64,000 bases of DNA from Pseudomonadota bacterium (GTDB lineage: Bacteria; Desulfobacterota; Desulfobacteria; Desulfobacterales; RPRI01), in assembly GCA_018817425.1 (NCBI GenBank), contig JAHITX010000096.1, positions 62,001-126,000 of the forward strand. Direction: 5' to 3'. Positions within the stretch are counted from its first letter, which is position 1. Each line of letters opens with the position of its first letter. Positions 1-64,000 of this stretch are shown one piece after another. Both the position numbers and the translations under genes were made by a program. The notes under the pieces were generated by a model that ran no database searches, had not been told where the DNA came from, and saw nothing but the letters and a program-made list of their open reading frames with translations.

Positions 1-353
1 CACAGGATAATATCGAAATTCGAACACTCTTTTTCAATAGCACGAGCCAGGATAAAAGATGTCATGAAGGTGTCGGCTCCTGCCAAACGCTTGTCAGTAA
101 GCAGTATGCAGCGATCAGCACCAATTGCCATGGCTTCTCTGAGTACTTCTTCCGCCATCGGAGGGCCCATTGTAATAGCAGTTATATGACCGCCATGTAA
201 ATCTTTTAAGCGCAATGCCGCTTCAAGAGCATGATGGCAGGCCGGATTCATCATGCCTTCCGCCAGATCTCTCTTCAAGGTACCTGTACGCGGATCCCAA
301 TTTAGTTCCGATACCATAGGCACCTGTTTTATGCATACAATCAATTTTAACAT
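1..353 (-). CDS. etfB: Electron transfer flavoprotein beta subunit, C-terminus beyond window
   Basis: The reverse strand reads an ATG at 353 followed by MLKLIVCMKQVP and then a typical EtfB/FixA N-terminus (LNWDPRTGTLKR, NPACHHALEAALRLK, ITMGPPMAEEVLREAMAIGAD). About 117 residues are visible and the gene runs off the left edge. EtfB with EtfA carries FAD and AMP and takes electrons from acyl-CoA dehydrogenases. The start has a GAGAAG Shine-Dalgarno and lies 8 bp after the stop of the acyl-CoA dehydrogenase, so the two are surely co-transcribed. Family assignment is from conserved sequence. Whether this is a simple or a bifurcating ETF cannot be decided from this fragment. Confidence 0.93.
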   Translation of the reverse strand, partial: MLKLIVCIKQVPMVSELNWDPRTGTLKRDLAEGMMNPACHHALEAALRLKDLHGGHITAITMGPPMAEEVLREAMAIGADRCILLTDKRLAGADTFMTSFILARAIEKECSNFDIIL

Positions 354-361
354 TTTCTTCT

Positions 362-1510
362 CTACGTTGGTTTTGAAAGCAAAGAACGCGCTATTACCAT
401 GCGCTGCACTTCGCTGGTTCCTTCATAAATCTCAGTAACTTTTGCATCCCTGAAATAGCGTTCCACATCATATTCTTTACTGTAACCATATCCGCCATGA
501 ATCTGGACAGCAAGGCCGGTTACACGTGAAGCCAGCGTACTGCAATATAATTTAGCCATTGCAGCTTCTGCACCAAAAGCCTTTCCTGAATCTTTAAAAA
601 CACAGGCTCTGTATAAGAGTAAACGGGCGGCATCAATTTCGGTTGCCATGTCCGCAAGATAATTTTGAATAGTCTGGAAATTACTTAACGGTTTTTTAAA
701 TTGTTGCCGTTCTTTTGAATATTTAAGAGCATCATCAAAAGCTGCCTGTGCTATGCCCAAAGCCTGGGCGGCGATGCCTATACGGCCTGAATCAAGTGTA
801 GAAAGTCCGATCTTCAGACCATCTCCTTTGCGTCCGAGCAAATTGCTTTTTGGAACCCGGCAATCCTCAAAAAACAGAGAAGAAACAGGATTAGCCCGCA
901 TACCGCACAAGTCTTCAATTTCTCCTACAAAAAATCCGGGCGTATTTTTTTCTGCTATTAGCACGCTGCTTGTACTGCGCTGATTTTCCGAATCGGTTAT
1001 AGCGAAAATAAGAGCTGAACCGCAGATTCCACCATTTGTAACAAATATTTTGGTGCCGTTAATAACATAATCATCGCCGTCTTCAACTGCAGTGGTTTCA
1101 ACTCCACCTGCATCAGAACCTGCGTTTGCTTCGGTAAGGCAAAAAGCACCAATTATTTCTCCGCTTGCAAGTGGCGGTAAAAATTTTTCTTTTTGTTCTT
1201 TGGTTCCAAATTGTGCAATGGGATTAGTTCCCACACTGTTATGAACAGTTATGCAAAGCCCCATGGCAGCACAAACACGTGATATCTCCTCGATAACAAT
1301 TGCATAACTGATACTGTCCATCTCGGCTCCACCGTATTTTCTTGGAACCTGAAGGCCGAAAAAATTTAATGCCCGCATTTTTTCGACTACTTCCACTGGG
1401 AAACGCGCATTCTGATCAATTTCATGAGCAATAGGGCCAAGTTCTGTCTCAACAAATTTGCTCACGGTTTTACGCACAGTTTTATGTTTTAAACAGGGAT
1501 TAAAATTCAA
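362..1510 (-). CDS. Short-chain acyl-CoA dehydrogenase (butyryl-CoA dehydrogenase-like)
   Basis: FAD enzyme that oxidises acyl-CoA to 2-enoyl-CoA and hands electrons to the EtfAB encoded just downstream. The N-terminal helical domain, the FCLTEANAGSDAGG FAD/substrate segment and the C-terminal YEGTSEVQR motif are all present. The Glu in YEGT, about residue 363, matches the catalytic base of butyryl-CoA dehydrogenases. I chose the TTG at 1510 because GGAGG sits 5 nt before it and the resulting 382 residues is the usual family length. An upstream in-frame GTG at 1567 would add 19 unconserved residues and has no ribosome-binding site. Physiological substrate is unknown: it could be a C4-C6 acyl-CoA, a branched chain or an aromatic-pathway intermediate. 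Confidence 0.92.
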   Translation of the reverse strand: MNFNPCLKHKTVRKTVSKFVETELGPIAHEIDQNARFPVEVVEKMRALNFFGLQVPRKYGGAEMDSISYAIVIEEISRVCAAMGLCITVHNSVGTNPIAQFGTKEQKEKFLPPLASGEIIGAFCLTEANAGSDAGGVETTAVEDGDDYVINGTKIFVTNGGICGSALIFAITDSENQRSTSSVLIAEKNTPGFFVGEIEDLCGMRANPVSSLFFEDCRVPKSNLLGRKGDGLKIGLSTLDSGRIGIAAQALGIAQAAFDDALKYSKERQQFKKPLSNFQTIQNYLADMATEIDAARLLLYRACVFKDSGKAFGAEAAMAKLYCSTLASRVTGLAVQIHGGYGYSKEYDVERYFRDAKVTEIYEGTSEVQRMVIARSLLSKPT

Positions 1511-1712
1511 AATACCCTCCGATTTTTCCCCGGCTATGCCAATTGCTATAAAACCAGGATTGATCACTTACACAAATACAAACAACAATTATGTTTTAAA
1601 AAAATATACCCTAAAACTACAAAACAGCCAATAGTGCTGCTGATAAAAAATTGTTTAGTTAACTTAAAAGCTGCAAAAAATCAAGCCCCATTATAAACTC
1701 TGCGTTAAGAGT

Positions 1713-3245
1713 CTATAATATTTCAACTATTTCAAATTCCTGTAAATGATATTCATGTTCCGGATATATTACAATTTGTCTTCCTATCATTTTTTCAAGT
1801 GAGCTTATAAGATGGCTTTCTTCCACATGAAGAAGCTCTGCTATTTCCGGGTGAACATGTAAAGCAACTTTGCTGCCGGCCATATCAAGAGATTCCCTTT
1901 GAATTTCTCTGTAAATATTATAACAAATAGTTTGCTTGGATAAAAGCTTCCCTTCTCCCTCACAGTAGAAACAAGGTTCGGAAAGAGCCTGTATCAATGG
2001 GGATCTAATCCTTTTTCTTGTCATTTGTATTAATCCCATTTCCGAAATAGGCAAAATATTCGTTTTGCTTTTATCTTTAGATAGAGCCTCCTTAAAAGCG
2101 TTAAATACTTTTTCCTGGTTTTGCTTTTTTTCCATGTCGATAAAATCAATTATTATTATACCACCTATATCCCTTAAACGTATCTGGTAAGCAATTTCTT
2201 TTACAGCTTCAAGGTTGGTCTTTAATATAGTTTCTTCCAGATTATGTTTTCCTACATAACGACCTGTGTTTACGTCAATTGCAACAAGGGCTTCCGTATG
2301 CTCAATTACTATATAACCACCGGATTTTAACCAGATCTTTCTTCTTATGGCACGTGAAATATCCCCTTCAAGATTATATGCATCAAAAATAGGCTCATGA
2401 CCTTCATAAAGCTCTACCGAACTTTTTAGGCTAGGCATGAAAGTATCAAGGAATGAAAGAACCGATTCATAATCGGGACGTGAATCAATTATCATTTTTT
2501 CCGCTTCGTGCATCAGAAGATCTCTGGCGGCGCGCAGGCAAACTGTAAGTTCCTTGTGAAGCAATGACGGGGCTGAAGTCTTTTGGTATTTTTCCTGAAC
2601 ATTCTTCCATATGTTAATAAGAAAGCTCATTTCATTTAGAAGACTTTCTTCCTGAATTCCTTCAGCAGCAGTTCTTACAATATATCCGAAATGATCTTTT
2701 CTTAAAGAAATAACCATTTCTTTCAAACGGGTTCTTTCCGTTTCATTCTCTATACGCCTGGATATCCCGATATGATCCGAATTCGGCATAAGTACTAAAA
2801 ATCTTCCCGGAAGTGTTGCGTAGGAAGTAGCACGCGCGCCTTTGGTGCCGATAGGCGGCTTCGCAACCTGGGCCAGCACTTCCTGGCCTTCAGTAATTAG
2901 ATCTCCAATTTTAATATCATGATTTTTCTTAAAAGGATGAGCTGATTCATGGTGCAAATTTGCGTTGTCTTCTGTTTGTAATTCATCGGAATTAAAAGGG
3001 TTAAGCTCATCGAAACTATTCACATTCAGATCATCGACATATATAAAAGCAGCCTGGTTAATGCCTATATCGATAAAAGCAGCCTGCATTCCCGGCAACA
3101 CTCTTTGCACTCTTCCTTTATAAATGTTTCCGGCTATATCGGAAATGTTTCCCCGTTCAATAAAAAATTCCGCAATGGTTCCGTCTTCAAGAAGGGCTAC
3201 CCTTGTTTCATGCTCACAGACATTTACAACAATCTTCTTATACAT
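1713..3245 (-). CDS. rng: Ribonuclease G (RNase E/G family)
   Basis: Endoribonuclease for rRNA maturation and mRNA decay. The 510-residue protein starts MYKKIVVNVCEHETRVALLEDG and continues with the S1-type RNA-binding segment (GNIYKGRVQRVLPGMQAAFIDIG), which carries a charged insertion at about residues 75-110. The catalytic region shows VAIDVNTGRYVG and GGIIIIDFIDM, which hold the two metal-binding Asp residues. The Zn-link motif CFYCEGEG follows. There is no long C-terminal degradosome scaffold, so this is RNase G rather than RNase E. A GGGTGGG-type ribosome-binding site precedes the ATG. The gene follows the radical SAM/DUF2344 gene by 48 bp, a pairing seen in many bacteria. Confidence 0.95.
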   Translation of the reverse strand: MYKKIVVNVCEHETRVALLEDGTIAEFFIERGNISDIAGNIYKGRVQRVLPGMQAAFIDIGINQAAFIYVDDLNVNSFDELNPFNSDELQTEDNANLHHESAHPFKKNHDIKIGDLITEGQEVLAQVAKPPIGTKGARATSYATLPGRFLVLMPNSDHIGISRRIENETERTRLKEMVISLRKDHFGYIVRTAAEGIQEESLLNEMSFLINIWKNVQEKYQKTSAPSLLHKELTVCLRAARDLLMHEAEKMIIDSRPDYESVLSFLDTFMPSLKSSVELYEGHEPIFDAYNLEGDISRAIRRKIWLKSGGYIVIEHTEALVAIDVNTGRYVGKHNLEETILKTNLEAVKEIAYQIRLRDIGGIIIIDFIDMEKKQNQEKVFNAFKEALSKDKSKTNILPISEMGLIQMTRKRIRSPLIQALSEPCFYCEGEGKLLSKQTICYNIYREIQRESLDMAGSKVALHVHPEIAELLHVEESHLISSLEKMIGRQIVIYPEHEYHLQEFEIVEIL

Positions 3246-3293
3246 AATAACCCACCCTTTTTGTTAGCTTCATATAATTTTGTTAAAACCATA

Positions 3294-5798
3294 TCATACA
3301 ACGGAAATTTTTACTATACGTGCCGTTTTTAAATTTTCTTCGGAAAGATCAAAAATATTTTTAATAACCTCAATTGGTCTTACTATTGTACCTGGACCGG
3401 ATAATAATACCATTTTAAGACCGGTTGGAGATAGCAAATCTATGCAGTTTATAACTTCTTTTAAATCAATCTTTTTTACAACTCCTTTTTTATTTTTGCG
3501 TTCTATAAAAGCCTCTGATTCCTTCTCGAATAATTCCAGGCTGTATTTATCAAAATTTCCCGAGTTCAATATAACTTCATATTCATGCAGTGCGGTATTA
3601 AGGTTTTTGTTTTTTGGCTTTTGATTATGTTCGCAATGCAAAACAGATAATCCCTGCGGAAGTTGTTTGTTTAGTTTTTCTATTATTAAAAATGGGTCAG
3701 TATCGGCAGTAACTGCTATGTATAATGTTTCGCAAAGACTTTCCATGCCTATGGGCAGTGTGTCTTCAAAGGATATTTTAGGCATGGGGTGGAAACCTTC
3801 CGAATAAGCAACTTGAATTGCGCTTCGCCTGATTGCCCGTAAAAATATGTTGATCATCTCAAGATGACCAAAAAATCTTGCCGCATCTTTTTTGTGGAAA
3901 GTAATTATTAATTTTTTATAAAATCTTTTTTCCGGTTTACTTATTTTGGGGTTTATATTTATTGTTTCATTATTGTTTTCGCAAAACATTGGCTCAATAC
4001 CGGCAAAATCACATACACCGCAGCTGTTACAAAAAGTTTTGCAATTATCGGAAGTTTTTGCAAACAAGGCTTTATCAAATTCACTTATTAAAAAATCCTT
4101 AGTAACTCTTGCATCAATATGATCCCAGGGCAAAGGTTCTGATATCGTCCTTTTTCTGGAAAGATAAAAAGCAGGGTCAATACCGGCAGATGATATGGCT
4201 TCTTCCCACAATCCATACCTGAATTTGTCGCTCCAGCCATCGAATCTGCATCCTTTTTCGTAGGCGGTGATAAGCAGGCTGTTAAGCCTTCTGTCCCCAC
4301 GCGCCCATAATCCCTCGAGAAAGCTTACTTTAGGGTTTTGCCATTTGAAATTAATTCCTGAAACATCAAGTTTGTTTTTGATCAGTTTGATCTTTTCTTC
4401 CGATTCTTCCAAAGATATCTGAGGACACCACTGAAAAGGAGTATGTGCTTTTGGGATAAATGTTGAAACACTTACATTGATCGCACTATTCTTATTGATC
4501 CTGCTTTTTCTAAGCTTATAAACAAGTTCTATAAGCTCTTTTATATCATCATCTGTTTCAGTTGGAAGGCCGATCATAAAATAAAGCTTTATTGTCTTCC
4601 ATCCCATGTTTAATGCCGTATTAACGGAACTGAAAATATCTTCTTCGTCAATGTTTTTATTAATAACATTTCTTAGACGCTGGCTTCCGGCCTCAGGTGC
4701 TATAGTAAAACCGGTTTTTCTTACTTTTTTTATATGATTTATAAGTTCAGGAGTAAGTGAACCTGCACGAAGAGAAGGTAAAGATACGGCAATATGCTCT
4801 GCTTCATATATTGCCATCAATTTTTCAAGAAGAGGATTTAATGAGCAATAATCTCCCGTACTCAAAGACAACAAAGAAACATCTTCATAGCCGGTTGAAG
4901 CAATAGACTGATTGGAGATATTAATGATGTTTTCAAGAGATCGTTCACGAACCGGCCTGTAAATCATTCCTGCCTGGCAGAATCTGCATCCTCGTGAACA
5001 TCCTCTTGCAATCTCAATACGAAGCCGGTCATGAATCGGCCTGCCGTATGGTATTACAGGTTTATCAGGAAAGGGGGCATCATTAAGATCTTTAATTATT
5101 GTTCGGGTAATTTTTGAATAATCAGAAAATTTCGGAGATAAAATCTGAAATCCGTTTTCATCAAATCTTTCTTTAAAAAATGAAGGTATATAAACTCCTT
5201 CAATCCGGGACCAGGATTTTAAGAGCTCTTCCTTATCTTTAGACAAAGCTTCTTTCCATTTTATCCAGGCATTTGACATTTCAACAATTACTGTCTCACC
5301 ATCTCCTATCACAATTGCATCAAATATTTTGGATACAGTTTCCGGATTGGATGTACAAGGTCCTCCGGCAATTATAAAAGGATGAGAAATATCCCTCTGG
5401 TTTGAATAAAAGGGAATATTTGCAAGATCGAGCATTGTAAGTATATTTGTAAAATTCAGTTCATAAAGGAGACTGAAACCAATCATATCAAATTTATCAA
5501 GTGGCCTTCGTGTCTCAAGCGAAAACAGAGGCGTATTTGAAGCTCTGAGATAAGCTTCAAAGTCGACAGCCGGGGTAAACACTCTTTCGGCAGCGATGTT
5601 TTTATGGCTGTTTAAAATGTGATATAAAATTTGAAGCCCAAAATGAGAAGTGCCTACTTCATATAAATCAGGAAAGGCAAGTGCAACGGAAAATGATAAT
5701 TTTTTGTAATCTTTTCTTACAGTATTAACTTCAGAACCCAGATAGCGGCTTGGTTGTTCAACTTGCGACAAAATATTGTCAATAATTTTTTCGATCAT
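3294..5798 (-). CDS. Radical SAM protein with B12-binding-like N-domain fused to DUF2344
   Basis: A fusion of the two radical SAM-associated families usually named TIGR03960 and TIGR03936. The N-terminal 200 residues resemble a B12-binding Rossmann domain but lack the DxHxxG motif. The radical SAM motif CSRGCRFC is at about residues 267-274, and the DUF2344 domain covers the last 210 residues (HKKDAARFFGHLEMINIFLRAI onward). I chose the ATG at 5798 (834 aa), with AAGGG 11 nt before it, because a longer frame to 5855 reads through a terminator-like hairpin. The function is not established. The frequent RNase G neighbour and tRNA-like DUF2344 context hint at RNA modification, but that is inference. 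A CxxC-rich segment near residue 640 (CNSCGVCDFAGIEPMFC) may hold a second cluster. Confidence 0.85.
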   Translation of the reverse strand: MIEKIIDNILSQVEQPSRYLGSEVNTVRKDYKKLSFSVALAFPDLYEVGTSHFGLQILYHILNSHKNIAAERVFTPAVDFEAYLRASNTPLFSLETRRPLDKFDMIGFSLLYELNFTNILTMLDLANIPFYSNQRDISHPFIIAGGPCTSNPETVSKIFDAIVIGDGETVIVEMSNAWIKWKEALSKDKEELLKSWSRIEGVYIPSFFKERFDENGFQILSPKFSDYSKITRTIIKDLNDAPFPDKPVIPYGRPIHDRLRIEIARGCSRGCRFCQAGMIYRPVRERSLENIINISNQSIASTGYEDVSLLSLSTGDYCSLNPLLEKLMAIYEAEHIAVSLPSLRAGSLTPELINHIKKVRKTGFTIAPEAGSQRLRNVINKNIDEEDIFSSVNTALNMGWKTIKLYFMIGLPTETDDDIKELIELVYKLRKSRINKNSAINVSVSTFIPKAHTPFQWCPQISLEESEEKIKLIKNKLDVSGINFKWQNPKVSFLEGLWARGDRRLNSLLITAYEKGCRFDGWSDKFRYGLWEEAISSAGIDPAFYLSRKRTISEPLPWDHIDARVTKDFLISEFDKALFAKTSDNCKTFCNSCGVCDFAGIEPMFCENNNETININPKISKPEKRFYKKLIITFHKKDAARFFGHLEMINIFLRAIRRSAIQVAYSEGFHPMPKISFEDTLPIGMESLCETLYIAVTADTDPFLIIEKLNKQLPQGLSVLHCEHNQKPKNKNLNTALHEYEVILNSGNFDKYSLELFEKESEAFIERKNKKGVVKKIDLKEVINCIDLLSPTGLKMVLLSGPGTIVRPIEVIKNIFDLSEENLKTARIVKISVV

Positions 5799-5812
5799 AA
5801 TTTTTATTACCC

Positions 5813-5842
5813 TTGAAAAAAAGAAACCTGCCGGAAGGCAGG
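5813..5842 (-). terminator. Rho-independent terminator or leader attenuator before the radical SAM gene
   Basis: On the minus strand a perfect stem CCTGCC, loop TTCC, GGCAGG is followed by TTTCTTTTTTTC. The U-tract ends only about 15 nt before the start codon at 5798, with the AAGGG ribosome-binding site directly after it. It may end the FecR transcript coming from 6092, or it may attenuate entry into the radical SAM-rng operon. Confidence 0.7.
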
Positions 5843-5954
5843 AAGGAAAACACAAAGAATTCTATATATGACATTGAATAAATAATAAAGAAACATCTGA
5901 CGGTAATTTCAAAATTGATCAGAGGAAAGAATCTTGATCGGTAATTATAGAGCT

Positions 5955-6018
5955 GCCTCCTTGATTTAGGCTATAGAGTTTTTACTATTTCCAGTTAAAA
6001 CATGCCTTTCAAGGAGGC
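5955..6018. repeat. Imperfect inverted repeat in intergenic gap
   Basis: GCCTCCTTGA at 5955-5964 is matched by TCAAGGAGGC at 6009-6018, and AGGC/GCCT extend the stem inward. The loop is about 30-40 nt. It lies between the FecR-protein stop (6092) and the radical SAM gene. There is no clear U-tract, so it could be an mRNA 3' structure or a small repeat. The rest of 5843-6091 shows no gene. Confidence 0.5.
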
Positions 6019-6091
6019 TTATTTTCAGACTTGAATTGAACCACTTTTTTTTAAAAGCGGTTTTGTACAAAAGCAAGAGTTAGTCCCGATC

Positions 6092-9000
6092 CTATTTTGC
6101 AGTTCCTGAAGCAGTTCCTGTTATTACACCTGAAGACGGAGAGTCTATTTTTCCTGCTCCTGCTCCCCTAAAGCTGGTAGAACCATTGAATCCGCCTGTG
6201 CCGTTATCAATAGTGGACATCCAGACTTTATTCGTTGTATCCCATACTTTGGGAGTAAATGTTGCAGTCAAACCGCCCCCGGATATAGGTATGCCGGTTC
6301 CTATAACAGGTGCTGCCGTATATGTTCCCATTACATAGCTGTCGGTTCCATTGCCGCACGCCCATATCTTTGGTGGCTCACCGCTGTTTGAAGCAAAAAA
6401 TGCGACCTTCTCCATGGTGATATTCATATTATTACCACTGCCTGTCATTGTTGCATTTCCGACCTCAACAGACGGGATGCCTAATTGCTTTAGTTTGTCA
6501 TTTCCTCCTCCGGGGGTCATATCCGCAGCCATCGTAAGAAAAGCCGATGTTTCAAATCCTATACCCATAGCAACGGTCTGACATGTGTAATTGGTAGGGT
6601 CAAATGTGCCCCGTACATTGCCAACCTGAATAACTGTAAACGGATAATCCCCCGGTTCATATGCTGCGACATATCCGTAATACTTGCCCTTTATTTCATT
6701 GTCCGACCATTTGGATCCAATAGTATCGTTTCCGGCAATCACCCTGACATCGGGGGCTGCGGGAGAATAATATAAGGAATTGCTTTCAAGCAGTGTAGAT
6801 GAAGTCCATGAATCGGTGTAATTAATTCCGTTATATGCCCCACCCGACAGTGAATAATTTATTTGCCATAGCCTGGAACCGGAATAAAAATAAATGCTTT
6901 TTGCTTCATCAAAGGAGGGGGGCATTCCGGTATTAACTACAGGTTCTGCCGGGCCTCCCTGTATTTTGAAATAGCCTGTACCTGAAACAATGTCCGTACT
7001 TTCCCAGATATTACCCATAAGGGATTCGGGAGCAATAGTAGTATTATCTATATATACAGGATAAAGTCCGCCCTCACCATACCATGCTTCAGGATCTTTA
7101 TAAGCTGTGCCGGCAAAACTGCCGATTAATATACCCGCCTTGTTTTGCGTTCCTTCTTTATAAACAAATGTGGCATATATAATGCCCGTTACTGAATCAT
7201 CTATAGTATACCCGCTAACAAAACCCTTGTAAGCGCCTTTGCCGTCTAATGTAGTATGAGTACCGTTTATCGCATTATAGCTGTCTATATAAGCTGCAAA
7301 TACGGTTGGTTTATATTGATCGTTTTCATATTCCCCTCCCAGATAAAATGCTGCAGGCGAGCCTGATGTTGCCGACCACAGATCACCTGTACCTCCCATA
7401 TATGCTACAATCGAATCCCAATAGTCATAATAATATGAATGTGTTGAAGCTGTTGAAGGAAATCCCATCTGGCCGGCTAAATTATTAAAAAATGTATCAT
7501 TAAAAGTTGATGGATAATCTGTGCCGGTTGAGTATGCTACCCATTGTTCTGATGAGGTGTTATAGGAAAATTCAGTCCACATCGCTTTGCCTAAAGGCCC
7601 TTCATCCAGATTATATTCCCTTTTCTTTAAAATTGTGCCGTCATGAAAATAAATGGTTCCCTCCTTATCATTATTGGAATACCAATACCAATAATGTCTT
7701 GTCGGGCTTTCATAATAGCTTGCATTGTATTGAGATTTATATCGTCTGGTCTTTGTATCAAACTTGCTGAAAAAAGTAAGCGATGCTTCAGCTTCCCAGG
7801 CTCCTGCAAGATCGCCCTGCCATGAATAAAAGGTATCGGGATTAGCCAGTGTATTACCTATTCCAAGAAGATCGGCAGAAATATTACCCAGTTTGGTTTT
7901 TGTGATAAACTTGCCGCCATTTCCGGAACCTGTAATTACCCCATTATTGGCGGTGCCGTTTATCGGGACAAACCAGTATCCGAAATCAGGCTGCCAGGTA
8001 TTTGAAGAATCCTTATAATATCCTATTTCACCCCAGCCGCTGGCATAAACTGTGAAATCCGTATATCCGGCCGCCGGTATGCCATAGCCGCCAACCCATA
8101 TCGGAATCTGGTAAATTCCCCAGTTTTCACCCTTTATGCTGAGAGTCTTGCCGTACATATCCATAGAGCCGATAAAAGATCCGGCTACAGGGGAGCCATT
8201 GTTTGTAAAAGATCCGTCCAGCCAGGTAAAAAGGCTACCTTCCATCACATTTGAATTCAAGTTGGCTTGTGTAATGCCATAGGCATTTGCTGCGAAATTA
8301 TCATTACATACAGTAGAAGATAATGTTCCGCTTGTATTCCATGTGCCATTGGATGTACTCAGACTGCCTTCATACAATCCTTTAAAAACGCCGGCTTTAG
8401 TATTGTCCTGGCCTATATAAATGCCGTAAAAAAGTCCTTTCGCCCCTCGAACAGCAGATAAAAATCCTCCGGTATCCGCAATATACGCGCCATTTACGGT
8501 TCCTGCCGGGGTTACAAATTTACCTGACAGTCGCGAAAAGTAAATGTCCGGTTTTGAATAATCACCATTATAAGGTGAGTATGTGCCGCCCATTGTAAAT
8601 GGCGCTGCCGTACTATCCCATGGATAGCCCGTACTCGCAAAGCTGCCGCTGAACAGGTCATAAGGCCTCTGCGCCAGAACATCAATCGCCATTTCAGAAT
8701 ACCAGTTGATTTCAAAATTCTCGCTGCCCGGGTCCCATATGCTGTTTGCTGGAAAGGGTCTGAGTTCCTCTATGCTTGTAATGTTCCATGAACTGTATTT
8801 GGTTGTCACGTCATGATCACTTTTTACACTTGTGCCATCGGGAAAATACAGCATTTCAAATCCGGCATATCCATTGTCAGCAAATCCCATACCCATACCG
8901 TCGGGACTCTGTATATATTCGGCATCATAATGATACCGTATTCCGCTAACTGTCTGAGCATATTCAGTCTCATAATAAGTGCCGGAAACAGACCGGAATA

Positions 9001-10024
9001 TTTGATCTGTAATAAAGGTTCCGCCGGTTGTGGTTGGGGTTGGCTCTGTGTCTGTTAATGCTTCGGGTTGTGTTTCTGATACAGGAGGAGGATCCGACAC
9101 AGGAACAATCGGGTCGGGTGGATTAGTTGCTATTGTCAGAGGAGATAATACATCTCCGGGCACAGGTGGCATTTCAGAAAAAGCATTTACTTGAGTGGCA
9201 AAGCTATCAGCATCAGCTGTGCCTGGCTCTGTTGAACCGGTATCTCCGGCATCCGAAGCTCCGCTATCCGTATCCCCGGTTGAATCATCTTTGACATCCG
9301 TATCTCCCGTATCCGTTGAGTCATCTTTTTTATCCGAATCATCATCAACAGGAGCAGTATCCCCGGAATGCCTGTCTGTTTCGGAGTCTGTTGCGGGTCT
9401 TGGAGGAGCGGGCCGTTTGCCTTTAGATACGGTTGTGATCTGACCGGCAGTAATATTTACGACATCATCGGGAAACTGTGGGTTGTATGTTTCTACCGTC
9501 CCTTTATTAACAAGAACTCCGGTCATAGCATTTTCATAAAACACAATATAATCAGTGCCTCTGACCCCGGCTATTGCATTTGACGTTCGGACTTCAAATC
9601 TTGTTGGCGATCTGGAAATTCTCTTTGAAAGAAACGAAACAACGGAACGCACTTTGCCTCTTACCAAATTCAATACGCCCGAGCTTTCTGAAACATAATC
9701 GCTTATATCCACCCTTGTCCGGCCAGCAAGGCTTACAATATTTCCGTCATTAAATCTGATTCTGGCCTTTGACCTGCTTTTAGTTCTTACCGCATCCTTA
9801 ACATAAACAGGGGTTCCCACCCTGACCGGTTCTGCCGGCAGTTTACCGCCTCTGAGCACATCAACTCTTCCTTTTACATAGGTAAATTTACCGGTTGATT
9901 CAGCCGATGCCTGTGCTCCCGCCGGCAGAAGGCAAAATATGATAAATAAAAAAACAGACAGCATTATTCCGGCTGTATGGCTGTACCGACAAATCGATTT
10001 ATTGTTTTTATAGTTCTTTAACAT
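6092..10024 (-). CDS. Giant exported FecR-domain protein with beta-rich repeat region
   Basis: 1310 residues. A long signal peptide ends at about AQASA (residue 41). A FecR domain follows (about 45-195: TYVKGRVDVLRGG, VYVKDAVRTKSRSKARIRFNDG, FEVRTSNAIAGVRGTDYIV). Next comes an Asp/Ser/Thr-rich linker of low complexity (about 200-275) and then roughly 1000 residues rich in Gly, Tyr, Asn and Trp. Segments of the type GxYxG...AAYI...KGxYxGxVSG recur at least three times, suggesting stacked beta repeats. I do not recognise the C-terminal family. The start has GGAGG 9 nt upstream and lies 44 bp after the TPR-barrel gene, so they form one operon. Likely location is the cell surface or the periplasm. 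No C-terminal barrel or sorting signal was seen. Confidence 0.8.
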   Translation of the reverse strand: MLKNYKNNKSICRYSHTAGIMLSVFLFIIFCLLPAGAQASAESTGKFTYVKGRVDVLRGGKLPAEPVRVGTPVYVKDAVRTKSRSKARIRFNDGNIVSLAGRTRVDISDYVSESSGVLNLVRGKVRSVVSFLSKRISRSPTRFEVRTSNAIAGVRGTDYIVFYENAMTGVLVNKGTVETYNPQFPDDVVNITAGQITTVSKGKRPAPPRPATDSETDRHSGDTAPVDDDSDKKDDSTDTGDTDVKDDSTGDTDSGASDAGDTGSTEPGTADADSFATQVNAFSEMPPVPGDVLSPLTIATNPPDPIVPVSDPPPVSETQPEALTDTEPTPTTTGGTFITDQIFRSVSGTYYETEYAQTVSGIRYHYDAEYIQSPDGMGMGFADNGYAGFEMLYFPDGTSVKSDHDVTTKYSSWNITSIEELRPFPANSIWDPGSENFEINWYSEMAIDVLAQRPYDLFSGSFASTGYPWDSTAAPFTMGGTYSPYNGDYSKPDIYFSRLSGKFVTPAGTVNGAYIADTGGFLSAVRGAKGLFYGIYIGQDNTKAGVFKGLYEGSLSTSNGTWNTSGTLSSTVCNDNFAANAYGITQANLNSNVMEGSLFTWLDGSFTNNGSPVAGSFIGSMDMYGKTLSIKGENWGIYQIPIWVGGYGIPAAGYTDFTVYASGWGEIGYYKDSSNTWQPDFGYWFVPINGTANNGVITGSGNGGKFITKTKLGNISADLLGIGNTLANPDTFYSWQGDLAGAWEAEASLTFFSKFDTKTRRYKSQYNASYYESPTRHYWYWYSNNDKEGTIYFHDGTILKKREYNLDEGPLGKAMWTEFSYNTSSEQWVAYSTGTDYPSTFNDTFFNNLAGQMGFPSTASTHSYYYDYWDSIVAYMGGTGDLWSATSGSPAAFYLGGEYENDQYKPTVFAAYIDSYNAINGTHTTLDGKGAYKGFVSGYTIDDSVTGIIYATFVYKEGTQNKAGILIGSFAGTAYKDPEAWYGEGGLYPVYIDNTTIAPESLMGNIWESTDIVSGTGYFKIQGGPAEPVVNTGMPPSFDEAKSIYFYSGSRLWQINYSLSGGAYNGINYTDSWTSSTLLESNSLYYSPAAPDVRVIAGNDTIGSKWSDNEIKGKYYGYVAAYEPGDYPFTVIQVGNVRGTFDPTNYTCQTVAMGIGFETSAFLTMAADMTPGGGNDKLKQLGIPSVEVGNATMTGSGNNMNITMEKVAFFASNSGEPPKIWACGNGTDSYVMGTYTAAPVIGTGIPISGGGLTATFTPKVWDTTNKVWMSTIDNGTGGFNGSTSFRGAGAGKIDSPSSGVITGTASGTAK

Positions 10025-10068
10025 TATAATATACCTCCGTAAAATCGGATGATCCTAAGGCTAACAGC

Positions 10069-11559
10069 CTAAAACCTGTATTCCAGACCAGCCGTAAAGA
10101 TGTTTCTTTTGTAATCATAGATCGTGATATTGGAATCGGTCCTTGTTACATAATACTGCAGGTTGACATTTAAACCCTTGACCATTTCCCATATTATTCC
10201 GGCAGAACATGAATAGACCTTATCTTTTCTTCTTAAATTGAATGTTGTATGCTCGTTATTGAATCTTTGGATAAAAATATCGCCAGAGAGCATCAGATTT
10301 ACATTATGTTTTACAGGAAAGAGCATGCCGGCACTGAGTCTGTTTCCGTAGTTTTCCCAGTTTATGCCCTCTGTAAAGGTCTTTGAATATTCGTAGCGAA
10401 GATTAAACATCCCCTTATTATTTGCAAACGGATAAATATAGCCTGCTCCGGCGTTGTATATTTCGCCGTCCCTGTCTTCTTCTTTCATCAACGGCGGTTT
10501 TAGCATTTCCCTGTTGCTGAATCCCACGGAAAACTGGGCTATGTGGCCCGGAACCATCATTATGTTCAATGTTGGTTTTGCGGAAGCCAGGCTCATATAT
10601 TTATGGTCATGCAGCCATGTATGGTTATATGATACCGGCACGGATAAAATTCCGTTCTTGAAGTTATACCCGGGAATCAAAGATATGGATGGATTGATGA
10701 CGTTAAGTTCGTCTGTTGTATCATAGGTATTTGCATAGAAATTTATTATGCTTCCGAAAGTCCACGGCCCTTCCATATAGGGATTATAGCTCGCCCTGAA
10801 GGTATTTACCATACTGCTGTCTTCCGATTTTGATACAATGGCACCGTCCGCCGACACAGGATTGTCGTCAAACTGATATGCCGCCCCTATGGAAAAATTC
10901 CATGTTTTGTGTAACGCAAGAGTCTTATCAATTGATTTTTCATATTCCTTTGCAAAGGACGCAAGCTCGGATGCAGGATCAACTTCTACAATAGCTTTCA
11001 GGCTTTCTCTTGCCGTTTTGAATTTTCCCTTTTTTGCATGAGCCAAGGCAATCTGGAAATCCGCTGCCTGGGAAATTGAAGCATCAAGAGTTTTTGCCTT
11101 TTGAAAAGATTTTATAGCAGCTTCAGCATCGCCCTCTTTTGCAAAGATTAAGCCCTTTAGAAAGGCGATATGAGAGGGTTTGATATTTTCTTTTTCAGCT
11201 TTTTCTATCAGCTTCTTTGCTTCTTCAATCTTGTTGAGGTTGTATAATATCTCAATAAGATTCGTATAAGCTTCAACTACGGGAGGAGTCAGCCTGATCG
11301 CATCTTTTAAGTGCTTTTGTGCTTCATCGAGGTTTCCGACCTGTTTAAAGGCAAGACCGGTATAAAAGGCGGCAACCGAAGATTCCGGCTGCTGGTTTCT
11401 TGCCTCAATTAAAATAACGAGAGACTCTTCATAATTTTCGGCTTTGTATTCCGCAATGCCTTTTTCCAAAAGGTTTCCAGCAGCACCGATATTTACAGTC
11501 ACTCCTAAAATAAACAAAATAGCAAAAAACGAAATCAAGTAGCCTTTAAACTTATTCAT
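10069..11559 (-). CDS. TPR-repeat outer-membrane beta-barrel protein
   Basis: 496 residues. A signal peptide (to about residue 27, VNIGAAG) is followed by about six TPR-like helical repeats (residues 28-215: AEYKAENYEESLVILIEA, AAFYTGLAFKQVGNLDEA, AFLKGLIFAKEGDAEAAI). The second half (about 225-496) alternates aromatic/polar strands and ends AGLEYRF, with the terminal Phe expected of BamA-assembled outer-membrane proteins. The architecture resembles surface-assembly or export proteins with periplasmic TPRs and an outer-membrane pore. The next gene encodes the giant FecR-domain protein, which may be its client; this is inferred from the operon alone. The upstream divergent region (11560-11814) separates it from asnS. 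Confidence 0.82.
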   Translation of the reverse strand: MNKFKGYLISFFAILFILGVTVNIGAAGNLLEKGIAEYKAENYEESLVILIEARNQQPESSVAAFYTGLAFKQVGNLDEAQKHLKDAIRLTPPVVEAYTNLIEILYNLNKIEEAKKLIEKAEKENIKPSHIAFLKGLIFAKEGDAEAAIKSFQKAKTLDASISQAADFQIALAHAKKGKFKTARESLKAIVEVDPASELASFAKEYEKSIDKTLALHKTWNFSIGAAYQFDDNPVSADGAIVSKSEDSSMVNTFRASYNPYMEGPWTFGSIINFYANTYDTTDELNVINPSISLIPGYNFKNGILSVPVSYNHTWLHDHKYMSLASAKPTLNIMMVPGHIAQFSVGFSNREMLKPPLMKEEDRDGEIYNAGAGYIYPFANNKGMFNLRYEYSKTFTEGINWENYGNRLSAGMLFPVKHNVNLMLSGDIFIQRFNNEHTTFNLRRKDKVYSCSAGIIWEMVKGLNVNLQYYVTRTDSNITIYDYKRNIFTAGLEYRF

Positions 11560-11814
11560 AACTCATACTCCATTTGCAAAGATCAGGGATAGTTATTATT
11601 CAGGGTAAAACTTCCGGAAAGTATAATAACAATTATATAAATTTACCGTTAATTTGCATAAAACTAATAAAAACTTATGTCAATAATAAATCGCTACAGT
11701 TAAAAATTAGACTTTTTATTTGTATTATGCCATATTTTATTTATCTTATAAGTGAAGAAGTTGGGTTATTATCAGATTTAAGGTGTTAATTAATTATTTT
11801 TATTGGGTGTTATT

Positions 11815-13197
11815 ATGAAAAAATGTAAAATTTTATCTTTAATGAATTCCGATGGTTCGCTCAAGGGTGTCATTATTAGCGGGTGGGTAAGAACAAAGCG
11901 TGATTCTTCCTCCTTTTCTTTTATTGAAATAAACGATGGCTCATGTTTGAAAAATATTCAGATAATAGCGGAAGATAATCTTAGCAATTACAGCGAGATA
12001 AAAAAGCTTTCCATAGGTTCGGCGGTAACTGTATATGGAGATCTTGTCGAATCAAAAGGAAGCGGGCAGAAATGGGAGATTCTGGCAAACGGATTTGAAA
12101 TAATCAGCATAGCTTCCGATTCATATCCTTTACAGAAAAAACGCCATACAGATGAATATTTGCGTACAATAGCACATTTGCGCCCCCGTACAAATAAATA
12201 CGGTGCCGTATTTCGTATAAGATCGGAATTATCTTTTGCCGTACACAAGTTTTTCAGGGATAAAGGATTTAAATATATACACACGCCTATTATCACAGGT
12301 TCGGACTGTGAGGGCGCAGGCGAAATGTTTAAAGTTACAGTCGCAGATCCTGAAAAATCTATAAAAACCAACAATCAATTTGACTGCACTCAGGATTTTT
12401 TCGGAAAGCCTGCAAATCTTACTGTATCCGGTCAGTTGTCCGCAGAGATGCTTGCCCTTTCTCTTGGAGATGTCTATACATTCGGGCCAACTTTTAGAGC
12501 TGAAAACTCAAACACAAGAAGACATGCGGCTGAATTCTGGATGATAGAGCCTGAGATGGTTTTTTGCGATATAAATGAAGATATGGATCTTGGCGAACAA
12601 ACAATTAAATATCTGGTAGATTACACTTTAAAAGAATGCAAGGATGACATAGAATTGTTTGGAAAATTTGTTGATAAGGAACTAATCAGTAATCTCGAAA
12701 ATATATCCTCATCGGATTTTATACGACTGCCATATGAAGAAGCTGTAAAAATATTAACAGCGTCAAAAGAAAAATTTGAATATGAAGTTTCATTCGGAAA
12801 AGACTTACAGGCAGAGCATGAAAATTATCTTGCCGGGCAGTATTTTAAAAAACCGGTAATTTTGTATAACTATCCTAAAAGCATAAAACCGTTTTATATG
12901 AGGGTAAACGATGATGATAAAACGGTTGCCGCAATGGATATTCTTGTGCCGGGCATAGGAGAATTAATAGGCGGCAGCCAGCGTGAGGAGCGCCTTGATG
13001 TTCTGGAGCAAAGAATGGATGAATGCGGATTGTTGAAGGAAAATTACTGGTGGTATCTTGATTCACGGCGTTACGGCACTGTTGAACACAGTGGTTTCGG
13101 ACTGGGCTTTGAACGGCTCCTTATGCTTGTAACAGGAATTAAAAACATACGCGATGTAATACCTTTTCCGAGAACACCCGGAAGTATTGAATTCTGA
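11815..13197 (+). CDS. asnS: Asparaginyl-tRNA synthetase
   Basis: Class IIb synthetase that charges tRNA-Asn. An N-terminal OB-fold anticodon-binding domain (residues 1-115: GWVRTKRDSSSFSFIEINDGS) precedes the catalytic core. The core shows the class II motif 2 region GPTFRAENSNTRRHAAEFWMIEPE and the motif 3 stretch SGFGLGFERLLMLVTGI. The ATG at 11815 gives 460 residues, the usual length. A TTG four codons upstream is the only alternative, and a weak GGGTG lies 6 nt before the ATG. AsnRS, rather than AspRS, is supported by the overall length and the absence of the AspRS GAD insertion. Confidence 0.95.
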   Translation: MKKCKILSLMNSDGSLKGVIISGWVRTKRDSSSFSFIEINDGSCLKNIQIIAEDNLSNYSEIKKLSIGSAVTVYGDLVESKGSGQKWEILANGFEIISIASDSYPLQKKRHTDEYLRTIAHLRPRTNKYGAVFRIRSELSFAVHKFFRDKGFKYIHTPIITGSDCEGAGEMFKVTVADPEKSIKTNNQFDCTQDFFGKPANLTVSGQLSAEMLALSLGDVYTFGPTFRAENSNTRRHAAEFWMIEPEMVFCDINEDMDLGEQTIKYLVDYTLKECKDDIELFGKFVDKELISNLENISSSDFIRLPYEEAVKILTASKEKFEYEVSFGKDLQAEHENYLAGQYFKKPVILYNYPKSIKPFYMRVNDDDKTVAAMDILVPGIGELIGGSQREERLDVLEQRMDECGLLKENYWWYLDSRRYGTVEHSGFGLGFERLLMLVTGIKNIRDVIPFPRTPGSIEF

Positions 13198-13625
13198 GTT
13201 AAGTACTTTTCGCTCCACCCTTCTTTTCGAGTACGAATACTTTTCAAAATTGCCTGAGTACTATAGTCAAAGACTTGACGTTCGTATAAAAATTGACATT
13301 CATTTCTGCAAATGCTGATGCAGCCTGAACCTGATGCATTTGTGGATATTTTACAGAATGTTTCAATTACCAATCATTATTTCTTTCTTAAAATTACGAA
13401 ACCCAAACGACTACTATAATTTATATTACTGTAATAAATATATATATTTTCTTCCATCCAATTTGTTTGCCATACACCCCAAGTACTTTCGGGTATGTAA
13501 ATAAAAACCAATTATAAGATAAAGTACTAGTTACCTTTTTTTGGCATATTTTATGCTAATTTATATTTAAAGGTTTATAAATTGCAATTACATATCATTA
13601 AATTATAATTACAATCAGGACTATA
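13198..13625. other. 428-bp intergenic region with AGTACT cluster
   Basis: I see no gene here. The hexamer AGTACT, a perfect palindrome, occurs four times (13202, 13257, 13482, 13523), and the last copy lies just upstream of a sigma-54 promoter match. This looks like an upstream regulatory region for the barrel gene at 13626. Confidence 0.5.
13542..13557 (+). promoter_or_regulatory. Candidate sigma-54 promoter for outer-membrane barrel gene
   Basis: TGGCATATTTTATGCT has GG and GC exactly 10 nt apart, as at -24/-12. It lies about 70 nt before the ATG at 13626. The -12 half is ATGCT rather than TTGCT, so it is the weakest of the three matches in this window. Confidence 0.6.
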
Positions 13626-15275
13626 ATGAACATTATAACGTTTCGCTCAAAGGTGATTATACTAGCGCTTTTTTCTCTTTTTTCATTGCCATTATTTCCT
13701 TTACCTTCGGAAGCATTAAACGTCTATGGTTTGAAAGGGCTCAAGACGGATGTAGAGAGTAAAGTATATGATATTTCCATAAGTGGCAATGAAAACCAAT
13801 CTATCTTGCAAAATGGCACTTTTTATAGCAGTGATTTTACGATTGCCAATAGAGAAAAAATATTAAACGGATGCGATTTTGAATGGCTGATAAATTTCAG
13901 GAATACAGATGATCCTCTGGTAGATGAGAAAGATACCCATCTTTTAAAATTTTATACAAAAATAGGAAAACCAAAGCTTTTTCGCGTAGAATTTGGCGAT
14001 ATTTACAGCAATTTTTCCCGCTATTCCTTAACGAGCAATCTTGAGGGGCTTCAGGGCTCATATCAATTTAATTTCAGTCCTTCGTACTATATAAAACCGC
14101 TTTTTGTTATTTCGCGTTCAAAGCGGGCTATTTCTTCCGAGCATTATGCCAGATATGTGATGGGAGGAAGACTTGAGGCCGGTTCTGTAAACAAAGGAGC
14201 GGTTATCGGTTTGAATTTCAGCAAAAACTGGGATGATACGGGAAGTATCGATAATGATGACCTCCCCGCAGGCAATAATTTCAGCCCTGATGAGAACTAC
14301 GTTTACAGCATTAACGCTAAATTCCAAAAAAACTCATTATGGAAAATAAAAAGAATAGCTGTTGACGCAGAGGCAGCAACGAGCCGGTTTAACGATGATA
14401 AAGATGATTCTTCGGTTTCCACACGAAACGACTGGGCTTTTAGAAGCAGTATTATTGGGACACTGATAAACGGTTTGCGTTTTGATGTGGGATATGAAAA
14501 AGTACAGCCGGATTTCCATACTAATGCCGGTTCTGCCCCGGTTGATCAGCAACTTTTCAGGACTAATTTAAATTATAATATTTATAATTGGCTACAACTG
14601 AGAGGAGGGTACAAAACTTACCGCAACAACCTGAAGGGCCAGCTGGAAAATACGCAGAGGTCTTATATGCCTCATTTATCGGTAACTTTATTACCCACTA
14701 AAGAGCTTTCATTGGAATTTCTTTACAGATATAATTATATAGATTCCGCAACTCATGACCCCAGAAATTACAGGAACACCTATACCGCCACCGGTCGATA
14801 TTCCTTAAAGAAAGTGTATATGAGCATTACCGGTGAATACGAGGAGTTTGAAAACAAGGCGGATAAAACAACAGATTCAAAAAGGGATATGGTTTCTTTA
14901 AGTGCCGGTCTGCGTGAAATGGGCCTGGGCTGGCAAATTAAGCTATGGCCATCATTAACATATTCTCTGTGCCGGGACAAGTATACATATTCAAACGATA
15001 CGGATATATTCAACCATCTGCGATTTAATACAAGACTTGATTATAATCGCTTTCTTATTTTTAATGGGGGACTCTCAATTGCAGACAATAACAGAGCGGC
15101 GACATCATCAGATTCATCAAAGGTAGGTTGGTTTTTTGAATTAACGGCACAGCCTGAAAACAGATTCGGCATAGATTTTAATATAAAATATGAAGACAGA
15201 GACAATCGTCATGATGATAGTAACCGGGAATACAGAGAAAAAATCGGAACAGCCAGTTGCAGATTCAAATTCTAA
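13626..15275 (+). CDS. Outer-membrane beta-barrel protein of unknown family
   Basis: 549 residues. A signal peptide ends near PLPSEA (residue 30). The rest is alternating hydrophobic/polar strands rich in Tyr, Asn, Arg and Asp (LRGGYKTYRNN, LEFLYRYNYIDSATHDPRNYRNTYTATGRYSL), finishing ASCRFKF with a C-terminal Phe. This is typical of a 20-plus-strand porin-like barrel. The overall layout recalls MtrB/PioB-type barrels, but I see no CxxC motif, so I do not assign that role. A sigma-54 promoter candidate precedes it, and the 1415-residue exported protein begins 65 bp downstream, so they may be co-expressed. Confidence 0.78.
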   Translation: MNIITFRSKVIILALFSLFSLPLFPLPSEALNVYGLKGLKTDVESKVYDISISGNENQSILQNGTFYSSDFTIANREKILNGCDFEWLINFRNTDDPLVDEKDTHLLKFYTKIGKPKLFRVEFGDIYSNFSRYSLTSNLEGLQGSYQFNFSPSYYIKPLFVISRSKRAISSEHYARYVMGGRLEAGSVNKGAVIGLNFSKNWDDTGSIDNDDLPAGNNFSPDENYVYSINAKFQKNSLWKIKRIAVDAEAATSRFNDDKDDSSVSTRNDWAFRSSIIGTLINGLRFDVGYEKVQPDFHTNAGSAPVDQQLFRTNLNYNIYNWLQLRGGYKTYRNNLKGQLENTQRSYMPHLSVTLLPTKELSLEFLYRYNYIDSATHDPRNYRNTYTATGRYSLKKVYMSITGEYEEFENKADKTTDSKRDMVSLSAGLREMGLGWQIKLWPSLTYSLCRDKYTYSNDTDIFNHLRFNTRLDYNRFLIFNGGLSIADNNRAATSSDSSKVGWFFELTAQPENRFGIDFNIKYEDRDNRHDDSNREYREKIGTASCRFKF

Positions 15276-15340
15276 ATACTGCCCCTCTTTTTAGTTGCAC
15301 CCTATAAAGAGATAAAGAACCTGACATTTAGGAGTATAAA

Positions 15341-18300
15341 ATGATCAAAATCAGCGTTAAAAAACTTCTTTTCACACTCATTTTTTGTTTCATGGCTTTC
15401 GCACCCCATGTTTCATGGGCTCTGTCTATGAATGATGTAGAAGATTCCATGGATGAGCTGTTTACTCAGCAGGTTTGTTATAAAGCCGTGGCGGAAAATG
15501 TTGCTGTATTGATCACAGCTGCCTTTGCCGGCAATGAGGAAGTCTCCGGACTTATTTCCAATGGTAATTTATTAACCGGCGTTACCATGAGCATCAGTGA
15601 AAAGGGCTTTACATCAGAAGCATTGGTACCCTTTGTCGATAAGCTTTATGACTATACCACGGACAGGATGATCGAGGGTGTCATTGCAAATGGGGTTAAA
15701 GGTCTGACCAACGCCGGCGTCACGGTGCCTATACAGTTACAGATAGCCTATTTTAAGTATGCCCTGGACTATGCCCGTAAGCAGGACGTGAAATGGATGC
15801 TGGAGAGCTTTCTGGGAAAAGCAGGCAGGGGCACAAAAGGCAAAACAAGAATTTCTGAATTAACGGATGATAATAAATTGGATGTTGTTGCAGGTGCTAT
15901 TCTTCAAAATGAATCAAAGCTCAAATTCTATGACATGAGTGGAGATGAAATAGATAGAAAAAAGAAAGACATCGCTAATCAAATTGTGATTTCGTTTTTG
16001 ACGAGATATGACGACCTTGTTAAGGAGGTCAGCACTCAGAGGCAAAATGCCGCTAATTACTTGACAAAGAATCTAAATAATTTAAATGCCAAGCTGGAAC
16101 TGGCCTATTCTGAATTTGAAAATGAAGTATTTAAACGTGAATTTGAAAACCTTCCATACTTTAAGATGCTTCGGGTAAAAAGCCGGAATAAAAAACCGGG
16201 AGATGCCAAGTTTCCCGATCCTGAGGTAATAAAACACACTGCAAAAAAATGGTTTGTGATATATCGGACATCTGATAAGGACCCCAAAAAAAGACAAGAA
16301 GCAATGGAGCTTTATGATAGCATCCTCAAACAGATAAGAAGCAGAAATGCGCGCATGACCGAGGCTGAACGTCTGCTTGTGGAAAAACAGGTAGATCAGG
16401 AAAAAAGTAAGGAGCTTGCATTCCTGGCTGCAAATCAGGATACGCCGGTAAACAATGGGACATCCGGTACTGTATCAGATAAAGCCGGCACAGTCGTTGC
16501 CAATCTTGAAACAATCCTTGATGTTGCATCTGAAAAAAATACGGAAGAGAAAAATCGCCAGGAGTCGGTAAAAGCAAACACACAATCCAGCCTTACTTCC
16601 GATGAGATCAACAAGATCAACACGGAAGGAAGAACCGTGCCGAAGATCATTGCGGATAAGATCAAGGATGATCTGAAACCCGCCAAGGAACATCTGGCAG
16701 ATGCCGCTTCATTTGATGAGCTCTTAGAAAAAGTGCGTAAACAGATGAAAGAAGATTATCGTACGGTTATGCCCAATGCTACACCTGCGGTAGCTGAGAG
16801 TCTTATTGCATATTATGATAAAGTGGCTACAGAAGGGTTGCTGAAGGCGTTTGAATCTCTCGGGTTGAATATTTTTGAAATAAAAGGCACGCAGTTTTTG
16901 ACCTGGTCTGCACGATATACATATAAGATTGATGTTGCGCCTACCGTAGAATATTCCCCTTCCACAGATAAGCGTCCTTATGATATTATTCTTGCTGAGG
17001 CCAAAAGACGGGCTTATTTGGCAGGTGGGCCCTGGGCGGTATTATATTATCCCACGCAAAATAATTCAATCAAGGAGGAAAGAAGTAGTCCTCATAAATA
17101 TTCCACAGCAGAGGAAGCTGCCAAACATATTGATTGGGACATGGTGAAAGAGCAGCATGAAAAATGGCCTGTTGAAGCATATGAAAGATTTGCGATAAAT
17201 ATCGACGGTTCCGACAATGCCGATAAGGCAGCTGAAACTTATAAAAAGCATGTGGAGGATACTCTTAAACAAAATATAATAAAAAACAAGAAAGACGGGT
17301 ATTCCAACGTCTATTATCAGCTTTCAAAATATACACTCCCCTATCAAAAACAAAAGGAAAATCTTGTTTCATTCTTACAGGAACACCGGAGCCTGGCAAA
17401 AAAATTAAAAGCTGCATGCGTAGCGGATGAGGACAAAATGCTACCCCTGTTTAGTCTTGATCTTGCGGCAGTTGATATGGACGCAAATTATAAAAAAATG
17501 ATCCGGAAAATGATTGACCAGGCCAATCACCGGCAGGCCCTGCTCAAAAAATATTCGGAAGAGGTCGACAAGCTTTCCGAGGAACTCAAAATCAATACTT
17601 ATGTAACCGATGACCCGCTGCCCAGGCCGCAAAAAGCCTGTTATGTCACTATTCCCAACAAGTTCAGCCAGAGGGAAAAGGAAATCCTGGATATACACAA
17701 TCACATCAAAGATTCAGTTTTTTTGTATCCCCGATATCTGGCAAAGAGCGCCACGCTGGATGAGATGCTGAAAGGATTTTCACAAAGCATGAATATGCTT
17801 GATGAAACAAAAAATCAAATTACTAAAGCGGTGGGCCGATATATGGAGGAAGTAACGGAAAAAACCAAGGATATTAGTTATGATGAAGAGGGGCAGCAGC
17901 GGATACTCTCCATACTAAACACAGAAAAAGATAAATTGCAGTCCTATGAAGAGGACATAGCCAAAATAACGGAACAACTACAAAAGGTCTCAAAAGAGAT
18001 TTCCCGGCAAAAGGATGGCAGGCTTAAAAGGATATTGGAAGCATCCCAGGAACTCGTAAAGGGCATTGGTATCGCAAGCGATACGGCACTGGGATATGAT
18101 TCGGCAATTGTCATGGAAGGTGAGGACAATACGTCCGCTGACAAGACATCCCTATTGGAAGGATGGAACGACTACAAGGGCTATTTTGTTACGGCAAGTA
18201 ATGAAAACGAAAAATATGATGCTTTTGATTTTCTGGGATACAAGATAAAACAGGAACAGTATGATCTTGAAAACAAAAACATATCTTTAAAAAATTACAA

Positions 18301-19588
18301 GGATCAGGCAACGACCCTTGCCACACATTATTTTGGAGAAGAACAAAATGCTGCCTATTCTATTGATTCAATACCCTGTGATGTAAAATTTCAGGAAGCC
18401 GTACTGGTAAACATGATTCCAATTGCCGTAATGGAAAGCGATAAACACATCCTCAAAAAGCTTCCCGAATTCATCGCCAAAGCTGAACAGATCCGCCAGG
18501 CTGAGACTCTCCTTACAAATCTCAGTGTCATTTATACTGCCTATGTAAAGGCGATTAATGAACAGATCGACAGTATTGATCAAATGAAAAAAGATACGGA
18601 AGCAAGGCTTGAAGAAATACGGCTTTCAGAAGAACTGCAGAAGAAAAAGGAAGCCGAAGAAAATAAAGAAGCCGTTTATGATGATGAAGAATATTCTTCA
18701 ACCGAAGGGGCTGTTGATGATGGTGAAAAGAATGGATTGGAATATAAAGCGCAGCAGACACTGATTGCAATTTTCGAAGCATATGAAAACAAAGACAGGA
18801 ACGGAGTAATGCGCAATGTGTCTCAAACATTCCGATCAAACAATACAACGGCGCAAAACTACACGCTGCTTGAACAATCCGTGCAGGATGATTTTCGAAA
18901 CCTGAAAAATATTCGCTTCAACATTTATTTCCGTGGGCTACCGATTTATTACAGAGATCAGGGTGAGATAAGAATTAATATTGACTGGAACAGGCGCGCT
19001 GAAATTTCCCGGCAGGGACAGGAATGGCTTATTGACAAGCAGAATACGGATTTTATTTTCAAAGTTTTTTCAGGTGGCGACATAAAACTGGTTGAAATGC
19101 AGGGAAATGTACCTTTTGGAGTATCCAATGAATATGGCACCGTTACCATTACGGACGGACGGATTATTGAAGATGGCGGAAGGGTCGTTCCTGTAGAAGA
19201 ACCCATTGAAATCGAATACGGACAGGCAAAATCCTCGGTTGACATACGCACAAGTTCAGTAGAGGAGGCGACCATTTCCGGCATGGGCTGGTCGTTTGCC
19301 GCCCAGGGAGAGGTGCCGAATACCAGTGCGGATTTTTACTGGGAAAATAATATAGCAACATACGACCTGAGCGGGGATGGCGGCCTGCTGGATATGACGG
19401 CGCAGTTCGGTTATACGGATCTGGCGCAGGTAATCAGTATTCCGGATTCAGGGTATGGTGATTATTTTCAGGGAGTATTGCCGGGGACCATTTTTGCAGT
19501 AAAAACCTCAAACGGGAAAAAAGGTGCCATTAAAATAACATCAATCTCCCCGACACGAATGTATTTTGATTATATTTATTTTGAGTGA
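15341..19588 (+). CDS. Exported 1415-residue protein of unknown family
   Basis: A signal peptide (KKLLFTLIFCFMAFAPHVSWA, about residues 7-27) starts a very long, highly charged and mostly helical protein. Long coiled-coil-like stretches lie at about 220-420, 700-900 and 1080-1125. The last 300 residues differ: a helical segment (about 1140-1185) precedes a Gly/aromatic beta-rich end (FIFKVFSGGDIKLVEMQGN, ending FDYIYFE). No catalytic motif or known domain was recognised. An AGGAG ribosome-binding site precedes the ATG. Context (barrel upstream, Lys-rich exported proteins downstream) suggests an envelope role. A periplasm-spanning or filamentous structure is possible, but this is inference only. 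Confidence 0.72.
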   Translation: MIKISVKKLLFTLIFCFMAFAPHVSWALSMNDVEDSMDELFTQQVCYKAVAENVAVLITAAFAGNEEVSGLISNGNLLTGVTMSISEKGFTSEALVPFVDKLYDYTTDRMIEGVIANGVKGLTNAGVTVPIQLQIAYFKYALDYARKQDVKWMLESFLGKAGRGTKGKTRISELTDDNKLDVVAGAILQNESKLKFYDMSGDEIDRKKKDIANQIVISFLTRYDDLVKEVSTQRQNAANYLTKNLNNLNAKLELAYSEFENEVFKREFENLPYFKMLRVKSRNKKPGDAKFPDPEVIKHTAKKWFVIYRTSDKDPKKRQEAMELYDSILKQIRSRNARMTEAERLLVEKQVDQEKSKELAFLAANQDTPVNNGTSGTVSDKAGTVVANLETILDVASEKNTEEKNRQESVKANTQSSLTSDEINKINTEGRTVPKIIADKIKDDLKPAKEHLADAASFDELLEKVRKQMKEDYRTVMPNATPAVAESLIAYYDKVATEGLLKAFESLGLNIFEIKGTQFLTWSARYTYKIDVAPTVEYSPSTDKRPYDIILAEAKRRAYLAGGPWAVLYYPTQNNSIKEERSSPHKYSTAEEAAKHIDWDMVKEQHEKWPVEAYERFAINIDGSDNADKAAETYKKHVEDTLKQNIIKNKKDGYSNVYYQLSKYTLPYQKQKENLVSFLQEHRSLAKKLKAACVADEDKMLPLFSLDLAAVDMDANYKKMIRKMIDQANHRQALLKKYSEEVDKLSEELKINTYVTDDPLPRPQKACYVTIPNKFSQREKEILDIHNHIKDSVFLYPRYLAKSATLDEMLKGFSQSMNMLDETKNQITKAVGRYMEEVTEKTKDISYDEEGQQRILSILNTEKDKLQSYEEDIAKITEQLQKVSKEISRQKDGRLKRILEASQELVKGIGIASDTALGYDSAIVMEGEDNTSADKTSLLEGWNDYKGYFVTASNENEKYDAFDFLGYKIKQEQYDLENKNISLKNYKDQATTLATHYFGEEQNAAYSIDSIPCDVKFQEAVLVNMIPIAVMESDKHILKKLPEFIAKAEQIRQAETLLTNLSVIYTAYVKAINEQIDSIDQMKKDTEARLEEIRLSEELQKKKEAEENKEAVYDDEEYSSTEGAVDDGEKNGLEYKAQQTLIAIFEAYENKDRNGVMRNVSQTFRSNNTTAQNYTLLEQSVQDDFRNLKNIRFNIYFRGLPIYYRDQGEIRINIDWNRRAEISRQGQEWLIDKQNTDFIFKVFSGGDIKLVEMQGNVPFGVSNEYGTVTITDGRIIEDGGRVVPVEEPIEIEYGQAKSSVDIRTSSVEEATISGMGWSFAAQGEVPNTSADFYWENNIATYDLSGDGGLLDMTAQFGYTDLAQVISIPDSGYGDYFQGVLPGTIFAVKTSNGKKGAIKITSISPTRMYFDYIYFE

Positions 19589-19893
19589 TCGTTCCCCTCC
19601 GGGGAACTTCCTGAGCCTACACACTTTGCGGATAGAGATTCAGTTCAACATGATGTTTCAAGATTTAAAGGTGAAAAATTCCCCAGCCTATGAGGAATAA
19701 CCCCCCCATTTTTTTTGCCGGTCTTTTGGATTTTGTCAGCAGTATAATTTTATGTTTTATCTTTCCGGATAGTTAGCAAACTCAATTCTGATTGGACCCC
19801 TTTGGCATATCAATTGCTTAAGAATAAAGAAATAAAATGCAATAATCTTCAGATTGCAGCCCGTTCGCATCATTAGGAAGGAGGTGATTTCGT
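19589..19893. other. 305-bp intergenic region with hairpin and regulatory sites
   Basis: Immediately after the giant gene a stem GTTCCCC, loop TCC, GGGGAAC (19591-19607) may act as a terminator, although only TTCC follows. The region ends with a strong sigma-54 promoter match and an AGGAGG ribosome-binding site for the next gene. No ORF is supported. Confidence 0.5.
19803..19819 (+). promoter_or_regulatory. Sigma-54 promoter upstream of Lys-rich secreted protein
   Basis: TGGCATATCAATTGCTT matches the -24/-12 consensus with GG and GC spaced by 10 nt and a perfect TTGC. It lies about 75 nt before the ATG at 19894 and shares the string TGGCATAT with two other candidates at 13542 and 42741. Confidence 0.78.
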
Positions 19894-20307
19894 ATGAAAC
19901 GTTTATTGTTGCTGATGGCAGCAGTTTTTTTTATTTTATGCGCTTCCTCGTTTGCGGCAGCAGTAACTGAGGATGAATTGGTTGCTATATCTGTCAAATC
20001 AATGGGAAAAGAGACAAAGATGAGCGCCACTGGAAAAGTTACCGAACTCTCCGATAGCATGCTCAAGATTGACCGCCGTGTTAAAGGAAAAACAGAGGCC
20101 ATGGAATTTACCCTGGAGAAAGCATGCTCTGGTATTTCTATAGGTGATAAAGTGAAGATCAGTTATATAAACAAAGATGATAAGAATATAGCTGCAAGAG
20201 TGATGAAAATGCAAAAGAAAGCAAAACACCATGCAAAAAAGAAAGCCGCTGTAAAAAAAGAAATAAAACCTGTTGAAGAAGCAGAACCAACACCAGCTAA
20301 CGAATGA
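19894..20307 (+). CDS. Small exported protein with OB-like middle and Lys-rich tail
   Basis: 137 residues. A signal peptide (MKRLLLLMAAVFFILCASSFAAA) is followed by a DUF5666-like region at about 40-105 (ATGKVTELSDSMLKIDRR, ISIGDKVKISYINKDDKNIAARVMK). The tail is rich in Lys, Ala and His (KKAKHHAKKKAAVKKE) and ends KPVEEAEPTPANE. The signal peptide and tail closely match those of the next gene, so the pair arose by duplication with different middles. AGGAGG precedes the ATG, and a sigma-54 promoter lies about 75 nt upstream. The TGA stop overlaps the left end of a miniature element. Function is unknown; the cationic tail could bind nucleic acid, polyanions or peptidoglycan. Confidence 0.8.
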   Translation: MKRLLLLMAAVFFILCASSFAAAVTEDELVAISVKSMGKETKMSATGKVTELSDSMLKIDRRVKGKTEAMEFTLEKACSGISIGDKVKISYINKDDKNIAARVMKMQKKAKHHAKKKAAVKKEIKPVEEAEPTPANE

Positions 20308-20447
20308 GCCAGTTTCAAAACGCCCCATTTTGGCCGATCTCTGCGTTGGGCTCAAATTCCAATCCTCGAAATACTCTATGTATTCCTGTGGTTGAAATTT
20401 TCCCCCGCCTTGAGCTTGACCAAACTGAAATGTTTTGAAAGTGGCTC
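20306..20447 (+). mobile_element. Miniature inverted-repeat element, copy 1 (142 bp, TSD GAAT)
   Basis: Begins GAGCCAGTTTCAAAAC and ends with the imperfect inverse GTTTTGAAAGTGGCTC. It can fold on itself over nearly its full length around a central AATAC/GTATT hairpin. It is flanked by the direct repeat GAAT (20302-20305 and 20448-20451). Copy 2 (20983-21124) has the same length and near-identical sequence. It carries no ORF. Confidence 0.85.
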
Positions 20448-20541
20448 GAATAATAAAAAATGTATTTTCTTACAAAAGAAGTAGAAACGTAATTGAAAGT
20501 TTAACAAAACCATTAATTAATTTTTAAAAAGGAGATTTAAT

Positions 20542-20814
20542 ATGAAACGTTTATTAGCATCAATGATCGCAACATCATTTATTTTATGCAGTTCTGCGTT
20601 TGCTACTGAGGCAACCAAAACTGAGCCTGCCGCAGAACCGGCTGTAGCAATAGAACAGGCTGCTCCGGCAGCTGAAGTTGCCACACCTGTTAAAGCAAAG
20701 ACCCCCAAAAAAGTCCATAAGAAAGCAAAAAAACACCATGCAAAAAAGAAAGCCGCTGCAAAAGAAGAAGTAAAACCTGTTGAAGAAGCTGAACCAACAG
20801 CGGCTGTCGAATAA
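20542..20814 (+). CDS. Small exported Lys/Ala-rich protein, paralogue of the preceding gene
   Basis: 90 residues. A signal peptide (MKRLLASMIATSFILCSSAFA) is followed by an Ala/Glu/Pro-rich spacer (EPAAEPAVAIEQAAPAAEVA) and a cationic tail (KKAKKHHAKKKAAAKEE, ending KPVEEAEPTAAVE). The last 90 nt are nearly identical to the end of the gene at 19894, as is the signal-peptide region, but the DUF5666-like middle is missing. AAGGAG precedes the ATG by 8 nt. A strong terminator follows at 20864. Function is unknown. Histone-like tails of this composition exist in many exported small proteins, so nucleic-acid or anionic-polymer binding is possible but unproven. Confidence 0.78.
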   Translation: MKRLLASMIATSFILCSSAFATEATKTEPAAEPAVAIEQAAPAAEVATPVKAKTPKKVHKKAKKHHAKKKAAAKEEVKPVEEAEPTAAVE

Positions 20815-20863
20815 TTAAACTGTTCATGTTTTCAAATAAATAGCTTTTAGGTTATCATCTTTC

Positions 20864-20899
20864 CGGGGTACAAAGAATATCTTTGTACCCCGTTTTTTT
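20864..20899 (+). terminator. Rho-independent terminator
   Basis: Perfect 12-bp stem CGGGGTACAAAG with its inverse CTTTGTACCCCG, a 5-nt loop, then seven T. It ends the transcript of the Lys-rich protein at 20542-20814. Confidence 0.93.
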
Positions 20900-20982
20900 A
20901 TTCTGATCTTTTGTCAAATCAAATTGCAATCTTGCCTCCTGTAAGTTAAAATTCATAGTATTTAAATTGCCGCAATAGCAAG

Positions 20983-21124
20983 GAGCCAGTTTCAAAACGC
21001 CCCATTTTGGCCGATCTCTGCGTTGGGCTCAAATTCCAATCCTCGAAATACTTTATGTATTCCAGTGGTTGAAATTTTCGCCCGCCTTGAGCTTAACCAA
21101 ACTGAAATGTTTTGAAAGTGGCTC
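20983..21124 (+). mobile_element. Miniature inverted-repeat element, copy 2 (142 bp, TSD CAAG)
   Basis: Same element as at 20306, in the same orientation, with few differences. It is flanked by the direct repeat CAAG (20979-20982 and 21125-21128). It lies between the terminator at 20864 and the sensor kinase gene. The remainder of 20815-21172 shows no gene. Confidence 0.85.
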
Positions 21125-21172
21125 CAAGGAATGGATTTATCGCCAATGCTATAGACAGGAAAAGGAAGTCAC

Positions 21173-22699
21173 ATGACCGTTCGTAATCGTCTTATGCTTA
21201 TAACTTTATTAGGGCTGGCCATTACTATGATCTTTTGGGGCTGGATACAGATAGGCGCATTGGATAAAATAATAACAGACCAGCAGACTAAAAAGCTCAG
21301 CAATGTTGCAGAAACAACTATTACTTATTACCAGAACTTTCATACCCGTTACGGAGTGTCGGTTCTTGATAAAACTTTAAAAGGACAAATTCAAAGTGAC
21401 ATCCAGTTAGCGAGGATTGATATTTTTTCTGTAGCAAATGATGATGTTGATTATGTTGCAGGAGCAAACCGCGTTCAGTATAACTGGTCTGAAACTTTGG
21501 TAGAGTCGGTTGCAAAAGAACTAAAACCGATACATATTAAAATAAATACTGAAAACGGGCCAGCTCTTGGATTATTAGCTTCTGCCATAATGCCTGGTAA
21601 AAACTATAAAAACAGGGTTGTTGTAGGCGTAATTGCCTTTTCTCAGTCCGGCATGGAAATATTAAACAGCGCTAAACACTTGCTTATATTAAGCAGTGCA
21701 GGTCTTTTGGTTTTTATTTTACTTGTCCTGTATCTTAGCTATGGGTGGATTATCAGGCGTCCTTTGAAAAGAATTATCGGTACAATTGATGAATTTCAGG
21801 CAGGACAGTATAACAGACGTATTAGTCTTAACCGAAAGGATGAGTGGAAACTACTGGCAAACCATTTTAATGCAATGGCCGACAAAATTGAACAAGTACT
21901 TGCACAGTATCAGGAACTTAATCTTTCGCTTGAAAAGAAAATACTGGATGCAACACATAATGCGGTTCAGTTGCAAAAAGAGGTTAATCAGCTCCAGCAA
22001 ATTACCGCCCTTGGCTATTTAACTGCTAATCTGGCTCATGATCTTGGCACGCCACTTCATTCAATAGCAGGAATGGCAAGACTTCTTTTGGAAAGCGGTA
22101 ACTGGCCGCCTGATGTGGGACGAAAACTGGAGCTTATTGTCCAGCAGACACAAAGACTGGATACGGTAATTCAGAATGTGCGCCGTGCAACCCGTTTACC
22201 CGAACCACATTTCGAGACTATATCCATTCCCGAGCTTTTTAATGAAACGCTGCCTTTAGTTGACCCCCTTATATTGAAAGAGGATATACAGTTTAGCGTT
22301 ACTGTCGAGGAAAATATGCCTCCTCTTCATGTTGACCGTTATCGCTTCCAGATAGCTATACTTAACCTGATAGAAAATGCAGTGGAAGCGATACAAAAGA
22401 GAGGTGAAATACATATTTCAGCATCTTCACTGCCTGACGGCAATTTCATTTTAATATCAGTAAAAGATAACGGTTCCGGCATTCCACCGGAATTGATCGA
22501 AAAAGTCTGTGAGCCCTTTTTCAGTACTCATAATGATGAAAGAATGCGCGGTCTGGGACTTGCAATAGTAAACGGCATTGTCGCTAAGGTGCATGGAGGA
22601 CAAATAGAGATAAAAAGTTGCCAGGGTAGCGGAACCGAAGTCATCCTTCATTTTCCTGTTGCAGAAAAAACACCCGGAAAGATTATATCTGATAACTAA
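21173..22699 (+). CDS. Membrane sensor histidine kinase (HAMP, HisKA, HATPase)
   Basis: 508 residues. A first transmembrane helix (about 8-28), a periplasmic sensor region (29-168) and a second helix (169-190) are followed by HAMP (191-245) and a coiled coil. The H-box NLAHDLGTPLHSIAG has phospho-acceptor His289. The N-box NLIENAVEAI is at about 399-408, and the G-boxes are DNGSGIP (432-438) and RGLGLAIV (459-466). All catalytic boxes look intact. The periplasmic domain has no recognised ligand family. The gene converges with the sigma-54 response regulator at 22700, its probable partner. AGGAAG precedes the ATG. Confidence 0.92.
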   Translation: MTVRNRLMLITLLGLAITMIFWGWIQIGALDKIITDQQTKKLSNVAETTITYYQNFHTRYGVSVLDKTLKGQIQSDIQLARIDIFSVANDDVDYVAGANRVQYNWSETLVESVAKELKPIHIKINTENGPALGLLASAIMPGKNYKNRVVVGVIAFSQSGMEILNSAKHLLILSSAGLLVFILLVLYLSYGWIIRRPLKRIIGTIDEFQAGQYNRRISLNRKDEWKLLANHFNAMADKIEQVLAQYQELNLSLEKKILDATHNAVQLQKEVNQLQQITALGYLTANLAHDLGTPLHSIAGMARLLLESGNWPPDVGRKLELIVQQTQRLDTVIQNVRRATRLPEPHFETISIPELFNETLPLVDPLILKEDIQFSVTVEENMPPLHVDRYRFQIAILNLIENAVEAIQKRGEIHISASSLPDGNFILISVKDNGSGIPPELIEKVCEPFFSTHNDERMRGLGLAIVNGIVAKVHGGQIEIKSCQGSGTEVILHFPVAEKTPGKIISDN

Positions 22700-24013
22700 T
22701 TATCTGGTTAACCCATACCGCTGGATTTTTACCCGAAGAGTTTTCCGATCAATACCAAGCAGCTGGGAAGTTTTTGTCTGATTCCAGGAAGTATTATTTA
22801 ACATCTGGAGGATCTGTTTTTTTTCGGCTTCCTCCAGAGGTGTCAGTTGTGATTGTTCCTTATCTTTCCCGTGTCGGAATCTCCCCGGTAAGTTCTCCGG
22901 GAAAATCATTGAAAAAGGTGACATTATCAATGTTTGGCGTAGCATATTTTCCAGTTCACGGACATTGCCTGGCCAGTCATATGCTATTATGCATTCCATA
23001 GCTTCACTGGAAATATTAACGGAAGTATAACCCCACTTTTTCATAAAATACTCTACAAGCTGCGGCAAATCTTCTTTATGCTGCTTAAGTGAAGGTGTTT
23101 GTATTCGAACTACAAAGCGGTATAAAAGGTCAGCACGGAAGCGGCCTTTTTTTATTTCCTCATCAACATCCCTGTTTGCTGCGGCTACCACACGAACCAC
23201 AACATTTTCAACCTCATGACCACCAAGACGCCTGACTTCTCCGTTTTGCATAAAACGCAAAAGTTTCCCCTGGAGTGCTGTTGACATTTCTGTGATTTCA
23301 TCTAAAAAAAATGTACCTTCCTGAGCCAAAGCAAGCAATCCTTTATGGGATTTATCTGCTCCTGTAAAAGCGCCTTTCTCATAGCCGAATAGTTCCGATT
23401 CCAAAAGGTTTTCAGGGATAGCACCACAATTGAGCGCTACAAAAGAATTTCCGCGGCGTGAGCTCAGCTGATGAAGTGCTCTGGCTGCCAGTTCTTTTCC
23501 GGTTCCACTCTCACCTTCTATCAAAACGCTGTCCCATGCATCGGCAGCACGTGCAAGTTGCTTATAAAATTCAACCATGACAGCGGAAGAACCTATAAAT
23601 TGCGGCTCCTGTAATGTTTCAGGGTGAACTATGAGATGTCTCTGTTGCAGGTCCCTGACATCGAGAACCTTTTTTACCTTTAAACGGATGGCTTCCGGTG
23701 AAAATGGTTTGCTTATATAATCAGATGCGCCGAGGCGAAGGGCTTCCATGGTGGTTTCCAGAGAACCGTATGCGGTTACAATGATTACGGGTAATTCAGG
23801 CCATTGCTTATGAACCTGATCAAGTAAATTAAGGCCATCTACATCCGGCATGCGTATATCGCTGATTAAAAGATTATACAAAGATAAGTCTTTTTTGAGG
23901 GCATCTCTGGCTGAAGTACATATATCAACATCATATTCAGCTCTTACTAGGATTTCCTGTAAAACCTCACAAGCCACTAAATCATCATCAATTACTAGAA
24001 TCCGATAACGCAT
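22700..24013 (-). CDS. Sigma-54-dependent response regulator (NtrC family)
   Basis: 437 residues. The receiver domain has phospho-acceptor Asp52 in LLISDIRMPDVDG and a conserved Lys102 in SKPF. The AAA+ domain has Walker A GESGTGKE (167-174), the sigma-54 contact loop GAFTGA (214-219) and an intact FLDEITEM Walker B. The C-terminal Fis-type helix-turn-helix reads NQTKTSQLLGIDRKTLRVKIQRYG. Its stop codon abuts the stop of the histidine kinase, so the two genes converge with no gap. It is the obvious candidate activator for the sigma-54 promoters at 13542 and 19803, but that link is inferred from proximity. Confidence 0.93.
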   Translation of the reverse strand: MRYRILVIDDDLVACEVLQEILVRAEYDVDICTSARDALKKDLSLYNLLISDIRMPDVDGLNLLDQVHKQWPELPVIIVTAYGSLETTMEALRLGASDYISKPFSPEAIRLKVKKVLDVRDLQQRHLIVHPETLQEPQFIGSSAVMVEFYKQLARAADAWDSVLIEGESGTGKELAARALHQLSSRRGNSFVALNCGAIPENLLESELFGYEKGAFTGADKSHKGLLALAQEGTFFLDEITEMSTALQGKLLRFMQNGEVRRLGGHEVENVVVRVVAAANRDVDEEIKKGRFRADLLYRFVVRIQTPSLKQHKEDLPQLVEYFMKKWGYTSVNISSEAMECIIAYDWPGNVRELENMLRQTLIMSPFSMIFPENLPGRFRHGKDKEQSQLTPLEEAEKKQILQMLNNTSWNQTKTSQLLGIDRKTLRVKIQRYGLTR

Positions 24014-24084
24014 AGAATCTTTGACCCAACTCCATTATTATACCAGTAACATAAAAGGGCGGACAAAATCATCCTTGCTAAAAA

Positions 24085-25461
24085 TCAAGAATTATCTTTG
24101 TTGTTTAAGAATTGTTTTGCCAGCAAAAGCGCTTCCCCACGACTATTTATATAATCAGAAAGTCTTGATTCTTCAACAACAGATAAAATCTTTTTAAATA
24201 AAGGCGAGGGAGAAAGTCCGAATTCTTCAATCAGATCATGGCCTGTTATAAGCGGGGCTTCCTTTTGTTTGACCTTATAAACCAGGGTATATATTTTTAT
24301 TAATAAAGTTATAAACATTATAAAATCCCCGTTTCCGTTATCATCATTGTTTTTTTTGCTTTCCATATCTGCAATTGCATGAAACAATAAGTCCGGGACA
24401 TAATCTTTGCACTTAACAAAAAAACGGGTAATACTTTTATCCGTCAACGGCTTTCTCTTATAAGATTCGTAGAGATGAAGAACTTTCATATGATTTCTTA
24501 ATATAAAATCAATATAATTTGTCTCATAATTTGAAAATTTCAGTCTTTTTGCTATGCGGCCCAAAATATCGGCACTTATTTTTTCATGCCCGAAAAAATG
24601 GACATTGCCATTATCAACAGTAATAGAAGATGGTTTGCCTGTATCGTGCAGAAGTATTGAACATTTTAACAACGGTGACCTTGTATTATCCATTTCCTGT
24701 TTTGCAAAATCCGATATTTCAGGATTGGCATGAAAGCCGTTAAGAAGTATTTCAAGCTTCTTATAGGCTGCTAAGCAATGGTTGAATACATCATGCTCAT
24801 GGTACTTGTTTTGGCGGCATCCAACTAATGCCGATAACTCCGGAAAGATTTCAAAAAGAAGGCCCGTTTCAGCCATTTTACTAATAAAGGTATATGATTT
24901 CGTACTTGAAAAAATTTTAAATATTTCGGCTTTTATTCTTTCACCAGCAGACTTTGCGATAAGCCTGACATTATTTATAATGGCCAGTTCTGTTTGATAT
25001 TCTATCTCAAAATCAAGCATTGACCCTATTCTGTAAGCTCTTATCAGCCGAACCGGGTCATTTTGAAATACTTCTTTGGAAACCATCCTGATCCGTTTTG
25101 CGGATAGATCATTTATGCCGTTATAAAGATCTATAATATTTTGGGAGTAAAGATCATAGCAAATTGCATTGATAGTAAAATCTCTTTTTGAAAGATCCTC
25201 TTCAATGCTATTGCCAAAAGCTGCCGAAACATCAAAGATGCTATTTTTTGAAACAACCCGGTATATCACCTGCTTTTGCTTTCCTATTTTTACAACATGT
25301 CCGCTTATGTGTGATGCAAGATCGGAGGCATATTTTTGCGCAAAACCAAGTACTGCTATGTCATAATCGGACGGAGTCCGCCCTATAAGCAGATCCCTTA
25401 CAGATCCGCCGACAAGATAAGCACCTTTTGCTTTGAGTATTACCGGATTAATTTCAATCAT
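24085..25461 (-). CDS. CCA tRNA nucleotidyltransferase / poly(A) polymerase family with HD domain
   Basis: 458 residues from the ATG at 25461. The class II nucleotidyltransferase head shows GAYLVGGSVRDLLIG and SDYDIAV (catalytic Asp pair), then RDFTINAI and NDPVRLIRAYRI. An HD phosphohydrolase domain follows (HDVFNHCLAAYK, SILLHDTGKPSS). Such proteins add or repair the tRNA 3' CCA end; some are poly(A) polymerases or A-adding enzymes, which cannot be told apart here. The ATG overlaps the prmC stop by 8 nt (ATGATTGA), so translational coupling is likely. A longer frame to 25575 would overlap prmC by 120 nt and lacks support. Confidence 0.88.
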   Translation of the reverse strand: MIEINPVILKAKGAYLVGGSVRDLLIGRTPSDYDIAVLGFAQKYASDLASHISGHVVKIGKQKQVIYRVVSKNSIFDVSAAFGNSIEEDLSKRDFTINAICYDLYSQNIIDLYNGINDLSAKRIRMVSKEVFQNDPVRLIRAYRIGSMLDFEIEYQTELAIINNVRLIAKSAGERIKAEIFKIFSSTKSYTFISKMAETGLLFEIFPELSALVGCRQNKYHEHDVFNHCLAAYKKLEILLNGFHANPEISDFAKQEMDNTRSPLLKCSILLHDTGKPSSITVDNGNVHFFGHEKISADILGRIAKRLKFSNYETNYIDFILRNHMKVLHLYESYKRKPLTDKSITRFFVKCKDYVPDLLFHAIADMESKKNNDDNGNGDFIMFITLLIKIYTLVYKVKQKEAPLITGHDLIEEFGLSPSPLFKKILSVVEESRLSDYINSRGEALLLAKQFLNNKDNS

Positions 25462-26356
25462 ATGCTTTTGTTGCGCAAACGACCCTGTCAATACTGCTGT
25501 AATCTTTCTTGAAAGAAGCCTGCTCAAATTTCCCTGTAGCTTTGATGATTTCATCAACGGCAGTTTTCTGATCATAGCCTATTTCAAGTAATAGCTTGCC
25601 GCCTTTGTTAAGAAATTTATGTGCGTACTTTACTATGTGCTTTATACAGCAAAGCCCGTCTTCTCCGCCATCAAGCGCAGTTATTGGTTCAAATCTGTTA
25701 ATTTCAGGTTGCAAGGTTTTAATATCATCTCTTCTGATATAAGGCGGGTTGGATATAATTATATCCAATAAATTGTTCTTATCTTTTACAGGAAAAAACC
25801 AGCTACCGCAAAAAAAATTGATTTTATTATCAAGACCCAGATGTTTGGCGTTTTTAAAAGCAATGCCAAGAGCTTTCATTGATATATCTGATGCAAAATA
25901 ATGATTATCAGGATGTTGCGCTGCTATCGCAAGTATGATAGCGCCTGACCCCGTGCCCAGTTCCAGAATCTTTTTTGGGCAAAAAGCTTTATCTTTGGAA
26001 AGATATGAGAGAGCCTCTTCCACAAGGCATTCGGTTTCAGGCCTTGGAATAAGGACATCTTTTGAAACCATCAGTTCAATGTTCCAGAACCCCTTGCTCC
26101 CGATAATATATGCGACGGGCTCTTTGTTTATCCTTCTTTTGATCAAAGTCTTGAAAAGATTGCGCTCGCTTATGTTAAGAGGCTGATCATATCTTAAGTA
26201 AAGATCAATTCTTTTTAATTTGAGTGCATGTGCAAGAAGAATTTCAGCGGCTGCTCTGGGGCTGTCTATGTCATTTGTCTTAAAATAAGATGTGGTCCAT
26301 TGAAGAATTTTGATTATAGTCCATTCAGGTTCAGTTTGATTTTGCCGATTCTGCAT
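25454..26356 (-). CDS. prmC: Peptide chain release factor N5-glutamine methyltransferase
   Basis: SAM-dependent enzyme that methylates the Gln of the GGQ motif in release factors. It has an N-terminal helical domain, motif [17 protein letters not shown] and the diagnostic NPPYI motif that holds the target Gln. 300 residues is slightly long for the family. The start lies inside the end of prfA (26-nt overlap), so enzyme and substrate are made from one message. Confidence 0.95.
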
Positions 26357-27410
26357 GCTGTAATGCCTGGGCCTGATAATGGGATGTCAATTCACTGATT
26401 ACTTCGTCTATATTACCTTCAAGAATGTATTCAAGTTTGTATAGTGTAAGTCCTATCCTGTGGTCGGTAATTCGGGACTGAGGAAAATTATATGTTCTGA
26501 TCCTCTCGCTTCTGTCACCGCTTCCTATCTGTGTTTTTCGTTCTGCGGATCTTTTTTCATTCTGTTCCATTGTGAATCTGTCAAGAAGTCGGGCTCTTAA
26601 TACTCTCATGGCCTTAGCTTTGTTCTTGAACTGAGACTTTTCATCCTGGCAGGTAACAACAAGACCTGTTGGAAGATGTGTAATTCGCACGGCAGAATCG
26701 GTTGTATTTACACTTTGCCCGCCGGGCCCGGTTGCACGGTAAACATCCACTTTGATTTCGGTAGGATCTATGTCGATTTCCACTTCTTCGGCTTCAGGTA
26801 AAACAGCAACAGTTACCGCAGAAGTATGAATTCTTCCCTGTGCTTCTGTTACAGGAACACGCTGTACCCGATGGGTTCCGCTTTCATATTTCAAGTGACT
26901 AAAGGCGCCTTTACCCTGAATTAGAGCAATAATTTCTTTCAGACCGCCGACACCTGTGGTATGACTGGATAAAACTTCAACTTTCCAGTTTCTGTTTTCC
27001 GCATATCTGGTATACATTCTGAAAAGGTCGGTTACAAAAAGGGCCGCTTCTTCTCCGCCTGTCCCGGCTCTTATTTCAAGAATAACATTTTTTTCATCTT
27101 TTTCATCTTTGGGAACAAGAAGCAGTCTTAATTGTTTTTCAAGATCTTCTTTATCAAGGCCAAGCGCTTCGATCTCATCACGGGCAAGCTCTTTTATTTC
27201 AGGGTCTTCATTTTTTAAAAGGGTGATGCTTTCTTCGATCTGCTCATTAATATTTTTATATGAGCGGTAGATAGATACAATTTTAGATAAAGAGGAGTGC
27301 TCCCGAATATACTTCTGGTATGCCTCCCTGTCGTTAATAGTATCAGGATCACTTAAGAGCATTTCAAGTTCCATAAAACGCTCTTCAGCCCCTTTCAGTT
27401 TGTTAAGCAT
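26331..27410 (-). CDS. prfA: Peptide chain release factor 1
   Basis: 359 residues with the GGQ motif ([19 protein letters not shown]) that triggers peptidyl-tRNA hydrolysis. The codon-recognition tripeptide reads PVT ([19 protein letters not shown]), which marks RF1 (UAA/UAG) rather than RF2 (SPF). The gene follows rpmE after a terminator-like hairpin and overlaps prmC. Confidence 0.97.
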
Positions 27411-27440
27411 ATAAGGCCTTCTTAACGATATTATAAGCTT

Positions 27441-27475
27441 AAAAACGCCTCATGGATGCTTCTTGAGGCGTTTTT
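27441..27475. terminator. Bidirectional-type terminator hairpin between rpmE and prfA
   Basis: AAAAACGCCTCA at 27441-27452 is matched by TGAGGCGTTTTT at 27464-27475, giving A- and T-tracts on either side in both directions. On the minus strand it follows rpmE and precedes prfA by 30 nt, so it would reduce read-through between them. Confidence 0.8.
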
Positions 27476-27509
27476 AAAGATTTTATAAACAAACAGCAAT
27501 CTTTTTTTG

Positions 27510-27737
27510 TTATTTATATATCTGATTGTTCTGATTCTGATATTTTTCGTATTTCTTGCGAAAACGCTCAATACGTCCGGCAGTATCTATAAGCTTTTGT
27601 TTTCCTGTGAAAAAGGGATGGCATTTAGAACAGATTTCAATTTTGATATCTGATTTGGTCGAACCTACCTCGATTGCACTACCGCAGGCGCAACTAATTG
27701 TTGTAGTTGCATATTTCGGATGAATATCTTTTTTCAT
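27510..27737 (-). CDS. rpmE: 50S ribosomal protein L31 (zinc-binding form)
   Basis: 75 residues beginning [19 protein letters not shown]. The Cys ligands CAC and CSKC identify the zinc-containing (C+) L31 form. It lies 26 bp downstream of rho in the conserved rho-rpmE-prfA-prmC order. Confidence 0.97.
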
Positions 27738-27763
27738 TGTTTTGTGCTCCTTACATTTATATA

Positions 27764-29011
27764 TTATGCATTCATGGAATTAAGAAATTGTTCATTATTC
27801 TTTGTTCCGCGCATTTTTTCAAGTAAAAATTCAAGGCTGTCTGTAGGATTTAATGAAGAAAGAAATTTTCTTAAAATCCATACCCTGTTTAAAGTCTCTT
27901 CGGACAAAAGAAGTTCTTCTTTTCTTGTGCCGGATTTTTTTATGTCTATAGCCGGGAAAACGCGCTTATCAGCAAGTTTTCTGTCCAGTTGTATTTCCAT
28001 ATTACCGGTTCCTTTAAATTCCTCAAAAATAACTTCGTCCATACGGCTTCCGGTATCAACAAGCGCAGTTGCAATTATTGTCAGGCTTCCTCCCTCCTCT
28101 ATGTTTCTTGCAGCGCCAAAAAACCGTTTAGGCCGCTGAAGAGCATTTGAATCAACACCGCCGGATAAAATCTTTCCGCTGGGAGGCATAACGGAATTAT
28201 AAGCCCTGGCAAGTCTTGTGACGCTGTCTAAAAGGATAATAACATCTCTTTTATGCTCAACAAGCCTTTTAGCTTTTTCAATAACCATTTCAGCAACCTG
28301 GACGTGTCTTTCGGCTGGTTCGTCAAAAGTGGAACTAATGACTTCCGCCTTAACATTGCGTTCCATATCGGTAACTTCTTCCGGCCGTTCATCGATAAGA
28401 AGAACAAATGGCACAACATCTTTATGGCTTGCTATAATACTATTTGCAATATTTTGTAACAACATAGTTTTGCCGGCTCTGGGAGGTGAAACAATCAGAC
28501 CTCTTTGGCCAAAACCTATTGGAATCATTAAATCCATTATTCGCATCGAATAGTTTTCAGAATTATTTTCTATGTTTATTTTCCTGTTTGGATAAAGAGG
28601 AGTCAGATTATCAAAAAGAATTTTATCTCTTGATATTTCAGGATCTTCATGGTTTACAGCTTCTACTTTCAGCAAGGCGAAATAACGTTCGGACTCTTTA
28701 GGCTGCCTGATCTGGCCGGAAACAATGTCACCGGTTCTTAAATTAAAGCGCCTTATCTGTGACGGAGAAACATAAATATCATCAGGACCGGGCAAATAGT
28801 TGTAGCTTGGAGCCCTTAAAAATCCAAATCCGTCAGGAAGAATCTCAAGAGTACCTTCCCCATAGATCAAACCATTTTTTTCTATCTGGCTCTGGATTAA
28901 AGCAAAAATCAGCTCCTGCTTACGCATGCCTGCGGCCCCGTCAATATTCAGAGTCTTGGCAAGCTGAGTCAGCTCTTTAATCTTTTTGTTTTTCAGTTCA
29001 ATTATATTCAT
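27764..29011 (-). CDS. rho: Transcription termination factor Rho
   Basis: 415 residues. The N-terminal Rho-N helices ([26 protein letters not shown]) are followed by the cold-shock RNA-binding fold ([35 protein letters not shown], positions about 53-88) and the hexameric ATPase with Walker A SPPRAGKT. Walker [17 protein letters not shown] and the Q/R-loop region are intact. There is no large N-terminal insertion. Start at the ATG 29011. Confidence 0.97.
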
Positions 29012-29813
29012 TAATATTATAACCTCATTAACTTCAGAAAGATTTTTTCTAAAATTATTCTACGGAATATTTAATTGCTGTTAATATTGGGCTAGAAGTT
29101 TGCACAAATATGTGGGCTTCTATCGGCAAGATGCTAAAGATCAACTTATTATACAATATATCGTTTTTTTTTGTTCAAAACTTAAGGATTATATGCCTGT
29201 CGCATGAAACAAAAAAGAATAAATTACCATCCGCAAATCATGGATTAAATCCGGATTAATTTCTATAGAGGAATATTTGCCATCTATCGGTTTTTTATCA
29301 GAAGATTAAATTAAGTATCCACTCCAAGGAGGGGTTTGATATCTTTAAGATAATTTAGATTATACTATGGCTTTACAACTGTCAAGAAGTTTATTCCTTT
29401 GGTTTTTGTTAATATTTCTTTAAAAAAAAGAATTACTCATTATCAACAGCCACCTGATTTTTTTGCGTATTATATATCATCCGGTTTTTTATGACAAGAA
29501 ATAATTTTAAAATATTGATAATTTCTTGAGCTTATAGAATATATCGATCACAACTCATTAATATAAATATGATTATTATAGAAATATTTCTAACGCAAGA
29601 GTGCTCGCAAAGATGAATTATTGTGAACCTGTTAAAAAATGTTATATATATTTAGAGATAGAAAAAGTATTATTGTAGCAAATTGCAAGATCAGTTTACA
29701 GTCGTATGATTATGTGCTAATTTCAACAAAAATTTTGCTTAAAGAATTGAATCATTTTACCGGTAGGTCTTTTGTTCCAAGAGTGGAACAAAAATTTTTA
29801 TGGAGAAAAACGT
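29012..29813. other. 802-bp intergenic region between rho and tatB
   Basis: No convincing gene. The sequence is AT-rich with many stop codons in all frames. It holds a loose inverted repeat CAAGAAAT/ATTTCTTG (about 29492-29530) and the perfect hairpin at 29770. Promoters for rho (leftward) and tat (rightward) must lie here, but I could not pick a confident -35/-10 pair. Confidence 0.4.
29770..29793 (+). promoter_or_regulatory. Perfect inverted repeat just upstream of tatB
   Basis: Arms TTTTGTTCCA and TGGAACAAAA with loop AGAG, followed by ATTTTTA. It ends about 20 nt before the tatB start and 6 nt before the GGAG ribosome-binding site. It could be an operator, an mRNA hairpin that modulates translation, or a weak terminator. 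Confidence 0.6.
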
Positions 29814-30173
29814 ATGTTAGACATAGGTATGCCTGAATTTCTCTTGATAGCCGCAATAGCGCTCATTGTTGTTGGCCCTGATAAACTTCCTGATATAGCC
29901 AAAACAGTTGGACGCATGTTTGGTGAACTTAAAAAAACAACAAATGAATTTAAACAAACAATAGAGTCTGAAATAAATTTAAACGATATAAAAAATATCG
30001 ATAAAAATGCCATTATAGATAAAGCATTAAATATAAACAACCAGGAGGAAATTGATGCCACTCCCAATTTTGAAGATAATAAAAACGAGCACGAAGATAA
30101 AACCGAAAATGAGGATAAAAACAGCTTAGAAAAAGAACCTGAACAAGGAACAACAAAAGATGAAAGAGGATGA
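29814..30173 (+). CDS. tatB: Sec-independent translocase TatA/TatB-type subunit
   Basis: 119 residues from the ATG at 29814, which has GGAG 8 nt upstream. The protein begins MLDIGMPEFLLIAAIALIVVGPDKLP, a single membrane helix with the Gly-Pro hinge and Glu8. An amphipathic helix (DIAKTVGRMFGELKKTTNEF) and a long acidic tail follow. The DIGxPE start fits TatB better than TatA, but the two cannot be separated with certainty. The last 14 nt overlap tatC. A longer frame from 29772 is unlikely, as it begins inside the hairpin. Confidence 0.88.
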   Translation: MLDIGMPEFLLIAAIALIVVGPDKLPDIAKTVGRMFGELKKTTNEFKQTIESEINLNDIKNIDKNAIIDKALNINNQEEIDATPNFEDNKNEHEDKTENEDKNSLEKEPEQGTTKDERG

Positions 30174-30942
30174 TAAAATTTCTTTTACAGACCACCTGAC
30201 CGAACTCAGAAAACGCCTGATAATCTGCTTTATCGCTATTGGGGTCGGTTTTGCGTTAACATACGGGGTTAAGGAAAAAATATTTGAAATTCTAACACTT
30301 CCTCTTATCCATGAGATGAAAGCCGGAGATAAAATGATTTTTACCGGGCTTTCAGAAGCCTTTTTTATCTATATGAAGTTATCTTTATATGCCGGTATTG
30401 CGATAGCTTCTCCCGTGGTGTTTTACCAGATCTGGGTTTTTGTAGCTCCTGGGCTTTATCACGATGAAAAACGTCATGTATTTCCAATAGTATTCTTTTC
30501 TGTATTTTTTTTTGCCGGAGGAATTCTTTTCTGTTATTTTATTGTTTTTCCTGTAGCTATAAAATTTTTTCTGGGTTTCGCCTCAGATACTATACAAGCG
30601 CTTCCGTCCATGAACGAGTATTTAAAATTTGCGACAAAGATGCTTCTTGGGTTTGGACTTGTTTTTCAACTTCCGCTTGTCATAATATTTCTTGCTAAGC
30701 TTGGTATTGTTACTGTTGAATTTTTAAGAAAAAACAGAAAGTATGCAATACTGCTGATATTTATTGTTGCAGCTCTTTTAACTCCAACCCCCGATGTATT
30801 TAATCAGCTTCTTATGGCTGTTCCTCTTATGTTTCTTTATGAAGTCAGTATTTTGGGCGCGGTATTTTTTGAAAAAAAGAAGGAGAAAGCAGAAAGTGAA
30901 AATGATGAAACGGAAAGCACAGATAAAACATCAGCGGAATAA
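30160..30942 (+). CDS. tatC: Sec-independent protein translocase TatC
   Basis: 260 residues with six predicted membrane helices. The N-terminal cytoplasmic motif FTDHLTELRKRL, which binds twin-arginine signals, is intact, and a conserved Glu lies in the third membrane segment region (SMNEYLKFATKM). A short charged tail (KKKEKAESENDE) ends it. It overlaps the TatB-type gene, which suggests coupled synthesis. A twin-arginine system fits an anaerobe exporting folded Fe-S and Mo enzymes. Confidence 0.95.
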   Translation: MKEDDKISFTDHLTELRKRLIICFIAIGVGFALTYGVKEKIFEILTLPLIHEMKAGDKMIFTGLSEAFFIYMKLSLYAGIAIASPVVFYQIWVFVAPGLYHDEKRHVFPIVFFSVFFFAGGILFCYFIVFPVAIKFFLGFASDTIQALPSMNEYLKFATKMLLGFGLVFQLPLVIIFLAKLGIVTVEFLRKNRKYAILLIFIVAALLTPTPDVFNQLLMAVPLMFLYEVSILGAVFFEKKKEKAESENDETESTDKTSAE

Positions 30943-30986
30943 TATCAAAAAAAAGCTGGTAAAAAATTATTTGAATTATTGTATTA

Positions 30987-31412
30987 TCAGCAATCAATAG
31001 CGTTTTTTAAGATGGAATGTATTTCTTCCGGTATGGCAATTGCTCTGATATTTTCAGGCTTGCTTACATCCATGCAAATTCTTTTTTCTACTCCGGTAAC
31101 CAAAAGCTCATCATCTGATGCATCATAAATCAAGTGTTTTAATTTAACGGTTTTCTCATTAACTTCTTCAAGTTGTGTAATAATTCTCACAGTCTGATGA
31201 TATCTGCCTGGGTTTGAATAAATGCAGGAAGTCTCGTTAAGCCCAAAGCCTAATTGCCTTTGTTTTGAAAGTATATTCAGATCCAAACCTATAGATTCAA
31301 AAAATAGATGGCTGCCGGCATCCATCCATTCGTAATAGCGCGGATAAAAGACAATTCCCATGGGATCAAGATCACCCCACATAATTTTGCGTTCAACAAT
31401 GTTTGTTTTCAT
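30987..31412 (-). CDS. Acyl-CoA thioesterase, 4HBT hot-dog family
   Basis: 141 residues. WGDLDPMGIVFYPRYYEWMDAG matches the active-site loop of the 4-hydroxybenzoyl-CoA thioesterase/YbgC group, with the catalytic Asp in DPMGIV. The remainder follows the single hot-dog fold. Substrate is not deducible; a short acyl-CoA or aryl-CoA is likely. It converges with tatC and diverges from the acetolactate decarboxylase gene. Confidence 0.85.
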   Translation of the reverse strand: MKTNIVERKIMWGDLDPMGIVFYPRYYEWMDAGSHLFFESIGLDLNILSKQRQLGFGLNETSCIYSNPGRYHQTVRIITQLEEVNEKTVKLKHLIYDASDDELLVTGVEKRICMDVSKPENIRAIAIPEEIHSILKNAIDC

Positions 31413-31592
31413 AAAGATTATATTTTCTTATGCTAATAACAATTACGGTTTTTTGCCATATGCAAGATCGTAAATTTATGCATTCTTACCAAATAATAAA
31501 TAATTTGTTGCAAAATTTCTGTCAACATTTTAGTTATTATTAATAGTAAGTTAAATAAATTATTTTCATGCACTCATAGAAAAGTTTATATT

Positions 31593-32378
31593 ATGAAAAA
31601 TCATGTCCCCCTTATTTTAATTTTGAGTTTTGGTTTTTTATTTGTCGGGCATCTCTATAGCGGCGATATTTCCCAGCGCGATATACTCACTCAATATTCC
31701 ACCATCAATGCATTGCTTGGAGGCGTTTATGATGGGGAAATGACTATTAAGGATCTGAAACGGCATGGAGACTTCGGCTTGGGCACTTTCAACGCTTTGG
31801 ATGGAGAAATGTTTGCAGTTGACGGACATTACTACCAGATAACTTCGGACGGCAAGGCAAGAGAACCTGATGAAAAAACACGTACACCATTTGCCGCAGT
31901 TACTTTTTTTGAGTCGGACAAGAAAGCCGATCTTCATTCAGGTATGGATTTTGACTCTTTCACCAAGAAAATGGATGAAACAATTATTACCCCAAACATT
32001 TTTTATGCTATAAAAATTAAAGGTAAATTCAAAGCCATTAAGACAAGAAGTGTTCCTAAGCAAGTCAAGCCTTACAAGCCTTTAAAAGAAATTGTCGGCA
32101 CTCAGCCGATATTTCATTTTAGTAAAATAAGAGGCACTATAGTAGGCTTTCGTTGCCCTTCATATGTTAAAAATATAAACGTTCCCGGCTATCACCTGCA
32201 TTTTATAACTGAAGATGGCAAAGCAGGAGGGCATGTCCTTGATTTTATCGTTTCAGAAGCTGTACTTGAAATTGATGAAACATCGGGATTTTCATTGCTT
32301 CTTCCGCAAAACAAGGCGTTTTACAACTCTGACTTGTCTTTGGACAAACAGTCTGACTTAGAGAAGGTAGAAAAATAG
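31593..32378 (+). CDS. budA: Alpha-acetolactate decarboxylase, exported
   Basis: Converts 2-acetolactate to acetoin. 261 residues. An N-terminal hydrophobic signal peptide (PLILILSFGFLFVGHLYSG) precedes the ALDC fold: ILTQYSTINALLGGVYDGEMT, HGDFGLGTFNALDGEMFAVDG, TPFAAVTFF. The zinc ligands lie in GYHLHFITEDGKAGGHV, and the conserved Arg and Glu are in place. Export of this usually cytoplasmic enzyme has precedents (secreted Bacillus ALDC). There is no acetolactate synthase nearby. A miniature element starts 8 bp after the stop. Confidence 0.88.
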   Translation: MKNHVPLILILSFGFLFVGHLYSGDISQRDILTQYSTINALLGGVYDGEMTIKDLKRHGDFGLGTFNALDGEMFAVDGHYYQITSDGKAREPDEKTRTPFAAVTFFESDKKADLHSGMDFDSFTKKMDETIITPNIFYAIKIKGKFKAIKTRSVPKQVKPYKPLKEIVGTQPIFHFSKIRGTIVGFRCPSYVKNINVPGYHLHFITEDGKAGGHVLDFIVSEAVLEIDETSGFSLLLPQNKAFYNSDLSLDKQSDLEKVEK

Positions 32379-32385
32379 CTGCTAT

Positions 32386-32550
32386 GAGCCAGTTTCAAAA
32401 CGCCCCATTTTGGCCGATCTTAAGCGTTGGGCTTAAATTTCGCACGAAGTGAAGCATTAGCGCTATCCTCGAAATATTCGAAGTATTCCTGCGGTTGAAA
32501 TTTTCTCCCGCCTTGAGCTTGACCTAACTGGGGCGTTTTGCAATTGGCCC
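32386..32550 (+). mobile_element. Miniature inverted-repeat element, copy 3 (165 bp, diverged)
   Basis: Starts GAGCCAGTTTCAAAACGCCC, as in copies 1 and 2, and ends with the inverse GGGGCGTTTTGCAATTGGCCC. An internal insertion of about 25 nt (around GCACGAAGTGAAGCATTAGC) makes it longer. No flanking direct repeat is seen (CTAT versus CACT), as expected if a deletion removed one flank. It abuts the 5'-truncated nicotinamidase gene. Confidence 0.8.
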
Positions 32551-33005
32551 CACTTATTAACCAATTGATCGAAGCAGCTGTTGAAAATCACATACCCGTA
32601 TATGTCTCACGAGACTGGCATCCTGTTGGGCACTTAAGCTTTAAAGACAGCGGAGGGCTTTGGCCGCCCCACTGTATCCAGGACAGCGATGGTGCAAGAT
32701 TCCATCCTAATTTAAAAATACCCGAATCAGCTATATTAATAACTAAAGGCGTTTGCTTTGACCAGGACCAGAATTCAGTTTTTGACCAGACAGGACTTGT
32801 CTTTAAGCTAAAAAAAGACGGCATCAATCGGCTGTGGGTTTCCGGTCTTGCCGAAGATGTCTGTGTTCTGGTAACAGTAACAGATGCTTGCAAAGAAGGC
32901 TTTGAAACAATACTTATCGCAAATGCAACAAAGCCGGTTACCCAGGAAGGCGGTAAAGAAGCGCGTCAGAAAATGCATGATGCCGGAGTAAATTTCGTAT
33001 ATTAA
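32538..33005 (+). pseudogene. pncA: 5'-truncated nicotinamidase (isochorismatase fold)
   Basis: Homology begins at about 32550 with PLINQLIEAA and includes VYVSRDWHPVGHLSF (metal ligands Asp, His, His), GGLWPPHC, ITKG with the catalytic Lys, and GLAEDVCVLVTVTDA with the nucleophile Cys. The first 40 or so residues, which carry the catalytic Asp in the usual VDVQNDF strand, are absent. Their place is taken by the miniature element, in which the only start (TTG 32538) lies. Without the Asp of the Cys-Asp-Lys triad it should be inactive. The reading frame is otherwise intact, so the loss is probably recent. Confidence 0.85.
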
Positions 33006-33181
33006 AAATGGATAGTTTTTTCTTAACCGAATACAATAGTTGCAATATAATATAAATAATACTTCTCAAAATAATAATTAAATTGATTTTAGCTATAAAA
33101 AAGCGTTAATATAATAGTGATAAAAAAAGATAACATGATTAAATAGTTATAAAGTACAATTAGCCCGTTCAGGAGGAAATT

Positions 33182-33604
33182 ATGACATTTAAAAATATTC
33201 TTGTCCCTTGTGATCTTACCAAAAGCAGCCAAAAAGCTCTTGATATAGCAATCTCTATGATTTCAAAAGATATGGGAGAAATTACGCTAATCCATGTGAT
33301 TGAAAAGATAGAGGGCATTGAGGATGAAGATCTTATAAGCTTTTACCAAAAACTGAAAAACCGCGCTCAGAAGAAAATGGATGAAATAGCGCTTGATTAT
33401 AAAAATCATGGCATTCCCGTTAAAACGGAAATTTCAATTGGTAAACGAGTGCCGGATATTATAAGGGCTGTTCAGGAGCATAAAATTGATCTTATAATTT
33501 TAAAATCACATAAGATAGAAGAAGTTCGTACAGGCGAAGGGTGGGCCACTATAAGCTATAAAATTGCGATATTAGCTCCATGCCCAGTTATGATGGTTAA
33601 ATAA
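33182..33604 (+). CDS. Universal stress protein family, single domain
   Basis: 140 residues of UspA fold: NILVPCDLTKSSQKALDIAISM at the start, ITLIHVIE strand, DLIILKSH and a final CPVMMVK strand. The ATP-binding G-x2-G-x9-G-S/T motif is replaced (KSHKIEEVRTGEGWATIS), so it belongs to the non-ATP-binding class. AGGAGG precedes the ATG. The upstream 176 bp are AT-rich with several TATAAT-like boxes. Confidence 0.88.
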   Translation: MTFKNILVPCDLTKSSQKALDIAISMISKDMGEITLIHVIEKIEGIEDEDLISFYQKLKNRAQKKMDEIALDYKNHGIPVKTEISIGKRVPDIIRAVQEHKIDLIILKSHKIEEVRTGEGWATISYKIAILAPCPVMMVK

Positions 33605-33637
33605 AAGTTAATAGCTTGTCATGAAGGGATATGGTTC

Positions 33638-36316
33638 ATGCCCAAAAAAATCGTAATCGGAACGCTTGTTTTTATTGTTGTTTATACCGTTTTCGGATTT
33701 TTTATTCTTCCTTCCATTCTAAAGTCCATACTAACCAAAAACCTTACTGAAAGCCTCCACCGCACAGTCTCAATTGAGGATATAAAAACCAATCCTTACA
33801 TAATATCTGCTAAGGTAAAAGGCCTTGTCATTAAAGATCAGCAGAATCAGGATATATTTGCATCAATAGCCGAACTCTATATAAATGCTCAGATTGAATC
33901 CTTGCTCAAAAAAGCTTTAGTTATTAAAGAAATAAGTGTATCCAAACCCTATGTAAACATCATACATAAAACTTCACAGCAATATAATTTTTCAGACCTT
34001 ATTCAGGAAAACGGCGCAAAAGAGGATACAAAAAAAGAACCTTTCAGATTTTATTTAGGTAATATCCAGGTGTCGGGCGGCCAAATTAATTTTTTTGATT
34101 TACCTAAGAACAAGCAGCATAAAGCTTCAGATATTTCTTTTGCTCTTCTGTTTTTATCCAATATGAAAAAAAGTGACGATATATTTGTGCAACCGTATTT
34201 CAGGGCAAACATAAATGGCACTGCCCTTGTAATCGAAGGCAAATCAAAACCATTTGCCGGAAGTCTTGAAACTGTTTTTAATATCAATCTAAAAGGGATC
34301 GAGATCCCATACTATATGGATTATCTGCCGAAGGAAATAGAGGTTAAGATACCATCGGGAACTCTTGATGCTCAGGCAAACATTGAATATATCCAGCCTC
34401 GGGACAAATCACCTGCTTTTCATGTTTCAGGCACATTAGGGCTAAACAACCTCAAAATTTATGATACAAAAGATCTCCCGCTTATCTTTATTTCCGGTCT
34501 TTCTATCAAAATTGCCGACATTGCGTTTCCTGAAAGAAATGCACATCTGTCCGGCATTGATATTACAAACCCTGAATTATATATCAGGCGTGATAAATCA
34601 GGTGAGATAAATTTAAATGCTATTATACGGAAAATAAACGCTCAGGAAACAGAAGCGAAAACTGAAAGCCAACCGTTTCCAATTCAAATAGATCAGGTTA
34701 AGCTTAAATCCGGCAACTTATACTTCTTGGATGAGTCAACTTCAGACCCTGTTAATCTTGCAGCCGATAATCTGAACATAAGCGCTCATAACATAGATAC
34801 AACAAAGGGCGGTATGGCAGAGCTTTCCTGCAGGTTGAACAAGAAGGGTATGATTTCAACAAAGGCAATATTTGCAATAGACCCATTAAAATGTGATTCC
34901 GAGATAAGTATTGAAGGAATGGAACCGGCATGGGTGCAGTCCTATTTCACCGATCAGATACGCGTAATTGTGACAAAAGGGCGTGTATCAACCAAAGGCA
35001 CTTTTACAATGAAACAGGACAATATGAAACATCCGCAAATTTCATATAAAGGAAGTGCCGTACTTTCTGATTTTGCTTCTGTAGACAAAGAGAATAAGGA
35101 TGACTTTTTCAAAATAAATACGCTTAACTTCAATACTCTTGATGCAGGCTTTAACCCGACCTATGTTGATATTAAAGAAATTTCACTGAATGATTTTTTC
35201 GCAGGCATTGTCGTAAATGCTGATGGTAAGCTCAACTTAAACAATGTGGTTAAACAGGATCAGAATAGTACTATACCCAGGAAAGAGGAGAACAATAAAA
35301 GCATTGAAAAAATACGGATCGGCAAAGTTTCGGTCAACAACGGTAACATCAGGTTTGTTGACAGGAGCATCAACCCAAATTATTCAACGGAACTTGTAAA
35401 TATCAAAGGATCAATTACAGGGCTGACGTCGCTGGAAACTGAAGCTGCAAAGGTTGAATTGTCAGGCAAGCTTGATAATACTTCTCCTTTGTCGATCACA
35501 GGCAGCATAAATCCGCTAAAGGATGATCTTTTTGTGGATTTGCATACAAGTTTTAAAGACATAGATTTAAGTTCAGAGTCGCCTTATTCCGGAAAATATA
35601 TGGGGTATACAATAAACAAAGGCAAACTCTCTCTTGATCTGAAATACCTTATTAATAAAAAGAAACTCGATTCGCAAAATGATGTTTTTATCGATCAGTT
35701 TACTTTCGGCAATTCTGTTGACAGCCCGGATGCTACCAGTTTGCCTGTTAGCCTTGCAGTTTCCCTGCTAAAAGACTATCAAGGCAAAATAAATCTCAAA
35801 TTGCCTGTTTCAGGAAGAACTGATGACCCGGAATTCAGCGTATGGAAAGTTATCGTTAAAATGCTTGTCAATCTTGTTGGAAAGGCTGCAACTTCTCCTT
35901 TTTCACTTCTTACTTCATTATATCCCGGCGCAGATCAGCTAAGCAATGTGAACTTTGATTTTGGAACGGCTGATCTTTCCCCACAGAGTGAAGACAAGCT
36001 GCAACTTCTCCAAAAGATATTAACGGACAAACCGTTAGTGTCCCTTGAGGTAAAGGGATATGCCGACAAGGATAAAGATCGGCAGGCTATTATTCAATAT
36101 TTATTTGAAAAGAAAAAGTTAAGCATTGATCATATACAGGTAACAGAGAGTGATCTGAAATTTCTTGCGGAACAACGTGCCAGGCAGGTGAAAAATTTTC
36201 TGCAAAAATCACAGCAGATCAACCCTGAAAGAATATTTTTAGTTGAAGCTGAGTTAATTTCTAAAGAAAAATCCGAAGGTGCTGGAGCTGCGTATGTAGG
36301 ACTTAATCTTAAATAG
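33638..36316 (+). CDS. AsmA-like DUF748 protein with C-terminal OmpA-like segment
   Basis: 892 residues. One N-terminal membrane helix (about 5-28) is followed by long beta-rich repeats of the DUF748/AsmA type: LTESLHRTVSIEDIKTNP, LNLNNVVK, KIRIGKVSVNNGNIRFVDRSI, VELSGKLDN. The last 130 residues contain an OmpA-like peptidoglycan-binding signature (LSNVNFDFGTADLSPQSEDKLQLLQKIL and EVKGYADKDKDRQ, both partial). AsmA-like proteins bridge inner and outer membranes and move phospholipid. It lies 33 bp after the USP gene and 43 bp before YihY, so it is probably in an operon. Size and domain order are typical for DUF748 proteins. Confidence 0.85.
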   Translation: MPKKIVIGTLVFIVVYTVFGFFILPSILKSILTKNLTESLHRTVSIEDIKTNPYIISAKVKGLVIKDQQNQDIFASIAELYINAQIESLLKKALVIKEISVSKPYVNIIHKTSQQYNFSDLIQENGAKEDTKKEPFRFYLGNIQVSGGQINFFDLPKNKQHKASDISFALLFLSNMKKSDDIFVQPYFRANINGTALVIEGKSKPFAGSLETVFNINLKGIEIPYYMDYLPKEIEVKIPSGTLDAQANIEYIQPRDKSPAFHVSGTLGLNNLKIYDTKDLPLIFISGLSIKIADIAFPERNAHLSGIDITNPELYIRRDKSGEINLNAIIRKINAQETEAKTESQPFPIQIDQVKLKSGNLYFLDESTSDPVNLAADNLNISAHNIDTTKGGMAELSCRLNKKGMISTKAIFAIDPLKCDSEISIEGMEPAWVQSYFTDQIRVIVTKGRVSTKGTFTMKQDNMKHPQISYKGSAVLSDFASVDKENKDDFFKINTLNFNTLDAGFNPTYVDIKEISLNDFFAGIVVNADGKLNLNNVVKQDQNSTIPRKEENNKSIEKIRIGKVSVNNGNIRFVDRSINPNYSTELVNIKGSITGLTSLETEAAKVELSGKLDNTSPLSITGSINPLKDDLFVDLHTSFKDIDLSSESPYSGKYMGYTINKGKLSLDLKYLINKKKLDSQNDVFIDQFTFGNSVDSPDATSLPVSLAVSLLKDYQGKINLKLPVSGRTDDPEFSVWKVIVKMLVNLVGKAATSPFSLLTSLYPGADQLSNVNFDFGTADLSPQSEDKLQLLQKILTDKPLVSLEVKGYADKDKDRQAIIQYLFEKKKLSIDHIQVTESDLKFLAEQRARQVKNFLQKSQQINPERIFLVEAELISKEKSEGAGAAYVGLNLK

Positions 36317-36359
36317 AAGAGCCAACTAAATAAATACTTTAGATATAAGGAAATGGTTC

Positions 36360-37697
36360 ATGAAAGGTCTGTTGAAAAAGGCTGCTGGAATTATTGATTT
36401 TATAAGAGAAGATGTATGGAGAATACGTATAAAGGATCTTAACATTATAAAGCGTTTTATTCTCAAAGGATTAAGAATCATCATTATCGCAGCAAAAGAA
36501 TTTGTTTATGACAAATGTCCGCTTCGAGCCTCCGCCCTTACTTATTACTCGCTTCTTTCCGTAGTTCCGGTTGCAGCAATGGCATTTGCTATTGCCAAGG
36601 GATTCAGATTACAAAAACTTCTTGAAGAACAGCTTATGGAAAAGTTTTCCGGTCAGGAAGTAATGGTAATGCAGATATTGGAATTCTCCAATAATATGCT
36701 TAAAAATACCAAGGGTGGAGTTATAGCCGGTGTGGGTGTGGTAGTACTTCTATGGGCTGTTATAAATGTTTTAAGTCAGATAGAAGACACCTTTAATGAT
36801 ATCTCAGGAGTTAAAAAGTCTCGTTCTTTTGGAAGAAAATTCAGTGATTATCTTTCTTTATTTATGTTTGGTCCTCTTCTTTTAATCATGTCAAGCAGTG
36901 CAATGGTATTGATTTCTACAAATCTTCCACAGATAACACAAAAAATAGCTATACTGGGCATATTCACTCCGCTTGTTGCAATTACTATAAAAATGCTTCC
37001 ATATTGTTTTATATGGGTACTTTTCACTTTTATTTATATCTTCATGCCTAATCAAAAGGTGCCTTTTGCTTCCGGTCTTATTGCAGGGATTGTTGCAGGA
37101 ACAATTTTTGTTGTTATCCAAAAGTTTTATATATTTTTCCAGGTTGGAGTATCAAAATACAATACCATCTACGGCAGTTTTGCGGCGCTTCCCTTGTTCT
37201 TGCTATGGCTGCAGCTAAGCTGGTTTATAATGCTTTTCGGTGCCGAGATATCTTTTGCACACCAAAATGTAGATGCCTATGAGTTTGAGCCGGACAGAAA
37301 AAATATCAGTCCTTTATTCAGAAAACTATTAAGCCTGCAGATCAGCCATATGCTTGTAATGAATTTCATTCAGGGTGAAAAGCCCGTAACAGTTAACCAA
37401 ATATGTAATACTCTCGATATCCCTATCCGGCTTGTTCAGGAAATTTTAAATGATCTTATTGCTTGCGGTCTGATATCTGATACTACTTCAGAAGGCAATT
37501 GCGGAACCGCTTATCAGCCTGCCCGCGATATAAACGACTTTTCCGTTTCTTTTATTATTAATGCTCTCGAAAATAACGGCATTGATACAATTCCAACTGC
37601 ACGTACGGATTCCTTTAATTCTCTATCCAAAAGATTGAAAACTTTCGCTGAAACCATAGAAAAATCGCCATCAAACACTTTGCTGAAAAATATTTAA
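36360..37697 (+). CDS. YihY/BrkB family membrane protein with C-terminal winged-helix-like domain
   Basis: 445 residues. About six membrane helices (residues 60-290) carry the family motifs RASALTYYSLLSVVPVAAMAFAI and NTIYGSFAALPLFLLWLQLSW. A soluble C-terminal extension (about 310-400) looks like a winged helix: GEKPVTVNQICNTLDIPIRLVQEILNDLIACGLI. The family was once misnamed ribonuclease BN. Its role is probably in membrane or lipid homeostasis but is unresolved. It follows the AsmA-like gene by 43 bp. Confidence 0.88.
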   Translation: MKGLLKKAAGIIDFIREDVWRIRIKDLNIIKRFILKGLRIIIIAAKEFVYDKCPLRASALTYYSLLSVVPVAAMAFAIAKGFRLQKLLEEQLMEKFSGQEVMVMQILEFSNNMLKNTKGGVIAGVGVVVLLWAVINVLSQIEDTFNDISGVKKSRSFGRKFSDYLSLFMFGPLLLIMSSSAMVLISTNLPQITQKIAILGIFTPLVAITIKMLPYCFIWVLFTFIYIFMPNQKVPFASGLIAGIVAGTIFVVIQKFYIFFQVGVSKYNTIYGSFAALPLFLLWLQLSWFIMLFGAEISFAHQNVDAYEFEPDRKNISPLFRKLLSLQISHMLVMNFIQGEKPVTVNQICNTLDIPIRLVQEILNDLIACGLISDTTSEGNCGTAYQPARDINDFSVSFIINALENNGIDTIPTARTDSFNSLSKRLKTFAETIEKSPSNTLLKNI

Positions 37698-37816
37698 TTC
37701 ATGCGGTTTTTTTTGTAAAGCTCGTTAATTTTGTTTACTTGTACTAAGCTGGCAGGTATGTTATCAGGCCGTTGTCTGACAGGAATTTTTATTTTTATTG
37801 GAGACTAATATAAAAA

Positions 37817-39223
37817 ATGGATACCGTTATTACCCGCTTTCCGCCAAGTCCTACAGGTTATTTGCATGTGGGCGGCGCCAGAACCGCTTTGTTTAACTGG
37901 CTTTATGCGCGTCATATGAAAGGGCGCTTTGTATTAAGAATCGAAGACACAGATGCCCAGCGCTCAACACAAGCTTCTGTTGATGCAATATTTGAAGCAA
38001 TGGAATGGCTTGGCATTGACTGGGATGAAGGCCCCTACTTTCAATCTAAACGATTTGATATTTATCTGGAATATATACAAAAGCTGATTGACTCAAAGAA
38101 TGCATACTATTGCACATGCTCGCCTGAAAAACTAGATGAAATGCGAGCGGCCGCTATGGCAAGCGGTAAAAAGCCTAAATATGACGGCACATGCAGGGAT
38201 AAAGGCTTGGGGAAAACTGATAATGCCGTTGTCCGCATAAAGGCTCCTCTTGATGGTACAACTGTTGTGCGTGATGTCATAAAAAACAATATCGTTTTTC
38301 AGAACACTGAACTTGATGATTTTATAATCTGTAGAAGTGATGGAACTCCTACATACAATCTTGCTGTAGTTGTAGATGATATAACTATGTCCATTAATAC
38401 TATAATCAGGGGCGATGACCATGTCAACAATACGCCAAAGCAGATAATTATATACAATGCTCTCGGGCATCCTCTGCCAACTTTCGGTCATGTTCCAATG
38501 GTGCTGGGAAGCGATAGAACCCGTTTGAGCAAACGGCATGGTGCCATGTCTGTAACCGAATACAAAGATATGGGATATTTGCCTGATGCTTTCATCAATT
38601 ATATTGCAAGGCTTGGCTGGTCTTACGGCGATCAGGAATTTTTTGAAAGAGACGAGCTGATAGAAAAATTTTCGCTTGAAAATATAGGAAGATCGGCAGG
38701 GATTTTTGATATAAATAAGCTTCTTGCTTTAAATGCGGAGCATATAAAATTAGCCGAGCCCAAAAAAATTATAAGTCATCTTGCCCCGTTTCTAAATAAT
38801 CTTGGGTTTGAAATCAAAGAAGTACCTTTTATAGAAGGTGTAATAAAAACGCTTAATGCCCGAAGCAAAACTTTAAAAGAAATGGCTGAAAGCGCAGAGT
38901 TTTATTTTCAGGATACGATTTCATATCAGCAGGATGCGGCCTCAAAATTTTTAACATCCGATTTTCTTGAAATTCTCAAAACACTTATTGCATTACTTGA
39001 GCCTCTTGGATCATTTGATGAAAAAAACCTTGAAAACGTTTTTCTTAAAGTTATGGAACAAACCGGGCTAAAACTCGGAAAAATTGCACAGCCGGTTCGA
39101 GTAGCTTTAACCGGAAAGACAATCAGCCCCGGAATTTTTGAAATCTTAAATGTTCTTGGAAAAGAGAAATCTCTTGAAAGGTTAAAAAGGGCAGCATTGT
39201 TTATTGAGAATAAAAAAAGCTGA
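37817..39223 (+). CDS. gltX: Glutamyl-tRNA synthetase
   Basis: 468-residue class I synthetase. Its HIGH-type motif is TGYLHVGGARTALFNW and the KMSKS-type motif is RLSKRHG. A Cys-rich zinc segment (YYCTCSPEKLDEM with CRD downstream) is present, and the length fits bacterial GluRS rather than GlnRS. A tRNA-Gln gene lies 111 bp downstream. If the organism lacks GlnRS, this enzyme would also mischarge tRNA-Gln for GatCAB. GGAG lies 14 nt before the ATG. Confidence 0.96.
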   Translation: MDTVITRFPPSPTGYLHVGGARTALFNWLYARHMKGRFVLRIEDTDAQRSTQASVDAIFEAMEWLGIDWDEGPYFQSKRFDIYLEYIQKLIDSKNAYYCTCSPEKLDEMRAAAMASGKKPKYDGTCRDKGLGKTDNAVVRIKAPLDGTTVVRDVIKNNIVFQNTELDDFIICRSDGTPTYNLAVVVDDITMSINTIIRGDDHVNNTPKQIIIYNALGHPLPTFGHVPMVLGSDRTRLSKRHGAMSVTEYKDMGYLPDAFINYIARLGWSYGDQEFFERDELIEKFSLENIGRSAGIFDINKLLALNAEHIKLAEPKKIISHLAPFLNNLGFEIKEVPFIEGVIKTLNARSKTLKEMAESAEFYFQDTISYQQDAASKFLTSDFLEILKTLIALLEPLGSFDEKNLENVFLKVMEQTGLKLGKIAQPVRVALTGKTISPGIFEILNVLGKEKSLERLKRAALFIENKKS

Positions 39224-39251
39224 TTTTGTAACAATCTCCGGGAAAATTATC

Positions 39252-39280
39252 TTGACTATCATTTTCTCATTCAATAGTAT
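39252..39280 (+). promoter_or_regulatory. Sigma-70-type promoter for tRNA-Gln
   Basis: TTGACT (39252-39257), 17-nt spacer, TAGTAT (39275-39280). Transcription would start near 39287, about 48 nt before the tRNA. Confidence 0.55.
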
Positions 39281-39334
39281 TGGCACGCTTGTTACGCATT
39301 GAAGCAGGCTGAAGATTAAAGACATAAAACTAAA

Positions 39335-39408
39335 TGGGGGATGGTCTAGCGGCAGGACGACGGGTTCTGGCCCCGTTAACCCAGGTTCGAATCCTGGTCC
39401 CCCAGCCA
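39335..39408 (+). tRNA. tRNA-Gln (anticodon CTG)
   Basis: Cloverleaf: acceptor TGGGGGA/TCCCCCA; D-arm GTCT...GGAC; anticodon stem ACGGG/CCCGT with loop TTCTGGC (anticodon CTG, reads CAG); T-arm CCAGG, TTCGAAT, CCTGG. Discriminator G and encoded CCA. A T-rich tract follows. Confidence 0.96.
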
Positions 39409-39445
39409 TTTTTATTTTCTTCGTAAAAAATCCTGTAGAACACCT

Positions 39446-40057
39446 TTATTTTTCAGCAATTTGCTTTAGATATGAGTCTATAATTTTCCCCGAACCTGTT
39501 CCGCAGGTAAGTATGGTTCTCATAGCCTCTTCTACTGAAATATCAACGTGATAAACGAATTCACTTTTAAGATGATATATATAACCGGATGTAGGGTTTG
39601 GAGATGTCGGAATAAAGACTGTATAAATTCCATCCTTATGCGTATCTGTTATAAAACCTGTTAAGAGAGAGCTGTTTTCATAGATTCTCACAAGAACAAC
39701 TTCAGAGAAAGGAAACTTTTTCCCTACTAACTGCATTACGGTTTCCTTGATAACAGAATAACCTGGTGCAACCCTGAGCATACGTTTCTCAAGACGTGTA
39801 TGTATGTATTGCCCTGCTTTAGTTTTAACAATAACTCCAATAATGAAACAACTTATTATAATAAGAGCAATAATAAGCGCATCGGCAATAAACTGGCTGA
39901 GATGAGATTGCGTAACAACAAGACTTGTGATGGGCCGTATAATATCTGTAACCCAGACAAACAGCCATTTTGTTACCATCACGAAAATGAACATGGGAAG
40001 AATAACCGTAATTCCACCGATAAGAGATGTTTTAAAAAAGGATTTAAATCTTTCCAT
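39446..40057 (-). CDS. DUF502 family membrane protein
   Basis: 203 residues from the ATG at 40057, which has AGAAAGA 7 nt upstream. Two membrane helices (about 10-35 and 60-82) are followed by a soluble domain with family signatures: VAPGYSVIKETVMQLVG, TSPNPTSGYIYHLKSEFVYHVDISVEEAMRTILTCG. The function of the family is unknown. A longer frame reaching 40105 would overlap the next gene upstream and lacks a ribosome-binding site. Confidence 0.85.
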   Translation of the reverse strand: MERFKSFFKTSLIGGITVILPMFIFVMVTKWLFVWVTDIIRPITSLVVTQSHLSQFIADALIIALIIISCFIIGVIVKTKAGQYIHTRLEKRMLRVAPGYSVIKETVMQLVGKKFPFSEVVLVRIYENSSLLTGFITDTHKDGIYTVFIPTSPNPTSGYIYHLKSEFVYHVDISVEEAMRTILTCGTGSGKIIDSYLKQIAEK

Positions 40058-40082
40058 ATTTATCTTTCTTGTTTGATTATTT

Positions 40083-40403
40083 CTATGATAAAGGCAGATC
40101 CTCACCTAAAGATCTTTTAAAAGTATAATCGATATTTTCACCTAAAAGAGCGTCATAAGCTTTATCTGTACTGTCATCGATCAGCGTAAACGGATAGGCA
40201 ACAGCAAAAAGTATTGCTCCGACAGGAACAAGGACAATACCAATAGGTCTTGCGATCAAAAGGTCCAACGTATATTCGAGTGCATTCGGGCCTTTTTCTT
40301 CTGTAGCCGATTCGTTTTCCGTTGATGCAAAAGAAGCTGCCGGTATAATAATCAGACAGAAAATTATCAATGATATTGTTAATTTTTTGAAATTGTTAAA
40401 CAT
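40083..40403 (-). CDS. Small exported or membrane protein of unknown function
   Basis: 106 residues from the ATG at 40403, with GGAGG ideally spaced 6 nt upstream. A signal peptide (LTISLIIFCLIIIPAASFAS) is followed by a hydrophobic hairpin (LLIARPIGIVLVPVGAILFAVAYPFTLI) and a conserved-looking tail (DDSTDKAYDALLGENIDYTFKRSLGED). The RPIG...G...PF pattern occurs in small deltaproteobacterial envelope proteins, but I know no function. It lies 25 bp upstream of the DUF502 gene and is probably co-transcribed with it. Confidence 0.75.
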   Translation of the reverse strand: MFNNFKKLTISLIIFCLIIIPAASFASTENESATEEKGPNALEYTLDLLIARPIGIVLVPVGAILFAVAYPFTLIDDSTDKAYDALLGENIDYTFKRSLGEDLPLS

Positions 40404-40786
40404 GCTATCCTCCATATTTTCTAATATTTTTTCACCTTACTGGTTTCAATTTTTTTAAATCGAGAATGTAATTATAGCTATTACCAATATTAAACATCAA
40501 CATGTTACTCAAACAACTCACGGTAATATGTAAAGCCATCTGTCAAAAAAGTCAATATTTTGGAAAACGCTATAAAGATAAAAGCATATTTAAATTATGG
40601 AATTAAGAATTAAGTCCGCAATAAAAAAACAGGAATTTTCCGACTATTTTTTCTAATATAGCAGCAATGATTTTTTATTTGGTGGGAAAAGAGATTAACA
40701 TCTTCCGTGCTTTACAATCAAATAAATATCTTCTTCATTAATTTTGAATATTGCCATCATAATTCTTTATTATGTCTTTATTCTTT
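40404..40786. other. 383-bp intergenic region, no gene seen
   Basis: AT-rich sequence between two leftward genes. It should hold the promoter of the gene at 40083-40403. No confident -35/-10 pair, repeat or RNA was recognised. Confidence 0.35.
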
Positions 40787-40939
40787 TCAGCCTTCTTTTT
40801 TTTCAGTCTTCTTTAGTTTCGGCTTTTTCTTTTTAAGACATACTCTGTCTTTTCTAACAAAAGCACACAGCTTGGGGTTGTAATATTCTTTACAATTTAA
40901 CGGATTATATAGTGGGCATTCAGGATGTTTTACCGACAT
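40787..40939 (-). CDS. 50-residue Cys4 small protein
   Basis: ATG at 40939 with AAGGA upstream. The protein reads MSVKHPECPLYNPLNC, KEYYNPKLCAFVRKDRVCL, then a Lys-rich tail ending KKTEKKEG and TGA at 40787. Four Cys in the spacing C-x7-C-x8-C-x8-C suggest a zinc or Fe-S knot with a cationic tail. Similar short HPxCPLYN...C proteins occur, to my memory, in other sulfate reducers. Function unknown. Too short for usual gene callers. Confidence 0.65.
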   Translation of the reverse strand: MSVKHPECPLYNPLNCKEYYNPKLCAFVRKDRVCLKKKKPKLKKTEKKEG

Positions 40940-41100
40940 AGCCTGTTTTTCCTTCTGAAAATTTTATTGTCTTGAATAAAAATAGTTTTTGTAAATAATA
41001 ATTTTATCTTGCCTTGGAACTAATTTTTAGTTTAAAGTTTAATATCATAAAATATTAAACTTTACAAGCTATTACCTTAAATTAAATCGGAGGGTGTAAA

Positions 41101-41826
41101 ATGGCCGGACTTGCCGTAAATGTAGATCATGTAGCCACACTCAGAAAAGCTAGAGAAAATGTAAGTTACCCTGCCCCGGTTTACGCAGCGGTGCTGGCTG
41201 AACTTGCCGGTGCTGACGGAATTGTAATTCATCTTAGAGAAGATCGGCGTCATATACAGGATAATGACTTAAAAATATTAAGAAATATAGTTCAGACAAA
41301 ACTTATACTGGAAATGGCCGCTACTTCTGAAATGATAGAAATAGCTCTTAGTGTAAAACCTGATGTAGTTACATTTGTTCCGGAAAAACGTAGCGAATTA
41401 ACAACAGAAGGAGGGCTTAATCTTTTAATTCACGCCAATGCAATTTCAGAATGTGTAGCAACTCTTCAAAATGCCGGAATCCCTGTCAGTATTTTTATCG
41501 ACCCGGAACCCGAACAGGTTAAACTGGCACATAAAATCCATGCTTCTATGGTTGAACTTCATACCGGCTCTTTTGTTGAGGCTAAAACAAAGACAAAAAA
41601 AGAAAAAGTGCTTTCCGATATACGCAATTGCGCTATACTGGCAAATAAGCTGAAAATGAAAGTAAATGCAGGACATGGTTTATGTTATCAAAGCATAAAA
41701 GCCTTTAAGGGCATAAATGAAATCAGTGAATTCAGCATTGGCCACAGCATTATAGCAAGAGCCGTTATGGTTGGCATGGAAAGAGCCGTGAAAGATATGA
41801 TAGCTCTTATTAAAGATTTAAGATGA
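41101..41826 (+). CDS. pdxJ: Pyridoxine 5'-phosphate synthase
   Basis: 241-residue TIM barrel of the DXP-dependent vitamin B6 route. It condenses 1-deoxyxylulose 5-phosphate with 3-amino-2-oxopropyl phosphate. Signatures: LAVNVDHVATLRKAR at the start, GIVIHLREDRRHIQDND, VTFVPEKRSELTTEGG, VELHTGSF, and NAGHGL near the end. GGAGGG precedes the ATG. Confidence 0.96.
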   Translation: MAGLAVNVDHVATLRKARENVSYPAPVYAAVLAELAGADGIVIHLREDRRHIQDNDLKILRNIVQTKLILEMAATSEMIEIALSVKPDVVTFVPEKRSELTTEGGLNLLIHANAISECVATLQNAGIPVSIFIDPEPEQVKLAHKIHASMVELHTGSFVEAKTKTKKEKVLSDIRNCAILANKLKMKVNAGHGLCYQSIKAFKGINEISEFSIGHSIIARAVMVGMERAVKDMIALIKDLR

Positions 41827-41850
41827 CAAATTGAGAACATTACAAAAGTT

Positions 41851-42564
41851 ATGAAAGAATATACAATACATCCGTGTGCGGTGGGTATAAATGAAACAGA
41901 CCAGGGAATTATGACCTACCTTCGTGACTATGGGAAAAGAATACTTCTTCCCGTTTATATGTTTTATATTAAAGGTGGAGATAAAAATATCATAGTCGAT
42001 ACTGGCCTGGAACAGTTTGTCGTATCGGAAGAAACCGAAAAAAAATGTGGATTCAAAGTATTAGAGTTTGAATCTGCGCTTGAATCTTTTAATCTTACAC
42101 CTGAAGAGATTGATATAATAATTCATACCCATCTTCATAATGATCATTGCGAAAATGATTATAAATGTAAAAATGCCGTTGTATATGTGCAAAAAGCCGA
42201 ACTGGACTTTTTCAAAAACCCTCATCCTATAGATCACAGATATTATCCTGATGTTCTCGATGATGTTAATGTCGTTGAAATAGAAGGAGATGTTAAAATA
42301 GAAGACGGAATTGAAGTAATTTTTTCACCAGGTCATACGGTAGGAGGACAGTCAGTTTCTATTAACACTGCAAAAGGAAGAGCTGTTATTACAGGCTTTT
42401 GCTGCAATGAAAAAAACTTTCCTGAAAAAGGGCCTGCAATATGTCCAGGTGTTCACATTGATGTTATTAAAGCCTATGAGTCTGCGCAGAAAATAAAAAA
42501 TCTGGCTGATATTTTAATACCTCTTCATGATATTTCAATAGGAAGACAAAAACAGATTCCTTGA
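41851..42564 (+). CDS. Metallo-beta-lactamase-fold hydrolase (AHL-lactonase-like)
   Basis: 237 residues. HTHLHNDHCEN gives the HxHxDH dinuclear metal motif. SPGHTVGGQSV and the final PLHD supply further ligands, and VDTGL starts the fold. The set is close to the N-acyl-homoserine lactonase/AttM group, but such proteins act on many lactones and thioesters. It begins 25 bp after pdxJ and is probably co-transcribed with it; there is no clear Shine-Dalgarno. Confidence 0.85.
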   Translation: MKEYTIHPCAVGINETDQGIMTYLRDYGKRILLPVYMFYIKGGDKNIIVDTGLEQFVVSEETEKKCGFKVLEFESALESFNLTPEEIDIIIHTHLHNDHCENDYKCKNAVVYVQKAELDFFKNPHPIDHRYYPDVLDDVNVVEIEGDVKIEDGIEVIFSPGHTVGGQSVSINTAKGRAVITGFCCNEKNFPEKGPAICPGVHIDVIKAYESAQKIKNLADILIPLHDISIGRQKQIP

Positions 42565-42740
42565 AAATATGCATGAAAGATATTTACCCAACTCTTAAAT
42601 TTTGCTATATATTTTACACCTTGTAAAAAATATCGACAAAGACCGGCGTTTTTTTATTACTGCGTATTAATTGCTTGGTATATCATATTGATTAAATTGC
42701 ATTTCAAGTTGTTATATTCTGCTAACCATGTCTTTTCCAG

Positions 42741-42757
42741 TGGCATATCATTTGCTT
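42741..42757 (+). promoter_or_regulatory. Sigma-54 promoter before USP/acyl-CoA synthetase operon
   Basis: TGGCATATCATTTGCTT has GG and GC exactly 10 nt apart and a perfect TTGC. It differs at few positions from the site at 19803. It lies about 48 nt before the USP start at 42805. Confidence 0.78.
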
Positions 42758-42804
42758 AAACATAATTAAAGTGCGTAATTTAATAATATTAAGGAGGATT
42801 AGAT

Positions 42805-43266
42805 ATGGAATTTAAAAAAATTTTATTCCCCATTGATTTTTCAGAAGCATCTCCAAAAATTGTTCCTTATGTAACAGAAATGGCAGATAAATTTAATTCT
42901 GAAATTCACGTTTTGTTTGTTGCACGAGCTTTTCAATATTTTACCAGCATATATGTGCCACATCCTTCCGTTGATCTTTTTGAAAGTGCTATTGTTGACG
43001 GAGGCAGGAAAAGTATTGAGGAATTTACAGAAAAATATTTCAAAGAGCCTGAAAAAATTAAAATTTCTATTGTAAATGGTGATGCAGCGGAAGAAATTAT
43101 TAATTACATAAATGAAAAAGATATAGACCTGCTCATAATGGGTACTCATGGAAGAAAAGGTATCGATAAATTAATTTTTGGGTCTGTTGCCGAAAAAGTG
43201 ACAAAAACCACACCAATTCCAATGATGTTGATAAAACCATATAAAGCAAAAAAAATGATAGATTAG
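42805..43266 (+). CDS. Universal stress protein, ATP-binding type
   Basis: 153 residues. The start KILFPIDFSEASPKIVPYV and the C-terminal GTHGRKGIDKLIFGSVAEKV give a full G-x2-G-x9-G-S nucleotide-binding motif. It is the first gene behind a sigma-54 promoter candidate, 21 bp before the synthetase-GNAT fusion. AGGAGG precedes the ATG. Confidence 0.92.
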   Translation: MEFKKILFPIDFSEASPKIVPYVTEMADKFNSEIHVLFVARAFQYFTSIYVPHPSVDLFESAIVDGGRKSIEEFTEKYFKEPEKIKISIVNGDAAEEIINYINEKDIDLLIMGTHGRKGIDKLIFGSVAEKVTKTTPIPMMLIKPYKAKKMID

Positions 43267-43287
43267 TAACATAGGAGTTTAATCGTT

Positions 43288-45981
43288 ATGGGCGTTGACA
43301 ATCTGGATAAGATATTTCAACCCAAATCAATTGCAGTAATAGGTGCCAGTGAAAAAAAAGAAAGCGTGGGCTTTGCCATTATGAAAAATCTGATTAATGG
43401 CAAATACCAGGGGAACCTATACCCTGTTCATCCTTCGCATAAGGTTATGTGGGGGCTTAAAGCCTATCCTTCGATAGCTGATATTGATGCAGCGGTGGAT
43501 CTTGCTGTTATAGCTATTCCAATTGCTTATACTCCGAAAATAGTAAACGCTTGTGCAAAATCAGGAGTAGGCGGTGCTGTAATTATTTCGGCAGGAGGTA
43601 AAGAAACCGGCCAAAAGGGAAAAGAAATTGAAAATGCCATAAAAAAAGAAGCTGAATCTTCCGGTATTCGTATAATAGGACCAAACTGCCTTGGAGTAGT
43701 GTGTACAAAATCGAATCTGAATGCCAGTTTTGCAGGTCAGATGCCTATAATGGGAAAAATGGCATTTATATCGCAAAGCGGGGCAATATGCTCGTCTGTT
43801 ATGGATTTGTCGATAAAAGAGCAAATCGGATTCAGTTATTTTGTGAGCGTAGGCTCAATGCTCGATGTTGATTTCGGAGATATGATAGATTTTATCGGAC
43901 AGGATCCGAATGTAGGCAGCATAGTTATGTATGTGGAGAATCTGACAAATATCAGATATCTCATGAGTGCTGCACGTGCGGTATCAAGAATTAAACCAAT
44001 TATTGCACTAAAATCCGGTAGGACAAGAGCCGGAGCTGCTGCTGCTGCTTCTCACACCGGGGCGCTTGCAGGAGAAGATGATATTTATGATGCTGCATTT
44101 AAACGCGCAGGTATTGTACGTGTTAAGACTTTTGAAGAACTGTTTGACTGTGCTGAACTTCTTGCAAAAAAACCACATTCGTCAGGCCCGAACCTTGCAA
44201 TAATTACTAATGCCGGAGGACTGGGAGTTATGGCAGTTGATGCACTTTCCGATTACGGAATGGAGCCCATAGCTCTTTCGGCAGAAACTATACAAAAACT
44301 CGATGAAGTACTTCCGCACTACTGGAGCCATTCAAATCCGATTGATTTAATCGGAGATGCCGACCATGATCGATACTTAAAAGCCGTTAAAATCTGTATC
44401 GATGCTCCCGAAATAGACGGTCTGCTGGTAATTCTTGTTCCACAGGGCTTGAATGATCCCGAAAATATTGCAAAAATGCTTGCGGATTTTCTTAAGAACA
44501 ATCCTTTTCCCGTTTTTACTTCATGGCTTGGCGGTGCGGGTGTTGAAAAAGGCCGTCAGATATTAAATGATGCCGGCATTCCGACATTTGACACTCCCGA
44601 ACGCGCTGTCAGAGCTTTCATGGATCTTGACAAGCATGCAAAAAACATAGAAATGCTTCAGGAAATACCTGCCAGGCTTCCCGGAAAGCTTAATTACAAC
44701 CGGGAAACTGCAGCTATGATTATAAAAAGTGCAATAGAAAATAAACAGTTTCTTCTTAACGAAGTCGAAGCAAAGTCTTTACTTCTTTCTTATGGTATTC
44801 CGACTAATCAAACCGAATTGGTAAATTCAGCAAAAGAAGCTGTACAAAAAGCCAAAGAGATAGGATTTCCGGTTGCCATGAAAATCTGTTCAAAAGATGT
44901 TATACATAAAACTTCCGTAAATGGAATACGTCTTGGTTTAAACAGTGTATCGGATGTGGAAAAATCATATGAAAACATTTTATCCAGTTGTCTTTCATGC
45001 AAGCCCGAAGCAAAAATCGACGGTGTTACAATTCAGCCCATGCTGCAACGCCCGGATTTTGAGGTTATATTGGGAATAAAAAAAGACAGAGAATTCGGTC
45101 CGGTAATTCTTTTCGGAATGGGTGGTATAATGACCGAAGTTTTAAAAGACAGGGCAATAGCTTTTCCTCCGCTTAATCGGCTTCTTGCGAGAAGGCTTAT
45201 GGAAGAAACCAAGGTTTACCGGGTTTTAAAAGGTCAGGCGGCTAATAATTCTTCAGATTTATATCTGCTTGAAGAGATTCTTATGCGTCTTGCCCAGCTT
45301 GCAGCAGATTTCCCTGAAATAGAAGAGCTGGATATAAACCCTATTTTTTTTGCAGAAAACTCGGCATGTGCCGTTGATGCGCGGGTCATTATAAAACCTG
45401 CTGAAACCAAAGCACCCATGCATCTTATAATAAGTCCATATCCGAACCAGCATGAAAGCCATATTACTATCGGTACAGATATCAGCTTGTTTGTAAGACC
45501 AATAAGACCTGAAGACGCCATTCTTTTAGAAGAGCTTTTTAAAACACTTTCCCCGCAAAGTATCTACTTCAGGTTTTTTGCGCCCATAAAATATATCTCT
45601 CCGACTATGCTGGCGAGATTTACACAGATCGACTATGACAGGGAAATTGCTCTTGTTGCTATTCTCGAGTCGGGAAATGACGAAAAAATTGTTGGTGTTG
45701 CGCGTGTTATTAGTCAACGAAACCCCAAACATGCTGAATTTGCAGTTCTTGTAGGCGATAATTGGCACGGGAAAGGGATCGGGGCCACTCTTTTAAGACG
45801 CTGTCTTAATATTGCAAAAGATCATGGTATTGAAAAGGTATGGGGAACCGTTCTTGCTGAAAATACGCAGATGCTGGCTATGGGTAAAAAACTGGGTTTT
45901 AAAATAGAAAGAGTTCCTGATGAAAATGAATACCAATTGATAATTGATCTTACAAAGCCATATGATATTATAAATAAATAA
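43288..45981 (+). CDS. ADP-forming acyl-CoA synthetase fused to GNAT acetyltransferase (Pat-like)
   Basis: 897 residues. In order: a CoA-binding Rossmann domain (about 8-135, AVIGASEKKESVGF), a succinyl-CoA-ligase-like domain with the phospho-His candidate His256 in ASHTGALAGEDD, an ATP-grasp domain (about 480-700), and a GNAT domain (about 735-890). The GNAT domain has the acetyl-CoA loop NWHGKGIGATLL. The architecture matches the Pat/PatZ (YfiQ) protein acetyltransferases. In those enzymes the synthetase part is often inactive and senses metabolites; here the His256 motif looks intact, so real acetate-forming activity is possible. It is flanked by USP genes on both sides with 21- and 18-bp gaps. 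Confidence 0.93.
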   Translation: MGVDNLDKIFQPKSIAVIGASEKKESVGFAIMKNLINGKYQGNLYPVHPSHKVMWGLKAYPSIADIDAAVDLAVIAIPIAYTPKIVNACAKSGVGGAVIISAGGKETGQKGKEIENAIKKEAESSGIRIIGPNCLGVVCTKSNLNASFAGQMPIMGKMAFISQSGAICSSVMDLSIKEQIGFSYFVSVGSMLDVDFGDMIDFIGQDPNVGSIVMYVENLTNIRYLMSAARAVSRIKPIIALKSGRTRAGAAAAASHTGALAGEDDIYDAAFKRAGIVRVKTFEELFDCAELLAKKPHSSGPNLAIITNAGGLGVMAVDALSDYGMEPIALSAETIQKLDEVLPHYWSHSNPIDLIGDADHDRYLKAVKICIDAPEIDGLLVILVPQGLNDPENIAKMLADFLKNNPFPVFTSWLGGAGVEKGRQILNDAGIPTFDTPERAVRAFMDLDKHAKNIEMLQEIPARLPGKLNYNRETAAMIIKSAIENKQFLLNEVEAKSLLLSYGIPTNQTELVNSAKEAVQKAKEIGFPVAMKICSKDVIHKTSVNGIRLGLNSVSDVEKSYENILSSCLSCKPEAKIDGVTIQPMLQRPDFEVILGIKKDREFGPVILFGMGGIMTEVLKDRAIAFPPLNRLLARRLMEETKVYRVLKGQAANNSSDLYLLEEILMRLAQLAADFPEIEELDINPIFFAENSACAVDARVIIKPAETKAPMHLIISPYPNQHESHITIGTDISLFVRPIRPEDAILLEELFKTLSPQSIYFRFFAPIKYISPTMLARFTQIDYDREIALVAILESGNDEKIVGVARVISQRNPKHAEFAVLVGDNWHGKGIGATLLRRCLNIAKDHGIEKVWGTVLAENTQMLAMGKKLGFKIERVPDENEYQLIIDLTKPYDIINK

Positions 45982-45999
45982 TTTAATAGGGGAGATACT

Positions 46000-46941
46000 A
46001 TGAAAAAAATAATCAAAGTACTTATTCCTGTTGACGGCTCCAAACAATCTCTTGCTGCAGTACGTTATGTTGGAAGTATTCTTAAACCCAAAAATATAAA
46101 AGTGGTTTTTTTTTATGTTGATTCGGAACTACCTGAATCTTTCTGGGATTTGGGGAAAAATCCTGATTTCCGTTCAAAATTAGCGCCTGTAAAAGCATGG
46201 GCAGCGCAGCGGAAACAACTCGTCAATGAAGCAATGAACAAAGCCACTAAAATTCTTATTAATGCCGGATTTCCGGCTGAAGCTTTGTCAATTATGATCC
46301 AGGGAAGAAAAGCCGGGATAGCCAGAGATATCTTGCAGGAAGCTAATAGCGGAGAATATAGAGCAGTTATAGCCGGGCGTACCGGAATCAGCAATGCTAA
46401 AGGAATTGTATTGGGAAGCGTGGCAAACAAACTGATCGGGAATTTAGTTAATATGCCGCTTGTGGTTATTGGAGGCAAGCCCAATGCAAAAAAATTTCTT
46501 ATAGCATTTGACGGATCAAAAGGCTCTATGAAATGTGTTACAACTGTGGGCGCAATGCTTAATAACACTGATTCCGAGATAATGATATGCCATGTAATAA
46601 GATCTCTTGGCATTGAGCAGCAAAGTTTAAGTGAAATTTCCATTGCAAAGATAGAAAAAGACTGGAATGAAGCAAACATAAATAAAATTAAACCGGCTAT
46701 GGAAGAAGCCAAAAAAAAACTTATTTCCGCAGGTATTGATCCATCAAGAATATCGGAAAAAATTCTTACAGATAGAGCAAGCAGGGCCGTCAGTATTATA
46801 GCGGAAGCAAAAGAGGGCGGTTATGGAACTATCGTGCTTGGAAGGCGCGGGCTTTCTGCAACTCAAGAGTATTTTATTGGAAGAGTAAGCAGAAAGATTT
46901 TGCATATGGCAAAAAAGTATGCCGTCTGGGTGGTAAATTAG
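46000..46941 (+). CDS. Tandem universal stress protein
   Basis: 313 residues with two UspA domains (about 1-155 and 160-313). The first keeps the nucleotide motif GRTGISNAKGIVLGSVANKL, while the second has GRRGLSATQEYFIGRVSRKI with Arg in place of Ser/Thr, so probably only the first binds ATP. It lies 18 bp after the synthetase-GNAT fusion, the third gene of the sigma-54-preceded operon. Confidence 0.9.
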   Translation: MKKIIKVLIPVDGSKQSLAAVRYVGSILKPKNIKVVFFYVDSELPESFWDLGKNPDFRSKLAPVKAWAAQRKQLVNEAMNKATKILINAGFPAEALSIMIQGRKAGIARDILQEANSGEYRAVIAGRTGISNAKGIVLGSVANKLIGNLVNMPLVVIGGKPNAKKFLIAFDGSKGSMKCVTTVGAMLNNTDSEIMICHVIRSLGIEQQSLSEISIAKIEKDWNEANINKIKPAMEEAKKKLISAGIDPSRISEKILTDRASRAVSIIAEAKEGGYGTIVLGRRGLSATQEYFIGRVSRKILHMAKKYAVWVVN

Positions 46942-47016
46942 AGTATAATACACATATATATCATTTATTTAATACAGTTTCTTGACAAAAAAAGCATCAG
47001 GATATAAAAATGTAAT

Positions 47017-47484
47017 ATGAATTTTAAAGAAAAGATGGTCTTATTCCTTGCAACCGGTTTTTATGTTGGGAATATTCCAAAAGCTCCCGGTACAGTTGGC
47101 ACTATCGAGGGGCTTTTATTTTGCTTTTTTTTATCCAAAATGGCATTGTTTTATGTCATAATCTTTGTAGCCTTTTTCATTTTATTTTCAATCTGGATTT
47201 CAGATAGAGCCGAAAGGATATTGCAGGAAAAGGATTCCGGCAGTATTGTAATTGACGAAATAGCAGGAATTATGGTAACCCTTATAGGAATGCCATTTAA
47301 TTTTATTACTGTAATTTCAGGTTTTTTTGTTTTTAGGTTGTTAGATATCATAAAACCGTTTCCAATTTGCTCAGTTGAAAAAAGGCTTTCAGGGGGATTT
47401 GGAATAGTAATGGATGACGTTGTAGCCGGGATAATTGGCAACTGTATTTTACGGGTAATATTTTATTCAACCGGTTTGATTTAA
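47017..47484 (+). CDS. pgpA: Phosphatidylglycerophosphatase A
   Basis: 155-residue membrane phosphatase of phosphatidylglycerol synthesis. Motifs: FYVGNIPKAPGTVGTI, VIDEIAGIMVTLIGMP (catalytic acidic residues) and FRLLDIIKPFPICSVEKRLSGGFGIVMDDVVAG. Three or four membrane segments. The ATG at 47017 has a weak ribosome-binding site. Confidence 0.94.
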   Translation: MNFKEKMVLFLATGFYVGNIPKAPGTVGTIEGLLFCFFLSKMALFYVIIFVAFFILFSIWISDRAERILQEKDSGSIVIDEIAGIMVTLIGMPFNFITVISGFFVFRLLDIIKPFPICSVEKRLSGGFGIVMDDVVAGIIGNCILRVIFYSTGLI

Positions 47485-47525
47485 CCTAAAAGAACTTAAC
47501 AAACAGAAAAGGTATCTAATATAAA

Positions 47526-48182
47526 TTGAAATCAAAGAATATTAAGACTGTAAGCAAAGACGAAGCTATAAAGAAAGAGACAAAAAAGAAGGGCGCTCTC
47601 AGGGAAAATATAGAGGCGATTATTATAGCCGTAATTCTTGCCATGTTTATAAGGACATTTGTTGTACAGGCTTTTAAGATTCCTTCGGGGTCGATGCAGG
47701 AAACGCTTCAGATAGGAGACCATATTCTCGTAAATAAATTCATATTCGGAGTTAAAATTCCTTTTTTAAGAACAACCCTGATAAATTTAAAAAAACCTAA
47801 TAGATTTGATATCGTTGTCTTCAAGTTTCCCGAAGATCCCAGTAAAGATTTTATTAAAAGAGTTATTGGACTTGAGGGGGATATCGTTGAGATCCGCAAT
47901 AAAAAAGTCTATATAAATAATGAGCCTATCAAAGATATTTATGGTCAGTTTACCGATCCTTTCCCTACAGGTGATAAGCCGAAAGACAATTTCGGGCCTG
48001 TTAAAGTGCCTCCTCATTCAATATTTGTTATGGGAGACAACAGGGATCACAGCTATGACAGCAGATGGTGGGGTTTCGTTGACCTGAAGGCTTTAGAGGG
48101 CAAGGCGATGATTATATACTGGTCCTGGGATGGGGACAATTTCGGAGTCAGGTGGAACAGGCTTGGAAAAATATTAAAATAA
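47526..48182 (+). CDS. lepB: Signal peptidase I
   Basis: 218 residues. One N-terminal membrane helix (about 30-48), the nucleophile in IPSGSMQETL (Ser56), the general base in KRVIGLEGD (Lys111) and the C-terminal box GDNRDHSYDSRWWGFV. The gene starts with TTG at 47526; AAAAGG lies 13 nt upstream and no ATG gives a full N-terminus. It cleaves Sec and Tat signal peptides at the outer face of the inner membrane. Confidence 0.94.
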   Translation: MKSKNIKTVSKDEAIKKETKKKGALRENIEAIIIAVILAMFIRTFVVQAFKIPSGSMQETLQIGDHILVNKFIFGVKIPFLRTTLINLKKPNRFDIVVFKFPEDPSKDFIKRVIGLEGDIVEIRNKKVYINNEPIKDIYGQFTDPFPTGDKPKDNFGPVKVPPHSIFVMGDNRDHSYDSRWWGFVDLKALEGKAMIIYWSWDGDNFGVRWNRLGKILK

Positions 48183-48194
48183 GGCAGGTGCAAT

Positions 48195-49133
48195 ATGCAG
48201 TTTGAAAGGAAACACATTCTTGATATGGAATCCCTTTCAGCAGAAGAAATTACTTTTATTATTGACACCGCTGACCGGTTAAAAGAAATTTCAAGAAGAC
48301 CGGTAAAAAAAGTACCGACATTAAGAGGCAAAACTGTGGTACTTTTTTTTTATGAAGCAAGCACCCGTACCCGTTCTTCTTTCGAACTGGCTGCGAAACG
48401 TTTGAGCGCTGACAGTATTTCCATATCAAAATCTTCCAGCAGTATTGTTAAAGGAGAAACTTTAATAGATACTGCTAAAAATCTTGAAGCTATGAACCCG
48501 GATGTAATTATTATCAGGCACTCTTCGGCAGGAGCACCACATATGCTTGCAAAAGTGCTGAAAACATCAATAATCAATGCCGGTGATGGAATGCATGCTC
48601 ATCCCAGCCAGGCGCTTTTGGATATAATGACGGTAAGAGAAAAGAAAGGCTTTATAAAGGGCCTGCAAATTGCAATAATTGGAGATATATCTCACAGCAG
48701 AGTTGCTAGATCAGACATTACAGGCTTTACTAAAATGGGGGCCAATGTAGTTGTTGCCGGCCCTTTAACAATGATTCCAAAAGGTATAGAAAGTCTTGGC
48801 GCTCATGTTGCAGAAAGTTCAGATGTTGCCGTAAAAAACGCAGATGTAATAATTATGTTAAGGATACAGAAAGAAAGGCAGAACAGTTTTTTATATCCTT
48901 CCGATCGTGAATATTCCAAAATTTTTGGCCTTAACCGGCAAAGGATCAAAAAAGCAAAAAAAGACGTTCTGATTATGCATCCCGGCCCTATAAACAGAGG
49001 GGTTGAAATCTCATCCGAATTGGCAGACGGACCTTATTCAATTATTCTTGATCAGGTGACAAATGGTGTTTCATTACGTATGGCTCTTTTGTATCTAACC
49101 ACCGGAGGTATTCGAAATGTTGACTCTGATTAA
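48195..49133 (+). CDS. pyrB: Aspartate carbamoyltransferase catalytic subunit
   Basis: 312 residues, second step of pyrimidine synthesis. The carbamoyl-phosphate loop is [17 protein letters not shown], followed by RHSSAGAPH and [12 protein letters not shown]. No regulatory subunit is seen. The end overlaps pyrC by 17 nt, which fits an assembled ATCase-DHOase complex. AGGCAGGTG precedes the ATG. Confidence 0.96.
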
Positions 49134-50424
49134 GGGTGGAAGGGTTATAGACCCAGGGAACATCGACGGGGTTATGGATATCCTTATAAAAAACGACAGG
49201 ATAATCGATATAACGCCTTTGGAGAAATCTGAAAGCAATACTTCTGAATTATTAAAAAAATATACTGCTATCAGAATAATTGATGCTTCCGGCAAAATAG
49301 TTGTTCCGGGATTAATTGACATGCATGTTCATTTAAGGGAACCCGGGCAGGAATATAAAGAAACAATTGAATCAGGGACACTTGCAGCTGCTTCAGGTGG
49401 TTTTACAAGCGTTTGCGCAATGCCAAATACCATTCCCGTAAATGATAACAGTCAAGTTACCAGATATATTTTAAACAGGGCCAAAGATGTTGGAAAAGTA
49501 AATGTGTATCCTGTTGCAGCAATAAGTGTCGGTCTTGACGGAAGCAGGCTTTGTGAATATGGCGATTTAAAAGAAGCCGGAGCAGTAGCAATTTCCGATG
49601 ATGGACATCCCGTATCAAACAGCCGCCTCATGCGAAGAGCAATGGAATATGCTAAGGGGTTCGGGTTACCTGTGATTTCGCATTGCGAAGTAAGTGAACT
49701 TTCATCGGGCGGATCAATGAATGAAGGTTTTGTCTCTACAAGAATGGGTTTGGCAGGAATACCGAATGAAGCTGAAAGCATAATGGTTGCAAGAGATATT
49801 GCTTTATGCGAACTTACAGGCGCACATCTTCACATAGCGCATGTAAGTACTTCCCAATCCCTAAGGGCCATAAGAGATGCCAAGAAAAGAGGTCTTCCGG
49901 TTACTGCTGAAACTGCCCCGCATTATTTTACCCTTACAGAAGAAGCCGTTTGTGGTTATAATACCAATGCAAAGATGAACCCGCCTCTTAGATCCGAAAC
50001 TGACAGAAATGCAATCAGAGAAGGGCTTGCCGATGGAACAATTGATGTTATCGCAACCGACCATGCCCCGCATTCCAGCCTTGAAAAAGATGTTGAATTT
50101 GATTTGGCTGCAAACGGAATTGTCGGTCTTGAAACATCTGTTTCGCTTGGCTTAAAGCTTGTTGAGGAAGGCATTATCAGTCTTTCCGTACTGATAGAAA
50201 AAATGTCTTCTAATCCGGCACGCATCTTAGGTTTTGACAAGAGCATAAAAAAGGGAAACATTGCAGACATTACAGTTATTGATACAAATATGCCATACAC
50301 TGTTGATTCGGATTTATTTTGTTCTCTTGGCCGTAACACCCCGTTTAATGGATGGAAAATCAAAGGAAAAACATATCTTACAATGGTGGCCGGAAAAATT
50401 GTATATGAAAATATAATTTCCTGA
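49117..50424 (+). CDS. pyrC: Dihydroorotase
   Basis: 435-residue amidohydrolase of pyrimidine synthesis. Metal motif [17 protein letters not shown], later [14 protein letters not shown] and TDHAPHS. Catalytic residues look complete, unlike the inactive PyrC-like partners of some ATCases. It overlaps pyrB by 17 nt and ends 13 bp before the sigma-54 regulator. Confidence 0.95.
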
Positions 50425-50437
50425 ACTTACAATACTT

Positions 50438-51844
50438 ATGGATAAAAAAAACTTTAATATACTTGTTGTTGATGATGAAGAAAGCATGAGAGAATTACTG
50501 GATGTAATTTTGTCAAGAGAGGGATACAATATTACATCAGCCGGAAGTGGTGGCAAGGCAATCTCCTGGCTTGGAAAAAAAGATTTTGATCTTCTCCTTT
50601 GTGATATCAGGCTGGGGGATATGACAGGAATTGATGTCCTCAAGGCAGCAAAGAAGAAAGATCTTAATTCTGTTGTCATCATGATTTCCGCTTATGCTTC
50701 AGCGGAAACAGCGATTGAAGCCATGAACAGTGGGGCATATGACTATGTTCCTAAACCTTTCAACAATGAGGAGCTTAAACTTACTATTGCTAACGCTCTT
50801 GAATTAAAGACCATAGAGCGGGAAAAGAAATATATTGATAATGAACTTAAAAAACAGCTTCATTTCGGGAAAATAATAGGAAACAGTCCCGCCATGATGC
50901 ATGTATACAATCTTATAAAGCAGGTTGCAAAAACTAAAACTAGTATACTTATTACAGGTGAAAGCGGAACCGGCAAAGAACTTATAGCAAAAGCCATTCA
51001 TGATGAAAGCAATCGTCGCGACAAGCCTTTTGTGGTGATAAACTGTGCCGGTATTCCGGAATCATTAATGGAGAGTGAGCTTTTCGGGCATAAGAAAGGG
51101 GCTTTTACTGGGGCTGCATATGATAAGAAAGGACTATTTGAGCTTGCCGATAAAGGAACCGTTTTTTTAGATGAGATAGGCGAGCTTAGCATACATCTTC
51201 AGGTAAAACTTCTAAGGGTTGTCCAGGAAAGAGTATTTAAAGCTGTTGGGGGTATCGAAGATATTGCAGTTGATATAAGGATAATATCTGCAACGAATAA
51301 AGATCTTACAAGCGAAGTAATAGAAGAGCGTTTCAGAGAAGATCTTTTCTACAGATTAAATGTTATAGAGATAAAATTGCCTTCTTTAAGAGAGAGAAAA
51401 AGCGATATTCGTGCTCTGGCCCAGCATTTTCTTGAAAAGTATTCCAATGAAATGGGCAAAGAAGTTACGAAATTATCTTCTTATGCTATAGATCTTTTAA
51501 ATAAATATGAATTTCCCGGAAATATCCGGGAACTTGAGAATTTAATGGAAAGAAGTGTAGCCATTAGTGATACAAATATTCTTCTTCCTGAAAGTCTTTC
51601 TATTTCTATGCATAAGAGAAGACGCTTTGTTGAAGGAGTTAAAGGGCGAAGATTTGATTTAAACGATGTTGAAAACGGTGTTTCTCTTGATGCAATACTT
51701 GAAGATCTTGAAAAAGCTTATGTAAAGAAGGCATTCGAATTTTCAGGCGGTGATAAGATAAGATCTGCTGAATTACTGGGAATTAACTTAAGGTCAATGA
51801 GATACCGTCTTGAAAAACACCATCTATACAGTAAAGGTGAATAA
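50438..51844 (+). CDS. Sigma-54-dependent response regulator, orphan
   Basis: 468 residues. The receiver domain has Asp56 in LLLCDIRLGDMTG and PKPF Lys106. The AAA+ domain has Walker A GESGTGKE (174-181), GAFTGA (221-226) and VFLDEIGEL. The Fis-type helix-turn-helix ends it (DKIRSAELLGINLRSMRYRLEKH). No kinase gene is adjacent. It is PilR/NtrC-like but the target is unknown. It follows pyrC by 13 bp, which is unexpected company. Confidence 0.92.
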   Translation: MDKKNFNILVVDDEESMRELLDVILSREGYNITSAGSGGKAISWLGKKDFDLLLCDIRLGDMTGIDVLKAAKKKDLNSVVIMISAYASAETAIEAMNSGAYDYVPKPFNNEELKLTIANALELKTIEREKKYIDNELKKQLHFGKIIGNSPAMMHVYNLIKQVAKTKTSILITGESGTGKELIAKAIHDESNRRDKPFVVINCAGIPESLMESELFGHKKGAFTGAAYDKKGLFELADKGTVFLDEIGELSIHLQVKLLRVVQERVFKAVGGIEDIAVDIRIISATNKDLTSEVIEERFREDLFYRLNVIEIKLPSLRERKSDIRALAQHFLEKYSNEMGKEVTKLSSYAIDLLNKYEFPGNIRELENLMERSVAISDTNILLPESLSISMHKRRRFVEGVKGRRFDLNDVENGVSLDAILEDLEKAYVKKAFEFSGGDKIRSAELLGINLRSMRYRLEKHHLYSKGE

Positions 51845-52246
51845 GGTTTAAAAAACCATACAGAATATATTAGTCTGTACTAAACAACCGATACTTATAT
51901 TGTCCCCCATTCTTGCCTAAAGAAAATGTCATAACCAATCATATATAACTTGAATCGGAACATTATTTTGGCAATCTGCATAACAATCTGAAAGATAGAT
52001 CAATCAATTTCCCAATACTTTATTTGGCATTTTTCGATTCGGAAATAAATATTGACACTCTTACGTGTTTGAAATATGACATACATGTCATATGATAGGT
52101 AATTTAATACTATAGATACTTACACAAAAGTTGATCCAACAGCCTAAAATCCTAGGAAAAATTAATAATTTAGTAAACGGAGTGTATATATCATATTATC
52201 ATATCCTATAAAACATACGCGGGCTTTTGAAACTACCAACACAAAG
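51845..52246. other. 402-bp intergenic region with promoter and palindrome
   Basis: No gene seen. A small hairpin TACAGA/TCTGTA (51859-51879) follows the regulator gene. The promoter and palindrome at 52052-52093 lie here, and an AGTAAACGGAG stretch about 65 nt before the next start could be a ribosome-binding site for an alternative start. Confidence 0.45.
52052..52093 (+). promoter_or_regulatory. Sigma-70 promoter overlapped by a palindromic operator
   Basis: TTGACA (52052-52057), exactly 17 nt, then TATGAC (52075-52080). The -10 box sits inside the perfect inverted repeat ATATGACA, TACA, TGTCATAT (52074-52093). A regulator bound there would block RNA polymerase. Confidence 0.65.
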
Positions 52247-53851
52247 TTGGAAAATTCCGAGATTGACATACTATCCGAAGATAGGTTGGACTATCGTATG
52301 GAAAGCATTATCCGTCTCTGGGAAGTTTTGCGAAATATTGGAAAATTAGATAAAAAACTTCAGATTATCACCGATACAGTTAATGACATTTTTAAAGCGA
52401 AATTCACCATATTATGGATTGTTAAAGAAGGGGATCGGTGCAATTCCGGTTGTCCTTTTTCACAAAACGGTTTTGGTTACAAAACCTGTAGAGGTGACAT
52501 TGAATGTCTGCATCTGATAGCCGGTTCCGGTTTCGATAGCAACATAGATGCAGATCTTAACAGGATACCGTTAAGCCATTTTAAAACCGACAAGATCAAT
52601 ATCGGCATCAGTGAAAAATCAGCAATAAATAAATTCATTAAAGATTTGTTTATCCATAATGAAAATGGGATTAGCACCCAGGATATTAAATCAGTTGTCA
52701 GGTTAAAGCTTGTTTCGGATTACGACAAAGCCATAGGTGTACTTACCGTGTTCAGCCAACAGGTGATCAGCTCTCCTGATATTGTTCATATCGAATGTTT
52801 CTCCAATTTGGCTGCTCAGGTTATAAAGAATTCTCAACTGGAAGATTCTCTGATAAAATATCGTGAACATCTTGAAGGTCTTATAAAAGTACGTACTGAT
52901 GATCTGATGGAAACCAACCGGAAATTACAAAAGATTGTCAAGGAAAAAGCCCATATTGAAAAATCTCTTATAGAAAGCGAAAAAAGGTTTCGCAGCGTTC
53001 TCGATAATTCATATGATGTTATTTACTTTATGAATTTTAAAACATCAAAATTCGAATATCTAAGCCCGTCTTCTTTGAAAATAACCGGTTATACTCCCGA
53101 AGAAATCATATATTTGCAGGAAAGCGGAAATTTTGACTTCCTTCATCCTGAAGAGGAAGATAATGTCCATGAATTCTTTAAACAACTGAACATTCGTCCG
53201 GATGAGGATGATATTAACAGAACCATAACCTTCAGAATGAAACATAAAACAAATGGCCGCCGCTGGGTCAGCACCACGCGTTCAGTTATTTTTGATGAAA
53301 ATGGAGAACCGGCAGCTATTGTTGGTAATCTTAGAGATATTACTGATATTAAAAATGCTGAAGAACAAGAAAAAAAAATGAAAGATAATCTTGAAAACAT
53401 GGTTCAGGAGCGCACAGTTGAACTTGAGAAGAACAACACAGCCTTAGAAGTACTTTTAAAAAAGCGGGAAATGGATAAAACTAAGCTTGAAGAAAAACTG
53501 ATTTTTAATATTAAGCAATTAATTGTTCCATATCTTGAAAGAATAAATAATACTACATTAGATAATTATCAGGAGAATTTGATACATATTATTGAAGCGA
53601 ACTTAAATGACATTCTTACTCCGCTTATTCCGTTTGTTTCTCCTTCTCAGATTGACCTGACACCTTCGGAAATTCAGGTTGCAAGCCTTATAAAGCTGGG
53701 AAAAACCACCAAGGAGATAGCAAACACTTTACACCTGGCTATGAGCACAATCCATTTCCACAGAGATAATATAAGAAATAAAATCGGAATTAAAAACAAA
53801 AAGGTTAATCTTAGAAGCTATCTTCTGTCTTCGGAACAAAACATCTGGTGA
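52247..53851 (+). CDS. GAF-PAS sensor with C-terminal LuxR-type DNA-binding domain
   Basis: 534 residues. An N-terminal GAF-like domain carries a Cys cluster (Cys65, 69, 81, 87: [17 protein letters not shown]). A coiled coil (about 205-245), a PAS domain (about 245-365) with PAC, a second coiled coil and a LuxR helix-turn-helix ([42 protein letters not shown]) follow. No kinase H-box is present, so sensing and DNA binding are in one chain. The TTG at 52247 is the listed start and is uncertain; the ATG at 52298 would remove 17 residues. The palindrome at 52074 may be its own site. Confidence 0.85.
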
Positions 53852-53878
53852 GTTTTCATAATTTTTTTATCTGTTGCC

Positions 53879-55264
53879 CTATCTGTTGTCGACGATTCTT
53901 CTTTTCTGCTGACTGCCCCCTCTTCTTAAAATACCCGCTTCTACAAACTGAATTTCGGGATTTCCCATAAGACCTTTTTCCATATTTTTCTTAACAGACG
54001 GTACGGAATTTATGCAGCCGATGATCCTGGCTGTTAAATCATCCTGATTTTTCAGTACCTCAACACAGCATTTAATATGATCCAGGCCGTCTTTTCTGGT
54101 GATAAATATTCTGTAATCTATCAGCTCAGAAATGGCGTATAATCTGTCATCAAAAAGAGATGTATATATTTTATCGTCTTCTCCGATATTGACAATCAGT
54201 GCTTTTCTTCTTGGGATTTCACCGATTCTAAGCAAAGTACAAGCACCACATTCACAGGTACTTCGGATAAGCCGGGCAAGATCTCCTGTACGATAGCGAA
54301 TCAAAGGCATGCCAATACGATTTAAAGTAGTAAAAACCAGCTCTCCTTCCTCTTCTTCGTTTTTTATCGGCTCACCTGTTTTAAAATCTACTATTTCAAA
54401 ATAAAGATCACATTCATTAAAATGGTAACCCTTGTGTGCTGTGCATTCTATACCGATAGCAAAGCCAGGTTCCGTCATTCCGTAATGATGGTATACTTTT
54501 GCATTCCAAGCTTTTTCTAAAGCCTTCCGCATGGCAGGGGAAAGATATTCGGAGGTGATAAAAACGAATTTTACGCCAATATCGGCCAGATCAAAAACAG
54601 ACTCGGATTCTTTTGTCATGCGCCATATGCGAAAGGCTGATCCCATGATCATATCCGGTTTAAATGCTTTTATGCTTTCAATCTGAGATGGGGTAGGGCT
54701 GTCGCACTGACCGATTAACGGAATTCCGTTAAGATTTTTTACTCCTTTTGCAATCATTCCGGCCATGCTAAGCGGAGGAGAATTATCGGGCAAAAATATC
54801 TGAACTTTGCATCCGTCAAAACAATATTGATCGTTTCCGTCCGAAACAACAGTGTGCATTATTGCTGCCATGGATTCTATGATTGTATCTGCATCCTGCT
54901 GTGTGAAAAATATTTTTTTGGGTTTTCCGGTAGTACCTGTTGTAAAATGACTGTATATCCTGTCAATTTTTCCCAATGAAACACAAAGGAGCTTATAAGG
55001 GCTGTTTATTAAATCATCGGGTTCGGTAAAAGGAAGATGTCTGATACTTTCAAGAGAATCAATTTTGGTGATTTTATCTTTAAGAGATTTATAAAATACA
55101 CTGTTATCGGCAGCATAGCAAAGTGTCTTTATAAGCCTGTCAAGCTGATACTGCTCAATATCCTTACGGGTAATGCAGTCTGGGTTTTGACCGAATTGTT
55201 TTCGTGAGCAGTTTTTATTTAAAGACTCTTTAATTTTGTTATGAATCCATTTTTCCAAAATCAT
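53879..55264 (-). CDS. AMP-forming CoA ligase (PaaK-like)
   Basis: 461 residues of the adenylate-forming family. The phosphate loop is TTGTTGKPKKIFF, then YHHYGMTEPGFAIG and RYRTGDLARLI. A Cys segment (CECGACTLLRIGEI) and a C-terminal lid with KRRIVD are present. Its length and features fit phenylacetate-CoA ligase relatives and, from memory, the DVU1553-type CoA ligases. The acid it activates is unknown. It is the last gene of the minus-strand cluster, separated from the hydratase gene by a hairpin repeat element. The long gap between GAGGG and the ATG makes the start somewhat uncertain. Confidence 0.85.
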   Translation of the reverse strand: MILEKWIHNKIKESLNKNCSRKQFGQNPDCITRKDIEQYQLDRLIKTLCYAADNSVFYKSLKDKITKIDSLESIRHLPFTEPDDLINSPYKLLCVSLGKIDRIYSHFTTGTTGKPKKIFFTQQDADTIIESMAAIMHTVVSDGNDQYCFDGCKVQIFLPDNSPPLSMAGMIAKGVKNLNGIPLIGQCDSPTPSQIESIKAFKPDMIMGSAFRIWRMTKESESVFDLADIGVKFVFITSEYLSPAMRKALEKAWNAKVYHHYGMTEPGFAIGIECTAHKGYHFNECDLYFEIVDFKTGEPIKNEEEEGELVFTTLNRIGMPLIRYRTGDLARLIRSTCECGACTLLRIGEIPRRKALIVNIGEDDKIYTSLFDDRLYAISELIDYRIFITRKDGLDHIKCCVEVLKNQDDLTARIIGCINSVPSVKKNMEKGLMGNPEIQFVEAGILRRGGSQQKRRIVDNR

Positions 55265-55286
55265 ATTGAAATTCTATTTCCCTCAA

Positions 55287-55400
55287 TTCCCCCTTAAGAA
55301 AGGGGGATAAAGGGGGTTGTTTTTTTATATATAAGCTGAAACCGAAAAGTTCTATCAAGAAAGCTCTAACAACCCCCTGACCCCCTTTGCTAAGGGGGAA
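55287..55400. repeat. 114-bp palindromic repeat (C5/G5-rich ends)
   Basis: TTCCCCCTTAAGAAAGGGGG at 55287 is matched at the other end by the inverse of TTCCCCCTTAGCAAAGGGGG, and both arms continue with GGGGGTTGTT. The whole element folds into a long hairpin. Repeats with this CCCCCTTA...AAAGGGGG signature are widespread in bacterial genomes. It splits the cluster between the hydratase and CoA ligase genes. No target duplication was seen. Confidence 0.8.
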
Positions 55401-55433
55401 GTAACGTTCGTCAGTATTTATTAAGCCGGGCAA

Positions 55434-56597
55434 TCATGTTGGAGCTAAATACGGTTCCCCTGTTCTTTTATCTATCGGCCCAAGCTTGTCATTTCGTGAT
55501 GGCAGTATAATAGTCGATTTTGCAGGCATAACATCGTCACCTCTTTGATTAATAGCTTTTGATACTATATCAACACAGCATTCTTTCTTATCATCTATAT
55601 ATTTATCTGTAACATAGCCGGAAATTCTGATGGCATCCGAAAGATAAACCAGCCTCTTAAATCTTGCATGGCTGCTTTTTATCCAGCCATTATCACCCAT
55701 CCAGTTTGTCAGAAAATGGATAAGCCAGCAATGCCTTTGAACAGCCGTATCATAAGGATAAGGCAAACCGCATTCATTTGCTGCATCAATATTATAATGC
55801 ACACTAAAAACAGGTTCCATAGCAGAAGTTTTGCTGTCTCTAAATGCCCAGGCCGGATGTTTGCGGTAAGTTCTAAGTGCCGATCCATGAGCCTGTAATG
55901 GAACCGGCGAAGCGCCAATGCAAAAGGATATAATATCAGTTATCCCCAAAGGGCCTTTTATGATTTCGGGTAATACTTTGCCTTTGTCAACATCTTCATA
56001 ATAAAGCGGCTTTGTACCCCGGTATTTTTCTGCAAGCACATGATCTTCAATTTCTTCCAGTTCCTGTAATGTCCATGGATGAGGCAATTTAAATTTTTTG
56101 CCGGAAACATCTTGTTCATCCGGGCTTCGTTCAACCCTGAATGCAGAAGAGTTGACGCTGGCAACCAAATGGTCAGTCTGATTTATAAATTTTACTTCCT
56201 GCTGTTCATAAACGGATTTGCCGTATAATTTGCTGTTGACCTTTTTGCATCCTGTCAAAAAACATTGAGGACTAATCCGGTCATTTGCCAGTACCGGTTT
56301 GTAGTATTGCCAGTCTACACTTGTTTGTAAAGCATGCACTCCCGGCAAACCCTGCAATACCCAAGTGGGAAGAACACTGTTAAGCCATGATGGCGGAGCC
56401 GGAAGTGTTTTATAAGAAGTTGAATCGGCATATTTCTTATCTCTCCACAATTTATTGGGATCGCCTATGCCGTCGGCAAACTTTTTAATCGCATCTTCTG
56501 TGGCGACACTGTTAAATTGATAGTTAACACGAAGTTGTTTTCCTACCCGGCTTCTCATTTCTTCAAACGCTGTATACGTAATCTTACTCTTTTCCAT
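55434..56597 (-). CDS. Two-domain hot-dog (FAS1/MaoC-like) acyl dehydratase
   Basis: 387 residues from the ATG at 56597, with AAGGA 11 nt upstream and 14 bp after the radical SAM stop. The N-terminal half is a MaoC-like dehydratase N-domain (FADGIGDPNKLWRD, AYPSW-type region PAPPSWLNSVLPTW). The C-terminal half has VHYNIDAANECGLPYPYDTAVQRHCWLIHFLTNWMGDNGWIK, positions about 270-311, a motif of enoyl-CoA hydratase-like hot-dog proteins. It probably adds or removes water at an acyl-CoA. The substrate is unknown, but the CoA ligase next door implies a CoA thioester. A longer frame to 56687 overlaps the radical SAM gene. Confidence 0.82.
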   Translation of the reverse strand: MEKSKITYTAFEEMRSRVGKQLRVNYQFNSVATEDAIKKFADGIGDPNKLWRDKKYADSTSYKTLPAPPSWLNSVLPTWVLQGLPGVHALQTSVDWQYYKPVLANDRISPQCFLTGCKKVNSKLYGKSVYEQQEVKFINQTDHLVASVNSSAFRVERSPDEQDVSGKKFKLPHPWTLQELEEIEDHVLAEKYRGTKPLYYEDVDKGKVLPEIIKGPLGITDIISFCIGASPVPLQAHGSALRTYRKHPAWAFRDSKTSAMEPVFSVHYNIDAANECGLPYPYDTAVQRHCWLIHFLTNWMGDNGWIKSSHARFKRLVYLSDAIRISGYVTDKYIDDKKECCVDIVSKAINQRGDDVMPAKSTIILPSRNDKLGPIDKRTGEPYLAPT

Positions 56598-56611
56598 ACA
56601 CTCATTTATCC

Positions 56612-57997
56612 TTAATAATTGATTGGCCCGGGCTGTATTTTTCTGTGCAGACTGCCGCCTTGCGAGCCGGTTAAATAGTAACTGCAAAAAGGAATCAGCC
56701 GCTTATCTGTTGTTATAACGTGGATGCAGCAGCCCTTAAGTCTTTTAAGATCAATTGTCCAGGCATCCATAAAAGGCATCCCCGATATGGATAAATAGTG
56801 TGTTTGAATCCGTTCGTAAAAATTATTAAAAGGTCCGTTTGGGGTTTTGCATGCACATTGTTTTGTTGCAGGTTCTATAAATCTGGATTTTTCAGTGATA
56901 AAGCGCCGCACATGAGCAGTCGGACTTTCTTTCTTTTGGCTTTGAATACAGTTTTCAAAAAGAGTGGATTTATCGGGATGAAAACGGGTAGTCGCCTGCA
57001 GTTTGCCCTTATCATTTAAGATATAAAATCCTGAAAAGCCGCAATGCGAATCCATTTTCCTGCGTGGCTGGAAATCATGAGCCTTGATTTCACCAGAGGT
57101 TTGAATTTCAAGCAATCTTAATATTTCAGGAGTAGTAATTCTGCTTTCATTTGATGGGCAAAAATTATAGCGTCCGGAATAGGTAACAGGCTGGAAATGA
57201 ATTCCTTTGATAACCGGCATATAGCGTTTGGCAAAAAACAGGATCTCTCCCAATTGAGAGTCATTAACTTTCGGAATTACTGTGGGTACCAATTGCACAC
57301 CCATCTTGATTTCAGAGCAGTTTTCAACCGCGTTTATCTTTAGACCAAAAAGATCAACGCCCCTTAGTGTCCGGTAAACATCATCCGTTACACCATCAAA
57401 TTGAAGATAAATCAAATCAGTTCCGGCATCTTTTAAAGCCTTTAAATAAACTTTGTCTTTTGCTATCCTGATGCCGTTGGTATTAATCTGGACATGACCC
57501 AATCCGGCATTCTTTGCAACACTCACAATTTCAGGAAGATCATCTCTTACAGTCGGTTCTCCGCCGCTTAACTGAATGGGGCAAGTTCCGGCAGCAGCCA
57601 CAACTGCTTCACACATTTCTTTAAGCTGTTTAATTTCGGGAGTATTTGATGATGATTGCCTGTCTCCGGCAAAACATACGGGGCAGGAAAGGTTACACTT
57701 ATCTGTGACTTCCATTAAAACAGTACAGGTATCCGCCTGGTGTTCCGGGCATATCCCACAATCTTTCGGACATCCTGAAATGGTTTTCGTCTGTTTTTCC
57801 TGAAGCGGCTGTGAAAATTCTCCATAGCCCCATTGTTCAAATGTCGGATTGCCTCTCCAGATTACAGTTTTAAATTCGCCATGAACGGGACAGGTTTTTT
57901 TAAGAAAGATATCTTCACCTTCTGAAATCTTTACAGCCGGTATTACAGCAAGACAATGAGGGCAAATACTTGTTGTTTCGCCTATATTTTTAGGCAT
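56612..57997 (-). CDS. Radical SAM protein, TrsS/tetraether-synthase-like
   Basis: 461 residues. N-terminal Cys pairs (CPHC at 12-15, Cys36 in CPVHGEF; CPKDCGICPEH at 76-85) are followed by the radical SAM motif CNLSCPVC (101-108). The SAM-binding SGGEPTVRDDLPE is intact. C-terminal Cys-rich stretches (QCACKTPNG, LKGCCIHVITTDKRLIPFCSYY) could hold auxiliary clusters. The N-terminal layout is shared with tetraether lipid synthase (Tes) and with the DVU1554/TrsS-type proteins (recalled, not searched). No in-frame TGA is present, so it is the all-Cys form. It lies 9 bp after the methyltransferase gene. Confidence 0.85.
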   Translation of the reverse strand: MPKNIGETTSICPHCLAVIPAVKISEGEDIFLKKTCPVHGEFKTVIWRGNPTFEQWGYGEFSQPLQEKQTKTISGCPKDCGICPEHQADTCTVLMEVTDKCNLSCPVCFAGDRQSSSNTPEIKQLKEMCEAVVAAAGTCPIQLSGGEPTVRDDLPEIVSVAKNAGLGHVQINTNGIRIAKDKVYLKALKDAGTDLIYLQFDGVTDDVYRTLRGVDLFGLKINAVENCSEIKMGVQLVPTVIPKVNDSQLGEILFFAKRYMPVIKGIHFQPVTYSGRYNFCPSNESRITTPEILRLLEIQTSGEIKAHDFQPRRKMDSHCGFSGFYILNDKGKLQATTRFHPDKSTLFENCIQSQKKESPTAHVRRFITEKSRFIEPATKQCACKTPNGPFNNFYERIQTHYLSISGMPFMDAWTIDLKRLKGCCIHVITTDKRLIPFCSYYLTGSQGGSLHRKIQPGPINY

Positions 57998-58006
57998 TTT
58001 ACTATC

Positions 58007-58786
58007 CTACAATGGTTTACGGAAAGAAAATATAGCATATCCCGGTTTGCTTTCAGCAAAAAGTCTTTTCCATTCAATTTGCGGATCAGAACTATTATTT
58101 AAGGCGGAACAGCAAGATGCACCTTCACTTGAAAAATGCTTCCAAAAATCATCCAATGAACCATAACCTGAGATTAATTTAAATGCGATTTTTTTTAACT
58201 CAATGGAATGATCTTCAAACAGTTCATTTTCAAATCCCGCCTTGTAAAAAACTTCGATGTATCCGGCTTTTGTTAATGCCCCGGTAAAACAACAATTAAA
58301 AAGAACCTCATCTTTAAACTCGGAGCTTAAGGGATGATTTAAGATAACATCGGACATCGAGAATCTGCCGCCCGGTTTAAGAATCCGAAAAACCTCTTTT
58401 GCAACACGCATTTTATCAGTAAACAGAGAAAAAGCACATTCCGTAATAACCGCATCAAAAACCGAGTTGGAAAACGGCAATGATTCGGAATCAGCTAAAC
58501 AAAATTCTGCCTTATTAGAAAGCGACAACTTTTGAGCTTTTTTCCTGGCAAGAGATGAAGAATTAAGCGATAAATCTGTGCCTATAACCCGGCAATCAAA
58601 AAGATCGGATAAAAAGCAAGCGCTTGATCCTCTGCCGGATGCAATATCTAAAACCAGAGCTCCTTTTTGAATACCGGCTGATTCGGCGGTTTTCTTTGTG
58701 AGTTCCAATCCGCCTGGATGTAATATTTCATCCAGGACCTGATTAAACTCATTTGCTTCATAGGTTTTAACAATTGAAGTTTTCAT
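58007..58786 (-). CDS. Class I SAM-dependent methyltransferase (TrsM/DVU1556-like)
   Basis: 259 residues. Motif I VLDIASGRGSSACFLSD, then GTDLSLNSSSLARKKA, and DAVITECAFSLF/KEVFRILKPGGRFSMSDV. The N-terminus (GGLELTKKTAESAGI) is like ubiquinone/arsenite-type methyltransferases. A Cys pair near the C-terminus (GASCCSAL) is unusual and might bind a thiol or cluster. Acceptor is unknown. It is between the radical SAM gene and the small Cys-rich gene, in one operon. Confidence 0.85.
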   Translation of the reverse strand: MKTSIVKTYEANEFNQVLDEILHPGGLELTKKTAESAGIQKGALVLDIASGRGSSACFLSDLFDCRVIGTDLSLNSSSLARKKAQKLSLSNKAEFCLADSESLPFSNSVFDAVITECAFSLFTDKMRVAKEVFRILKPGGRFSMSDVILNHPLSSEFKDEVLFNCCFTGALTKAGYIEVFYKAGFENELFEDHSIELKKIAFKLISGYGSLDDFWKHFSSEGASCCSALNNSSDPQIEWKRLFAESKPGYAIFSFRKPL

Positions 58787-58805
58787 GTAAGCACTGCTTT
58801 AAATT

Positions 58806-58994
58806 TTATCCGAACTTTGCTTCCATTTCGGCTTCTGTTTTGTTCATTTCCATGGCTACTTCTTCAGTTATAAATTTTATCTTACATCCGGGGCATTCCA
58901 AACCGCTTTGGAAACCAAGCATTTCATAATATATTAAGGAAAGATCTTTTACTTCCATAGGTTTTTCACATTTACAGCATTGCCAGTTTGCCAT
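58806..58994 (-). CDS. Small Cys-rich redox-type protein (DVU1557-like)
   Basis: 62 residues: MANWQCCKCEKPMEV and GLECPGCKIKF give Cys6, 7, 9, 34 and 37, a zinc-ribbon or rubredoxin-like four-Cys arrangement. The C-terminal helix is acidic (EEVAMEMNKTEAEMEA). It fits the recalled DVU1557-type redox protein. It starts 2 bp after the stop of the 92-residue gene. Confidence 0.8.
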   Translation of the reverse strand: MANWQCCKCEKPMEVKDLSLIYYEMLGFQSGLECPGCKIKFITEEVAMEMNKTEAEMEAKFG

Positions 58995-58996
58995 TT

Positions 58997-59275
58997 TCAG
59001 CTCTCCTCATCAAAAGCGCTTTTTACACAATACGCAGTATGAATTTTATAGCTATCAGCCTCTTTTGAATACCTTACAAAATAAAGCGCATTGCCGATAG
59101 TCTTTTTACCTAAAAATTCATTATTGCCGGTATCACAAAGCTTTTCATTTGTTGTTTCAGAATCATAAATGACCATTTTAAGCTCATCATCCAAAATGCC
59201 TCTTGATTCCAGCAATTCCGAAACTTCAGAGCTTTTGTTTATATTGATTGTTTCATATCCTTCTGCATTGCTCAT
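58997..59275 (-). CDS. 92-residue protein of unknown family
   Basis: Soluble, mixed charge, two Cys (Cys47 in EKLCDTG and Cys83 in TAYCVKS). It has Ile/Asn/Lys-rich strands (GYETININKSSEV, GKKTIGNALYFVRYSKEADSYKIHTAYCVK). No recognised domain. AGGAGAG precedes the ATG. Its place in the operon between the large oxidoreductase and the Cys-rich protein suggests a small accessory or redox partner. Confidence 0.7.
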   Translation of the reverse strand: MSNAEGYETININKSSEVSELLESRGILDDELKMVIYDSETTNEKLCDTGNNEFLGKKTIGNALYFVRYSKEADSYKIHTAYCVKSAFDEES

Positions 59276-59306
59276 TAGTTACTCTCCTTTGTTTATCTGC
59301 ACGGCT

Positions 59307-61799
59307 TTATAAATAAATCTCAGTTAGCTTTGCCTTTAAATAGGATTGGTTATCTTTTTTGATATTTGCCTGATTGGGCGGCTTTGCCTTATTCTCATCC
59401 CAGTTGGGATTAAACAACAGATCAAGAACATGAATAGTAGGTTTGTGTTGAGCCAGCGCTTCCCTGCATGTAGCACAATAGGTAAGAATATCATGCTTTG
59501 CTTCTTCTACTCTTTTTTTAGTGATTTTTTGGGCCAGATCAAAAGATGCGAAAGCTATCATACCTCCCATACCGCAGCAAAGGCCGTTTTCACCATGGTG
59601 TTCCATCTCGATTATGCTGCTGCCAGTTTGAGATACCAGTTTGCGGATATTATCATGAGTATCTTTTTTAAATCTCCCGGCGCAAGGATCATGAATTGAA
59701 AATACGCCTGTTTTATGCCCATCTGATAAAATAATTCCCTCTTCAGCCAGAACATCATATAATGATCTTATTTTAATTCCTGAGGCATCATGCTGGCTTA
59801 TAGTTCTAAGACAGTTGGGACATGCCAGAATAAGCTCCTCTGCTCCCATCCGTTTAATTTCATCCGTAAGATCTTTAATCATATTCTGAAATGATGCATG
59901 ATCTCCTAATGAACGGGTTGGGTTTCCGCAGCATTTTAAAATAATGCCCGTATCTTTATCGTTTGATAACAGCCAGTCATAAGCTGAAATTACAGATTGC
60001 GGCGAATATGCCGACAGATGGCAGCCCGGCATGAAAACCCTGCTGCTTTTTCTTTTATCAGGATTTGGAAGGGTTAACATGAACTCATCCGATCTTACCC
60101 AATCCTGATCTTTTATGACAAGCTTGTGCGTTGGAAGCGGGCCTTTGCTGCATTCAACCAGTTCCTGTCTGGCTTCGTTGCACATTTTCCCGATATTAAG
60201 TCCTTCGGGACACACCTTTTCGCAAAGATCACAAATGTTACAGCAATAAGGGATCGCCGGTCTTTTAATAAAAGCGCCATCTTTGTATTTATCAACAAGG
60301 TCTTTCGGATTGTCACAAAAACGATTGAGAAATTCACAATCCGTCATACAGCTTTTGCATTCACAGACAAGACATCTTTGGGCCTCTTTAATCGCAGTTT
60401 GCTCATCAAACCCAAGTTCCACTTCATCAAATCCCAATCGCTTGTCAATAGCTGTTTCCGGCATTTTGGATCTTGGAATTGGTGTTGCCTCTTTTTTAAA
60501 AGTATCCTTTAAAACTTTATATGTCTTTTGTCTTCCTTCAAAAAGATCCTGATCGCTTAAATATCTGTCGATGGAAACCGCTGCTTTTTTACCGGCGGCA
60601 ACAGCTTTAATTACAGTAGATGCGCCTGAAACAACATCACCTCCTGCAAAAACTCCTGCCGTATTTGTCTGCATTGTAATCTCATCAACTGCCAGAGTTC
60701 CCTGCTTGCTGAGTTCAGGTATTATCGGCAGTTTTGATTTATCTACACTTTGACCAATTGCTATTATCACATTATCAGTATCTAAAACAAACTCTGATCC
60801 TTTAACCGGTATGGGACGGCGTCTGCCGCTATCATCTACTTCTCCCGGTTTCATTTCAAGACACTCAACGCCAATACATTTTCCGTTATTATCAATTATT
60901 TTAACAGGAGCAACATGAAAACGGATAATAACGCCTTCAAGCTCTGCTTCTTTGATTTCAAGCGGATCAGCAGGCATTTCTTCGCGGGATCGCCTGTAAA
61001 TAATGCTTACATTATCTGCTCCAAGCCTTTTGGCTGCTCTGGCGCTGTCAATAGCAGCATTGCCGCCTCCTATAATAATTACCCGTTTTCCGGGATTATT
61101 TTTTTCACCATTATTAACAGCTTCCAGAAAATCAAGTGCAGAAAACACACCGCTGCTGTTTTCACCGAACAATCCGGCATTTACAGAAGTTTGCGCTCCA
61201 ACTCCCATAAATACGGCATCATAATTTTCATTGCCAAAAAGATTCTCCAGACTGAGAACAGGCTGGTTGGTTTTTATCTCAACTCCCAGTTCTCTGATGT
61301 ATTCGATATCATTATCAAGGCAAGTGTCAGGCAATCTGTATGCCGGAATACCATAACGCATAAGCCCGCCTGTTTTCGGCATTGCTTCAAAAATTGTTAC
61401 AAAATAACCTTTTCTTATCAAATCGTATGCACAGGAAAGACCTGCCGGTCCTGAACCTATGATTGCAACCTTTTTATCTTTGGTGATTTTACAGGGACTG
61501 GCCTTTTCTCTTCCGTTTTGAACTTCATAGTCAGATACAAATCTTTTAAGGGCCCGAATTGCTACAGGTTGATCAATATTATTACGCTCGCATTGACTTT
61601 CACATGGGTATGTGCAAACTCTTCCGCATACCGCAGGAAAAGGCATGGTTTCTCTTATTACTTCCAGAGCTTTTTGAAACTCGCCTTGTGAGATTAAGGA
61701 TATATATTTTCTTATATCAATATGTGCCGGGCATGCATCCTGACAACGGGGATAAGCATCTCCCTTACAGTTTTCAATTATTTTATCGATCTCTTTCAT
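59307..61799 (-). CDS. GltD-like pyridine-nucleotide oxidoreductase fused to Fe-S and HdrB-like CCG domains
   Basis: 830 residues. In order: an N-terminal Cys-rich domain of the GltD/NfnB type (Cys11, 19, 23, 58, 62, 66, 70), FAD domain (VAIIGSGPAGLSCAY near 112), NAD(P) domain (RVIIIGGGNAAIDSARAAK near 240), and a second FAD strand TAGVFAGGDVV. A 4Fe-4S ferredoxin pair follows (CLVCECKSCMTDCEF; CCNICDLCEKVCPEG), then two CCG modules (KCCGNP with LACPNC; GLCCGMGG with CATC) as in HdrB/HdrD. It should move electrons between NAD(P)H, Fe-S carriers and a thiol/disulfide-type centre, or to the activase. The start overlaps the activase stop by 4 nt. Confidence 0.88.
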   Translation of the reverse strand: MKEIDKIIENCKGDAYPRCQDACPAHIDIRKYISLISQGEFQKALEVIRETMPFPAVCGRVCTYPCESQCERNNIDQPVAIRALKRFVSDYEVQNGREKASPCKITKDKKVAIIGSGPAGLSCAYDLIRKGYFVTIFEAMPKTGGLMRYGIPAYRLPDTCLDNDIEYIRELGVEIKTNQPVLSLENLFGNENYDAVFMGVGAQTSVNAGLFGENSSGVFSALDFLEAVNNGEKNNPGKRVIIIGGGNAAIDSARAAKRLGADNVSIIYRRSREEMPADPLEIKEAELEGVIIRFHVAPVKIIDNNGKCIGVECLEMKPGEVDDSGRRRPIPVKGSEFVLDTDNVIIAIGQSVDKSKLPIIPELSKQGTLAVDEITMQTNTAGVFAGGDVVSGASTVIKAVAAGKKAAVSIDRYLSDQDLFEGRQKTYKVLKDTFKKEATPIPRSKMPETAIDKRLGFDEVELGFDEQTAIKEAQRCLVCECKSCMTDCEFLNRFCDNPKDLVDKYKDGAFIKRPAIPYCCNICDLCEKVCPEGLNIGKMCNEARQELVECSKGPLPTHKLVIKDQDWVRSDEFMLTLPNPDKRKSSRVFMPGCHLSAYSPQSVISAYDWLLSNDKDTGIILKCCGNPTRSLGDHASFQNMIKDLTDEIKRMGAEELILACPNCLRTISQHDASGIKIRSLYDVLAEEGIILSDGHKTGVFSIHDPCAGRFKKDTHDNIRKLVSQTGSSIIEMEHHGENGLCCGMGGMIAFASFDLAQKITKKRVEEAKHDILTYCATCREALAQHKPTIHVLDLLFNPNWDENKAKPPNQANIKKDNQSYLKAKLTEIYL

Positions 61800-62596
61800 G
61801 CCACTTCTTCCTGTTTCCGGTTTTTCCCGACATCTACATCAGCTAACAATGCCGCACCCAAAGCTCCTATAATTTGCGGAACTTCGGGCAATACGACTTC
61901 TTTATCAAGCAATTCCTGAATAAATTTAACAACCCCGCTGTTTTTAGCCACACCCCCTGTAAAAACAATCTTGTCATTATAGCCTACCGATCTTCCCATT
62001 ATAATAACCCGCCGTGAAACCGCTTTGTGTAATCCTGCCACCATATCTTCCCGATTAGTTCTGTCTGCTCTTAAAGATATAATTTCAGATTCAGCAAAGA
62101 TAGTGCATGTGCTTGAGATATTGGACGGACTTACACTCTTTAGTGAGTCAGGCCCCATCTGGTCAATTGTGAGATTTAAAACGGAAGCCATAACTTCTAA
62201 AAATCTTCCGGTTCCGGCAGCACATTTATCATTCATAACAAAACTTTTTACTGTTCCGTTTTCTCTCATACCAATAACTTTGCTGTCCTGCCCTCCAATG
62301 TCAATGATAGTCCGGGCTTCGGGAATTAAAAAGCTGGCTCCTTTGGCATGGCAAATAATTTCACTGATGCTTTTATCAGCGAATTTGACACTGTCTCTTC
62401 CGTAACCGGTCGATACAAAACGATCTACATCCTTAAATGTGTACCCGGCTTTTTTAAGTGCTTTTTCCGTTACCTCTTTCGAAGATTCTGTTACATAATC
62501 TCCTGTGGGCATAACTTCATAAGCCACAAACTCACCATCTTTTAATATGGCTGTTTTAGCTGTAGCAGCACCAACATCAACACCTGCTATTAACAT
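61796..62596 (-). CDS. Acyl-CoA dehydratase/reductase activase (HgdC/BcrA-BadF-like ATPase)
   Basis: 266-residue ASKHA ATPase. Phosphate loop VDVGAATAKTAIL, TGYGRDSV, IDIGGQDSKVIGM, NDKCAAGTGRFLEVMA and SSTCTIFAESEIISL. Cys125 and Cys164 should bind the [4Fe-4S] cluster shared by the homodimer. It uses ATP hydrolysis to drive an electron to an HgdB-type catalytic protein, the divergent gene at 63074 being the natural partner. AAAGGAG precedes the ATG. The length (about 260) fits HgdC-like activases rather than the larger BadF/BcrA. Confidence 0.93.
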   Translation of the reverse strand: MLIAGVDVGAATAKTAILKDGEFVAYEVMPTGDYVTESSKEVTEKALKKAGYTFKDVDRFVSTGYGRDSVKFADKSISEIICHAKGASFLIPEARTIIDIGGQDSKVIGMRENGTVKSFVMNDKCAAGTGRFLEVMASVLNLTIDQMGPDSLKSVSPSNISSTCTIFAESEIISLRADRTNREDMVAGLHKAVSRRVIIMGRSVGYNDKIVFTGGVAKNSGVVKFIQELLDKEVVLPEVPQIIGALGAALLADVDVGKNRKQEEVA

Positions 62597-63073
62597 GGGT
62601 TCTCCTTTTGTGCTGTTTTTATTTCAAACAAATCAGACGATTTATAATATAACGGAGGCTTCCTGAGAATCTGTATCGCATTGGTTGCATTTTCTCATAT
62701 ATTTTTATTAATACAAGGTGAGAAAACTATGGGTATAATATGGTGCCTGTCCCCATATATATCCGTCTTCAATTTTTTTTAATCGAAGTTTTAAAAAACC
62801 GAAATCTCCAATATTGATAATATATAATTAACAGCTTATATTTAATAAAATAAAATGTCGGGATCATCCCGACTTTTTAACCTCAATTTTCCAATCTTAC
62901 TTTTTCCGGCAGTTTATGTAAAAATCACACTGAAATTTTAGTCTTGGATACTCATTTTTAAAGAAGACGGAAAGCAATCGGCACCGTCTGAGAGTGTAGA
63001 TATTTAAATTTAATAATAAGCTCATCAGAGCGGATTTGCCGAAAGAACTACAACCAAACGAAGGAGAAACAAG
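62597..63073. other. 477-bp divergent intergenic region
   Basis: Lies between the activase (leftward) and HgdB-like (rightward) genes, so it holds both promoters. It contains a terminator-like hairpin at 62857. No ORF is supported. Confidence 0.45.
62857..62878 (+). terminator. Terminator-like hairpin inside the divergent promoter region
   Basis: GTCGGGA, loop TCA, TCCCGAC, then TTTTT on the plus strand. It is about 196 nt before the HgdB-like start and so points to an attenuated leader or a short non-coding transcript upstream. Confidence 0.75.
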
Positions 63074-64000
63074 ATGTTAGCTATGGAACGGCTGAAAAAT
63101 CATTTGTCGGACAGATCATCGACATTAGGGAAACTAAAAAAAGACGGTGTCAAAATTGTCGGATACACACCCGGCGGGTTCATGCCTGAAGAAATTGTCC
63201 ATGCGGCGGGTGCAATTCCGATTTGTTTGTTAAAAGGCGGCGATGCTGACTCCGTAATCGAAAGCTTAAAGTACAATCCAAGGTTTTTTTGCACTTTCTG
63301 CAAAACACAGATTTCGTATCTGATGGGAGGTGATCTGGTATATAATCTGCCTGATATTCTCGTTGTTCCACACACAGACTGCAATCACAAGATAATTGCC
63401 GATTCCTGGAATTACTACGGTAATGCGGATGTGTTCCGATACGGCGTTCCCCATAACAAAGGAGAATCTGCCCGAACCTATTTTAAAGGAGGGCTGGAAT
63501 TGCTGAAGAAAAAGCTTGAAGATCTTACCGGAAACAAAGTTACGGATGAAAAGCTTGATGATGAGATACAGATAGGAAACAAAATAAGAAGTCTTTTCAA
63601 AGAAATCAGCTTTGCGCGAAAAACAAACCCGGCTGCAATCAGCAGCAGGGATTTTACAATGCTTCAGCATGCATCCACATTTGCGGACAAGGATTTTATT
63701 GTTCAAACCTTAGAAGCAGTCCGCGATGAAATAAAAGAAAAGCCCACAGCCGACAAAAACCGGAAACGGGTTATGATGATAGCATCTTCTTTGGCGAACG
63801 GCGATAATCTTGTATTTGATATTATAGAAAATACCGATGCTGATATTGTTTATGAAGAGGTTACGGAAGGATACCGTCCATATCTGGATAATGTGGAAGT
63901 TAACGGAAATGACCCAATACAAAACTTATCCGATACATATTTTGATAAGCGTGTACCTGCTCCCTGGGATCGTCCCTGGGGAGACCGCATGGAACGGCTT
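63074..64000 (+). CDS. HgdB/BcrB-like 2-hydroxyacyl-CoA dehydratase-family subunit, C-terminus beyond window
   Basis: ATG at 63074 with AAGGAG 7 nt upstream; 309 codons are open to the right edge. The protein shows VGYTPGGFMPEEIVHAAGAIPICLLKGG, FFCTFCKTQISYLMGG, ILVVPHTDCNHKIIADSW and VFRYGVPHNKGESARTYFKGGLELL. The Cys in CTFCK and TDC are Fe-S ligand candidates. The family splits into 2-hydroxyacyl-CoA dehydratases, benzoyl-CoA reductase subunits and double-cubane reductases (DCCP). This fragment does not decide among them. The activase at 61796 would be its reductase. Confidence 0.9.
   Translation, partial: MLAMERLKNHLSDRSSTLGKLKKDGVKIVGYTPGGFMPEEIVHAAGAIPICLLKGGDADSVIESLKYNPRFFCTFCKTQISYLMGGDLVYNLPDILVVPHTDCNHKIIADSWNYYGNADVFRYGVPHNKGESARTYFKGGLELLKKKLEDLTGNKVTDEKLDDEIQIGNKIRSLFKEISFARKTNPAAISSRDFTMLQHASTFADKDFIVQTLEAVRDEIKEKPTADKNRKRVMMIASSLANGDNLVFDIIENTDADIVYEEVTEGYRPYLDNVEVNGNDPIQNLSDTYFDKRVPAPWDRPWGDRMERL

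Follow-up and report, generated by a model that had tools for sequence, protein, structure and literature searches.

Conserved linkage of a type II TrsS radical SAM module with HgdC/HgdBA-type genes in at least two phyla

In a 64,000-nucleotide stretch of contig JAHITX010000096.1 (hereafter, the window), we found a type II TrsS module lying beside genes of the HgdC/HgdBA type. Our observations concern the genes present, the families to which they belong, the conservation of their linkage and the cysteine pattern. In our judgment, there is a little under an even chance that the locus works as one conserved unit in which the TrsS module and an ATP-driven HgdC/HgdBA-type radical enzyme both act on CoA-bound acids, with HgdBA performing one-electron chemistry of the dehydratase type and TrsS fed by a GltD/HdrB-type protein. 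The ligase gene, the MaoC-like gene and hgdBA each suggest acyl-CoA esters.

The original prediction described a close array of nine genes, all of which proved to be open and located where it had placed them. The array itself holds for the eight genes that share the minus strand (53879-62596), seven of which have intergenic gaps of -4 to +31 bp. The HgdB-like gene, however, lies on the plus strand from 63074 onward (PF06050; full length 380 aa), is truncated by the window edge at 64000 and is divergent from this run across a 477-bp region (62597-63073) that contains a palindrome at 62857-62873 and is 96% identical in the congener G006. Beyond the window, the contig shows a two-gene unit, hgdB-hgdA, whose second gene had been missed; it encodes 469 aa and begins 45 bp after hgdB (L009:11263-12672, equivalent to G000:C96:126262-127671, or 64262-65671 in extended coordinates). 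A lone HgdB acting as an electron donor is ruled out, since hgdA comes next on the contig.

At the other end of the run, the CoA ligase gene (53879-55264, minus strand; 461 aa, PaaK/F390-synthetase superfamily, PF00501 and PF14535) just passes the DVU_1553 family model (NF045666, 301.7 bits; cut-off, 300). A dispersed repeat (55265-55433, 169 bp) sets it apart from the remaining minus-strand genes. About 90 segments of the genome match this repeat, which is missing at the same place in G006 (gap of 9 bp) and is not part of the system. The adjacent gene (55434-56597, minus strand) encodes a MaoC-like double hot-dog protein of 387 aa, a putative enoyl-CoA hydratase/dehydratase (PF13452, 38.4 bits), and starts at ATG 56597 rather than at the TTG 56687 given by the ORF tool. 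Relatives of this protein adjoin TrsS in G006 and in loci L131, L133 and L137; none were found in the PDB. Convergent with the ligase gene is a gene for a PAS and LuxR-type protein (52247-53851, plus strand). The G006 copy is 96% identical, and relatives adjoin a paralogous hgdBA pair on contig C23 (77% identical) and hgdBA/TrsS in L138 (48%); this protein is likely a regulator of the locus.

Of the eight genes on the minus strand, most fall within or just outside the NCBI DVU_1551-1558/TrsS families, so that much of the set is already catalogued. The likeness to DVU1553-DVU1558 noted in the original prediction is thus borne out by NCBIfam matches, but its description of the cassette as new is not, because named NCBI models exist for TrsS, TrsM/DVU_1556, DVU_1553, DVU_1557 and NF045663. 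A search of the literature on DVU1551-1559, TrsS and HgdBA pairing found no functional study, and no account of TrsS in combination with an activase and HgdBA.

Type II TrsS is accompanied by HgdA and an activase in the window, in G006 (same arrangement; proteins 84-100% identical), in G350 and G218, and in the Chloroflexi MAGs L131 and L138, and the gene orders are variously divergent, opposite-strand and collinear. Nearly the full window set, including the MaoC-like gene, recurs in L131 in another order; the MaoC-like gene is absent from G350 and L138, and is not in view in G218. The original prediction had staked the linkage on whether, in relatives, the genes for the radical SAM enzyme, methyltransferase and ligase are accompanied by those for the activase and HgdB-like protein. 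Such loci occur beyond the genus, in at least two phyla and with the genes in several different orders, and the combination looks real. In a sample of the phylum, TrsS was present in five of the nine genomes with HgdB, compared with 59 of the 395 in the whole sample (P = 0.005).

A single origin of the pairing is rejected on the TrsS tree, in which the Hgd-linked loci are not monophyletic (AU p = 5e-05); therefore, the two were brought together, or retained together, more than once. On the HgdB tree, a single origin is not rejected when the C23 gene and the gene on C45 of G218 are included (p = 0.18). The linked HgdA proteins cluster together (support 85/87; 99/99 without L138), and the linked HgdB proteins form no supported clade. 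The G218 C45 hgdB is probably not TrsS-linked, because the hgdA paired with it does not have the His142 seen in the linked set and falls in another part of the tree. That the neighborhood arose by chance would accord with the lack of HgdBA in most type II loci and with the abundance of such genes in the window's own genome (10 HgdB-like loci and about 12 activases). Nevertheless, conservation across two phyla in differing gene orders, the separate clade of linked HgdA proteins and the TrsS tree all disfavor accidental linkage, which we regard as extremely improbable.

The window TrsS (56612-57997, minus strand; 461 aa) passes the curated family cut-off (NF045646, 547.9 versus 490 bits). It is Tes-like, with a 427-bit profile match to tetraether lipid synthase and 14 of its 15 invariant cysteines shared with Tes (7tol); however, it falls below the cut-off of the Tes model NF045702 (351 versus 450 bits), and its gene context is one of acyl-CoA rather than archaeal lipid metabolism. 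Selenocysteine is optional in the TrsS family. No in-frame TGA was found inside any TrsS fetched, so that a selenoprotein TrsS is ruled out.

TrsS loci fall into two types. A Mop-type molybdenum aldehyde oxidoreductase adjoins 34 of the 41 type I loci and DVU_1555 is adjacent in 38; both genes are absent at the window locus, which belongs to type II, a clade without Mop (support 100/100). An activase with HgdA(B) was found in 6 of 26 type II loci and the corrinoid activator RACo in 6 others, so that 12 of 26 have an activator, whereas neither was found near any of the 41 type I loci. The 14 type II loci showing neither activator, for which short contigs are partly the reason, count against our preferred reading. 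Compared with the DVU_1551-DVU_1558 cassette (NF045646, NF045663, NF045666, NF045667 and NF045645), the window shares TrsS, the methyltransferase, CoA ligase, GltD/HdrB and small Cys-rich proteins in the same order. It differs in lacking Mop, MocA, XdhC and DVU_1555, in having the NF045663 protein split in two and TrsS in a separate clade, and in adding the activase, HgdBA and MaoC-like genes.

The larger part of this split protein is the GltD/HdrB-type NAD(P)H/Fe-S oxidoreductase (59307-61799, minus strand; 830 aa; Pyr_redox_2, Fer4_20 and CCG domains; NF045663, 549.7 bits, cut-off 530). The neighboring 92-aa protein, p92 (58997-59275, minus strand), aligns with positions 673-752 of the 759 in the same model; therefore, the two genes represent a split form of one fused protein, p92 being its C-terminal domain. 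A p92 relative was present in 29 of the 33 type II neighborhoods scanned (overlapping sets). Its structure model (pLDDT 89) gave RelE/HigB-like fold matches too weak to rely on (best E 0.02, TM about 0.4-0.5). Next to it, the 62-aa Cys-rich protein (58806-58994, minus strand) lies below the DVU_1557 model cut-off (NF045645, 32.5 versus 60 bits) but passes Pfam DUF7479 (PF24292, 40 bits; cut-off, 27).

HgdBA enzymes usually take their electrons from an activase. The original prediction had the activase pair supplying electrons to the operon, but the HgdB-like protein is one half of an HgdBA enzyme, and nothing shows that the pair feeds the radical SAM step. We consider it very unlikely that the activase delivers low-potential electrons to TrsS. 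In the window, the activase does lie in the strand run of the TrsS genes, with hgdBA divergent; however, it comes after hgdBA, in the same orientation, in L138 as well as in L048 and L052, two loci that have no TrsS, and L131 carries activase-hgdA-hgdB together on the strand opposite the TrsS genes. Furthermore, no activase accompanies TrsS in type I loci or in most of those of type II. The GltD/HdrB protein is the likelier electron source for TrsS, because it is the redox component that TrsS loci have in common, being encoded in most of them whether or not Hgd is there too. L131, G350 and G218 carry just its HdrB-type half (359-380 aa); therefore, NAD(P)H would not be the direct donor everywhere.

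The activase (61796-62596, minus strand; 266 aa; HgdC-type; TIGR00241, 287 bits, cut-off 125.4) has intact motifs (GVDVG, GGQD, CAAGTGRF with C125 and CTIFAESE with C164), including both cluster cysteine motifs. The cysteine positions of HgdA and HgdB that follow rest on profile alignments rather than on structures of these proteins. In HgdA, whose fold is nearest to DCCP, BzdO and HadB, with MbdO also matched, C143, C171 and C407 are invariant in all aligned rows and align with the HadB/BzdO/MbdO ligands. The [8Fe-9S] cluster of BzdN is held by six cysteines, C36, C73, C100, C263, C293 and C327 (PMC11971306). The window HgdB keeps two of these six, and six relatives outside the genus keep none. 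Of the HAD-type ligands, the third cysteine is replaced by Arg329 in 9 of 9 sequences, and the first and second are confined to the window genus. On this comparison, HgdB has lost the BzdN/DCCP/HadC cluster ligands. Given three cysteines in HgdA and the loss of these ligands in HgdB, the pair is asymmetric and probably one-clustered.

The locus shares one activase gene, a three-Cys [4Fe-4S] A subunit and the fold with HadIBC/HgdCAB, differing in the B subunit ligands. It shares superfamily and fold with BzdNOPQ and DCCP, but has lost the double-cubane ligands and has a single activase gene in place of the two of BzdPQ. The scores against the BzdN and BcrC models are 83.5 and 79.2 bits (cut-offs, 454 and 421); membership in BCR or DCCP is ruled out by the missing ligands and these low scores.

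HgdBA might instead catalyze the net, Birch-type reduction of a CoA ester with an aromatic or heteroaromatic ring, as benzoyl-CoA reductase does, and the TrsS module would then prepare this ring substrate. The fold matches to BzdO and MbdO favor this, as does G428, in which HgdBA-activase lies near XDH-type genes. In addition, the immediate neighbors of the C23 HgdBA paralogue (86%/80% identical) include FAD/2Fe-2S subunits and a pair of Mo subunits resembling those of 4-hydroxybenzoyl-CoA reductase, a context that suits an aryl-CoA reductase equally. However, these Mo subunits are well below the 4-HBCR cut-off (597 and 580 versus 995), no other aromatic-pathway genes were found at the window locus, and it is the counterpart of the electron-storing BzdNO subunit that lacks cluster ligands here. 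We therefore regard a reductase as possible but rather unlikely. HAD reactions are redox-neutral, and dehydratase chemistry of this type would fit the loss of an electron-storage cluster.

TrsM (58007-58786, minus strand; 259 aa; NF045667, 162 bits, cut-off 155) is ArsM-like. Its C117 and C166, present in 62 and 61 of 65 TrsM sequences, align with the As-binding SNC and GCxxGA cysteines of ArsM, but it scores 111 bits against NF008823 (cut-off, 263), lacks the N-terminal Cys pair and has an EDH motif instead. As regards the sulfur/selenium-type product once envisaged, no TrsS fetched has a Sec codon, yet TrsM retains these two soft-metalloid cysteines. The same cysteines would suit a TrsS module acting as a cofactor or maturation system with Mop, HgdBA or corrinoid proteins as clients, and the same TrsS core does pair with these unrelated metalloenzymes (Mop, HgdBA, and corrinoid proteins with RACo). 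Nevertheless, the TrsS-adjacent Mop closely resembles the crystallized Mop of D. gigas (1433 bits), a protein whose cofactor is not known to be unusual, and the CoA ligase in nearly every TrsS locus favors an acyl substrate; such a maturation role is improbable.

Returning to the unit acting on CoA-bound acids, we envisage that the DVU_1553-type ligase would first make the CoA ester. Electrons from NAD(P)H would pass through GltD/HdrB, with p92 and the DVU_1557-like protein, to TrsS, which, judging from its family, may carry out Tes-like radical chemistry at an unactivated substrate carbon, TrsM adding a methyl group. The activase dimer would then, on ATP hydrolysis, deliver one electron to the only cluster of HgdA, of the [4Fe-4S] type, and HgdBA, its B subunit without most or all ligands, would perform radical chemistry of the 2-hydroxyacyl-CoA-dehydratase kind. 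In the window, G006 and L131, the MaoC-like protein may rehydrate the enoyl product.

A bolder proposal, which we think has a modest chance at best, is that this is the next step in the cluster-loss series of DCCP, BzdNO and HAD: an ATP-gated radical enzyme of a new kind, with one clustered subunit, working in sequence with a Tes-like TrsS on the same CoA-bound substrate, and with type II modules in general built for pairing with ASKHA-type reductive activators (HgdC or RACo). The split of TrsS into Mop-linked and activator-linked types, with a compact orthologous set in two phyla, makes its function testable. If truly one-clustered, the asymmetric HgdBA would offer a natural test of whether one-electron (dehydratase) or two-electron (reductase) chemistry requires the second cluster.

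The nine genes that the original prediction placed in one close array are present, but the hgdB-like gene is divergent from the rest, starts at 63074 and is cut by the end of the window, which covers 62001-126000 of contig C96 (380 aa in the full contig), and it is followed in the contig by a gene for an HgdA-like protein of 469 aa. The minus strand carries a run of eight genes. It opens with an HgdC-type activase (61796-62596) and ends with a CoA ligase (53879-55264); between these come, in order, an NAD(P)H/Fe-S oxidoreductase (GltD/HdrB), a 92-aa protein (p92), a 62-aa Cys-rich protein, an ArsM-like methyltransferase (TrsM), a Tes-like radical SAM enzyme (TrsS) and a MaoC-like protein. Spacings are -4 to +31 bp, except for 169 bp ahead of the CoA ligase (55265-55433), which are a dispersed repeat with inverted arms; the source genome has about 90 segments of it, and the congener G006 lacks it at this spot. 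A perfect palindrome, GTCGGGAT-C-ATCCCGAC (62857-62873), lies between the divergent activase and hgdB, in a region 96% identical in G006. A PAS-LuxR regulator gene (52247-53851) is convergent on the CoA ligase. Since its relatives adjoin the hgdB-hgdA pair (hgdBA) on contig C23 (77% identity over 334 aa) and hgdBA/TrsS in the Chloroflexi MAG L138 (48% over 167 aa), the regulator probably belongs to the system.

NCBIfam cut-offs were exceeded by TrsS (548 bits against 490), GltD/HdrB (NF045663, 550 against 530), the CoA ligase (DVU_1553 family, 301.7 against 300), TrsM (DVU_1556 methyltransferase, 162 against 155) and the activase (287 against 125); the 62-aa protein, at 32.5 bits, did not reach the DVU_1557 cut-off of 60. 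Because p92 aligns to positions 673-752 of the NF045663 model, GltD/HdrB and p92 are, by alignment, a known fused protein in split form. The Tes-like character of TrsS is seen in a profile score of 427 bits to 7tol, with 14 of 15 invariant Cys in common and C91 additional. In ArsM, the Cys of the SNC and GCxxGA motifs bind As(III). Given that C117 and C166 of TrsM (Cys in 62/65 and 61/65 sequences, respectively) align with these residues of authentic ArsM from relatives, its substrate may be a soft atom.

Among 395 sampled genomes of the phylum, 59 had TrsS, nine an HgdB orthologue and five both (hypergeometric P = 0.005). TrsS neighbourhoods split into two types, counted here over related loci that are not independent samples: type I has a Mop-type molybdenum hydroxylase (34/41), DVU_1555 (38/41) and a usually fused NF045663 protein; type II, that of the window, is without Mop, usually has p92 as a separate gene, and its TrsS forms one clade (100/100 support). 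As predicted, HgdB and activase co-occur with TrsS genes in relatives: HgdA and activase were found in six of the 26 type II loci (the window, G006, G350, G218 and two Chloroflexi MAGs, L131 and L138), with hgdB visible in five, the G218 contig beginning at that point. The corrinoid activator RACo occurs in another 6/26, five of them with a corrinoid protein, and is another pairing of type II TrsS with an ASKHA-type activator; neither activase nor RACo was found in the 41 type I loci. Several of the six RACo loci (L142, L144, L148, L150, L151 and L152) also carry TRAP transporter or FrdAB-like/molybdopterin genes.

Gene order varies among the Hgd-linked loci. L131 has all of the window set but the regulator, the GltD part of GltD/HdrB and any recognised 62-aa protein; its activase, hgdA and hgdB, in that order, lie on the strand opposite to the rest. 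In G350 all genes save the HdrB-type gene share one strand, and the MaoC-like gene is absent. A MaoC-like relative adjoins TrsS in L133 and L137. A single clade of Hgd-linked TrsS was rejected (AU p = 5e-05); the linked HgdA proteins do cluster as one clade (85/87, or 99/99 once L138 is left out). The original prediction allowed that the linkage might be accidental, yet chance is hard to square with a TrsS-Hgd pairing that, on these trees, would have been formed repeatedly or kept for long.

Other arrangements were also seen. G006 has a full type I cassette directly after hgdA, and contig C25 of the source genome (L020:8237-11697) a shortened one of ligase, TrsS and DVU_1555 only, with the dispersed repeat between the last two. 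On its contig C131 (L021:4007-12003), two tandem Tes-like radical SAM genes have beta-ketoacyl synthases, reductases and one carrier-protein-like gene as neighbours, and the whole may be a lipid-coupling cluster. Two tandem TrsS genes occur in each of the Dehalococcoidia-type loci L134 and L135, TrsM-TrsS pairs with no CoA ligase in view in the Bathyarchaeota loci L145 and L147, and TrsS with MaoC-like and acyl-carrier-protein-like genes on a 5.9-kb contig of a goat ileum Coriobacteriales MAG (L137).

A fold search with HgdA matched DCCP, BzdO and HadB (TM to target 0.67-0.82; model pLDDT 80, with low confidence at about residues 136-142 and 170-174, adjoining two cluster Cys). C143, C171 and C407 are present in all rows and align with HadB, BzdO and MbdO ligands; His142 precedes C143 in linked HgdAs and in that of C23, the unlinked HgdAs having Leu or Met. 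In BzdN, an [8Fe-9S] cluster sits on Cys36/73/100/263/293/327 (PMC11971306). Profile alignment places cysteines of the window HgdB at two of these six positions (C73 and C103), and at none in the six aligned relatives outside the genus; the Cys327 position is Arg in 9/9 aligned HgdB rows and 4/4 linked-set rows. The dehydratase HAD still has a [4Fe-5S] remnant on the subunit equivalent to HgdB (PMC11971306). Because few or none of the BzdN ligand positions survive in HgdB while HAD keeps this remnant, the HgdBA pair looks like one further step of cluster loss. HAD chemistry is redox-neutral and benzoyl-CoA reductase stores electrons in its second cluster, so this loss would fit a dehydratase better than a reductase. 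The 2-hydroxyglutaryl-CoA dehydratase of A. fermentans reportedly has a single [4Fe-4S] cluster, which, if true, would temper the novelty of a one-cluster HgdBA.

The proposal that the activase pair feeds electrons to the radical SAM step was not borne out: by gene neighbourhood the activase would rather go with hgdBA, and GltD/HdrB with TrsS. Since the activase immediately follows hgdBA in L138 and the TrsS-free loci L048 and L052, and shares a strand with hgdA and hgdB in L131, it is best read as the HgdBA partner. GltD/HdrB, or its HdrB-type half, accompanies TrsS in both types and is the likelier electron source for TrsS. Two neighbourhoods favour this too: L131 has NuoEF-like genes upstream of its HdrB-type gene, and L135 has Hdr-like genes for electron transfer. 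The hgdBA of C23 (L011:4533-12079) is a recent paralogue, at 86% and 80% identity; it has a regulator of the same kind and adjoins 4-hydroxybenzoyl-CoA-reductase-like Mo, FAD and 2Fe-2S genes. None of the roughly 12 activases in the genome is near it, so the window activase may serve both pairs.

The original observation thus stands with corrections, and its interpretation is supported only in part. What is new is a conserved coupling, whose mechanism and substrate we infer, between a type II TrsS module and an ATP-driven, probably one-cluster HgdBA enzyme.
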